Assembly (NCBI GenBank): GCA_030638735.1
Contig: DAOWEB010000162.1
Span: forward strand, 65,416-99,404
Source: Spirochaetaceae bacterium
GTDB lineage: Bacteria; Spirochaetota; Spirochaetia; B11-G9
Direction: 5' to 3'
DNA length: 33,989 nt
Shown: positions 1 to 33,989 of the stretch, in pieces
How positions within the stretch are numbered: position 1 is the stretch's first letter
Layout: each line of letters begins with the position of its first letter
Notes under the pieces: model-generated
The model's database searches: none
The model's input: the letters and a program-made list of their open reading frames with translations, nothing else
What the model was told of the DNA's origin: nothing
Position numbers and translations under genes: made by a program

Positions 1-53
1 TGAGTAATGTCATTTACTAAATCGCTTACATACATAATAATATATTTTTGAGG

Positions 54-153
54 TTAATAATAAAAAACAGGAGATGATATAGAAGAATCACGGTAATTGT
101 TTTTGACTTAAGTTTAATAACAATATTGGGTATCTTCCAAAACTATCATCTCC
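54..153 (-). ncRNA. Structured RNA or long-loop terminator downstream of tmRNA
   Basis: Positions 144-153 and 70-79 form a perfect 10-bp inverted repeat (GGAGATGATA / TATCATCTCC on the minus strand). Shorter complementary pairs lie inside it (GAAGA/TCTTC and TTGTT/AACAA), so the whole segment can fold as one long arm. On the minus strand it is followed at once by TGTTTTTTATT, like a rho-independent terminator. It lies downstream of the tmRNA coding piece and its own terminator. It could be a separate small RNA or a second terminator. I do not recognise the family. Confidence 0.4.
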
Positions 154-193
154 CTACTCGTGGCCAGGGATATTTTAATTAAATTAAATAAAA

Positions 194-220
194 CAGAGGA
201 TGCATCTAATGCACCCTCTG
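194..220 (-). terminator. Hairpin terminator ending the tmRNA coding piece
   Basis: The arms CAGAGGGTGCAT and ATGCATCCTCTG (minus strand) pair over 12 bp with a 3-nt loop, followed by TTTTATTTAATTT. The one non-Watson-Crick position is a G-U pair only when read as minus-strand RNA, which fixes the strand. It begins 7 bases after the tag stop codon, so it may also serve as the hairpin that normally follows the tag frame in tmRNA. Confidence 0.8.
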
Positions 221-227
221 AGTCGCT

Positions 228-266
228 TTAAGCTGCTGCTTTAAGCTGTGGCAATGTAAATTTGCC
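228..266 (-). other. ssrA: tmRNA proteolysis-tag reading frame (GKFTLPQLKAAA)
   Basis: Thirteen codons read GKFTLPQLKAAA then TAA. The seven bases before the proposed resume codon GGC are AATAACA, matching AATA at -7 to -4 before the E. coli resume codon (AATAGTC), including the invariant A at -4. Glycine as the first tag residue fits Bacteroidetes tmRNAs. The tag ends AAA where most tags end LAA or similar, and its body is unlike usual tags. The frame stays open upstream to a TGA, so a longer tag cannot be excluded. Confidence 0.75.
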
Positions 267-328
267 TGTTATTACACAATTGTTCTCTATTCACCCTTTC
301 TTCCTGCTGTCAAATCCAATTCAGCCCC

Positions 329-588
329 ATAAAATACTATAACCCATACCTAAAGAGTGCTGATTTAAAACGAGGTAGCAATCCCCTGGTGAGCCTCCGG
401 CAGTATAGTTGCCTGCTCATTAACTTGTCATCTTCTGAGATATTTCTATCGTTATAGTTAGTGTTAAATACTCGCACTTCTACGATAATTGGCAAGATGA
501 TTCTATAAGGAAATCATCAGTCTAATGAATGCTGTAAACATTTCAGTGATTAACTAATTTACATTTTACAGACCTTATAGAATCATAG
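329..588 (-). other. Intervening segment of permuted tmRNA gene
   Basis: This 260-base segment separates the acceptor 3' end (589) from the 5' end of the coding piece (328) and should be removed during processing. It is long compared with many such segments. It holds a 14-bp inverted repeat (497-510 with 573-586) that starts two bases past the discriminator base, so the long hairpin abuts the 3' processing site. A second possible hairpin has GAGC/GCTC around GGCA/TGCC near 390-425. I see no open reading frame and no convincing group I intron core. Confidence 0.7.
497..586 (-). repeat. 14-bp inverted repeat in tmRNA intervening segment
   Basis: ATGATTCTATAAGG at 497-510 is the exact reverse complement of 573-586. 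The 62-base loop carries a weaker inner pair (TGTAAA/TTTACA). Its outer edge lies directly beside the tmRNA acceptor end, suggesting a role in folding or cleavage of the precursor. Confidence 0.85.
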
Positions 589-725
589 TGGAGCTGCGGA
601 GTTTCGAACTCCGGTCCAAACAGTCCTTGAATGAATGTCAATGAACATTAGTGTCAGATTTAAAAAGAACTCCGAGACTTCAAAAGCGTGAAACGTTTCC
701 TTGTTCCCGGAGTTCCACCCCAACA
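589..725 (-). ncRNA. ssrA: tmRNA acceptor piece (pseudoknot, T-arm, 3' end), permuted gene
   Basis: The minus strand reads GGAC, T-stem CGGAG (613-609), T-loop TTCGAAA, T-stem CTCCG (601-597), acceptor CAGCTCC (596-590), discriminator A (589), then CTA. This is base for base the layout of the E. coli tmRNA 3' end, except that CCA is not encoded. Upstream, GAACTCCG (near 712) pairs with CGGAGTTC (near 668) around an inner loop, as expected of the last pseudoknot domain. The 5' boundary near 725 is a guess from the start of the structured, GC-richer block. Confidence 0.87.
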
Positions 726-752
726 AATTACTATAAAATTACAATATTTTTA

Positions 753-905
753 TTAGTTTAGATTCTTAATTTCATTATATGTAGCTTTTGAAAGGATTTT
801 ATGAGATGTTTCATTTTCAATCATAATATCAATTTCATTTTTAGATTTGAGTAATTTTACACCATTAATTCTTACCCAATAGTATTTTTTAGTATTTGAT
901 TTCAT
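753..905 (-). CDS. Small protein of unknown function (50 aa)
   Basis: An ATG at 905 opens a 50-residue frame ending at TAA. It starts MKSNTKKYYWVRING and is rich in Lys, Asn and Ile, like its neighbours. It follows the antirepressor gene by 32 bases on the same strand and precedes the tmRNA acceptor piece by 27 bases, so the tmRNA may be transcribed from this operon. No domain is recognised. Composition and spacing support a real gene, but the size leaves doubt. Confidence 0.55.
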   Translation of the reverse strand: MKSNTKKYYWVRINGVKLLKSKNEIDIMIENETSHKILSKATYNEIKNLN

Positions 906-937
906 ATATTTTGTTTAATATTATGGATAAAAGTACA

Positions 938-1699
938 CTAATTTACTTTTGGTTTTTTAATTATTCTATAATTAGTATATTCTTCCCGGACCAATTTAAG
1001 GATTTTAATTTGTCCTTTACCTGTTAATCTGGGAGTAAATGATGTTCCAGAATACAATGGATTATTTATCTGAGTTTCTGACAATTCAAAATAATGCATA
1101 TATTTCTGGTAAGGTTTATTATTATCCATAAGGTATCCTCTCCATTTCAGAAATGCAAATAATCTATTTTGACCGATATCATCAATACCATGATCTTTTT
1201 GAATTACTTTAGCAAAATCACCTATTTTAATGGATCCTGTACTATGTTCAATAACTGTAGCAAGATCTACTTTAGGTTTATCAGATCGTATTTTATCCTG
1301 AAGTGCTAGTTTCTGTTTCTCATTAATGATTGCAAGTTCCAGTAATTCAATTTTATTCATATGAGAAGGGTTCATAACAAGTAAATTACGTTGTTTCTCT
1401 GCTTCAATGAAGTATTTCCTTGCTTTACGGCCCTGGTCGTTATTTTCGATCATAGAGAGTTCTTTGGCCATATTAACAGAAAGGGCATATTCAATGATTG
1501 TGGTACCGCCTTTTTCTCGTTTCACAATTTTGTGAAATGAAACATAGTCCTCATTTACAAAGAATTGATATTTTTTAATTCTTTGTTGAATCCAATCAGA
1601 AAATTTACGTTTACTTTCTAAGAAATTATGTAATTCACGACCATCTACATAATCTCTACCTGTTTTACTACCTTGTCTTATTTTAATTAATTCATTCAT
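938..1699 (-). CDS. Phage antirepressor, AntA/AntB and KilAC domains
   Basis: The 253-residue protein has an AntA/AntB-type N-terminal domain (about residues 10-90, with VDGRELHNFLESKRKFSDWI and FFVNEDYV). A KilAC-type C-terminal domain follows (about 140-245, with LIxx-like IKIGDFAKVIQ and GQNRLFAFLKWRGYL). Proteins of this type bind or titrate repressors and act in phage gene regulation. The ATG at 1699 overlaps the TGA of the upstream 54-aa gene, so they are probably co-translated. In crAss-like phages such proteins occur without classical lysogeny, so a repressor partner is not implied, and none is seen here. Confidence 0.88.
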   Translation of the reverse strand: MNELIKIRQGSKTGRDYVDGRELHNFLESKRKFSDWIQQRIKKYQFFVNEDYVSFHKIVKREKGGTTIIEYALSVNMAKELSMIENNDQGRKARKYFIEAEKQRNLLVMNPSHMNKIELLELAIINEKQKLALQDKIRSDKPKVDLATVIEHSTGSIKIGDFAKVIQKDHGIDDIGQNRLFAFLKWRGYLMDNNKPYQKYMHYFELSETQINNPLYSGTSFTPRLTGKGQIKILKLVREEYTNYRIIKKPKVN

Positions 1700-1860
1700 G
1701 ATTCAGGTTTTAACCAGCGTTTATAGATTTTATTTTTATCTATTGCCTCTTTAAGAGCATTATTATTTCTTTTAGTCTTATGGAGTTTATGTTGTGATTT
1801 AATAAACCTGGTATTAATTTCCATTTTAGTTCGAATAAAGTTACACTCTGCAGTATTCAT
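1696..1860 (-). CDS. Small basic protein (54 aa), unknown
   Basis: An ATG at 1860 opens a 54-residue frame whose TGA overlaps the antirepressor start (ATGA arrangement). The protein is strongly basic, with many Lys, Arg and Asn residues and a run HKLHKTKRNNN in the middle. It may bind nucleic acid, but this is only a guess from charge. The tight overlap argues for a real gene in the antirepressor operon. Confidence 0.65.
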   Translation of the reverse strand: MNTAECNFIRTKMEINTRFIKSQHKLHKTKRNNNALKEAIDKNKIYKRWLKPES

Positions 1861-1862
1861 AA

Positions 1863-2027
1863 TTATATATTTAAATTACATTGAACAAGCAGATGATGTG
1901 ATTCTAATTCTTTATAAATACTGGTAGTAAATTGATAGTTTAATATATCATAACCATCTTTAATTAAGTCATTTAGGAATTCTTTAAGAGATTGTAAGTT
2001 TCCAGATTTAAAATGAAATGTTTTCAT
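1863..2027 (-). CDS. Small protein of unknown function (54 aa) with structured leader
   Basis: An ATG at 2027 opens 54 codons to TAA, beginning MKTFHFKSGNLQSLKEFLND. It ends two bases before the next gene starts. The 57-base leader upstream (2034-2090) is conserved with the leader of the gene at 3035-3628, so both may share a control mechanism. The body looks like a small alpha/beta fold, and no family is recognised. Confidence 0.65.
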   Translation of the reverse strand: MKTFHFKSGNLQSLKEFLNDLIKDGYDILNYQFTTSIYKELESHHLLVQCNLNI

Positions 2028-2033
2028 GATTTA

Positions 2034-2090
2034 TTTGTTGGTTAATAAACCTCAACATATAGTTGAACGCACGAATTTTACGCCTTAATT
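2034..2090 (-). promoter_or_regulatory. Conserved structured 5' leader, copy 1
   Basis: This 57-base segment matches 3640-3696. Minus-strand flanks GGCGTAA and TCGTGCGT and the end AACCAACAAAT are conserved. The hairpin between them changes sequence but keeps pairing (TCAAC/GTTGA here, GGTCAGC/GCTGGCC in copy 2). It ends 6 bases before the start codon of the 54-aa gene. The covariation suggests a cis-acting RNA. No known riboswitch class is recognised. Confidence 0.6.
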
Positions 2091-2100
2091 ATTCTACCAA

Positions 2101-2131
2101 TAAAAAATTCCCGAGATAATTCCCGGGAATT
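2101..2131 (-). terminator. Rho-independent terminator after exported-protein gene
   Basis: On the minus strand AATTCCCG (2131-2124) pairs with CGGGAATT (2113-2106), and the T-rich run TTTTTTA follows. It lies about 50 bases downstream of the stop of the gene at 2181-2621. Confidence 0.75.
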
Positions 2132-2180
2132 CTTAATAATTCAGTAACTATTTACAATCATTTATCTAGCTCTTGGTGTT

Positions 2181-2621
2181 TTAATCACTAGGCCAGGAGA
2201 TTGTATAATTAAAATATTTTCCAACGGATAAGCTGGATAGCTCCCATAAATCAATTTGTGAATGCCTATTATCTATTAGGACTTGTTGATTTGCTACCGG
2301 TTGGAACATATGCAATGAAACCACATGGTCGTAGTATTGCATGTTCAAATTACCATATAACATTTGATTCATTGTATTATAATCATAATTAACAGTTTCC
2401 AGAGTGGGGTATTTCAAGTTAACCACCTCCAGGGATATGATAAGCAAAACATTTTCTTGTAATACATTTACTGCTTCAAACCCAAATACCACATCAACTG
2501 TGATAACATCAGTTTGTTCTAATGTGATATCGTTACCAATATCAACATCGATTGTGTATGCCATGCTTGTGAACATAGCAGTCATTACAAGTAGTAATGA
2601 TAGGACAAGTAGTTTTTTCAT
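2181..2621 (-). CDS. Putative exported protein (146 aa)
   Basis: The protein begins MKKLLVLSLLLVMTAMFTSM, a typical signal peptide with cleavage likely after the Ala near residue 21. The rest is acidic and beta-rich with no recognised domain. A second ATG two codons upstream (2627) is possible, but MKK fits a signal peptide better. Export of a phage protein suggests a role at the cell envelope during infection, such as exclusion or lysis. No lysis motif is seen. A terminator follows the gene. Confidence 0.7.
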   Translation of the reverse strand: MKKLLVLSLLLVMTAMFTSMAYTIDVDIGNDITLEQTDVITVDVVFGFEAVNVLQENVLLIISLEVVNLKYPTLETVNYDYNTMNQMLYGNLNMQYYDHVVSLHMFQPVANQQVLIDNRHSQIDLWELSSLSVGKYFNYTISWPSD

Positions 2622-2722
2622 AAGCATTTGTTTTTAATCGATTTAAGCTCAATATTAAGCATTTGAATAAATAAAATTAAATAAAAGATATTAGAATATC
2701 AAATAATTTATTATAATCACTT

Positions 2723-2884
2723 TTAAGATCTAAGGATTAATAATGCAGAAAATTCTATAACATTATTTTCAATACATGTATTAAAATGTATTTGTTCTAC
2801 TACCCATTCTTGGTAATAATGACTAAGTTTTTCTTGTAACTTAGCATGACTTGTTTCACTTAATATAATTGGAATTTGTTTCAT
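2723..2884 (-). CDS. Small protein of unknown function (53 aa)
   Basis: The frame starts at ATG 2884 (MKQIPIILSETSHAKLQEKL) and ends at TAA. The middle resembles an amphipathic helix. It starts six bases after the stop of the 44-aa membrane protein gene on the same strand, so the two are likely in one operon. No family is recognised. Confidence 0.6.
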   Translation of the reverse strand: MKQIPIILSETSHAKLQEKLSHYYQEWVVEQIHFNTCIENNVIEFSALLILRS

Positions 2885-2889
2885 AATTA

Positions 2890-3024
2890 TTATGTTAGAT
2901 TACTAATTGCACTACATACTACAACTACTATAATAACTATAAGTATACATACTATTCCAAATAGTATACAACTACCTATATCACCTTTGTTTCTTTTTAA
3001 CCAATTTTTTGTACGTGTTTTCAT
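2890..3024 (-). CDS. Single-pass small membrane protein (44 aa)
   Basis: The 44 codons give a basic N-terminus (MKTRTKNWLKRNKGD) followed by one strong hydrophobic helix of about 22 residues, rich in Val, Ile and Cys, and a short polar tail. The basic end suggests an N-in topology. It sits in a run of small phage genes, 10 bases after the stop of the gene at 3035-3628. Function is unknown. Holin or envelope modifier are possible but unsupported. Confidence 0.6.
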   Translation of the reverse strand: MKTRTKNWLKRNKGDIGSCILFGIVCILIVIIVVVVCSAISNLT

Positions 3025-3034
3025 AATTATATAT

Positions 3035-3628
3035 TTATGGGGTTTCATCTTCTTCAGGAAACATTTCTTCCCAGCATATAGTACAGGTACCAGAGATTAA
3101 TAGTTCACGATCATCGGCAGACATATCAGGAAAGGCATTTTGTATTAACATTCCTTTTTGCCATTTAGTATAAGAAATAGGATCTACATCTAAATCCTGA
3201 TTCTTACCACAACATTTACATTGCACACTTATTGTTGTCATAATATGTTTTATTAAATTTAAAACTAAATAAGGCATACCACCAGGAAGTAAATTCCACA
3301 TTTTTCTTGGTGTTAAAAAAGAAAGTTTACCAGTAGCAATTCCAAGAGCTACAAGTTCATCAATATTCTTATGTTCTCCCCACTGATTATCATTTATATC
3401 AACACACATATTTAGAAAGCTTATTCCACCACCAATATTTTTATGAATATCTGTTGGTAATTCTTTTAATAATTTATCAATAAGAGGTTCTTTTTCTTTG
3501 AGTCGTTTAGGATTGAAGCCAACTTTTATAAGAACAGCTTCTCCTAATTTATAATTATCAGTTGATTCTCCATCTTTGAATAAACATTCAAGAAATGTGT
3601 CATGTACTATTTGTGCAGTTAGTTTCAT
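3035..3628 (-). CDS. Hypothetical protein with C-terminal Cys-pair motif (197 aa)
   Basis: The best start is ATG 3628 (MKLTAQIVHDTFLECLF). A longer frame exists, but its extra codons fall in the conserved leader. Two Cys pairs, CKCC near residue 137 and CTIC near 184, frame the stretch KWQKGMLIQNAFPDMSADDR. That combination, with GTCTICWEEMF at the end, recurs in phage proteins of unknown function and probably binds zinc. The N-terminal two thirds is helical with no known domain. The leader with covarying hairpin lies just upstream. Confidence 0.78.
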   Translation of the reverse strand: MKLTAQIVHDTFLECLFKDGESTDNYKLGEAVLIKVGFNPKRLKEKEPLIDKLLKELPTDIHKNIGGGISFLNMCVDINDNQWGEHKNIDELVALGIATGKLSFLTPRKMWNLLPGGMPYLVLNLIKHIMTTISVQCKCCGKNQDLDVDPISYTKWQKGMLIQNAFPDMSADDRELLISGTCTICWEEMFPEEDETP

Positions 3629-3639
3629 AATAAATATAA

Positions 3640-3696
3640 TTTGTTGGTTAACCGGCCAGCATAAGCTGACCACGCACGATTCTTACGCCCTAATAA
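3640..3696 (-). promoter_or_regulatory. Conserved structured 5' leader, copy 2
   Basis: This is the partner of 2034-2090. Conserved flanks GGCGTAA, TCGTGCGT and AACCAACAAAT surround a 7-bp hairpin GGTCAGC/GCTGGCC (3654-3671) with one G-U pair. It ends 12 bases before the start codon of the 197-aa gene, so it is well placed to act on translation. Confidence 0.6.
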
Positions 3697-3711
3697 CCCT
3701 TATACAGAGGT

Positions 3712-4092
3712 TTACTTGATGTATTCTATTATTTTGGTAGATGGATGGTAATACCACTTATTTTGGTACCATTTATCACCTTTAGTTTTCCAAGATGCAA
3801 TATTTTTATTTGAAAGTACAACATGTTCCATTAATGGATGACGTTCAATAGATGTAAATTCAGATCTTTGAGTTCGGTTATAATCTAATGTTTCTTGAAG
3901 TGCAATATATTCATTAACATTAGTTTTAGAATCTAATCTGGAGATAGGAATAGTAATGATAAATAAAAAGAGAATAATACCAGAAAATAAAATAACAATA
4001 TCACTATAGTAATCATTATCTTTATCTAATATATAAAATATAATAGATCCAATTAATAAAAGCACAATGAGAAGTACAAATAATCCAGCCAT
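3712..4092 (-). CDS. Two-helix membrane protein (126 aa)
   Basis: Two hydrophobic segments (about residues 3-21 and 31-50) are separated by an acidic loop (DKDNDYYSD). They are followed by a soluble C-terminal part of about 75 residues with many aromatic residues near the end (WYQNKWYYHP). The gene lies 23 bases after 4116-4361 in the leftward operon. No family is recognised. The domain probably faces the cytoplasm or periplasm at the inner membrane. Confidence 0.68.
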   Translation of the reverse strand: MAGLFVLLIVLLLIGSIIFYILDKDNDYYSDIVILFSGIILFLFIITIPISRLDSKTNVNEYIALQETLDYNRTQRSEFTSIERHPLMEHVVLSNKNIASWKTKGDKWYQNKWYYHPSTKIIEYIK

Positions 4093-4115
4093 AATTTTAA
4101 GTTTTTTATTGGTTA

Positions 4116-4361
4116 TTAATTAGTCAGTTTAATAGTGATATCAGCGTTTCTACCAAAGAATTTAAGACCTTTAATAGCTTTACTTATTAGATCACATGGA
4201 TCACTATGATATCTTCCATCACTAAGAGCTATACATACATATTGAGTCGAACTATAATTTATAAGAATATATATTTCATTACATATATCACTAATAAATA
4301 GATCTCCCTCTTTATGATCAAGGATAGGAATATCAGCTGGAGTAATAATAATTTTATTCAT
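4116..4361 (-). CDS. Hypothetical protein (81 aa)
   Basis: The 81-residue protein (start MNKIIITPADIPILDHKEGD) is acidic in its first half and looks alpha/beta. It is separated by 10 bases from the upstream zinc-motif protein and by 23 from the downstream membrane protein. No domain is recognised. Confidence 0.65.
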   Translation of the reverse strand: MNKIIITPADIPILDHKEGDLFISDICNEIYILINYSSTQYVCIALSDGRYHSDPCDLISKAIKGLKFFGRNADITIKLTN

Positions 4362-4371
4362 AATGTTGTAT

Positions 4372-4764
4372 TTATTGGTTAAAATGTTTATTATACATAT
4401 TAATCAGATGTTGAATGTATTTAGCCCTTGCTTTAAAGGCTTTAATTAGTTGTTCTGGTGTTTTAGCTTGTTCAATTGCTTTATACGTTATTTCAGCTCT
4501 TGAACGTGGTTTATTATAACATTTACATGATTTTACAAAACTGATTTGATGTATACAGCCTTTACAATAATCATCTATTGAGAGAAATTGTATTTCTGTA
4601 GCAGCAATACATAAAGTACAAGTATCTATATTACCAAAACCAGTTAATCTTCTTGCTGTAATATTTCCATAAGTAATATTATTAATTTCTTTAATAGTAA
4701 TATTATTATATCTAGTAACCAAATCTTTGGCTGCCTGTAATTGTTTGGGTGTTAATTTATCCAT
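4372..4764 (-). CDS. Probable zinc-binding small protein (130 aa)
   Basis: Cysteines are arranged CTLC (about residues 49-52), CKGC (67-70), then CKC (80-82), which suggests one zinc site. The N-terminus (MDKLTPKQLQAAKDLV) and C-terminus are helical and basic. Its ATG lies inside the end of the 52-aa gene (4757-4915), an 8-base overlap that suggests coupled translation. A nucleic-acid or protein-binding role is plausible but not shown. Confidence 0.7.
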   Translation of the reverse strand: MDKLTPKQLQAAKDLVTRYNNITIKEINNITYGNITARRLTGFGNIDTCTLCIAATEIQFLSIDDYCKGCIHQISFVKSCKCYNKPRSRAEITYKAIEQAKTPEQLIKAFKARAKYIQHLINMYNKHFNQ

Positions 4765-4915
4765 TATTGTTATATTTATTGATATTTAATACAATAGTTT
4801 TTGTAAAATATGCATATGCAATAGCAACCTTACGAGTGTAGAATTTCCATAATTGTTTGCCATTTTCATTGACAACAACGTATTTAAATTTTTTACCATG
4901 TATGTATGTAATCAT
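4757..4915 (-). CDS. Small protein of unknown function (52 aa)
   Basis: ATG 4915 opens 52 codons (MITYIHGKKFKYVVVNENGK), ending in TAA inside the next gene. A beta-rich start is followed by an aromatic stretch (LWKFYTRKVAIAYAYF). The overlap with 4372-4764 supports a real gene at the head of this leftward operon. Confidence 0.6.
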   Translation of the reverse strand: MITYIHGKKFKYVVVNENGKQLWKFYTRKVAIAYAYFTKTIVLNINKYNNNG

Positions 4916-4994
4916 TTTATTGGGTATTTATTGGTTAAGACATAAATAATGTTTAGGATAATGAATCCTCATTAGTTAACCTTTTAATTAATAA

Positions 4995-5060
4995 GACTAA
5001 TTGAATAGGTTGATCTATATTTCCTTAATATCTTGTTAATTCAAGAACTATCAATTAGTC
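4995..5060 (+). repeat. Imperfect 13-bp inverted repeat with inner hairpin
   Basis: GACTAATTGA plus TAG (one bulged A) at 4995-5008 pairs with 5048-5060. The loop holds an inner CTTG/CAAG hairpin at 5033-5046. CATTTTTATC follows on the plus strand, so it could end plus-strand transcription or be a small structured RNA. Confidence 0.5.
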
Positions 5061-5478
5061 CATTTTTATCCATAAATATAACGAAATGAATTTTATTTAT
5101 AAATAGATAGTAGAATAGGGTATAAAACAGGTGATATTTGGTGCTTAACAGGCCCAATAATAAGTTATAATACTATTAATCAATGTATTAACAGAAATAG
5201 TAATAATTGCATCAGTCGCCACAACAGCAATAAAAGAACAAATACATGAATCCCTGGCCCCAAAATTATTTTCGGAATCAGAGCACTTTTAACCATACAT
5301 TATACATAATACCAAGAGATTCAGAAAGATATAGAGTGTTGTCCCTGGAAAGTTTGTGGATATTGTCCCCTACTTCACAAGCTCTCAGCCCAGTGATAGC
5401 AAGGGATACAGAGCATTTAACCCTTGATATTATTAACAAGCTTAAACGTCTTATATTGGCCTTATATTAAGTAGTAAA

Positions 5479-5492
5479 GTGTAAATTTACAC
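5479..5492. promoter_or_regulatory. Perfect 14-bp palindrome
   Basis: GTGTAAATTTACAC is an exact palindrome in non-coding DNA, 19 bases before the operator-like site at 5511. It is a candidate binding site for a dimeric regulator. No protein can be assigned. Confidence 0.45.
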
Positions 5493-5510
5493 CGTGCTAG
5501 GTCTCACTTA

Positions 5511-5537
5511 TGTAAACTAGCGTACTGTAATTTAACA
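5511..5537 (+). promoter_or_regulatory. Operator-like site related to 9858-9884
   Basis: Twenty-two of 27 bases match 9858-9884 in the divergent promoter region, starting TGTAAACT and ending CTGTAATTTAACA. No clear TAnnTTTG box lies next to it. Confidence 0.4.
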
Positions 5538-5792
5538 AATGGTATTATTGGAATTGGGTAGAAGGTAATATATGGCTTATATTGGTAATATTGCTAAATT
5601 AATTGTAAGTGAAATACAGCTTATAGCTTAATAAATGAAAGTAAAAGATATATATTAACTTACGATTTGTTACTACCTTCCCGATGGGATAAAACAGATT
5701 GACACATTAGCCTATAATAAGCTTAAATAACTAATATTACTACCTATATATATAAGGTATAATAATTGACCTTTTCATTCAGTACATCTATT

Positions 5793-5825
5793 AAAAAAGT
5801 ACTCAACCCCGAAAGGTTGAATACT
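5793..5825 (-). terminator. Rho-independent terminator of the 128-aa gene
   Basis: On the minus strand AGTATTCAACC pairs with GGTTGAGTACT over 11 bp (one U-G) with loop TTTCGG, followed by TTTTT. It lies 12 bases after the stop of 5837-6223. Confidence 0.88.
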
Positions 5826-5836
5826 TCAATTTCCAG

Positions 5837-6223
5837 CTACTCAATCTCACCCTCAACAATCGCCTTGACTTGCTTCTTAGTCAATGGCTCAGTATTAATA
5901 GTTGAATACCCTTTTTCATTGGTATCAAACCGAAAGGCTGAGTTTACAGGCATATCTATAAACCCATCAGGAATAGATAAAGACAATACCTTTTCAGTCT
6001 CATCGGTTTCAGTCGGAATAGTCTGTACATTGGCAAAGGTTAGAGTTTTATCTCCTTTCTTTACTTCAGACAGTGAGTTGACTGACTGCCAACCCCCACC
6101 AATTTTCTTAATAACTGAATAGTCAGCATTCAACTTGGTAGCTAAATGTTTGCCCTGTGTCGGACGTTCGGTAACTTGGTTTGTCCCAAGTTTTCTCATC
6201 TCTTGCATTTCATTTACATTCAT
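5837..6223 (-). CDS. Hypothetical protein (128 aa)
   Basis: The protein starts MNVNEMQEMRKLGTNQVTE and has an even, soluble, beta-rich composition with a GGGWQSVNSL loop in the middle and a lysine/glutamate-rich end (LTKKQVKAIVEGEIE). No family is recognised. It is a single-gene unit with a strong terminator. The next minus-strand gene upstream is separated from it by the G-rich non-coding tract. Confidence 0.75.
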   Translation of the reverse strand: MNVNEMQEMRKLGTNQVTERPTQGKHLATKLNADYSVIKKIGGGWQSVNSLSEVKKGDKTLTFANVQTIPTETDETEKVLSLSIPDGFIDMPVNSAFRFDTNEKGYSTINTEPLTKKQVKAIVEGEIE

Positions 6224-6523
6224 AATACATCGAATTAATTAATATTAGCCCTATTCAATATTTCTATATATATGTTATATACATACAGAAAAACCCAAGG
6301 GGGACGGCCCTACGGAGTAGAATCATGCCCGGGTTTTGTGAGGTTATCCCCGATCTCACCTATACTACCGGAATTTCGGATTCTTTTAATAAGGTTTTAT
6401 GGAGGGTATTGGTGTGTTGTGTGTGGAAAAAATCGTATGGGGGCATTGATTCTTTTTTGGATTGTTATGTGGGGGGGGTTGTGAAGGTGTATGGGGGTAC
6501 TTGGAAGGGGGGGTTAGTATAAA
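6224..6523. other. G-rich non-coding tract with possible G-quadruplex
   Basis: No gene is supported here. After an AT-rich start, the composition changes sharply to GC- and G-rich on the plus strand. Runs of 5, 8, 5 and 7 G lie at 6439-6443, 6471-6478, 6493-6497 and 6507-6513, enough for a G-quadruplex. Earlier parts carry CCCGGG and a GTGAG/CTCAC pair around 6340-6358. Short frames here have no protein-like composition. The tract differs from everything around it and may be foreign or structural. Confidence 0.5.
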
Positions 6524-6547
6524 GGCCCCTATAGTTGTACAGGGGCC
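6519..6547 (-). terminator. Terminator of the 52-aa gene
   Basis: GGCCCCT and AGGGGCC (6547-6541 and 6530-6524 on the minus strand) form a 7-bp GC-rich stem with a 10-base loop, followed by TTTATACT. It lies 26 bases after the stop of 6574-6732. Confidence 0.7.
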
Positions 6548-6573
6548 CTATGTTGGTAATGGTAGGTGTGTGT

Positions 6574-6732
6574 TTACTTATCCATAGATAGTTCTACCAT
6601 ACGTGTTGAGGTTGTAATCAGGTTTGCAATAGCATTTGCCTGGTCCGTGTTGATCTTTTTGTTTTTTACAGCTTCGATTGTTTCAATCGCAAGAGCTGTA
6701 AATGTTTCTGGTGTTACTTTTTCTGTTGACAT
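6574..6732 (-). CDS. Small phage protein (52 aa) of a common but uncharacterised type
   Basis: ATG 6732 opens 52 codons beginning MSTEKVTPETFTALAIETIE and including NTDQANAIANLITTSTRMVE. Small helical phage proteins with this ANAIANL-type stretch are common in Bacteroidetes and other phages, but their role is unknown. It is a single-gene unit with its own terminator. Confidence 0.75.
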   Translation of the reverse strand: MSTEKVTPETFTALAIETIEAVKNKKINTDQANAIANLITTSTRMVELSMDK

Positions 6733-6800
6733 AATTTTGATTTTTGGTGCCTGAAGGCGTTATTAATTTCCATAAAGGTACATTATTATAAATTAATCTA

Positions 6801-6867
6801 TAAATGAGAAAGGGACCCCCGTTTTTACCCGGAAGCCCCTAGTTGTGGACTTATATACACTCTATGG
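6801..6867. repeat. 67-bp perfect direct repeat, copy 1
   Basis: Sixty-seven bases from TAAATGAGAAAGGGACCCCC to ACACTCTATGG are identical to 8587-8653. It lies in non-coding DNA upstream of the plus-strand gene at 6979. A related word (CCCCTA, TA, GTTGT, AC) occurs in the terminator at 6524-6547. It might be a promoter for a phage RNA polymerase, a recombination site, or an origin element. Confidence 0.95.
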
Positions 6868-6902
6868 GTTTTTTGTACAGGTGGGGTTTTAAATAGAATT
6901 AT

Positions 6903-6910
6903 TATATTTG
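6903..6910 (+). promoter_or_regulatory. Bacteroidetes-type promoter (-7 box TATATTTG)
   Basis: TATATTTG matches TAnnTTTG about 70 bases before the gene at 6979. A TTTTG at 6871-6875 could be the -33 element, though the spacing is some seven bases too long. The 67-bp repeat ends just upstream. Confidence 0.5.
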
Positions 6911-6978
6911 TATTATAAATATATACATATATCCTAATGCACTGGGATTAAACAGTGCTTCATAAATACATATATACA

Positions 6979-7239
6979 ATGTTTGTACTAAGAAGAATTA
7001 CATCGAGACAAGTAACCACTAACACTGTTATTGGTGAAAGTTACACTCTGTTTGATGCAGAGAGAAATCCGGAAGATTATTCAAAGTTCCTGGAAGTTTT
7101 AAAAGTAGGTGAGGATGATGATGTCTATGGTTTTATTTCCCACAATGATGGGAATAAACTTATTCCTCTTTACAGGAAATCAGTGTACTTTATTATGATG
7201 TGTAATGGAAGGACGTTTGAGAATATTTCAAACAATTAA
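6979..7239 (+). CDS. Hypothetical protein (86 aa)
   Basis: The best start is ATG 6979 (MFVLRRITSRQVTTNTVIGE). An ATG 24 bases upstream adds eight residues of doubtful origin. The sequence looks like a small beta-rich fold (IGESYTLFDAERNPEDYSKF, then VYGFISHNDGNKLIPLY). I recall similar short proteins in Bacteroidetes phages but know no function. It stands alone between a promoter and a terminator and points against the flanking genes. Confidence 0.75.
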   Translation: MFVLRRITSRQVTTNTVIGESYTLFDAERNPEDYSKFLEVLKVGEDDDVYGFISHNDGNKLIPLYRKSVYFIMMCNGRTFENISNN

Positions 7240-7314
7240 TTATCTCTTTCGAAATTTATGCTAAAAGAAAAGGTATAAATATTAAAGATTAAGACCGCTC
7301 ATAATAGGAGTAGG

Positions 7315-7355
7315 AAAGCACTGGCGAATAATAGTACCCGGTGCTTTTTCGTTTT
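7315..7355 (+). terminator. Rho-independent terminator
   Basis: AAGCACTGG (7316-7324) pairs with CCGGTGCTT (7338-7346) with one U-G, followed by TTTCGTTTT. It ends the transcript of the 86-aa gene just before the convergent tRNA-Leu. On the other strand the T-run is poor. Confidence 0.85.
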
Positions 7356-7356
7356 G

Positions 7357-7430
7357 TACGCCTGAGTGGGATCGAACCACCACGTCTTGGATTTTAAGTC
7401 CAATGCCTTTACCAGTTTGGCCACAGGCGC
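7357..7430 (-). tRNA. tRNA-Leu (UAA) with short variable arm
   Basis: The acceptor arms GCGCCTG and CAGGCGT pair (one G-U). The anticodon stem is TTGGA/TCCAA with loop CTTAAAA, anticodon UAA. The T-arm is GGTGG TTCGATC CCACT and CCA is not encoded. The D-arm and anticodon arm resemble leucine tRNAs, but only five bases (GACGT) separate the anticodon and T stems where leucine tRNAs carry a long variable arm. The total is 74 bases. It may be degenerate or a phage-streamlined form. Confidence 0.85.
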
Positions 7431-7436
7431 ATTATC

Positions 7437-7898
7437 TTATTTTTTACTTGAATATGTTTTCGTTTGAGAATGACAATTAGGACATAATATTCTTAGATTA
7501 TTTAATCTATTATCATTATGATTCCCATTTATATGATCTAAATGCAGACTAAGACTATTACCATTCCATATCTCATTTTGATTGCATTTCTCACATTTTC
7601 TTTCTTTTAAATCAAAATCAAATAATTTTAATTTTATGAGATGTGATCCCCATTTAGGACCATCTATGATTAAAACATTTTTTACAAACTCTTCTCTATT
7701 ATATTTTTTCCAAGGAGTTTTGCCTTTGCAAGATCTTTTTCCGGTAAAGTGAGAAGTATTAATACCAAATTCTTTTATCTTTTTTGATATATGATGATGA
7801 CTTCCTCCAGCCTGTACTAATCCAAGTTTTCTTAAGACCTCATTAACAGTAGTACTACTTTTAACTATTTCTTCAAGTAATGCTTTTGTATATTTCAT
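7437..7898 (-). CDS. HNH endonuclease, free-standing homing type
   Basis: The 153-residue protein has a C-terminal HNH domain: CEKC (about 102-105), LHLDHINGNHNDNRLNNLR (about 118-136) with the catalytic His/Asn pattern, and CPNCHSQ closing the zinc site. The N-terminal half carries a helix-turn-helix-like stretch (TTVNEVLRKLGL) for DNA recognition. Such genes spread by nicking or cutting cognate sites. It sits inside a tRNA array, between tRNA-Leu and what looks like the 5' half of another tRNA gene, which suggests it invaded the array. Confidence 0.9.
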   Translation of the reverse strand: MKYTKALLEEIVKSSTTVNEVLRKLGLVQAGGSHHHISKKIKEFGINTSHFTGKRSCKGKTPWKKYNREEFVKNVLIIDGPKWGSHLIKLKLFDFDLKERKCEKCNQNEIWNGNSLSLHLDHINGNHNDNRLNNLRILCPNCHSQTKTYSSKK

Positions 7899-7929
7899 TG
7901 GTAATGTTTTATATGTAAATATAATACAA

Positions 7930-7953
7930 CTATACCAATTCGCCTATAGGGGC
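7930..7953 (-). pseudogene. Truncated tRNA gene, 5' half only
   Basis: Four bases after the 3' end of tRNA-Gln the minus strand reads GCCCCTATAGGCGAATTGG and then TATAG, the pattern of a tRNA acceptor strand plus D-arm. No anticodon arm, T-arm or complementary TAGGGGC follows. Instead the HNH gene starts 32 bases on. Spacing matches the other genes of the array. This supports disruption of a tRNA by the HNH element, but 24 bases could match by chance. Confidence 0.45.
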
Positions 7954-7957
7954 ATTA

Positions 7958-8031
7958 TTGCCTTGAGAGGATTTGAACCCCTGATCTTCTGAGCCAAATT
8001 CAGACGTGTTGACCAACTACACCACAAGGCA
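7958..8031 (-). tRNA. tRNA-Gln (UUG)
   Basis: The acceptor is TGCCTTG/CAAGGCA, D-stem GTGT/ACAC, anticodon stem TCTGA/TCAGA with loop ATTTGGC (anticodon UUG), and T-arm AGGGG TTCAAAT CCTCT. CCA is not encoded. All arms pair. Confidence 0.94.
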
Positions 8032-8038
8032 ATGTAAG

Positions 8039-8110
8039 GGTGTTAGATGGGACTTGAACCCACGACCTCCGGAACCACAATCCGATGCTCTACCACTGAG
8101 CTACTAACAC
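8039..8110 (-). tRNA. tRNA-His (GUG)
   Basis: The acceptor is GTGTTAG/CTAACAC, D-stem GCTC/GAGC, anticodon stem TCGGA/TCCGG with loop TTGTGGT (anticodon GUG), and T-arm GTGGG TTCAAGT CCCAT. The discriminator is C as in bacterial tRNA-His. The base at -1 is T, not the usual encoded G, so G-1 may be absent or added later. Confidence 0.93.
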
Positions 8111-8112
8111 AG

Positions 8113-8185
8113 TATGGATGGCCAGACTCGAACTGACGATCTCTTGGACCCAAACCAAGCGCGATACCAACTTCGCTACATCCAT
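8113..8185 (-). tRNA. tRNA-Pro (UGG)
   Basis: The acceptor ATGGATG/CATCCAT pairs perfectly. The anticodon stem is CTTGG/CCAAG with loop TTTGGGT (anticodon UGG), and the T-arm is GTCAG TTCGAGT CTGGC. It is two bases from tRNA-His, so both probably come from one precursor. Confidence 0.93.
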
Positions 8186-8189
8186 GTAT

Positions 8190-8219
8190 AAAAAAACCTC
8201 CCATTATAATAATGGAAGG
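8190..8219 (-). terminator. Rho-independent terminator inside the tRNA array
   Basis: CCTTCCATTA and TAATGGGAGG (minus strand) form 10 bp with one U-G and a 3-base loop, followed by seven T. It separates the initiator tRNA transcript from tRNA-Pro, whose own promoter is not evident. The downstream tRNAs may depend on readthrough. Confidence 0.85.
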
Positions 8220-8326
8220 CTTCAATAAAGTATCTTATAATACCACATACAGCTATCCACCACCAATGTCGATTGGGAGTAAAGGAAGTTGTAAGTGTTG
8301 TAATAGTATCATAATCATTTTTTTAT

Positions 8327-8375
8327 AGGGAGAGGCTTTTCTCTTCGTCAAGAGATGATCATATTACCTCTCCCT
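8327..8375. ncRNA. Nested stem-loop between initiator tRNA and terminator
   Basis: AGGGAGAGG (8327-8335) pairs with CCTCTCCCT (8367-8375), and inside it TCTCTT/AAGAGA forms a tetraloop hairpin (8340-8355). No T-run follows on either strand, so it is not a simple terminator. It would lie in the roughly 190-base trailer of the initiator tRNA transcript (minus strand), together with a small CCAAT/ATTGG hairpin near 8270. It may be a small RNA. The family is unknown. Confidence 0.5.
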
Positions 8376-8391
8376 TTCTCTATGGTTTATG

Positions 8392-8464
<73 letters not shown>

Positions 8465-8473
8465 ATGGTTTGA

Positions 8474-8481
8474 CAAATATA
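8474..8481 (-). promoter_or_regulatory. Promoter -7 box (TATATTTG) for initiator tRNA
   Basis: TATATTTG on the minus strand lies ten bases before the tRNA 5' end, matching the Bacteroidetes TAnnTTTG box. It overlaps the T-run of the terminator at 8482-8519. Confidence 0.65.
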
Positions 8482-8519
8482 ATAAAAAAAGAAGAGCGTA
8501 CACACCTTGTATGTCGCTC
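8482..8519 (-). terminator. Terminator of the 8.8-9.8 kb leftward operon
   Basis: On the minus strand GAGCG (8519-8515) pairs with CGCTC (8498-8494), with further partial pairing inside (ACATACA against TGTGT), followed by TTCTTTTTTT. It would stop transcription from the four small genes before the initiator tRNA promoter. Confidence 0.7.
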
Positions 8520-8785
8520 CTCTCCCATTTATTATTATTTATCACTCACAATGATAAAAGACACTGTAAAGATACAGATTATATTTTAAATGAGAAAGGG
8601 ACCCCCGTTTTTACCCGGAAGCCCCTAGTTGTGGACTTATATACACTCTATGGCTTTTTCATACCCCAGGGAGATCATTTAAGACCCCTGTTGCTCCTGG
8701 TGTGGCCCCGAACCACTCCATTGAATCTTACCTATCTATTATACCCGGATCCAGATACAATAATAGCTATATCCACACAATTACT
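8520..8785. other. Non-coding region holding repeat copy 2
   Basis: No gene is supported. A 92-codon plus frame spans most of this stretch, but it runs through the terminator and the 67-bp repeat and has no phage-like composition. After the repeat, the tract from 8662 is unusually C-rich (ACCCCAGG, GACCCCTG, GTGGCCCCG), resembling in character the 6.3-kb tract. Confidence 0.5.
8587..8653. repeat. 67-bp perfect direct repeat, copy 2
   Basis: Identical to 6801-6867, in the same orientation, 1786 bp apart. The two copies bracket the 86-aa gene, the HNH gene and the tRNA array. Recombination between them would delete or duplicate that segment. Confidence 0.95.
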
Positions 8786-9052
8786 TTAGTAGTGGTTTTT
8801 GACATACTCTTTCATTGCATCATGAAATAACTCCATTCCTTTTCTGTCTGTTAACATCATTATCTTTCTACCATATTGATCAGGCATTGTAGGAACTAAT
8901 CTTTGTAGGGCTATGTTTTTATAAAAGTATTCTTTACCGGTAATAAGATCTATATTGTCTTCAGCTATCATTGACTGCCTGATCACTTCCCCTGGTACCG
9001 CTATAGCCACAAGGGATAGGGTTATGTTTCTTAAGAATGATCTACGTTCCAT
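8786..9052 (-). CDS. Small protein with twin-arginine-like signal (88 aa)
   Basis: The N-terminus MERRSFLRNITLSLVAIAVPG matches the twin-arginine pattern (RRxFL followed by a mild hydrophobic stretch). About 60 soluble residues follow with no recognised domain (for example PTMPDQYGRKIMMLTD). A folded protein exported by the host Tat system would be unusual for a phage. Alternatively the segment is a simple membrane anchor. It overlaps the upstream gene by 11 bases and is last in a four-gene operon. Confidence 0.72.
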   Translation of the reverse strand: MERRSFLRNITLSLVAIAVPGEVIRQSMIAEDNIDLITGKEYFYKNIALQRLVPTMPDQYGRKIMMLTDRKGMELFHDAMKEYVKNHY

Positions 9053-9230
9053 TCTTTTTCTTCATTAATTCCATGAATTCTTTATAATTATCCGGATGCA
9101 GCAGAATCTTCGCATTACCCTTATCAAGTAAAGGGTCTTTAAAGAAGTGTATGTTTAAGTTATTAGGATTAGGATTTTCCTTGTTAAGGATCTCTATAAG
9201 ATCACGAATTGCTCCAATAAAATCACTCAT
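9042..9230 (-). CDS. Hypothetical protein (62 aa)
   Basis: A 62-residue protein (MSDFIGAIRDLIEILNKENP) with a helical start and lysine-rich end. It overlaps the Tat-like gene and lies six bases after 9237-9584. No domain is recognised. Confidence 0.65.
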   Translation of the reverse strand: MSDFIGAIRDLIEILNKENPNPNNLNIHFFKDPLLDKGNAKILLHPDNYKEFMELMKKKNGT

Positions 9231-9236
9231 GCGTTA

Positions 9237-9584
9237 TTACTTTATTCTGTTATCAATAAGAACCTTATCGACTTTTTTTATAAATTCATCCGCTTCTGGA
9301 AATGATTTATGTACAAGAGCTATGATATCTGATAATGCACCTACATAGTTATACAGTTTATCATCTATCTTTTTATTACTGTAGCATACATCTCCCTGCA
9401 GATAACTGATCGCATTCCAGAGGTTTACAAGCTCTATTGTTCCTAGGGGATGAATATTCCCTTTACCAAGCTTATAACCCTCTAAAAAGATCGCTAAACG
9501 AACCAGACCATTAGTATCAATAGGAACTTTCTCTTGCATTGCCTGACCACAATCAAGTGGTGTTACTTTTTCTTTGTCACACAT
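9237..9584 (-). CDS. Hypothetical protein (115 aa)
   Basis: The 115 residues start MCDKEKVTPLDCGQAMQEKV and look helical throughout, with hydrophobic heptads in LVNLWNAISYL and NYVGALSDIIALVHKSF. It is one base from the 67-aa gene upstream. No family is recognised. Confidence 0.7.
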   Translation of the reverse strand: MCDKEKVTPLDCGQAMQEKVPIDTNGLVRLAIFLEGYKLGKGNIHPLGTIELVNLWNAISYLQGDVCYSNKKIDDKLYNYVGALSDIIALVHKSFPEADEFIKKVDKVLIDNRIK

Positions 9585-9585
9585 G

Positions 9586-9789
9586 TTATTTGTCTTTATG
9601 ATTATTAATTACGAGTTGAAGTTTGTCCCATAGATCACCAGTTGATCCTTCTCTATGCTTATTCATTGTAGTCCCAATATCCATAAGGAATAAAGAAGCA
9701 TTTTCTAATTTATCTGCTTTTGATTTGATAATCTGAAAATCATCATAAGGAATCGTTACTGTTGCGTTTTCTGTTGTATAGTCTGCCAT
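9586..9789 (-). CDS. Hypothetical protein (67 aa), first gene of leftward operon
   Basis: The 67 residues begin MADYTTENATVTIPYDDFQI, where VTIPYDDFQ resembles a strand followed by a helical region (IIKSKADKLENASLFLM). It lies next to the divergent promoter region and is the first gene read leftward from it. Confidence 0.7.
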   Translation of the reverse strand: MADYTTENATVTIPYDDFQIIKSKADKLENASLFLMDIGTTMNKHREGSTGDLWDKLQLVINNHKDK

Positions 9790-9810
9790 AATATTACGTT
9801 TTTATTTATA

Positions 9811-9818
9811 CAAATATA
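9811..9818 (-). promoter_or_regulatory. Leftward promoter -7 box (TATATTTG)
   Basis: TATATTTG on the minus strand lies 22 bases before the start codon at 9789. The first 19-bp repeat starts eight bases upstream of it, where a -33 element would be expected. Confidence 0.6.
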
Positions 9819-9826
9819 CTACTAAT

Positions 9827-9875
9827 TTGTAAACTGCCATACCGTGTGTTAACAACTTGTAAACTGCCGTATCGT
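9827..9875. promoter_or_regulatory. Two 19-bp direct repeats between divergent promoters (operator)
   Basis: TTGTAAACTGCCATACCGT (9827-9845) and TTGTAAACTGCCGTATCGT (9857-9875) differ at two positions and are exactly 30 bp apart, about three helical turns. Each lies eight or nine bases from the -7 box on its side, so a bound protein would cover both -33 regions. A diverged copy is at 5511-5537. Confidence 0.72.
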
Positions 9876-9884
9876 AATTTTACA

Positions 9885-9892
9885 TATATTTG
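9885..9892 (+). promoter_or_regulatory. Rightward promoter -7 box (TATATTTG)
   Basis: TATATTTG lies 24 bases before the start at 9916 and probably drives the long rightward operon. No good TTTG is found at the usual -33 distance. The second 19-bp repeat lies there, suggesting activator dependence. Confidence 0.6.
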
Positions 9893-9915
9893 TTCCAAGA
9901 CAAAGGAGAGAAATT

Positions 9916-10143
9916 ATGATTGAGCTATCAGATAATAATCATATTATGAGTAATGCAGCTGACATATACGTTAAGATACAGCATTCTGCAATGGAAAGTA
10001 TGCTGGAAAAGATCGTTACACGTATCGAAAGGGACAAGATATGTCCTGTGTGCAATACAGAATGTGATATGGATCTGGATGGAAACACCTTGATTATATA
10101 CACATGTCCTTATTGCTACACAGTACGTAAAGATCTTGTTTAA
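9916..10143 (+). CDS. Zinc-ribbon protein (75 aa), first gene of rightward operon
   Basis: CPVC (about residues 44-47) and CPYC (about 66-69) form a zinc ribbon, with a predicted helix before it (AMESMLEKIVTRIERDK). Small zinc ribbons of this kind often bind nucleic acids or RNA polymerase. Unlike its neighbours, the gene has a strong Shine-Dalgarno sequence (AAGGAGA, seven bases before ATG). It is the first gene after the divergent operator and could be a regulator. Its last A is shared with the next ATG. Confidence 0.8.
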   Translation: MIELSDNNHIMSNAADIYVKIQHSAMESMLEKIVTRIERDKICPVCNTECDMDLDGNTLIIYTCPYCYTVRKDLV

Positions 10144-10436
10144 TGGCAGAAACAGTAAAAACTTCGAAATCAGATACCGCATATCTAGATACAGTAGTAT
10201 TGGAATTTCCATCAGTACGTTATTATAACCAGTGGTGGTCACAGGATATCTTAAATAAAGTTTCTACAAATACGTACACAAAAATCTTTAAAGAGCAAGA
10301 CCTTCTTTTAGAAATAAGGAAGGTCTTACTTTGTGGTAGCAAGCCGAGACTTATGACATTTTCCGAGTTCTGGATGTTTCAGAATATGCCGGAGTTTAAG
10401 GAACTAAGAAAAAAACTTAATCCAAAAGCATTTTGA
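10143..10436 (+). CDS. Hypothetical protein (97 aa)
   Basis: The ATG overlaps the TAA of the zinc-ribbon gene by one base. The 97-residue protein has aromatic-rich segments (RYYNQWWSQDILNKV, FSEFWMFQNMPEF) and a basic end. No domain is recognised. Coupled translation with both neighbours is likely. Confidence 0.72.
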   Translation: MAETVKTSKSDTAYLDTVVLEFPSVRYYNQWWSQDILNKVSTNTYTKIFKEQDLLLEIRKVLLCGSKPRLMTFSEFWMFQNMPEFKELRKKLNPKAF

Positions 10437-10768
10437 TTATGACATATGACGAATCAGATCAAGTATCCTTTATAGATATCTTAATTCATGCCGGTGTAAT
10501 AGATAAGACCTCAGAAGAAGTACTCCAATCCTATAGTTTTGGATTTATTAATCTTGGCTTCCGGGAATTATATGAAATAGATATAAGAGATGTTCCCGAA
10601 GGATGGGATATAGAGAAAGTTAGACAGAGGATGGACGAGATGGGAGTCTTTCAAAACAATACTATTGCAGAATCTCATAAGAAAACTGACAAACAATTTC
10701 AGGAAATCCTTGAGAAAGTAAAGAAAGACGGTAAGCCGTCCACATCAATAAAACCTTCAATCGATTAA
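10433..10768 (+). CDS. Hypothetical acidic protein (111 aa)
   Basis: The start overlaps the upstream stop by four bases. A second ATG two codons in (10439) is equally possible. The protein is acidic in its first 65 residues, then a charged helix (KKTDKQFQEILEKVKKDGK) and a Ser/Pro tail. No family is recognised. Confidence 0.72.
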   Translation: MIMTYDESDQVSFIDILIHAGVIDKTSEEVLQSYSFGFINLGFRELYEIDIRDVPEGWDIEKVRQRMDEMGVFQNNTIAESHKKTDKQFQEILEKVKKDGKPSTSIKPSID

Positions 10769-10770
10769 TT

Positions 10771-11028
10771 ATGGTAAAGAAAAAATCCTTGGATACAATA
10801 TTAGAGTTGATAGATAAGAAGCGCAATGAATTCGTATTAACACATAAGGCTAATCCTACACATGTGTTGCTACCGGTAAGATCAGATATAGATCTGAATA
10901 AGGAAATTAAGTTTTCAGGGCTTCCTTTATATTGGGATCAGGAGACTAATACACAATGGCATATTTATCAAGATATGAAATTGATTTTTACAAGGAATGT
11001 AGACGAGATTACAATATTAACAGATTAA
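10771..11028 (+). CDS. Hypothetical protein (85 aa)
   Basis: Starts MVKKKSLDTILELIDKKRNE two bases after the previous stop, in the AATTATG context typical of this operon. A helical start is followed by beta-rich sequence (THVLLPVRSDIDL, WHIYQDMKLIFTRNVDEI). No domain is recognised. Confidence 0.72.
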   Translation: MVKKKSLDTILELIDKKRNEFVLTHKANPTHVLLPVRSDIDLNKEIKFSGLPLYWDQETNTQWHIYQDMKLIFTRNVDEITILTD

Positions 11029-11030
11029 TT

Positions 11031-11321
11031 ATGGCGGGATTCAATGAGTTTAAAGGGAGTATGTCCGACTTTGCTAAAGAGTATAAAGATCAGTACTGGA
11101 AGGACCAAAAAGCAATTAAAGAATTAATCGTTGGATTTATTGGAATATTCCCTCCGGAAGTAAACTCGGAGATTGCAACTAGTTTTGCTATCTATATGGC
11201 CGAGATGCAAGTGAATGATGAATTAATTAAAGTAGCTGTAAGAGAGTTTATGAATGTTGTTGATGATGATCAATGTAAAGAACTGGAAGAGTATACCTGG
11301 GATATTATGAAAAATAAATAA
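11031..11321 (+). CDS. Hypothetical helical protein (96 aa)
   Basis: I choose ATG 11031 (MAGFNEFKGSMSDFAKEYKD) over an upstream in-frame ATG at 10956 because it follows the previous stop by two bases and has the AATTATG context. The protein is helical and acidic (SEIATSFAIYMAEMQVNDEL). Function is unknown. Confidence 0.7.
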   Translation: MAGFNEFKGSMSDFAKEYKDQYWKDQKAIKELIVGFIGIFPPEVNSEIATSFAIYMAEMQVNDELIKVAVREFMNVVDDDQCKELEEYTWDIMKNK

Positions 11322-11332
11322 AAATTAAAATT

Positions 11333-11458
11333 ATGAATGATATACAAAGATCAATAGCACAAGGTATATGGTCAGCTAAACATTGGAATCCAAAAAAAGT
11401 GAGAGCTAGATTAAATAAGATGATAGAAGTAGAAAAAGAAAAAAGACGTAACAAATGA
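11333..11458 (+). CDS. Very small basic protein (41 aa)
   Basis: Forty-one codons (MNDIQRSIAQGIWSAKHWNP) end in a lysine/arginine-rich tail (EVEKEKRRNK). The TGA overlaps the next ATG (ATGA), and the start has the AAATTATG context, which together support a real gene. Nucleic-acid binding is possible from charge alone. Confidence 0.62.
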   Translation: MNDIQRSIAQGIWSAKHWNPKKVRARLNKMIEVEKEKRRNK

Positions 11459-11664
11459 AAAGGTCAGATCCATTTACTGATGGTACCAGACAAAGGTACT
11501 TTAGAGAACTTGAATACAGAACACAGATGGCTATTACTTGTGGTCAAATGGTTCAGTATTATCTATCTCGAGGAGAACTATCTATGAGTGAATATGTAGC
11601 ATATATGAAAGAAGATAACGGTGCTTGTCTTCCTCTTGGAATGAAACAAATATTAGAAAAATAA
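11455..11664 (+). CDS. Hypothetical protein (69 aa)
   Basis: The start overlaps the previous stop by four bases. The protein (MKRSDPFTDGTRQRYFRELE) is helical with an aromatic patch (QMVQYYLSRGELSMSEYVAY) and ends KQILEK. No family is recognised. Confidence 0.68.
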   Translation: MKRSDPFTDGTRQRYFRELEYRTQMAITCGQMVQYYLSRGELSMSEYVAYMKEDNGACLPLGMKQILEK

Positions 11665-11670
11665 TTAATC

Positions 11671-11835
11671 ATGGCTAAAAAACTACACTACTGGATCCAT
11701 GAGGATGAAGCAAGATTGATGCATAAATTTGATCTTGAATATGGTAGTACCCTTGGTGATTTTGAATCCTGGTTACAGAGATATAAAAAGTTTTGGGAAG
11801 ACCAGGGAAGAGAATTTATACTTATAAAAGATTAA
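11671..11835 (+). CDS. Small protein (54 aa), unknown
   Basis: ATG 11671 opens 54 codons (MAKKLHYWIHEDEARLMHKF), six bases after the previous stop and two before the next start. Many aromatic and charged residues (SWLQRYKKFWEDQGREF) suggest a helix. Tight spacing supports it. Confidence 0.65.
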   Translation: MAKKLHYWIHEDEARLMHKFDLEYGSTLGDFESWLQRYKKFWEDQGREFILIKD

Positions 11836-11837
11836 TT

Positions 11838-12179
11838 ATGAATAAAGAAGCAATACTCCTGTTCTTAAAAGAATTACGGGATAGTTCAGACAGAATTTAC
11901 CAAACATTTACTGAAGGATCATGTGTGCGATTATTCAAGATGTTACATATAATAAATCCAGAAGCGGAATTATACTGGTCGGATGGGGATAATCATTCTA
12001 TCACTAAGATAAAGGATGTGTATTACGATATTGGTGGTGAAGTGGTAGAGATCTATGTCAAGCAACGTGAATATCATCTTGTTCCAAAAAAGAATTGGTC
12101 AGGATATTTCCTAATGAAATACTCAGAGCTCGAGGATATTAAAAACAAAGTAGTAGTTGAAAAATATTTTAAACCTTAA
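11838..12179 (+). CDS. Hypothetical protein (113 aa)
   Basis: The start at 11838 (MNKEAILLFLKELRDSSDRI) is preferred to an in-frame ATG at 11793, which lies inside the previous gene. Helix first, then a beta-rich body (AELYWSDGDNHSITKIKDVY, VEIYVKQREYHLVPKK) and a helical end. It resembles small phage proteins of unknown role. Two bases separate it from the next gene. Confidence 0.7.
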   Translation: MNKEAILLFLKELRDSSDRIYQTFTEGSCVRLFKMLHIINPEAELYWSDGDNHSITKIKDVYYDIGGEVVEIYVKQREYHLVPKKNWSGYFLMKYSELEDIKNKVVVEKYFKP

Positions 12180-12181
12180 TT

Positions 12182-12292
12182 ATGGCAAGCAATGACGTAT
12201 TAGTAAAAGTAAGGTATGTACCTATTTATAGTACAACCGGATTAGAGAAACCTTGTGGTATAGTAAGAGTAAAAACATATCAAAGAAATTAA
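12182..12292 (+). CDS. Very small protein (36 aa)
   Basis: Thirty-six codons (MASNDVLVKVRYVPIYSTTG) with a beta-like start. The AATTATG context and a two-base gap from the preceding stop support it. Nothing more can be said of its role. Confidence 0.5.
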   Translation: MASNDVLVKVRYVPIYSTTGLEKPCGIVRVKTYQRN

Positions 12293-12317
12293 GATAAATA
12301 TATAAAAATATGAAATT

Positions 12318-12545
12318 ATGAGCATACAATTAAAAGGAAAGGATCTTACCGTTGATTTATTAGAAAAATGGTTGAGACAATTTGATGGCAATCTTCCTGT
12401 ACGTATTGTTGCAGGACCTTCTAGTGAAGAGATTCAGACAAAGGAATTTATAGAAGATGAATTCTTTATATCCGGTCTATTCAATATGAAAGGAAAGCAA
12501 TTGGTGATAACCGTAGATACTGATCAAGAATTATTAATTACCTAA
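12318..12545 (+). CDS. Hypothetical protein (75 aa)
   Basis: The protein (MSIQLKGKDLTVDLLEKWLR) alternates strands and helices and ends ITVDTDQELLIT. LEKWLRQFDGNLPVRI is reminiscent of small phage proteins that bind other proteins, but no family is assigned. It precedes the nucleotidyltransferase by 10 bases. Confidence 0.7.
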   Translation: MSIQLKGKDLTVDLLEKWLRQFDGNLPVRIVAGPSSEEIQTKEFIEDEFFISGLFNMKGKQLVITVDTDQELLIT

Positions 12546-12555
12546 ATAAATAATT

Positions 12556-13602
12556 ATGAATCTTAAAACAGTAGAACCATATATCATCTACAAAGTAATT
12601 GCAGGAAGTAAAGCATATAATCTCGATCTTCCTACATCAGATACAGATATCCGTGGAGTATTTATACTTGAGAACTGGAAACTACTTTCTAATAACTACC
12701 ACGAACAAGTAGGAGATAAAAAATCAGATATCGTATTTTATGAGTTTAATCGGTTTATGGACCTTCTCTCCGGTGCCAATCCAAATATACTTGAAAATCT
12801 ATTCGTTCCACAAAGATGTATTCTACATAAAGATCCTGTGTTTGATATTCTATATGACAATAGGGAGCTGTTTCTTACAAAGAAAATCAAGTATACATTT
12901 GGTGGATATGCTATCTCTCAGATTAAGAAAGCCCGTGGACTGAATAAGAAGATTGTTAATCCTATTCCTAAAGAAAGAAAGACACCACTTGATTTCTGTT
13001 ACATTATCAGGAAAGATGATGGATATATGTTTATCGCAAAGGATTATTTTAATATCCATACAATCAAAGAGAAACAAATAGGTCTTGCTGAAATGCCAAA
13101 TGGACCTCAATTGTTCAAGGCTTATGCTGATGTCGATGGTGGATATCGTGGGATTTGCAGTATTGATAGTGATGATCTTCGTCACAGTGAGATTCCAAAA
13201 GGAGAGATTCCGTTTGGCTTTCTATGGTACAATAAAGATGGTTATTCAACATATTGCAAAGAGTACAAACAATATTGGGAATGGGCCGATAATCGCAACC
13301 CTCACCGCTATAACGACAATGTAGCCAATAAGCACAATTACGATGGGAAAAACATGATGCACTGTCTCAGGATGCTTGATATGGCCATTGAGGTAGCTAA
13401 AGGTGAAGGGATGATCCTGGAACGTCCTAACAGGGAGTTTCTACTATCTGTACGTAAAGGAGAAGAGTCATATGATGATATCCTTGAAATGATAGAAGAA
13501 AAGAAGATTCAGATGGACCAGGCATTTGATAATAGTAAACTACCCGAGAAACTGGATAGGAAATTAGTTACTGAGATAATTCGAAAAACAAGAAATATTT
13601 AA
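12556..13602 (+). CDS. Nucleotidyltransferase, pol-beta superfamily
   Basis: The 348-residue protein carries the pol-beta-type signature GSKAYNLDLPTSDTDIRGV at residues 17-35, with GS followed by DxD (D29, D31). It then has the FMDLLSGANPNILENLFVP segment typical of the predicted nucleotidyltransferase family COG3541, to which T4 NrdC.11 has been related. Such enzymes transfer a nucleotide to an RNA, protein or small molecule. The substrate here is unknown. It is the longest gene of the small-gene operon. A tRNA-related or host-defence role is speculation. Confidence 0.86.
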   Translation: MNLKTVEPYIIYKVIAGSKAYNLDLPTSDTDIRGVFILENWKLLSNNYHEQVGDKKSDIVFYEFNRFMDLLSGANPNILENLFVPQRCILHKDPVFDILYDNRELFLTKKIKYTFGGYAISQIKKARGLNKKIVNPIPKERKTPLDFCYIIRKDDGYMFIAKDYFNIHTIKEKQIGLAEMPNGPQLFKAYADVDGGYRGICSIDSDDLRHSEIPKGEIPFGFLWYNKDGYSTYCKEYKQYWEWADNRNPHRYNDNVANKHNYDGKNMMHCLRMLDMAIEVAKGEGMILERPNREFLLSVRKGEESYDDILEMIEEKKIQMDQAFDNSKLPEKLDRKLVTEIIRKTRNI

Positions 13603-13606
13603 CAAC

Positions 13607-13948
13607 ATGAATAAACCAAAACAATCAGCGGAGTTAAAAAAGCAGTTTGAATTTTTAATAGATCAACTAAAAAAAGAAGCAGACATATTGCCAGCCAATA
13701 AGCATGATCATTTACAAGCTGGAAAGATGGGAGCATATTCACATTGTTGTATTGAGGTGCAAAACTTATACTTTAAATATTTAGAACAACACATTCAATC
13801 TCAAAAGATGCCAAGTGAAAGAGATATATGCCGTAAGGCTGTTGAAATAGAGAAAGAGTTAATTGAAGATAAGCAGAGTTTTTGTAAAGCAAGCTATCTG
13901 ATGGGTGCTCTTGATATGAAAAATGGAGATATAAATAAGAAATTATGA
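13607..13948 (+). CDS. Hypothetical helical protein (113 aa)
   Basis: Starts MNKPKQSAELKKQFEFLIDQ four bases after the nucleotidyltransferase stop. It is helical with a Cys/His patch (YSHCCIEVQNLYF, RDICRKAVEIEKEL) and no clear metal motif. The stop overlaps the next ATG. No family is known. Confidence 0.7.
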   Translation: MNKPKQSAELKKQFEFLIDQLKKEADILPANKHDHLQAGKMGAYSHCCIEVQNLYFKYLEQHIQSQKMPSERDICRKAVEIEKELIEDKQSFCKASYLMGALDMKNGDINKKL

Positions 13949-14154
13949 AAGAAAGTAAATTTAATTTATCAGGAGCTAATATTCAAGGAAAAGTGATTAT
14001 TGGAGATAAATATACTTTTAGTAAAAGTAAAATTAACGTAGTAGCTGACAAGCATATGAGAAAAAGCGATGGGAGAATGTCAGATGATATTTACTGTTGT
14101 GAACAAGCTATTATTGAAATATTGTCTTTAATTAAAAATGTTGAAATAAAATAA
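13945..14154 (+). CDS. Hypothetical protein (69 aa)
   Basis: A start overlapping the previous stop (ATGA). The protein begins MKESKFNLSGANIQGKVIIG, beta-rich, then a helix with Cys pair (YCCEQAIIEILSLI). The NLSGANIQGKVIIGD run recalls short repeats in phage and toxin proteins, but the match is weak. Confidence 0.62.
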   Translation: MKESKFNLSGANIQGKVIIGDKYTFSKSKINVVADKHMRKSDGRMSDDIYCCEQAIIEILSLIKNVEIK

Positions 14155-14160
14155 ATTGAT

Positions 14161-14340
14161 ATGAATAAGAAATTATACATACACATATTTATGGTACTGC
14201 TACATATAGTAGGGATCCTTCTGATTCTATTGTGGAAACAATCTTGGGAGAGAGATGCAGCACTGATATTTATTTTTCTAGTAGGAGCTATTAATTCTGC
14301 AGCAACAATTCATTGGTATAGTAAAATATTAAGAAAATAA
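14161..14340 (+). CDS. Two-helix small membrane protein (59 aa)
   Basis: ATG 14161 opens 59 codons. Two hydrophobic helices (about 5-25 and 34-52) flank a short charged loop (WKQSWERDA). The C-terminus is basic. With its small size, two helices and a following one-helix gene it could be a holin, but similar proteins have many roles. Confidence 0.62.
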   Translation: MNKKLYIHIFMVLLHIVGILLILLWKQSWERDAALIFIFLVGAINSAATIHWYSKILRK

Positions 14341-14343
14341 GAA

Positions 14344-14451
14344 ATGACAGAATCATTAATTACTACTATAACAATCGCTTATGTAATAATATTTTTCATA
14401 GTGGTGATAATAGTCAATGCAATTGATATATATAAAAATCGAAAAAAATAA
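14344..14451 (+). CDS. Single-helix small membrane protein (35 aa)
   Basis: Thirty-five codons: MTESLITTITIAYVIIFFIV, a hydrophobic helix to about residue 26, then basic IYKNRKK. N-out, C-in topology is expected. It lies three bases after the two-helix gene and three before the next, so the pair may act together at the inner membrane. Confidence 0.55.
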   Translation: MTESLITTITIAYVIIFFIVVIIVNAIDIYKNRKK

Positions 14452-14454
14452 GTT

Positions 14455-14793
14455 ATGGCAAAGAAAAAGAAAATAGAAGATGAAAATAGTGGAACTCTTC
14501 ATATTGATGGTGATTTATCCACTACAACAAACACCAATATAGATGTTTCTACAGATCATGGTACACTTGGATTTAACCAATGGGGACTTCCTGAAAGAGT
14601 TGCAGTAAATATTTATTCAGATTTCATTGAAATAATTTTTAAAGAGACTCAGACAGTATTTGTTGGTTATCCGCAATCAAGTGTATATAAGATAGTATAC
14701 AGTTGCATAAATGGTAAGTGGAATGAGTCTGATCCTATCTATGGAGAGATATATGAAGCAACAGAAGAATCGTATGAATTTCCATCTGAATAA
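14455..14793 (+). CDS. Hypothetical acidic protein (112 aa)
   Basis: Starts MAKKKKIEDENSGTLHIDGD. A basic tip is followed by an acidic, Thr/Asp-rich segment and a beta-rich body (VAVNIYSDFIEIIFKETQTV) with an acidic end. No family is recognised. Confidence 0.68.
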   Translation: MAKKKKIEDENSGTLHIDGDLSTTTNTNIDVSTDHGTLGFNQWGLPERVAVNIYSDFIEIIFKETQTVFVGYPQSSVYKIVYSCINGKWNESDPIYGEIYEATEESYEFPSE

Positions 14794-14799
14794 ATTGAT

Positions 14800-15480
14800 A
14801 TGGGACTGAATATTTCAAAAGTTTGTTGCATTTATGCTATCATTTCTTTAGTTGATAACAAAATGTATATTGGATCAACTAATGACCATTGTCAAAGAAT
14901 GCGCAGACATAAGTCTGATTTATTATTAAATAAACATCATTCTATTTTATTACAAAGACACGTAAATAAATACGGATTTGATGTATTGAAATTTCTAGTG
15001 CTTGAATATGTTGAAAATGAATCAGAACTAATAAAGACCGAACAACAATACTTAGATTTGCACAATCCAGAATTTAATATTCTAAAAATTGCTGATAGAC
15101 CTATAAATATTACAAGATCTAAAGAAACCAGGAATAAGATAAGCAAGTCCCTATTAGGATATAAACACTCTGATAAAACAAAGAAGTTAATGTCTCTAAG
15201 CCAAAAAAATAGAACTGTTTATTGTAAACACACTGAAGAAACAAAGCGTAAAATGTCTGAAGTTCGTTTGGGAGTTAAGCGCAAACCATTTACAGTAGAG
15301 ACTAAAAAGAGAATGTCTGAAAGTCGACCTAAAAGAAAAATACTTGATACTGAAACTGGAATTATCTATGAAGGATTTAAGAATGTACCAACCAATTTTA
15401 AAACATCTACATTAGAAGCGCAACTTCGAGGTCAAAATAAAAATAATACTAATTTTAAATTATTATCAAAAGATGCTTAA
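14800..15480 (+). CDS. GIY-YIG homing endonuclease with NUMOD3 repeats
   Basis: The N-terminal GIY-YIG nuclease domain shows CIYAI (10-14) and MYIGSTND (22-29), with the expected Arg-rich helix QRMRRHKSD following. From about residue 105 come repeated NUMOD3-type motifs (ETRNKISKSLLG, DKTKKLMSLSQK, EETKRKMSEVRLG, ETKKRMSESRP). A C-terminal NUMOD-like DNA-binding stretch follows (TGIIYEGFKNVPTNFKTS). Such genes are mobile within phage genomes. Its last eight bases overlap the DUF5131 gene, so it is embedded without breaking the operon. Confidence 0.92.
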   Translation: MGLNISKVCCIYAIISLVDNKMYIGSTNDHCQRMRRHKSDLLLNKHHSILLQRHVNKYGFDVLKFLVLEYVENESELIKTEQQYLDLHNPEFNILKIADRPINITRSKETRNKISKSLLGYKHSDKTKKLMSLSQKNRTVYCKHTEETKRKMSEVRLGVKRKPFTVETKKRMSESRPKRKILDTETGIIYEGFKNVPTNFKTSTLEAQLRGQNKNNTNFKLLSKDA

Positions 15481-16144
15481 TAAAAGTAAAGGCAATATGT
15501 ACCCATGGATAACTCACACTATAAACTATGTGAAGGGTAAATGTTATCATAATTGTACTTATTGTTATATGAAACAATGGGGAGAACTAAATCCAGTAAG
15601 GTTTGATGAAAAGGAACTCAAGATAGATTTAGGAAATGGGAATTTTATCTTTGTGGGATCTAGCTGTGATATGTTTACCCAGGATATTCGTTTTGATTGG
15701 ATAGAAAGAATTCTGGATAAATGTAATGAACATCAAAATAGTTATCTATTTCAGAGTAAAAACCCTGAACTAATAGAAGTATTGATGCAGGATTTATATT
15801 GGCCAATAGGTACAACAATATGCACTACAATAGAAACCAATAGGTTCTATAAGGATATAATGCGTAATTCTCCAATTCCTAAATTAAGAGCTTATGGAAT
15901 GAATGATATAGCACATAGAAATATTGATACTTATGTAACTATTGAACCAATCATGGACTTTGATTTAAAAGAGCTTATACCAATGATTGAAACCTGTTTA
16001 CCAAAGCAAGTAAACCTTGGAGCAGACTCAAAAGGGCATAAGCTACCTGAACCGCCAAAGGAGAAGATATTAGAGCTTATCACTGAACTAGAGAAATTCA
16101 CTAAGGTTAAGCAAAAAACAAACTTAAAAAGGTTATTAATATAA
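15473..16144 (+). CDS. Radical-SAM-like DUF5131 (phage Gp37/Gp68) family protein
   Basis: CYHNCTYC (Cys 24, 28, 31) is the CX3CX2C site for a 4Fe-4S cluster. The context KGKCYHNCTYCYMKQWG, then FVGSSCDMFTQD and FQSKNPELI, is that of the phage Gp37/Gp68 family (DUF5131), which has a radical-SAM-like fold. The reaction is unknown. With 223 residues it is near the family length. The first ATG overlaps the GIY-YIG gene by eight bases. A second ATG at 15497 would avoid the overlap. Confidence 0.87.
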   Translation: MLNKSKGNMYPWITHTINYVKGKCYHNCTYCYMKQWGELNPVRFDEKELKIDLGNGNFIFVGSSCDMFTQDIRFDWIERILDKCNEHQNSYLFQSKNPELIEVLMQDLYWPIGTTICTTIETNRFYKDIMRNSPIPKLRAYGMNDIAHRNIDTYVTIEPIMDFDLKELIPMIETCLPKQVNLGADSKGHKLPEPPKEKILELITELEKFTKVKQKTNLKRLLI

Positions 16145-16155
16145 ATTTTTAAATT

Positions 16156-16506
16156 ATGGCAAAGGAAACTAAAATGGTAGAAGAAGTCAAAGTTCATTTA
16201 CTTATAATGAATCCAATGACAGGGAATACAGAAAACACCCAATTAATTGCCTTATCACTGGATAAGGACAAATTAAAAGAATGGTATGAGGCAGAGATAG
16301 CACCAGAATCATATAAAGATGATGGGCCTAACATGTTTTCTGGACCGGCTACCAAGTCTTATCATAAAATCTTTAAGAAAGGATCTGTTATGGAATGGAT
16401 GAATCCTGTGGCTAATTGGGATAAACTTGATCATCATGGACTTGGTGTGCATGAGGAATGGACAAAAGAAGAGAATATAAGAACTGATATATTAAGAATT
16501 GATTAA
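16156..16506 (+). CDS. Hypothetical protein (116 aa)
   Basis: Starts MAKETKMVEEVKVHLLIMNP in the AAATTATG context. It is soluble, with beta structure first and a Trp-rich later part (VMEWMNPVANWDKLDHHGLG, EEWTKEEN). It follows the DUF5131 gene by 11 bases. No family is recognised. Confidence 0.7.
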   Translation: MAKETKMVEEVKVHLLIMNPMTGNTENTQLIALSLDKDKLKEWYEAEIAPESYKDDGPNMFSGPATKSYHKIFKKGSVMEWMNPVANWDKLDHHGLGVHEEWTKEENIRTDILRID

Positions 16507-16523
16507 TAATTAAAACTAAAATT

Positions 16524-16754
16524 ATGTTAAAAAAATTAAAAGACTCGTCAGAGACATTAAAAGATTCTCCTGTTACTAAAGAAGATGCAATCACATTTTA
16601 TGATATTAATAAAGAGAATCATGAAATTGGTAGATTGTATAGGAAGGAAGGAAAACTCTGTTTCTCAGGTGATATTGATGCAAGTGCTAAAATATTATTT
16701 GATATGGTAGTTGAGATGTATAATAATCAAGATAAATCAGATGGAAAAGAATAA
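16524..16754 (+). CDS. Hypothetical protein (76 aa)
   Basis: Starts MLKKLKDSSETLKDSPVTKE, mainly charged and helical at the start, then a strand-turn-strand (NHEIGRLYRKEGKLCFSGDI) and a final helix. It shares 14 bases with the next gene. Confidence 0.68.
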   Translation: MLKKLKDSSETLKDSPVTKEDAITFYDINKENHEIGRLYRKEGKLCFSGDIDASAKILFDMVVEMYNNQDKSDGKE

Positions 16755-17085
16755 AGAGTTTATTGATCTTCTTAAAGACGAACATGATAGAATTCCCTTT
16801 TCTGGTCTTATGGAAGAATTTCTTCAACTTCCACAACAACCAGAACATATAGACTTTATCTGTGGTGTGGATCCAGCAAGCGGAAAAGACTATGTAGGAG
16901 CATTTATAAAACTCAGGCAGGTAAAAAATGCAAGATTGAAAAAGGATGATATGCTTTATGGTCCTAATGGTTTTAAGTGGAAGATTGTAGATATCAGTAA
17001 ATGGGATTGGGTTCATAGGGTTCTATCCCTTTCGAAGTATTATAATTCCCGAATTTATTTAACAGTAGAAGAAAATGAAAACTAA
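16741..17085 (+). CDS. Hypothetical protein (114 aa)
   Basis: I choose ATG 16741 (MEKNKEFIDLLKDEHDRIPF), which overlaps the end of the previous gene. An in-frame ATG 30 bases upstream lies deeper in it. The stretch HIDFICGVDPASGKDYVGAF resembles a short catalytic or nucleotide-binding loop but matches no motif I can name. The end has beta-rich sequence (FKWKIVDISKWDWVHRVLSL). Confidence 0.68.
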   Translation: MEKNKEFIDLLKDEHDRIPFSGLMEEFLQLPQQPEHIDFICGVDPASGKDYVGAFIKLRQVKNARLKKDDMLYGPNGFKWKIVDISKWDWVHRVLSLSKYYNSRIYLTVEENEN

Positions 17086-17419
17086 ACAACAAAAGCTTGA
17101 GATGTTCAATAAGCTTGATTCTAAGCTTAAAGAAGTTAAGGTATGGCCAGAGTATATAATCATGGACGGACAGTATCATTGTTATGTAAGGATCTTCCGT
17201 CATAAATTATATTGGTTACTTCCTGTAAGAGTGGGTGCAGCGGAGAATAATGGAGATATGGCGTTTAATTTTGATCAGTTTAATAAACAATGTTATATGG
17301 TTTTAATTAATTGGATTGTTGATCTGAATATGCATATTAAAGACGGGAAAAGAGGAAGACCAATACAAACTTTCCTTGATATTAATCAGGAATCTGAATC
17401 AAATAGAATAACACCATAA
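17075..17419 (+). CDS. Hypothetical protein (114 aa)
   Basis: The start overlaps the previous gene by 11 bases. MKTKQQKLEMFNKLDSKLKE is a charged helix. The body is aromatic and beta-rich (YHCYVRIFRHKLYWLLPVRV). No family is recognised. Confidence 0.66.
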   Translation: MKTKQQKLEMFNKLDSKLKEVKVWPEYIIMDGQYHCYVRIFRHKLYWLLPVRVGAAENNGDMAFNFDQFNKQCYMVLINWIVDLNMHIKDGKRGRPIQTFLDINQESESNRITP

Positions 17420-17425
17420 TAAATA

Positions 17426-17653
17426 ATGATATATATTTGCTTCAAGGTTACATCTAAAACATTTAAGGTAGCGACCAATATACGTTCATTAAGTGAAGTT
17501 ACCGGTATCCGATATAGTAAAATATATAGGATGATTAAAAATGGTGAGGATCCTATTGAATTTGGTGAATTCATTATTTGTAAAATAAGAAGCGAAGATA
17601 TATTAAAAGGGAAGCAACGAATAAGTAAAACAGAGGATCATGGAAAATCATAA
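17426..17653 (+). CDS. Small HTH-like protein (75 aa)
   Basis: The segment ATNIRSLSEVTGIRYSKIYR, then MIKNGEDPIEFGEFIICKI, looks like a NUMOD1-type helix-turn-helix module, usually found at the C-termini of homing endonucleases. Here it stands alone and may be a small DNA-binding regulator or a remnant. It overlaps the next gene by 14 bases. Confidence 0.62.
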   Translation: MIYICFKVTSKTFKVATNIRSLSEVTGIRYSKIYRMIKNGEDPIEFGEFIICKIRSEDILKGKQRISKTEDHGKS

Positions 17654-17828
17654 AGACCATATCATTCTTACTAAAACTCAGAGTAAAATTGAGGTTGAGT
17701 TATTCGACAATCTACAGAGGAAGACTACCGGAAAGGTTGGTAATTTTTCTATGCTGGAGCTACATCCTAAAAGTAAACTTCCTAACCGCAAAGGAGCACA
17801 TATATCATTTGCTTTTGGAAGTAATTAA
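17640..17828 (+). CDS. Hypothetical protein (62 aa)
   Basis: Starts MENHKDHIILTKTQSKIEVE, beta-rich and basic towards the end (KSKLPNRKGAHISFAFGSN). Overlaps the preceding gene. No family is recognised. Confidence 0.6.
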   Translation: MENHKDHIILTKTQSKIEVELFDNLQRKTTGKVGNFSMLELHPKSKLPNRKGAHISFAFGSN

Positions 17829-17860
17829 TATTTAGAAATAAATTAATAAATTAAAAGATA

Positions 17861-17959
17861 ATGGTACCATTTATAATATCAACTATTAAAGCAATAGGAT
17901 TATTCTTATTACTATTAGTTTTATATGTATGGATATTCAGAACTAAATCAAATCAATAA
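17861..17959 (+). CDS. Single-helix small membrane protein (32 aa)
   Basis: Thirty-two codons (MVPFIISTIKAIGLFLLLLV) give one hydrophobic helix followed by a basic tail (IFRTKSNQ). The stop overlaps the next ATG by one base. Small hydrophobic proteins like this recur in the operon. Confidence 0.5.
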   Translation: MVPFIISTIKAIGLFLLLLVLYVWIFRTKSNQ

Positions 17960-18084
17960 TGAAAAAAATACTTAAAATATTGTTAGTACTAGTGTTCATT
18001 GCCGTAATGGTAGCAATGTGTGTGCAATCAAGCACAGGGCCCAAAAACTATCGTTATAACGGTGTTGAAGACGTATATGATTAA
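17959..18084 (+). CDS. Small exported or membrane protein (41 aa)
   Basis: MKKILKILLVLVFIAVMVAM is a signal-peptide-like start, followed by CVQSSTGPKNYRYNG and an acidic end. The Cys after the hydrophobic stretch (VAMC) resembles a weak lipoprotein box, so a lipid-anchored protein is possible. It lies two bases before the next gene. Confidence 0.55.
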   Translation: MKKILKILLVLVFIAVMVAMCVQSSTGPKNYRYNGVEDVYD

Positions 18085-18086
18085 CC

Positions 18087-18437
18087 ATGGCACAATCTAC
18101 TAATATAAAGGATCTATTTAAAAAGCGTGAAGTCCTTATTTCGAAAATAGAATTGATGAATTTCGAGTTGGCATCTTTCAACAAGAAACTTAACATGACT
18201 ATTCTAAATGAGATCAGGGATAAGCGATTGAAATTTTGTGAGAACAATACAGTTAAACATACTATAGTTGATGGTAAGGCAAGGATAGGTATAAACCCGA
18301 ATTATGTATTTACGGTATGTGAGATTCGAATATCTGCAACAATAAAGGATGTTATATATATCCTGCAGGTAGAAAATAGTGAGAAAGATAAAGTAGTTGT
18401 TACTATGGATAATTTTCATTCATACAAATTTTTATAA
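18087..18437 (+). CDS. Hypothetical protein (116 aa)
   Basis: Starts MAQSTNIKDLFKKREVLISK. A predicted coiled-coil or long helix (about 8-45) is followed by beta structure (YVFTVCEIRISATIKDVIYI). It is the last gene before the AT-rich repeated motif, so probably ends the first rightward operon. No family is recognised. Confidence 0.68.
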   Translation: MAQSTNIKDLFKKREVLISKIELMNFELASFNKKLNMTILNEIRDKRLKFCENNTVKHTIVDGKARIGINPNYVFTVCEIRISATIKDVIYILQVENSEKDKVVVTMDNFHSYKFL

Positions 18438-18469
18438 AATTGAAATTTATAAATAAAAAATATATAAAA
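18431..18469 (+). promoter_or_regulatory. AT-rich repeated intergenic motif, copy 1
   Basis: TTTATAAAATTGAAATTTAT, then AAA, followed by more TATATAAA, lies directly before the SSB gene. The same motif occurs at 18950-18972 and 19437-19458, each time in an intergenic gap. It may be a promoter for a phage-encoded RNA polymerase. Confidence 0.5.
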
Positions 18470-18471
18470 AA

Positions 18472-18912
18472 ATGAGAATATATGATATGACAGGTGTTGT
18501 TCATTTAATTAAGGATGAAGAAATAAAGACTGATACATTTAAGAAAAGGGAATTTGTAATTATTATTCACAATAATGTTGGTAGCAACACTTACAAGGAA
18601 CTTATAAAGTTCCAGTGTATCAACGACAATATAAAACTTCTTAATGATGTAGATGTGAAAGATTCAGTCATTGTGAAATTTAAGTTTTCTGGAAAGGAAT
18701 ACAACGGATCCTATTACAATAACCTGGATGTATCTGATATAGGAGTGATATCAAAACACGCTACAGGACCGGTAGAGATAAAACCTGGAGATACTAATGA
18801 TTATAGTCAGAGTCTTCCTGGATTAGATGAAGGATCAGTAGATCTATCTGGTATTGGAAGTCAAGAGAAAACAGAAGAAAAAAAAGAAGAATTTAACGAT
18901 CTGCCATTTTAG
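18472..18912 (+). CDS. ssb: Single-stranded DNA-binding protein, DUF3127-like OB fold
   Basis: Residues 1-100 follow the DUF3127 pattern of Bacteroidetes proteins (TFKKREFVIII, LIKFQCINDNIKLL, VIVKFKFSGKEYNGSYYNNL), an OB-fold related to SSB. A flexible linker and an acidic tail end in EEFNDLPF (139-146), the SSB C-terminal tip that recruits replication proteins. It should coat single-stranded DNA during phage replication. AT-rich repeat copies flank the gene, so it is probably transcribed as its own unit. Confidence 0.85.
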   Translation: MRIYDMTGVVHLIKDEEIKTDTFKKREFVIIIHNNVGSNTYKELIKFQCINDNIKLLNDVDVKDSVIVKFKFSGKEYNGSYYNNLDVSDIGVISKHATGPVEIKPGDTNDYSQSLPGLDEGSVDLSGIGSQEKTEEKKEEFNDLPF

Positions 18913-18931
18913 ATACATAAAAGTAAATGGA

Positions 18932-18975
18932 AATATTTATAAAATATAATTTTATAAAATTGAAATATATAAAAA
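18932..18975 (+). promoter_or_regulatory. AT-rich repeated intergenic motif, copy 2
   Basis: TTTATAAAATTGAAATATAT, then AAA, at 18950-18972 matches copy 1 with one change. A partial unit (ATTTATAAAATATAA) lies just before it. The gap lies between the SSB and GroES-like genes. Confidence 0.5.
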
Positions 18976-19001
18976 TAATACTATACTAAATTTTAAAAAC
19001 T

Positions 19002-19412
19002 ATGAAAGATCCACATTTTAAGTTCCAACCCTTTGAAGATAATATAGTTATCAAAAGAATTGTTATTGAATCTGTAACTTCAAAGAAAGCATCAAAATCA
19101 AATATTGTTATCCCGGAAGCTCAAGCGGTAAAAAATCTTATGGAGCATGAAAAAAGAAAAACAGAAGAGTTTGCTCAATATAGTCAGGCAGAGGAAAAAC
19201 TTCTTTCTCAATGGGATGAACATATGAACCAGGGAGTAGTAGTTGCAGTAGGTCCGGGAAGATCTCTTGAAGAGGGAATAAAGATTCCAATCGCTGCAAA
19301 GGTCGGTGATAGAGTTTATATAAGGGGGATGGTTGGTGAACCGATTATATACAATAAAGAGGTATATTGGATCATTAAAGCACATGATCTTTTCGGAAAA
19401 GTTTTAGTATAG
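19002..19412 (+). CDS. GroES-like co-chaperonin
   Basis: The Cpn10 fold is recognisable in PFEDNIVIKRI (10-20), SNIVIPEA (33-40), QGVVVAVGPGRSLEEGIKIP (77-96), VGDRVYIRG (101-109) and YWIIKAHDLFGKVLV (122-136). The mobile loop region that should bind GroEL is enlarged by a charged helical insertion (about 42-75), so the protein is 136 residues against about 95 for GroES. Phage co-chaperonins such as T4 gp31 help host GroEL fold the capsid protein. The position just before the structural genes fits that role. Confidence 0.86.
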   Translation: MKDPHFKFQPFEDNIVIKRIVIESVTSKKASKSNIVIPEAQAVKNLMEHEKRKTEEFAQYSQAEEKLLSQWDEHMNQGVVVAVGPGRSLEEGIKIPIAAKVGDRVYIRGMVGEPIIYNKEVYWIIKAHDLFGKVLV

Positions 19413-19416
19413 ATGA

Positions 19417-19475
19417 AAATTTATAAATGGAAAAATTTATAAAATTAAAATATATAAATTTGGATTTTATAAAAT
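19417..19475 (+). promoter_or_regulatory. AT-rich repeated intergenic motif, copy 3
   Basis: TTATAAAATTAAAATATATA, then AA (19437-19458), is the third copy, preceded by ATTTATAAATGGAAAAATTT and followed by another TTTTATAAAATT. It lies right before the promoter at 19459-19490. Confidence 0.5.
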
Positions 19476-19490
19476 TCTGAATTACATTTG
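19459..19490 (+). promoter_or_regulatory. Bacteroidetes promoter TTTG-N20-TACATTTG
   Basis: TTTG at 19459-19462 and TACATTTG at 19483-19490 match the -33 and -7 elements (TTTG, TAnnTTTG) at the right spacing. Transcription should start near 19495 and run into the hairpin and terminator below. Confidence 0.72.
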
Positions 19491-19530
19491 GACTTGATAG
19501 CTCGATTGCAGTATGGAGTAGTATCAAGTC
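19491..19530 (+). ncRNA. Stem-loop at the start of a short leader transcript
   Basis: GACTTGATA (19491-19499) pairs with TATCAAGTC (19522-19530), and GCTC/GAGT extends the stem, giving about 13 bp with a small bulge. It begins where the promoter should start transcription. Together with the terminator at 19548-19589 it would make an RNA of roughly 95 bases. It may be a small RNA, an attenuator leader, or (as DNA) an operator on the start site. Confidence 0.6.
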
Positions 19531-19547
19531 ATTGTCTTAAAAGCATT

Positions 19548-19589
19548 GGCCGGGGCGGGTAAATTACTCTACCCGGCCTTTGTTTTTTT
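19548..19589 (+). terminator. Strong rho-independent terminator before the structural operon
   Basis: GGCCGGG (19548-19554) pairs with CCCGGCC (19572-19578). Inside it GGGTA pairs with TACTC (one G-U), and TTTGTTTTTTT follows. It is the strongest terminator in the window and lies only about 55 bases after the predicted transcription start and 20 bases before the next gene. Downstream genes therefore need antitermination, readthrough or another promoter. Confidence 0.92.
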
Positions 19590-19608
19590 AACATTTAAAA
19601 AATGTAGT

Positions 19609-20010
19609 ATGGAACAGGAGTCTATTGTTATCAAAACAAGTAAAGAGAAATTCTTCCTTGAATATCTCATTTTAAAGAAACCCATTATTGATACAGTGCT
19701 TACAAAGATAAACGGCACAAAGATTATATTGAGCAGTACACCTAGAAAGGTACTTGCTCAATTGTTGTATTATAACGATATGTATTCGTCTTTAGAAGAG
19801 ACTGAAAAATGGAAGAGTGTGTTTTCCAAAAATACGAAAGATCTTATTTGTGAGTCTTTAGGTATAAAGGAGCATCTTCTTAACATTTATATATCGCAAT
19901 TAAGAAAAATAAAAATCCTCGATAAAAAGACAATTAATAAATTATTTATTGTTTATGCTGATACAGATCATATATTAAGTTTTAAATTTAGTATCAATGG
20001 ACATTCGTAG
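19609..20010 (+). CDS. Hypothetical protein (133 aa), first gene of structural operon
   Basis: The start at 19609 (MEQESIVIKTSKEKFFLEYL) is chosen over an in-frame ATG at 19546, which lies in the terminator hairpin. The second half (FSKNTKDLICESLGIKEHLL, then NIYISQLRKIKIL) looks like a helix-turn-helix with a wing, so DNA binding is plausible. It overlaps the IHF-like gene by 14 bases. Small proteins of this kind precede the IHF gene in other Bacteroidetes phages as far as I recall, with no known role. Confidence 0.7.
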   Translation: MEQESIVIKTSKEKFFLEYLILKKPIIDTVLTKINGTKIILSSTPRKVLAQLLYYNDMYSSLEETEKWKSVFSKNTKDLICESLGIKEHLLNIYISQLRKIKILDKKTINKLFIVYADTDHILSFKFSINGHS

Positions 20011-20308
20011 CAGATCCCTGGATAAATTTATCTCTAAATTAGCAGTAGATCATAATTTAAAAAAAGAAGAGATATATAAAGTTGTATCTTCACAATTTGA
20101 TCTGGTTAAGATTCAGATGAAAAAAGCAGATTCATATAATAACCATTGGCCATATATTCGGCTATTTGGATTTGGAGTCTTTTTAGTCAAACCGGGAAAG
20201 CAAAAATACTTAATCAAAAAAAGTAAACAAAAATTAAAAGATGTTTATACTGAACAAGAACAACAAAGTGGAAATAGAACCACGAATGTTGTGGATCCCG
20301 GAGTTTAA
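19997..20308 (+). CDS. IHF/HU-like DNA-binding protein
   Basis: The 103 residues have a helical start (LDKFISKLAVDHNLKKEEIY, then KVVSSQFDLVKIQM) followed by PYIRLFGFGVFLVKPGK, matching the HU/IHF core where F-G-x-F precedes the DNA-binding arm. crAss-like phages carry such an IHF-subunit-like gene near the structural module. It could bend DNA in replication or packaging. The C-terminal tail is charged and disordered. Confidence 0.68.
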   Translation: MDIRSRSLDKFISKLAVDHNLKKEEIYKVVSSQFDLVKIQMKKADSYNNHWPYIRLFGFGVFLVKPGKQKYLIKKSKQKLKDVYTEQEQQSGNRTTNVVDPGV

Positions 20309-20795
20309 GAAACTTTGGGAACGTGATAAATCAGAGAAAAAGTTAAGGGCGAATAAAGAATTTGCCTATATTTATTTTATGGCTGATTATAAAAGCGAGT
20401 ATAATATATATGGTATTGAAAAAATTAAAGCCATTGCAGAAGATATAATGGATAAGGCTGATTATGCTCCAGATGAATTCGTTTTAGCTGCAATTAAGAA
20501 GTATGAAGTATTACAGGAAACGTTTTCCATGAGGTATCTCAAGAGCATTAGAGAAACAATTAATTCACTTATGAAGTTTCATGATGAACTTCGCTTTAAA
20601 AGTAAATCTCAGAATGCTATTGATTATGATCCGAAACCTGCAATAACAGGTATGAAAGATATTGAAACAATATTAGAGAAAGTGGAAAAATGGGAGAAGA
20701 AAGTTTTTAGCGAAGAAGATAATATGAAAATCCGTGGTGGGGGAAATTTAGGAATGTTTGAAGATGCAAATACGGCAACATGGTTGAAGAAATAA
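20241..20795 (+). CDS. Conserved pre-terminase protein (184 aa)
   Basis: The segment VEIEPRMLWIPEFKKLWERD and EFAYIYFMADYKSEYN marks a family I associate with the position just upstream of the large terminase in crAss-like phages. That segment begins before the internal ATG at 20283, so the start at 20241 is kept despite a 68-base overlap with the IHF-like gene. The rest is helical and charged. A role in packaging (small-terminase-like) is inferred from position only. Confidence 0.7.
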   Translation: MFILNKNNKVEIEPRMLWIPEFKKLWERDKSEKKLRANKEFAYIYFMADYKSEYNIYGIEKIKAIAEDIMDKADYAPDEFVLAAIKKYEVLQETFSMRYLKSIRETINSLMKFHDELRFKSKSQNAIDYDPKPAITGMKDIETILEKVEKWEKKVFSEEDNMKIRGGGNLGMFEDANTATWLKK

Positions 20796-22891
20796 AAATA
20801 TCAACGGGTTATAATAAAAACGAGAAACATTATAATACAGACGAGTGGAGACAATCGGCACTTCATTTCGAGGAATTTGGACGGTATACAAATCTACCGC
20901 CGAATGAACACCCATCATCCAGGTATTATAAGTTTTGGGAAGAAGAAGCTAGGAGATCTGTTTACGGTTATAATATCGGAAGAGATTGGATCCCTGGCTA
21001 TTTTTATTGGTACCTGAATTATTCTCCTATTTATAAAGCTGTTGAGATAGAAACTGAAAATGATCTTGGAATTATTACCGATGTTTCGGAAATCGAGAAA
21101 CTCTATAAACAAGCCCAGGCAGACAGGATATTTGAATTTCCGGACTTTTGGGATGGTGATTACCAGACATATCATTATTATGAGGAAGCGGAACGTGCAG
21201 GGAAACATGCCGTTATTATAAAAACAAGGGGCCGAGGATTTAGTTTCAAAGGTGGATCGATGCTTGATAGAAATTATTATCTGATCCCGGGAAGTAAGTC
21301 TTATGTATTTGCAGACGATAAAGCATATTTAATTGAGGATGGCTTATTAACAAAAGCGTGGGAGATGATGGACCATGTTGAGCAATATACTCCATGGGGA
21401 AAACGCAGAGATCGTCACGATTCAATTATGCACAAGAGATCTTCTTATTATACTAAGCAGGATGGTTTGAAGATTGAAATGGGATTCAAAAGTGAGATCA
21501 TTGGTTTGACATTAAAAAATAACTGGAATAAAGCCCGAGGAAAACGTGGAAAGCTTATACTTTATGAAGAAGCTGGTATATTTCCAAATATTCTGAAAGC
21601 ATGGAATGTATCTCTGAAAAGTATGCAGCAGGGCCGTTTAACATTTGGACTGCAGATTGGTTTTGGTACAGGCGGAACAGAGGGCGAGGACTTTATAGGA
21701 TTAGAACAATTATTTTATGAAGGTGGTGCTCATAGTGTTCATCAAGTTCAAAACAAATGGGACGAGGGTGCACTGAATTCAACATGTGGTCATTTTGCAT
21801 CTGTAGAGCAAAACCTTGAAGGAGCTATAGATCAATTTGGAAATAGTCAGTATAATATCTCAAGTGCAATTGTTGATGAACAGAGAAATGTTGTTATAAA
21901 GGCCACTAAGAATCCTGAAACTATTATTCGTTTTGTAGCTGAGGAGCCCAGGACTCCGCAGGAAGCTGTTATGCGTATCAGCGGAACGCTATTCCCAATT
22001 ATAGATCTTAAGAATCATAGAAATAATATACAGTCCAGCCCGGAGAAATATGAAGAGATTGAATATATCGGTAATCTTATAATCGATGTAGAGCATGATA
22101 AAATTGTATGGGAGCCTGATGATACGTTAAGACCGATCCGGAAATATCCGGAAATGGAAAAAAATAATATGGATGGTTGTATTATTATTTATGAACACCC
22201 TGTAGAAAATTCTTCAGGTGAAGTACCATATGGAATCTATATATCCGGAAATGATACTTATGACCATGATAAAAGTACAACCGATTCACTTGGTAGTACA
22301 TGGATAATGAACCGGCTTACAGAACGTATAGTTGCAGAATATACAGGACGGCCGGCTACGGCGAATCAATATTACGAGAATGTTCGAAGGCTGTTAATTT
22401 ATTATAACGCACGGTGTAACTATGAGAATAACTGGAAAGGTTTGTTTACATATTTTAATAATAAACATTCTGCACACCTACTTTGTGATACTCCCAAGCT
22501 TGTTGCAGATAAGATATATGATAAATCACTTCTTAACAGGGGGAAAGGAACACCGGCTACGGTACCTATACAAAAATGGGGAAGGGAATTAATTTTAATA
22601 TGGCTTACAACACCAGTAGAAATAGGTAGTGAGATGCTTAATTTACACCGGATAAGGAGCATTCCTTTACTACAGGAGTTGATTTATTGGCACGATAAGG
22701 GTAATTTTGACAGAGTGGATGCTTTACAAATGATGATGATATTAAAGGAAGAGATGCAGAATATAGGTGTCTCGGATGAAAAACCACAAAATGCACTTAG
22801 TCCATTTTTTATGCGTCAGGAGATGTTTCAGGAGAAATATAAAAATGTTAAGAACCCGTTTGAAATACTTGAACAAAAAGTTAAGACATAA
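20780..22891 (+). CDS. Terminase large subunit
   Basis: The 703-residue protein has the ATPase first: a Walker-A-like loop TRGRGFSFKGG (about 149-159) and Walker B LILYEEAG (about 259-266). The nuclease domain carries an acidic strand GIYISGNDTYDHDKS (about 485-499). It cuts and pumps phage DNA into the prohead through the portal. The deviant P-loop and the length fit crAss-like terminases. It starts within the previous gene (16-base overlap) and is followed by the portal gene. Confidence 0.92.
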   Translation: MVEEIKISTGYNKNEKHYNTDEWRQSALHFEEFGRYTNLPPNEHPSSRYYKFWEEEARRSVYGYNIGRDWIPGYFYWYLNYSPIYKAVEIETENDLGIITDVSEIEKLYKQAQADRIFEFPDFWDGDYQTYHYYEEAERAGKHAVIIKTRGRGFSFKGGSMLDRNYYLIPGSKSYVFADDKAYLIEDGLLTKAWEMMDHVEQYTPWGKRRDRHDSIMHKRSSYYTKQDGLKIEMGFKSEIIGLTLKNNWNKARGKRGKLILYEEAGIFPNILKAWNVSLKSMQQGRLTFGLQIGFGTGGTEGEDFIGLEQLFYEGGAHSVHQVQNKWDEGALNSTCGHFASVEQNLEGAIDQFGNSQYNISSAIVDEQRNVVIKATKNPETIIRFVAEEPRTPQEAVMRISGTLFPIIDLKNHRNNIQSSPEKYEEIEYIGNLIIDVEHDKIVWEPDDTLRPIRKYPEMEKNNMDGCIIIYEHPVENSSGEVPYGIYISGNDTYDHDKSTTDSLGSTWIMNRLTERIVAEYTGRPATANQYYENVRRLLIYYNARCNYENNWKGLFTYFNNKHSAHLLCDTPKLVADKIYDKSLLNRGKGTPATVPIQKWGRELILIWLTTPVEIGSEMLNLHRIRSIPLLQELIYWHDKGNFDRVDALQMMMILKEEMQNIGVSDEKPQNALSPFFMRQEMFQEKYKNVKNPFEILEQKVKT

Positions 22892-22914
22892 TGACAAAAT
22901 AAAAACTACTTATC

Positions 22915-25356
22915 ATGAAAGGAAAAACTTTTCAATTTCCAGCACAGAAGAAACTCCTGGCTGAGAAAACAGAAACATGGGGTATTGAAAATATTGAAGC
23001 CGGTATTAGTATCGCCAATAACGATAACAGCAAGCTTCGGAAATCAAAAGCCTCAAAGAAAATCAATTATGATCTTATCAATGGAATTATTGATGAATCA
23101 GATATTGAAAATGCTTTTAATCCTATGGGTATTAAAGGTGTTTCATTTCCTGCAAAGATCCAAAATTATCCTATTGAGATATCAAAATTCAATGTTTTAA
23201 AAGGTGAGGAGGCAAAGCGTAGATTTGATTGGAGGCTCAGAAGCGTTAATGAAGATGTTATCAGTCAGAAAGAATTTCAACTTAAGCAAGAGGTTGAAGG
23301 ATTACTCATGGATGAAATAACATCCAGTGATTATAGTGAGGAAATGGCCACTAAGAGGATGAAACAATTACAACATTACCATAAATATGATTATCAGGAT
23401 ATGGGTGAAGTAATGGGAACCAGGATACTTGATTATTTTTGGTACACACAAAAAATGAAAAGTCTCTATTCTGATAATTTCTATCATGTTCTGATAGGAG
23501 CAGAAGAGATATATTCATGTGATATAGTACATGGTGAGCCGCAGCTGACCAAAAAACATCCACTAAATATATCTACTATTGGTAGTGGAGATAGCTATCA
23601 TATAGAAGACTCAGATATTATAGTGGATGATGGTTTTCATACCGTGGGAAAAGTGATCGATTTATTTTGGGATGTACTTAAACCAGGTGAAGTTGATACT
23701 CTTGAAACGGGATCCCGGAATATTCGAAATTTCGGAGATTTAGTTTATCCAGGGCCAATTGATGTTGAACAGGAACTTGTAGAGTTAGGTTCATCTCAAC
23801 TGATCTCCGTAGATGGTAATGATACAAATACTTTTGGTGCCCATTTTGATAGTGAAGGTAATGTTCGTGTTACCAGGGTGATTTGGAAAAGCAGACGTAA
23901 GATTGGACAGTTAACCTATTATGATCCGAATGGTGATGAACAAACTACAGTTGTAGACGAGAAATTTCCAATTGGGCAGTTTAAGAAATTTGGATGGACA
24001 ATTGATTGGAAATGGATAAATGAATGGTGGCAAGGTTATAAGATTGCACATGACATGTATAAAAGGATAGAACCTTTACCACGTATAGGTAGTAAAATAA
24101 GCAATCCTTCAATTTGTCTTCCCCCAATAGTCGGAACTATTTATTCTACAGGTAGTGGTCCCGGGATATCCTTAATGGACAGAATCAAACCATATAAGTA
24201 TCTCTATAATGTGTATATGCGAAGAACAGAACTTGCTTCAGCCAGAAACAAAGGTGTACTTGCTGAACTTGACCTGGCAGATATTCCTGATGGATGGGAT
24301 GAAGATCTGGTGATGATGTTCGCAGAAGCCAATGGTTATTTAGTACATGATTCATTCAAGGAATCCAGTAAGGGAAGTCACCAGGGGAAACTTATCAGTT
24401 CAATTAAACAACGTGGACCGGCTACTTTAAATCTCAATAGTTCTGATATAATCCGTGCTAATCTTGAACTTGCCAGGTATGTGAAAATAGAACTTGGAGA
24501 GATAGCCGGTATTAGTCCTCAACGAGAAGGTCAGGTTGATAATAGAGAAACATTAGGTGGTGTAGAACGTGCTGTAACACAATCATCTCATATTACTGAG
24601 GAATGGTTCAGGGTACATGATCTTACAAAAGTCAGGGCAATGGAACTTGTACTGGAGACTGCAAAATATGCATGGAGAAATTACACCGGTGATAATCTGA
24701 AGAAATTACAATATGTTGATGATGGTCTTATAACACATATGTTTACCGTTGATGGTAGAGAGTTTGCAGCTTCAGAATATGGTTATTATATTTCAGATGG
24801 TCAGAATGATGCCGAACTTATACAGGCCATTAAAATGCTTTCCCAGGCTGCATTACAAAATGACAAAGCAACATTCAAGGATATATTTACAATCTACAGG
24901 GATTCTTCTGTTAGTAGCATGGTGCGTAAACTTGAAGATAGTGAAGAAAGAAAAGAGCAGAAAGAGGATAGTATCAGACAAGAACAGCTGGAAGCAGGAA
25001 GAGAACAGAATGACATGTTGATGAAGATTGAAGATCTGAAAATGAAGCAGGAATTGAAAATTGAAATGGGTAAGATAGATGCTGATATCTATAAAGCTGA
25101 ATTAACTCTTCAGGGGGAACTTGCAAAGGTTGAAGCCTCAATTGATGATTCAGATTCAGATGAAGATTTGAAGAAGCGTAAACATGAGATTGAGAAACTA
25201 AGAATGCAACTTGAGGATAAGAAAAAAGAGAGAGATAATAAAGATCAGCAGTTTAATAAGATGCTCGAGCAGAAGAAAAAAGAATCAAGTGCGAAAATAC
25301 AATCTTCTGAAAAAATAGCTAAAATGAGAAGAAAACCTCAAACTATAAATAAATAA
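22915..25356 (+). CDS. Portal protein
   Basis: The 813-residue protein follows the terminase, has the size of crAss-like portals, and contains typical segments such as RTELASARNKGVLAELDLAD and GEIAGISPQREGQVDNRETL near residue 530. From about residue 665 to the end it is a charged coiled coil (SEERKEQKEDSIRQEQLE, KKRKHEIEKLRMQLEDKKKE), probably the part that extends into the head. Twelve copies would form the DNA channel at one capsid vertex. Confidence 0.88.
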   Translation: MKGKTFQFPAQKKLLAEKTETWGIENIEAGISIANNDNSKLRKSKASKKINYDLINGIIDESDIENAFNPMGIKGVSFPAKIQNYPIEISKFNVLKGEEAKRRFDWRLRSVNEDVISQKEFQLKQEVEGLLMDEITSSDYSEEMATKRMKQLQHYHKYDYQDMGEVMGTRILDYFWYTQKMKSLYSDNFYHVLIGAEEIYSCDIVHGEPQLTKKHPLNISTIGSGDSYHIEDSDIIVDDGFHTVGKVIDLFWDVLKPGEVDTLETGSRNIRNFGDLVYPGPIDVEQELVELGSSQLISVDGNDTNTFGAHFDSEGNVRVTRVIWKSRRKIGQLTYYDPNGDEQTTVVDEKFPIGQFKKFGWTIDWKWINEWWQGYKIAHDMYKRIEPLPRIGSKISNPSICLPPIVGTIYSTGSGPGISLMDRIKPYKYLYNVYMRRTELASARNKGVLAELDLADIPDGWDEDLVMMFAEANGYLVHDSFKESSKGSHQGKLISSIKQRGPATLNLNSSDIIRANLELARYVKIELGEIAGISPQREGQVDNRETLGGVERAVTQSSHITEEWFRVHDLTKVRAMELVLETAKYAWRNYTGDNLKKLQYVDDGLITHMFTVDGREFAASEYGYYISDGQNDAELIQAIKMLSQAALQNDKATFKDIFTIYRDSSVSSMVRKLEDSEERKEQKEDSIRQEQLEAGREQNDMLMKIEDLKMKQELKIEMGKIDADIYKAELTLQGELAKVEASIDDSDSDEDLKKRKHEIEKLRMQLEDKKKERDNKDQQFNKMLEQKKKESSAKIQSSEKIAKMRRKPQTINK

Positions 25357-25478
25357 TTTATAAAAAAAATATTTAGGTTTTATTGATAGTAGATTACAAA
25401 AGCATACTTACAGTATTGGTAGTACTGTTGTATTTATATATATATTATTATAAACTTGTATAATGAAAGGAGTCAATT
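25357..25478 (+). promoter_or_regulatory. Intergenic gap with Shine-Dalgarno before scaffold-like gene
   Basis: The gap holds a TTTATAAAAAAAATATTT element resembling the AT-rich repeats, a small CAGTA/TACTG hairpin (25410-25426), and a Shine-Dalgarno AAAGGAG six bases before the next ATG. A promoter boosting capsid gene expression is likely, but no TAnnTTTG box is seen. Confidence 0.45.
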
Positions 25479-26762
25479 ATGGCTAAAAAAGAGCAGCTTA
25501 ATGATGGTCTATTCGATGATATCAGTATGGATGATATGGAAGACCAATTGCTTACTGTAGATGTCGGTCCAGACGATGTAATTGAGAAAGTCGCAGCCGA
25601 AGTTGCCGGGGGTGGAGATCCCGGAAAACCAGAAGCAGAAAAAACTCAGGAAGAAATAGATTCTGAGAATGAACTAGAAAAAAATAAATCTAAAGAAAAA
25701 AAATCCAAAGAAGAAGAGGATAAATCCTTTATAGTAGATTCTTCAGAGGATAAGGATAAAGATTCAGAACAACAGCAACAGCAAAAAGATAAAGACAAAT
25801 CGAAGGACGGAGGCACACCTGAAACGAATAGAGATTCTCCTGTCTATCTCCATGCTGCGGCTCTACAAGAAAATGGTGTGCTTCCCAACTTTGATCTTAA
25901 AGAACTTGATGAACTCAAACCAGAGGAAGCTTTTCTAAAAATCAACGAACATATTCAAACTCAGATAGACGAATCCATTCAGGAGGGTGTTGATGAATAT
26001 AAAGTTGGTGTTGGAGAAAAAGCTTTAGAGATTATCGATGCACTTGAAAAAGGAGTTCCTTTTGAACATGTAGCAGAAAATTATTCCCTTGAACAACAAT
26101 TCGGAGGAATAACTGATGCTGTCCTTGAAGGAGATATCGAATTACAGAAAGCAGTTTATTCGAATTATCTTTCTATGAAGGGTTTTACCAGTACAAAAAT
26201 TACCAAACTTGTTGAGAAGGCAGTTGAGGATGAGGAAATATTATCCGAATCAAAAGATAGTATTGTTGAAATCCGTAAGGATATAAAAACTGAAAGAAGT
26301 GATATGCTTTCTCAGGCAAAAACAAGGAAGGTGGATGCTGATAAGAAAAACCTTGAAACAAGGGATAAAATTAAATCATCAGTAAAAGCAATCAAGGAAA
26401 TTATTCCTGGTATAGCCGTTACAGAAGCTGAGAAAAAGGAACTCATAAAAATGATGACTGTTCCGGTAAGATATCAAGAGTTGAAGAATGGTCAGAAACG
26501 TGCGATCAGTGCATCAATGGAACTGAGATCAAAAAACATTATCGCTTACGAAACAAGACTAAATTATCTTATCAGTAAGGGTTTCTTTGATACAGATCTT
26601 AAGAACCTGAAGCTTGAAACAATAATGAAAAAGCAAGAGACTACAGCGGCCAAGAAATTCATTGATAAAATAACCGGAGAACAAAGTGCCGGTGGAGGAA
26701 CTCCGCCAGTAGTCAAGGATGAAGAGAAAGAGGAAGCTTTTTCTTTTCCACAGGGATTTTAA
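25479..26762 (+). CDS. Probable scaffold or head-assembly protein
   Basis: The 427-residue protein lies between portal and major capsid genes, the usual place of scaffold. Residues 1-110 are very acidic and disordered with low-complexity runs (NKSKEKKSKEEEDK, EQQQQQKDKDKSKDG). Residues 130-420 are helical (DELKPEEAFLKINEHIQTQI, KEIIPGIAVTEAEKKELIKM), and the tail is Gly/Pro-rich ending SFPQGF. No protease motif is visible. A strong Shine-Dalgarno precedes it, suggesting high expression. Confidence 0.7.
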   Translation: MAKKEQLNDGLFDDISMDDMEDQLLTVDVGPDDVIEKVAAEVAGGGDPGKPEAEKTQEEIDSENELEKNKSKEKKSKEEEDKSFIVDSSEDKDKDSEQQQQQKDKDKSKDGGTPETNRDSPVYLHAAALQENGVLPNFDLKELDELKPEEAFLKINEHIQTQIDESIQEGVDEYKVGVGEKALEIIDALEKGVPFEHVAENYSLEQQFGGITDAVLEGDIELQKAVYSNYLSMKGFTSTKITKLVEKAVEDEEILSESKDSIVEIRKDIKTERSDMLSQAKTRKVDADKKNLETRDKIKSSVKAIKEIIPGIAVTEAEKKELIKMMTVPVRYQELKNGQKRAISASMELRSKNIIAYETRLNYLISKGFFDTDLKNLKLETIMKKQETTAAKKFIDKITGEQSAGGGTPPVVKDEEKEEAFSFPQGF

Positions 26763-26786
26763 ATTAATCGTTCTAAATTAAATATA

Positions 26787-28274
26787 ATGCAACGTGTATC
26801 ACCATTACAAGAGTATGAACCCCAAGATTGGTCTGGACTGACCACTAAAAATCACTTGGGAGCAATTTATCAGGTCAATCCACAGGAGACATCTGATATG
26901 GTTAGACTTCTTTACAGAGCTAACAGAGGTACTAACTTTGGTATTTTCTTAAATAAATTCTCTCCTCTACGTCTGGATACAGATGATGATTTTCGCTGGA
27001 GGCTGCAAGGTTCTTCAAAGAAAAATATTCCTCTTGTTTCCTGTACGGTTGCCGGATCAGCCATTAGTGCTGCTTCACAGGTAGGACGAAATGGAGCAAA
27101 GTTTACTTTGACATTTCCGGAACAGTATTTTTCTGACACTAATTTAATTGTTGGTGAAAAGAACTCTACTTATCCAATCCGTATTGTAGGGATCCCTGAG
27201 CCTAACGGCACAAATTGGGATTATGAATGTGAATTATTCACAGGGGATACAGACCTGTTTATCCCTTATGCAGAATTACAGGCAAATAAAAGGTATTCTA
27301 AGGAATGGTCAATTGTAGAAAAGACTCTGTCTATCAAAGGTGGAACTCCTAACTACACCAGCCCATTCTCAATGAAGAACACGTTCTCAATGATACGTAT
27401 GCAGGATACACGTCCTGGTAATATGATATCAAGGCCGGTTGCTTTCTCATGGAAGGCATTGGATGAGAATAACAATCCTAAGATCATGACTACCTGGCAA
27501 CAGTATGCTGATTGGGAATTTGAGCAGCAGTTCCAGGATATGAAGGACAAACTCCTGAACTTTGCCACTACTAACCGTGCTGATGATGGAACATTCAAGC
27601 AGATCGGTTACAGTGGATTTACAATTGAGCAGGGTGCTGGTTTGGAACAGCAAATAGAGGCATCTAATGTTCTTTATTTTAATGACTTTGAGGTAGATAT
27701 TGAGTGGATCACTGAGGCAATCATGGATCTAACCGATGATACTCAGGGTGGTTATGGAGATGCTCGTAACATCTTAATGCGTACTGGTAAGTGGGGTGCT
27801 TATACATTCCATAAGGCCATTAAAGAATACTCTACCCTGTATCAACCCTTTAATACCGGGACACCAATTTATAAGACCGGTGATGGTTGGGGTTATCAGG
27901 AAAACTTTATTGAATACAGAGGTCCAGATGGAACACGTCTTGGAGTGTTAGTAGATCCTACCTTTGACGACAGGGAGCGTAACAAAGTTCTGCATCCTAG
28001 TGGAAAAGGTGTTGCTCAGAGTTATGTATATCAGATTCTTAATGTTGGCCGTAAAGGTGGAGAAGACAACATTCGTTTGGTATATGAAAAGGGAATGGAA
28101 GATTATATGGGTTATGTTCCTGGTCTTCGTGATCCTTATCAGGTTCAGAGTACTAAGAGATTAATGGCATCACCAGAGGATGGATATACTATTCACAGAG
28201 CTTTTGTCGGTGGTGTGATGGTTAACGATCCTACAAGATGTGCTACATTGAAACCAAGTATTCTTGATTTTTAA
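26787..28274 (+). CDS. Major capsid protein
   Basis: The 495-residue size, position after portal and scaffold, and even globular composition with many aromatic and Asn/Gly residues fit the crAss-like major capsid protein (HK97 fold). Segments such as KSFSPLRL-like NKFSPLRLDTDDDF, VSWKALDE-like FSWKALDENNNPKI and GRKGGEDNIRLVYEKGMEDY are of the type conserved in that family. No long N-terminal scaffold domain is present, consistent with a separate scaffold gene. Confidence 0.83.
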   Translation: MQRVSPLQEYEPQDWSGLTTKNHLGAIYQVNPQETSDMVRLLYRANRGTNFGIFLNKFSPLRLDTDDDFRWRLQGSSKKNIPLVSCTVAGSAISAASQVGRNGAKFTLTFPEQYFSDTNLIVGEKNSTYPIRIVGIPEPNGTNWDYECELFTGDTDLFIPYAELQANKRYSKEWSIVEKTLSIKGGTPNYTSPFSMKNTFSMIRMQDTRPGNMISRPVAFSWKALDENNNPKIMTTWQQYADWEFEQQFQDMKDKLLNFATTNRADDGTFKQIGYSGFTIEQGAGLEQQIEASNVLYFNDFEVDIEWITEAIMDLTDDTQGGYGDARNILMRTGKWGAYTFHKAIKEYSTLYQPFNTGTPIYKTGDGWGYQENFIEYRGPDGTRLGVLVDPTFDDRERNKVLHPSGKGVAQSYVYQILNVGRKGGEDNIRLVYEKGMEDYMGYVPGLRDPYQVQSTKRLMASPEDGYTIHRAFVGGVMVNDPTRCATLKPSILDF

Positions 28275-28313
28275 ATGTTAAATTATTAATGTCAAGGAGA
28301 TAAAAAAAACAGC

Positions 28314-29210
28314 ATGGAAGCATTAGTTGATAAATATAGTAAGAAGGTGGACAGCCTTAGAAATAGTAAAGTTGTGGTTCGGCCAATTCGCCGTCAAGGT
28401 GGTTGGGTTGGTATGGACCATGATTCATCCTTTATGAATGACGGAGCCAGTATTGGTATTGTGGTCCCACAAATGGAATCAGGATATCTTGTTGATCCTC
28501 TGACATTTATAAAAGGCGAATTTGACGATAAAGACCGGGAGTTTTTAGCGAAAGAATTAGGTCTGCAGGATATATCCCCTTTAAATACCTACGTTAAAAA
28601 GAATTATTGGGTAGGTAATACCGTTTTATTAGACCGTAACGGATTGTATCTTGATTTAAGTAAAATACCTGACTTTGTAAAGTTTCTCATATTACGGAGT
28701 GATTCCGAAAGGATAGCTCCTACATGGGGAGAAAGATTTGAAAAGGGAACTTACAAGTTTGCTATCTGTGAAGAAGGTGTTGAGATTCAGGATAAGGTTT
28801 CTAATCTTGAGGAAAAGAAAATGGCTTATGCACATCTTGGTAAGATCGATACAAACAATGAGAAGATGTTAGATTTCTTATATGTGTATTATCTCACTAA
28901 GAAAGACTCTAAACGGCCACCACGAACGGCTGATTCTAAATGGTTGAAAAATGAGATTGGCAGGATCATTGAAGATGATATCAAGATGTTTCTTTCAATC
29001 CTTGAAGATGAAAACTATAATCTTAAACTCCTTATTCAAAGAAGTGTTGAGGTTGGTGCTATCAAAAGAGATAAGCATGAGTATACATTTCCGGGAGCAG
29101 ACAGACCTGTTGGCGTAATGGAAGATTTGATTGCGTATCTGGATGATCCGAAGAACCAGGATGTGAAAGTAAAATTGTTAAATTTAGTTGAGACAACTAC
29201 AGTAAAATGA
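28314..29210 (+). CDS. Putative virion structural protein (298 aa)
   Basis: The gene lies between the capsid and connector genes and overlaps the next by four bases. The protein has RPIRRQGGWVGMDHDSSFMN near residue 23 and a PQMESGYLVDPLTF segment, then a helical C-terminal half (IIEDDIKMFLSILEDENYNL). A family at this position is conserved in crAss-like phages. Head auxiliary or connector roles are possible. A Shine-Dalgarno-like AAGGAGA lies about 14 bases upstream. Confidence 0.68.
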   Translation: MEALVDKYSKKVDSLRNSKVVVRPIRRQGGWVGMDHDSSFMNDGASIGIVVPQMESGYLVDPLTFIKGEFDDKDREFLAKELGLQDISPLNTYVKKNYWVGNTVLLDRNGLYLDLSKIPDFVKFLILRSDSERIAPTWGERFEKGTYKFAICEEGVEIQDKVSNLEEKKMAYAHLGKIDTNNEKMLDFLYVYYLTKKDSKRPPRTADSKWLKNEIGRIIEDDIKMFLSILEDENYNLKLLIQRSVEVGAIKRDKHEYTFPGADRPVGVMEDLIAYLDDPKNQDVKVKLLNLVETTTVK

Positions 29211-29926
29211 TAGGGTCAGTTGCTATAAGTACTTTTAAAATCTATTATGACAGGATTACGAGCTTTAGTGCGCCTGGATATAATGATGATGAAATTTTGA
29301 TTTTTTTAAATAGTGCCCAGGATGAATTTGTCAAAGAGCGTACATTTGGGAAGAACTTTCAGCCACCTGCTTTTGAAGATAATCAGAAGCGGGTAGCTGA
29401 TATCTCTCCTTTAATAACGATAGTAACTGATATAGTAACAGCATCAGATACAACATATGGGAATTCATATAAACTTTTAAAAGAGACATTCCCAACATTA
29501 GCGTTATTATGGATAGTTAATGTTCAGGTAAAATGTACAAGATCAGGATATCCTGTAATTGCAACAGCACAATTTATAGATTGTGATTTAATAAAGAGTG
29601 AAGATGCCGGTAAGTTCAGAAGTAGTGATGTAAATAAACCACATTTTATTAATCCTAAGTGGTTTCAGGATTTACTGAATTTATGGTTTATAGCTGATGA
29701 ATATACAACAATGAGTACCGAGGCAAATATTACATATGTGAGAGAACCGAAGCCAATAATAGCAGCTTCAACAGAATTTGATGGGACATGGACAACCGGT
29801 ATAATGAGTCTTAATCCTATCGTTCATCAGGAAATAGTTGATATTGCGGTCAGGCAAGCATTGCAAGTACAACAGGATCCTAGACTAAAAACAAAAGTAG
29901 AGGAGCAAATGATAAGAAATAACTAA
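29207..29926 (+). CDS. Putative head-tail connector (ring) protein (239 aa)
   Basis: The helix FSAPGYNDDEILIFLNSAQD, then EFVKERTFG at residues 19-47, is a pattern often found in the first ring proteins of podovirus-like tails. A beta-rich middle and a C-terminal segment (IVDIAVRQALQVQQDPRLKT) resembling connector proteins follow. It overlaps genes on both sides by one to four bases. The specific ring is not assigned. Confidence 0.65.
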   Translation: MIGSVAISTFKIYYDRITSFSAPGYNDDEILIFLNSAQDEFVKERTFGKNFQPPAFEDNQKRVADISPLITIVTDIVTASDTTYGNSYKLLKETFPTLALLWIVNVQVKCTRSGYPVIATAQFIDCDLIKSEDAGKFRSSDVNKPHFINPKWFQDLLNLWFIADEYTTMSTEANITYVREPKPIIAASTEFDGTWTTGIMSLNPIVHQEIVDIAVRQALQVQQDPRLKTKVEEQMIRNN

Positions 29927-30810
29927 TGAATCTGATCGAATTACAAATATTGTTTCAACGTAAAATCGAGGATGTTAATCCTGTATTTAAGGATAGCCAA
30001 CGCCCCGATTCATTTACTATTGAGAACTACCTTAATAAAGCAATAGACAGATATTTGATATCCAAGTTCTTAAAATATCCTTCTTTTGAACAGCGTATCT
30101 TAGCAATAGAGGAAAACCAGGATGAATTACATTTGCTTTTTCGTGTAGAGACAATCAGTAATACACCACAAGCCCTTACAGAACTTAATTGGGGAGCAAG
30201 GGGAATTAAATTTCCGGCCCCGGAATGGCTTAACATTCCAATAAGCATGTCATGTACTGTAACAAGAGAAAGAATTTATCCTGTTACTGCGGAAAAGATG
30301 TTTGTTGATTTTGTATCAAGACGACAGGCTGAAAAAATTGTAAGTAATAGCACAGATAAGGTGATGTTGCCAAGGCCATTAGGATTATGGGAAGATACCT
30401 ATGAATTAATGATTATAGGGGATGCTTATACTACGGCTATTATTACGCCGATATTAACATACCTGAAAAAACCATTTACCCTGAGTCACCGATATACTGA
30501 AATAATTACAGAGGGTGCTACAAATGTTAGTGCTATTACCGATGGAACTTATTTTATTGTACATACCAGGTGCACATATAGAAATGATGCCGGTGCTGAA
30601 ACAATTTATGAGGCCGGCAGTAAGGTAAAAAAACAGGTTGCTTATGAACAAGTAACATTAATAGAAGAAGATCTAAAGATAGGATATCCTTATGGATATG
30701 CCGATACCCCCGAGTTTCCGGAATATGTTCATGATGAACTTGTAGATGGTGCAACAGCATTATTTTTAGAGGAAGCTAAATTAAAATTAATACCACAAAG
30801 TAGTAATTAA
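29926..30810 (+). CDS. Putative head-tail connector (ring) protein (294 aa)
   Basis: The protein has the same general plan as its upstream neighbour: an N-terminal helical part (FKDSQRPDSFTIENYLNKAI, then DRYLISKFL), a beta middle, and HDELVDGATALFLEEAKLKL at the end, the pattern of gp4-like neck proteins. The two may be distant relatives stacked below the portal. One base is shared between the stop and the start of the pair. Confidence 0.65.
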   Translation: MNLIELQILFQRKIEDVNPVFKDSQRPDSFTIENYLNKAIDRYLISKFLKYPSFEQRILAIEENQDELHLLFRVETISNTPQALTELNWGARGIKFPAPEWLNIPISMSCTVTRERIYPVTAEKMFVDFVSRRQAEKIVSNSTDKVMLPRPLGLWEDTYELMIIGDAYTTAIITPILTYLKKPFTLSHRYTEIITEGATNVSAITDGTYFIVHTRCTYRNDAGAETIYEAGSKVKKQVAYEQVTLIEEDLKIGYPYGYADTPEFPEYVHDELVDGATALFLEEAKLKLIPQSSN

Positions 30811-30827
30811 CTTTAAAAATTAAGATA

Positions 30828-33533
30828 ATGGACTCAAGAAAAATCACACGTACTAATCACAGCACCGGAAACAATGATCCTGATAGTATCATTGTAGTAC
30901 GTGCGGGTGATTATAATCACTTGAAAGATGACTTTGATGCTAATTTCAGTGATAATGGAGCTGCAACTCTGGATACCATTGCTGAGAAAACTGTTGGATC
31001 TGGAGTAACCATTGATGGTGTTCTTATTAAAGATGGTATTGTAACAACTACAGGGCCAATAATTGCATCTGTTGATCCTGCTATTGCTGCAACAGGTACT
31101 ACTAATGCGGATGCTTATGCTATAACAGAAGCAGTAAACGTTATAACTTCAGGAGGAGCAGCTACCGGAGTAATCCTTCCGGCTGCAGTTGTTGGTTTAC
31201 AGATAGTAATTGTAAATAAATCAGCCTCTACTAATAAAGTTTATGCAAATGCTGCTGATGTTGTAGATGATGAAACACATACTACTGGTTATATAACAAT
31301 ACAAGATAATGATGTAATAACATTTAGTTGTTATACAACAACCTTGTGGCAATCAGATTCTCAAACAGTAGATTCATACAGTTCTATGAGTGTTAATAAT
31401 GCTCTTACTACAGGAGCATCATTAAAAATTGCTGATACAGGTGTTTATACAGGTACTGGTATTATACATTTAACAGCTGATGCAGCTACAAGTGGTGTAG
31501 GAATATTTGTTACAATGGATGGATTAACATCCGGAAAAGCTGTATCAATAAATTCTTCCTCTACAGGATTGACAACTGCAGGTAATTTAGTTTACATTGG
31601 TGCAGCTGGTGATTTCAATGATGCCGGAGGTCAGGTTGTGGAAATAGAATCAGTTCACACTACTGGAACAGGTGTTCAACTTACAATGGATGCCATTACG
31701 GATGGTATAGGATTAGCCGGAACATTCGATGCTCTGACAACTGGTGAAGCTTTGAGTTTTACACATACCACTTCGGTAATCGCTGATGGTGGTTCAATGG
31801 TAAATCTTTCTTCTACGGGAGTAGATACAGCAGCTACTACAGGTGCAGTATTAAATATTTCATCTACAGCGCAAGCTGCAGGAAATACAGTTCTTATTGC
31901 TTCCAATGGTCTTACCACTGGTACAGCAGTTGAAATTAGTTCTACAGGGACTATTGTTGCTGCAGGTGATGTTTTAAGTGTAGTTGCTAATACAGCTACA
32001 ACTTCAACAGGACTATTAAGAGTTTCTGGAACTGCCCTTACAGATGGATGGGTAGGACAGCTTACAGGTAGTGGAGCAACTGCTACTGCTACAGGTGGAG
32101 TTCTGGATGTAGTTGCCGGGGCAAGTACCCTGGGTTCTGCAGTAAGAATAACAAGTACAGGAGCTGCTACTTCAACAACAGTAGGACATTTACTTGAACT
32201 TGTAGATGATGCCAATGCATTAGGTATTGGAGTACACGCAACGTTTGACGGTCTTACCACTGGAGAGGGATTTTTAATCACACATACTACCTCTGTTATT
32301 GCAGATGGTGGATCATTAGTGAGATTATCTTCAACAGGAGTTAATACAGGCGGTAGTACAAATGGTGCGGTCTTAGATGTAATTGCTAGTGGTCAAGTTG
32401 CAGGGGTAGTAGCCAAAATAGCTACAGCAGCTTTAACCACAGGTAAAGCAGTTGAAGTAACAGCTAATTTATTAACTACAGGAAATATACTTGAATTAGC
32501 TTCTTCATCTACTGTTATAGATACAGCAGGTAGAATGTTATTAATAACACATAGCGGTAATGCTACTGCTAATCAAGATGCTTTAGTAGAATTTAATTCT
32601 GCTGCTGCTGATAATACAACAATTTTTCAATTGACAGCTTCGGCTGCTTTAGCAGCAGGTATAGCTTTAGATATTGATGTCGCTTCAATGACAACTGGTA
32701 CAGGTATTAGAATAGATGGAGCAGATGCGTTGACTACTGGAGTATTAATAGATATTGAATCTGCTGCAACAGCAATTACTGGTGCAGGAAGAATGTTTAA
32801 AGTAGACCACTCAGGAGCTACTTCAACCAGTGGAGTATTAGCAGAATTTCTTACAGCTGCTACAGATGAAACTGTATTATGTAGATATACAGCAAGTGGA
32901 ACTTTAGAGGCTGGTACTGTAATAGATGTTGTCGCTAATTCAATGACTACAGGAACAGCATTGTCTATTAGTTCAACTGCTTTAACTACAGGAACAGCAT
33001 TAAATGTTACAGCTACTGTTACTACAGAAGCTCTTGCTATTACAGGATATGTTAAATCAGGAGAAACTATTGGAGATGCTGCCGCAAGCCCATATTATAA
33101 TATAAAAACTTTAAAATATACAATTGGTGCTTTTGGAGTTGCCAATGTAGATTATAATACAGGTAATGCTGGAGATAAAACAGAATACTGTGAACAATTA
33201 GGTGCAGGAGCTATTATTCCTTCATTATGTCAGGTATTGAATGTTGTAGCCGTTTGTACTGTTGATTGGGAAGATGCAGGTACAGGTGGAGAAACAATGG
33301 GTACTGTATTAGGTAATGCTACAAGTGGAGATCAATATGTTACTACAGCTAATGTTGATGCTGTTGGTGATCTTATGTCTTGTGCTGCTGATGGATTAGG
33401 ACATATACAAATTTCATATTCAGCAACAAGTGTATGGATAGGTTTAACACCTACTACATATAATTGGGATGTTATTGATGCAGGAGTAACTACAATATAT
33501 ATAACATATCTTGATAATACTGGTGTAGCATAA
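30828..33533 (+). CDS. Large repetitive fibre or head-decoration protein (901 aa)
   Basis: The N-terminus (IIVVRAGDYNHLKDDFDANF, then AEKTVGSGVTIDGVLIKDG) is typical of virion fibre anchors in environmental phages. Residues 190-760 consist of beta-helix-like repeats rich in Thr, Ala and Gly, with many LTTG(T/K)A(V/L) turns. A longer unit recurs about every 86 residues (landmarks THTTSVIADGG at 312 and 485, THSGNAT at 574, DHSGATS at 660). The C-terminal 140 residues form a different, globular-looking domain. It is the longest protein in the window and probably contacts the host surface or coats the head. Confidence 0.78.
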   Translation: MDSRKITRTNHSTGNNDPDSIIVVRAGDYNHLKDDFDANFSDNGAATLDTIAEKTVGSGVTIDGVLIKDGIVTTTGPIIASVDPAIAATGTTNADAYAITEAVNVITSGGAATGVILPAAVVGLQIVIVNKSASTNKVYANAADVVDDETHTTGYITIQDNDVITFSCYTTTLWQSDSQTVDSYSSMSVNNALTTGASLKIADTGVYTGTGIIHLTADAATSGVGIFVTMDGLTSGKAVSINSSSTGLTTAGNLVYIGAAGDFNDAGGQVVEIESVHTTGTGVQLTMDAITDGIGLAGTFDALTTGEALSFTHTTSVIADGGSMVNLSSTGVDTAATTGAVLNISSTAQAAGNTVLIASNGLTTGTAVEISSTGTIVAAGDVLSVVANTATTSTGLLRVSGTALTDGWVGQLTGSGATATATGGVLDVVAGASTLGSAVRITSTGAATSTTVGHLLELVDDANALGIGVHATFDGLTTGEGFLITHTTSVIADGGSLVRLSSTGVNTGGSTNGAVLDVIASGQVAGVVAKIATAALTTGKAVEVTANLLTTGNILELASSSTVIDTAGRMLLITHSGNATANQDALVEFNSAAADNTTIFQLTASAALAAGIALDIDVASMTTGTGIRIDGADALTTGVLIDIESAATAITGAGRMFKVDHSGATSTSGVLAEFLTAATDETVLCRYTASGTLEAGTVIDVVANSMTTGTALSISSTALTTGTALNVTATVTTEALAITGYVKSGETIGDAAASPYYNIKTLKYTIGAFGVANVDYNTGNAGDKTEYCEQLGAGAIIPSLCQVLNVVAVCTVDWEDAGTGGETMGTVLGNATSGDQYVTTANVDAVGDLMSCAADGLGHIQISYSATSVWIGLTPTTYNWDVIDAGVTTIYITYLDNTGVA

Positions 33534-33561
33534 AATAAATAATATTTAAATATAAAAAGTT

Positions 33562-33989
33562 TTGACTGCAGAAGTTAATTATAGAAAATTACATCATTGG
33601 TTGGTGAACAACTATGGTAAAGCGAATAAGTGTGAGGAAGTTAATTGTGAATATCCTCATCCTAAAAGGTTTGAATGGGCGTTGATCAATGGAAAAGAAT
33701 ATGAGTATAACCGTGATAATTTTATAATGCTTTGTCCATCATGTCATAGAAAATATGATTATTCAGTTTTAACTAAAGATGAAAAAAGAGAATGGAACAA
33801 ATGGAAAATTGGAAGAATTCCTAATAATATTAGAAGTATTTTACAATATACTAAAGAAGGAATTTTTATTAATGATTATCCAAGTATAAAAGAGGCATCA
33901 GAGATAACTGGTATTTTAAGAACAGCAATCATGGCCAATTTATCAAGAGTTTCAAAGTCATCAGGTGGATTTGTTTTTAAATATAAAGA
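33562..33989 (+). CDS. HNH endonuclease with NUMOD1 domain, TTG start, cut by window end
   Basis: The only usable start in this frame is TTG 33562, as the preceding in-frame TAA is close and the first ATG comes too late. The protein reads YRKLHHWLVNNYGKANKCE near the start and FIMLCPSCHRKYDYS near residue 70, an HNH nuclease with Cys pairs. A NUMOD1-type DNA-binding stretch follows (YTKEGIFINDYPSIKEASEI, TGILRTAIMANLSR). It has inserted after the fibre gene. The 3' end lies beyond the window. Confidence 0.85.
   Translation, partial: MTAEVNYRKLHHWLVNNYGKANKCEEVNCEYPHPKRFEWALINGKEYEYNRDNFIMLCPSCHRKYDYSVLTKDEKREWNKWKIGRIPNNIRSILQYTKEGIFINDYPSIKEASEITGILRTAIMANLSRVSKSSGGFVFKYK

Follow-up and report, generated by a model that had tools for sequence, protein, structure and literature searches.

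Phage-encoded tmRNA and permuted ssrA genes

In the human gut, crAss-like phages rank among the most abundant viruses, and permuted tmRNA is known already from records of gut members of this group. Among 18 crAss-like reference genomes, five (cr7_1, cr124_1, cr50_1, cr130_1 and cr53_1) exceeded the cut-off of the Rfam model for permuted tmRNA (RF04321) and cr272_1 scored just under it; all of these belong to the Suoliviridae. At the corresponding locus, the RefSeq feature 'transfer-messenger RNA, SsrA' is present in 3 of 3 gut Suoliviridae records checked, and it does not state 'permuted'. Furthermore, the cultured Maribacter phage Panino (PP540027; 62.2 bits) and Chryseobacterium phage MA9V-3 (PV245944.1; 64.7 bits) encode permuted tmRNAs. 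The Panino paper (PMC11590407) and the MA9V-3 paper mention SsrA, and the term 'permuted' is absent from the passages retrieved. The lack of precedent implied in a preliminary description of the locus studied here does not hold in view of these records, to which the locus adds another member.

PMC9004378 provides a general survey of permuted tmRNAs in phages. Methylophilales phage Melnitz and the marine phages treated in that survey resemble the present case in carrying a phage-encoded permuted ssrA gene, of a type described as alphaproteobacterial and associated with a glutamine riboswitch (PMC9004378); no such riboswitch was found in the DNA analyzed here by Rfam search. According to PMC11915505, RF04321 was merged from the alpha, beta and cyano permuted models, and 79 phage tmRNAs were counted. 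A literature search, outside most subscription journals, yielded no text on permuted tmRNA in crAss-like phages. Two unannotated phage genes were observed in addition, namely a permuted tmRNA (63.3 bits) in Tunturiibacter phage Tunturi_3 (PP885686.1; L193:1971-2195) and a standard tmRNA (87.6 bits) in Cellulophaga phage phi40:1 (KC821612.1; L194:1683-2044). In the latter, gp041 (1765-1938), called on the strand opposite the tmRNA, is probably spurious.

The phage contig and its presumed host

The window, i.e., the whole stretch of 33,989 nucleotides that was analyzed, forms the end (positions 65416-99404) of a contig of 99,404 bp. Terminase, portal and major capsid proteins of this contig match phage families. 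Its large terminase subunit (TerL) is 39-43% identical to those of Suoliviridae (Crassvirales), the nearest group, and its major capsid protein is approximately 37% identical to those of Steigviridae. Based on TerL and major capsid protein homology, the contig represents a crAss-like phage of the order Crassvirales, in agreement with the preliminary description. Other products of the phage include an RlaP-like nucleotidyltransferase of an RNA repair family (window 12556-13602) and a GroES-like Cpn10 (19002-19412), and two tandem imperfect 30-nt repeats at 9824-9883 lie between divergent gene clusters, representing a possible control region.

The expectation of one-piece tmRNA in the presumed host group was borne out: the standard model (RF00023) exceeded its cut-off in 23 of 30 genomes related to the window's assembly, ARAGORN called one-piece tmRNA in those checked, and same-genus genomes carry it. 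We read the tmRNAs of these relatives as Bacteroidota-type; the phylum is our own reading, and it is uncertain to which host the phage contig belongs. Neither SmpB (searched in the phage contig and the assembly) nor a one-piece host tmRNA over the cut-off was found in the assembly, which is approximately 90% complete. DNA of the tmRNA locus was absent from 29 related genomes, and a TerL scan of genome contigs detected nothing. Low-scoring hits of the permuted model in further genomes of the same phylum were rejected, as they represent 5' halves of standard tmRNAs. In one same-phylum bacterium (L062:1212-1795; G027:C1, about 3.28 Mb), a standard tmRNA with the tag ADEALPVAA has, about 20 bp beyond its end, an additional tmRNA 5' half (tag AESNLALAA; RF04321, 73.6 bits), a 5'-3'-5' layout resembling the tandem-duplication step toward a permuted gene.

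Layout of the permuted tmRNA gene

On the minus strand, the acceptor half of a tmRNA (approximately 647-589) comes first and the coding half (328 to approximately 194) follows. The features of the locus are listed below; L198 denotes the environmental crAss-like relative IMGVR_UViG_3300029286_000313.

938-1699, minus strand: AntA plus KilAC antirepressor gene, upstream neighbor outside the tmRNA
662-716, minus strand: GC-rich hairpin and U run just upstream of the acceptor piece (79-nt fold)
589-647, minus strand: acceptor (3') piece with P2 strands, GGAC, T-arm, acceptor 3' strand and A589 (RF04321 alignment and pair table)
597-613, minus strand: T-arm CGGAG-TTCGAAA-CTCCG (CGGAG 613-609, TTCGAAA 608-602, CTCCG 601-597)
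590-596, minus strand: acceptor 3' strand CAGCTCC, pairing with GGGGCTG at 328-322
589, minus strand: discriminator A (motif inspection)
586-588, minus strand: CTA where CCA would stand; CCA is not encoded
329-588, minus strand: intervening sequence of 260 nt between the two halves
497-586, minus strand: branched hairpin within the intervening sequence, closed by a perfect inverted repeat of 14 bp (586-573 paired with 510-497)
194-328, minus strand: coding (5') piece with acceptor 5' strand, D-like region, P2 strands, tag ORF and terminator hairpin
322-328, minus strand: acceptor 5' strand GGGGCTG, pairing with CAGCTCC
ending at 309, minus strand: GGATTTGAC of the 5' half, D-like
228-266, minus strand: tag reading frame GGC...GCT TAA, encoding GKFTLPQLKAAA and a stop; the frame agrees with L198
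185-220, minus strand: intrinsic-terminator-like hairpin (220-194) and T-rich tail, gene end

The comparison of Rfam models suggested in the preliminary description favored its proposal of a circularly permuted gene. Searching the whole 34-kb window, RF04321 scored 58.0 bits (E-value 6.2e-9) against a gathering cut-off of 47, with a match extending over 646-228 on the minus strand and the halves in swapped order. The alphaproteobacterial permuted subtype was rejected, since alpha_tmRNA (RF01849) reached only 27.6 bits at a cut-off of 50 in an Rfam search whose listed matches did not include the standard tmRNA, and the tmRNA of the window is not assignable to any bacterial permuted subtype. A standard one-piece tmRNA was likewise rejected, because the 5' half does not lie upstream of the 3' half and the standard model gave only a weak match of 19 bits in the region. 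Furthermore, an intron-form tmRNA was discarded, as the T-loop is unbroken and no group I intron was matched in Rfam up to an E-value of 10. ARAGORN did not call a tmRNA gene in the window, which is perhaps attributable to the 260-nt intervening sequence.

The locus thus combines a 3' half ahead of a 5' half on a single strand, an intervening sequence between them, a 7-bp acceptor stem with G3-U70, a discriminator A, a T-arm, the D-like GGATTTGAC, a P2 helix between the two pieces and a tag frame with resume codon and stop. The motifs initially described, among them the T-arm, both acceptor strands, the discriminator A, the tag frame and the terminator (220-194), lie where they had been placed. 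The extent initially assigned to the 3' half (589-725) needs revision: the mature piece probably differs from it, because the conserved piece starts at approximately 647 and the hairpin region 725-648 is missing in L198 and Panino. We infer the 5' end at approximately 647, since the TGTTC start is conserved in both phages. The region 725-648 is strongly folded (z -3.6; none of 200 shuffles as stable; 79-nt fold), and its hairpin (662-716), absent from both relatives, is a candidate for either a leader hairpin or the terminator of the upstream gene.

Pairing and covariation across the two halves

Base pairs were compared among ten phages, comprising the window and nine related phages. All seven acceptor pairs form in the window, including the G-U at pair 3 as initially described, and this G-U is present in 10 of 10 phages. 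Pair 4 is G-C in six phages and C-G in four, pair 5 varies on both sides (G-C, C-G or U-A), and T-stem pairs 1, 2 and 4 covary. The exception among the ten is cr272_1, in which pair 6 is C-A. Moreover, the first P2 helix (P2a) covaries, with CUGUU/GACAG in the window, UUUGGUA/UACCAAA in cr130_1 and also ACCAGCA/UGUUGGU among the ten phages. Further cross-piece helices of the window are formed by AUUCAUUC (636-629) with GGGUGAAU (296-289) and by UGUUC (647-643) with GAACA (285-281). Because acceptor stem and P2 pair across the 260-nt intervening sequence and covary in ten phages, the two halves belong to a single RNA. In a cruder test on 51 loci, duplex energies averaged -14.8 kcal/mol for cognate and -13.0 kcal/mol for non-cognate halves, cognate halves not being better at every locus, and those of L198 were no better than chance.

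Related tmRNA genes in other phages

L198 and the contig have seven gene products in common, the longer ones being 45-63% identical (DnaB 59%). The permuted tmRNA of L198 (RF04321, 69.7 bits) precedes dnaB and shares its strand, an arrangement also seen in the contig at a different distance; it encodes the tag GKSINFVQPELRAAA and likewise ends in a GC hairpin followed by a T run. It differs from the window in its shorter intervening sequence (66 nt) and in having neither the upstream hairpin nor an adjoining antirepressor gene. ARAGORN also misses this gene; permuted tmRNA is common in phages, and annotation by ARAGORN only overlooks some members, such as those of the window and L198.

The gut Suoliviridae tmRNAs share permuted order, G3-U70, a tRNA-like domain, a mostly noncanonical tag end and a crAss-like phage context with the window, whereas their tags follow the pattern [GD]N...DYT rather than GK...LKAAA and their intervening sequences comprise 70-214 nt instead of 260. 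Panino resembles the window in its permuted order, its TGTTC...CTGTTTGGAC acceptor piece and a tag starting with GK-, but its intervening sequence is 39 nt long, its tag ends in QFA and the gene lies within a tRNA cluster. Its TerL is nearest to those of Callevirus (Pervagoviridae) phages (approximately 41%) and only 21% identical to that of the window.

Screening IMG/VR with one DNA pattern yielded 80 loci, approximately 50 of which have the 5' half downstream and are therefore permuted; of 35 records tested, 6 also matched the same terminase family strongly. The patterns CTGTTTGGACNNGAGTTCGAAACTC and ATTGGATTTGACAGCAG retrieved no tmRNA relatives from IMG/VR. The tmRNA gene seems dispensable, because the contigs of the nearest TerL relatives, most of them fragments, showed no permuted tmRNA over the cut-off.

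Tag peptide and proposed function

The window tag GKFTLPQLKAAA and the L198 tag GKSINFVQPELRAAA align at both ends, with a shared start GK, a shared end L[KR]AAA (LKAAA in the window, LRAAA in L198) and a drifting middle. Together with the common resume context AAC(A/T)GG(C/T), this supports the reading frame of the window. ClpXP recognizes the last residues of the tmRNA tag. Among 30 distinct one-piece tmRNA tags from genomes of the same phylum (e.g., ANDNNVDYALAA), all 30 end in [LIVMF]AA and 28 in A[LIVMF]AA, compared with 1 of 8 crAss-like tags (cr53_1, IAA) ending in [LIVMF]AA. Adding Panino and MA9V-3, this end occurs in 2 of 10 phage tags and A[LIVMF]AA in none; Fisher p values for the tag-end contrast (6e-7 and 8e-8) are too small, as related sequences were counted as independent. 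Since phage tags do not terminate in the A[LIVMF]AA of host tags, the phage tmRNA may rescue ribosomes without marking the products for ClpXP, or with weaker routing. Alternatively, phage tags could be served by a phage unfoldase, which an annotated ClpX-like protein of MA9V-3 would fit. This protein is encoded a few kb from the tmRNA with the tag GNVIDINKYVAKLEVAA (L192, 1-127 and 3941-4299).

Taken as a whole, the locus is best explained as an ssrA gene in circularly permuted form, carried by a crAss-like phage and predicted to specify a two-piece ribosome-rescue RNA (probability roughly 0.88). The order of the halves, the tRNA-like domain, the helices joining the pieces, the tag frame, the terminator and the kindred gene upstream of dnaB in a related phage can be read directly from the sequence, and the tmRNA is real and probably working. 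By analogy to known two-piece tmRNAs, RNase P would cleave the precursor before G328, trimming would follow behind A589, the 260-nt intervening sequence would be lost, host enzymes would add CCA and alanine, and acceptor stem and P2 would hold the pieces together. Partnered with host SmpB, the RNA would then enter stalled ribosomes and add GKFTLPQLKAAA. With less certainty, ribosomes might be freed during infection while fewer products reach host ClpXP than via the host tmRNA.

More tentatively, Crassvirales and related Bacteroidota phages may possess a permuted tmRNA lineage of their own, with tags lacking the host ClpXP degron. Such an RNA could compete with the one-piece host tmRNA in infection and free ribosomes, the tagged chains being spared or sent elsewhere; in crAss-like phages recoded to read TAG as sense, a possible task is the relief of ribosomes reading past stop codons. 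A permuted tmRNA was found in 5 of 6 phages with a TAG-recoded TerL (counting cr272_1, below the cut-off) and in 1 of 6 others, a co-occurrence that is confounded by phylogeny and represents only a lead.

It is unlikely, albeit the best-surviving alternative, that the RNA acts as a decoy, its tRNA-like domain binding host SmpB or ribosomes and thereby blocking host trans-translation, with an incidental tag. Such a role was proposed for the tRNA-like-only RNA of mycobacteriophage DS6A, reported as a tmRNA inhibitor (PMC4131195, PMC11915505), and would be compatible with phage tags without a canonical degron. However, an open tag frame, a similar resume context and the stop are kept in 10 of 10 phages, and the tags of window and L198 retain both ends while the middle drifts; this conservation counts against a decoy, which would need no such frame.

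What makes this tmRNA interesting is how widely the permuted form occurs in crAss-like phages and how far the tags diverge. A crAss-like group with its own ribosome-rescue RNA, in a form unused by its presumed hosts and with tags unlike theirs, offers a way to test how such phages deal with translation in the host, and in light of the tag data redirected tagging is of greater interest than first supposed.

The intervening sequence

With 260 nt, the intervening sequence of the window is longer than in the nine related phages (39-214 nt) and falls inside the range of 17-309 nt observed for IMG/VR phages. The inverted repeat at its start reaches 14 bp, a length seen in 0 of 300 shuffles; the whole sequence folds ordinarily (z -1.2). 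It matched no Rfam family, group I intron or tRNA, phage records contained no convincing relative, and its GC-rich core had no exact match in IMG/VR. An involvement in processing is a guess.

Its length in excess of the nine relatives, together with the missing ARAGORN call, could indicate a decaying or disabled remnant that has lost its function in this phage. This is improbable, as every acceptor, T-stem and P2 pair is intact, the tag frame is open and agrees with L198, and long intervening sequences also occur in cr50_1 (214 nt) and in some IMG/VR phages with matching halves (185-309 nt). Adjacent fragments of two unrelated one-piece tmRNAs, or a rearranged assembly, which the preliminary description had named as possible objections along with a missing model match, can practically be ruled out: nothing was found in their support, the pieces covary across ten phages, in L198 a permuted tmRNA with a matching tag precedes dnaB, the half order is identical in independent genomes including the isolates Panino and MA9V-3, and the standard model is weak in the region.

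In cr130_1, the intervening sequence (L348:1555-1660) appears tRNA-like by eye, with the T-arm CCAGATTCGACTCCTGG, and that of cr50_1 also holds a T-arm-like stretch; neither ARAGORN nor Rfam called these stretches. Furthermore, a RAGATH-22 RNA (155.6 bits) is located approximately 0.45 kb upstream of the permuted tmRNA of cr50_1 (L347:879-1045).
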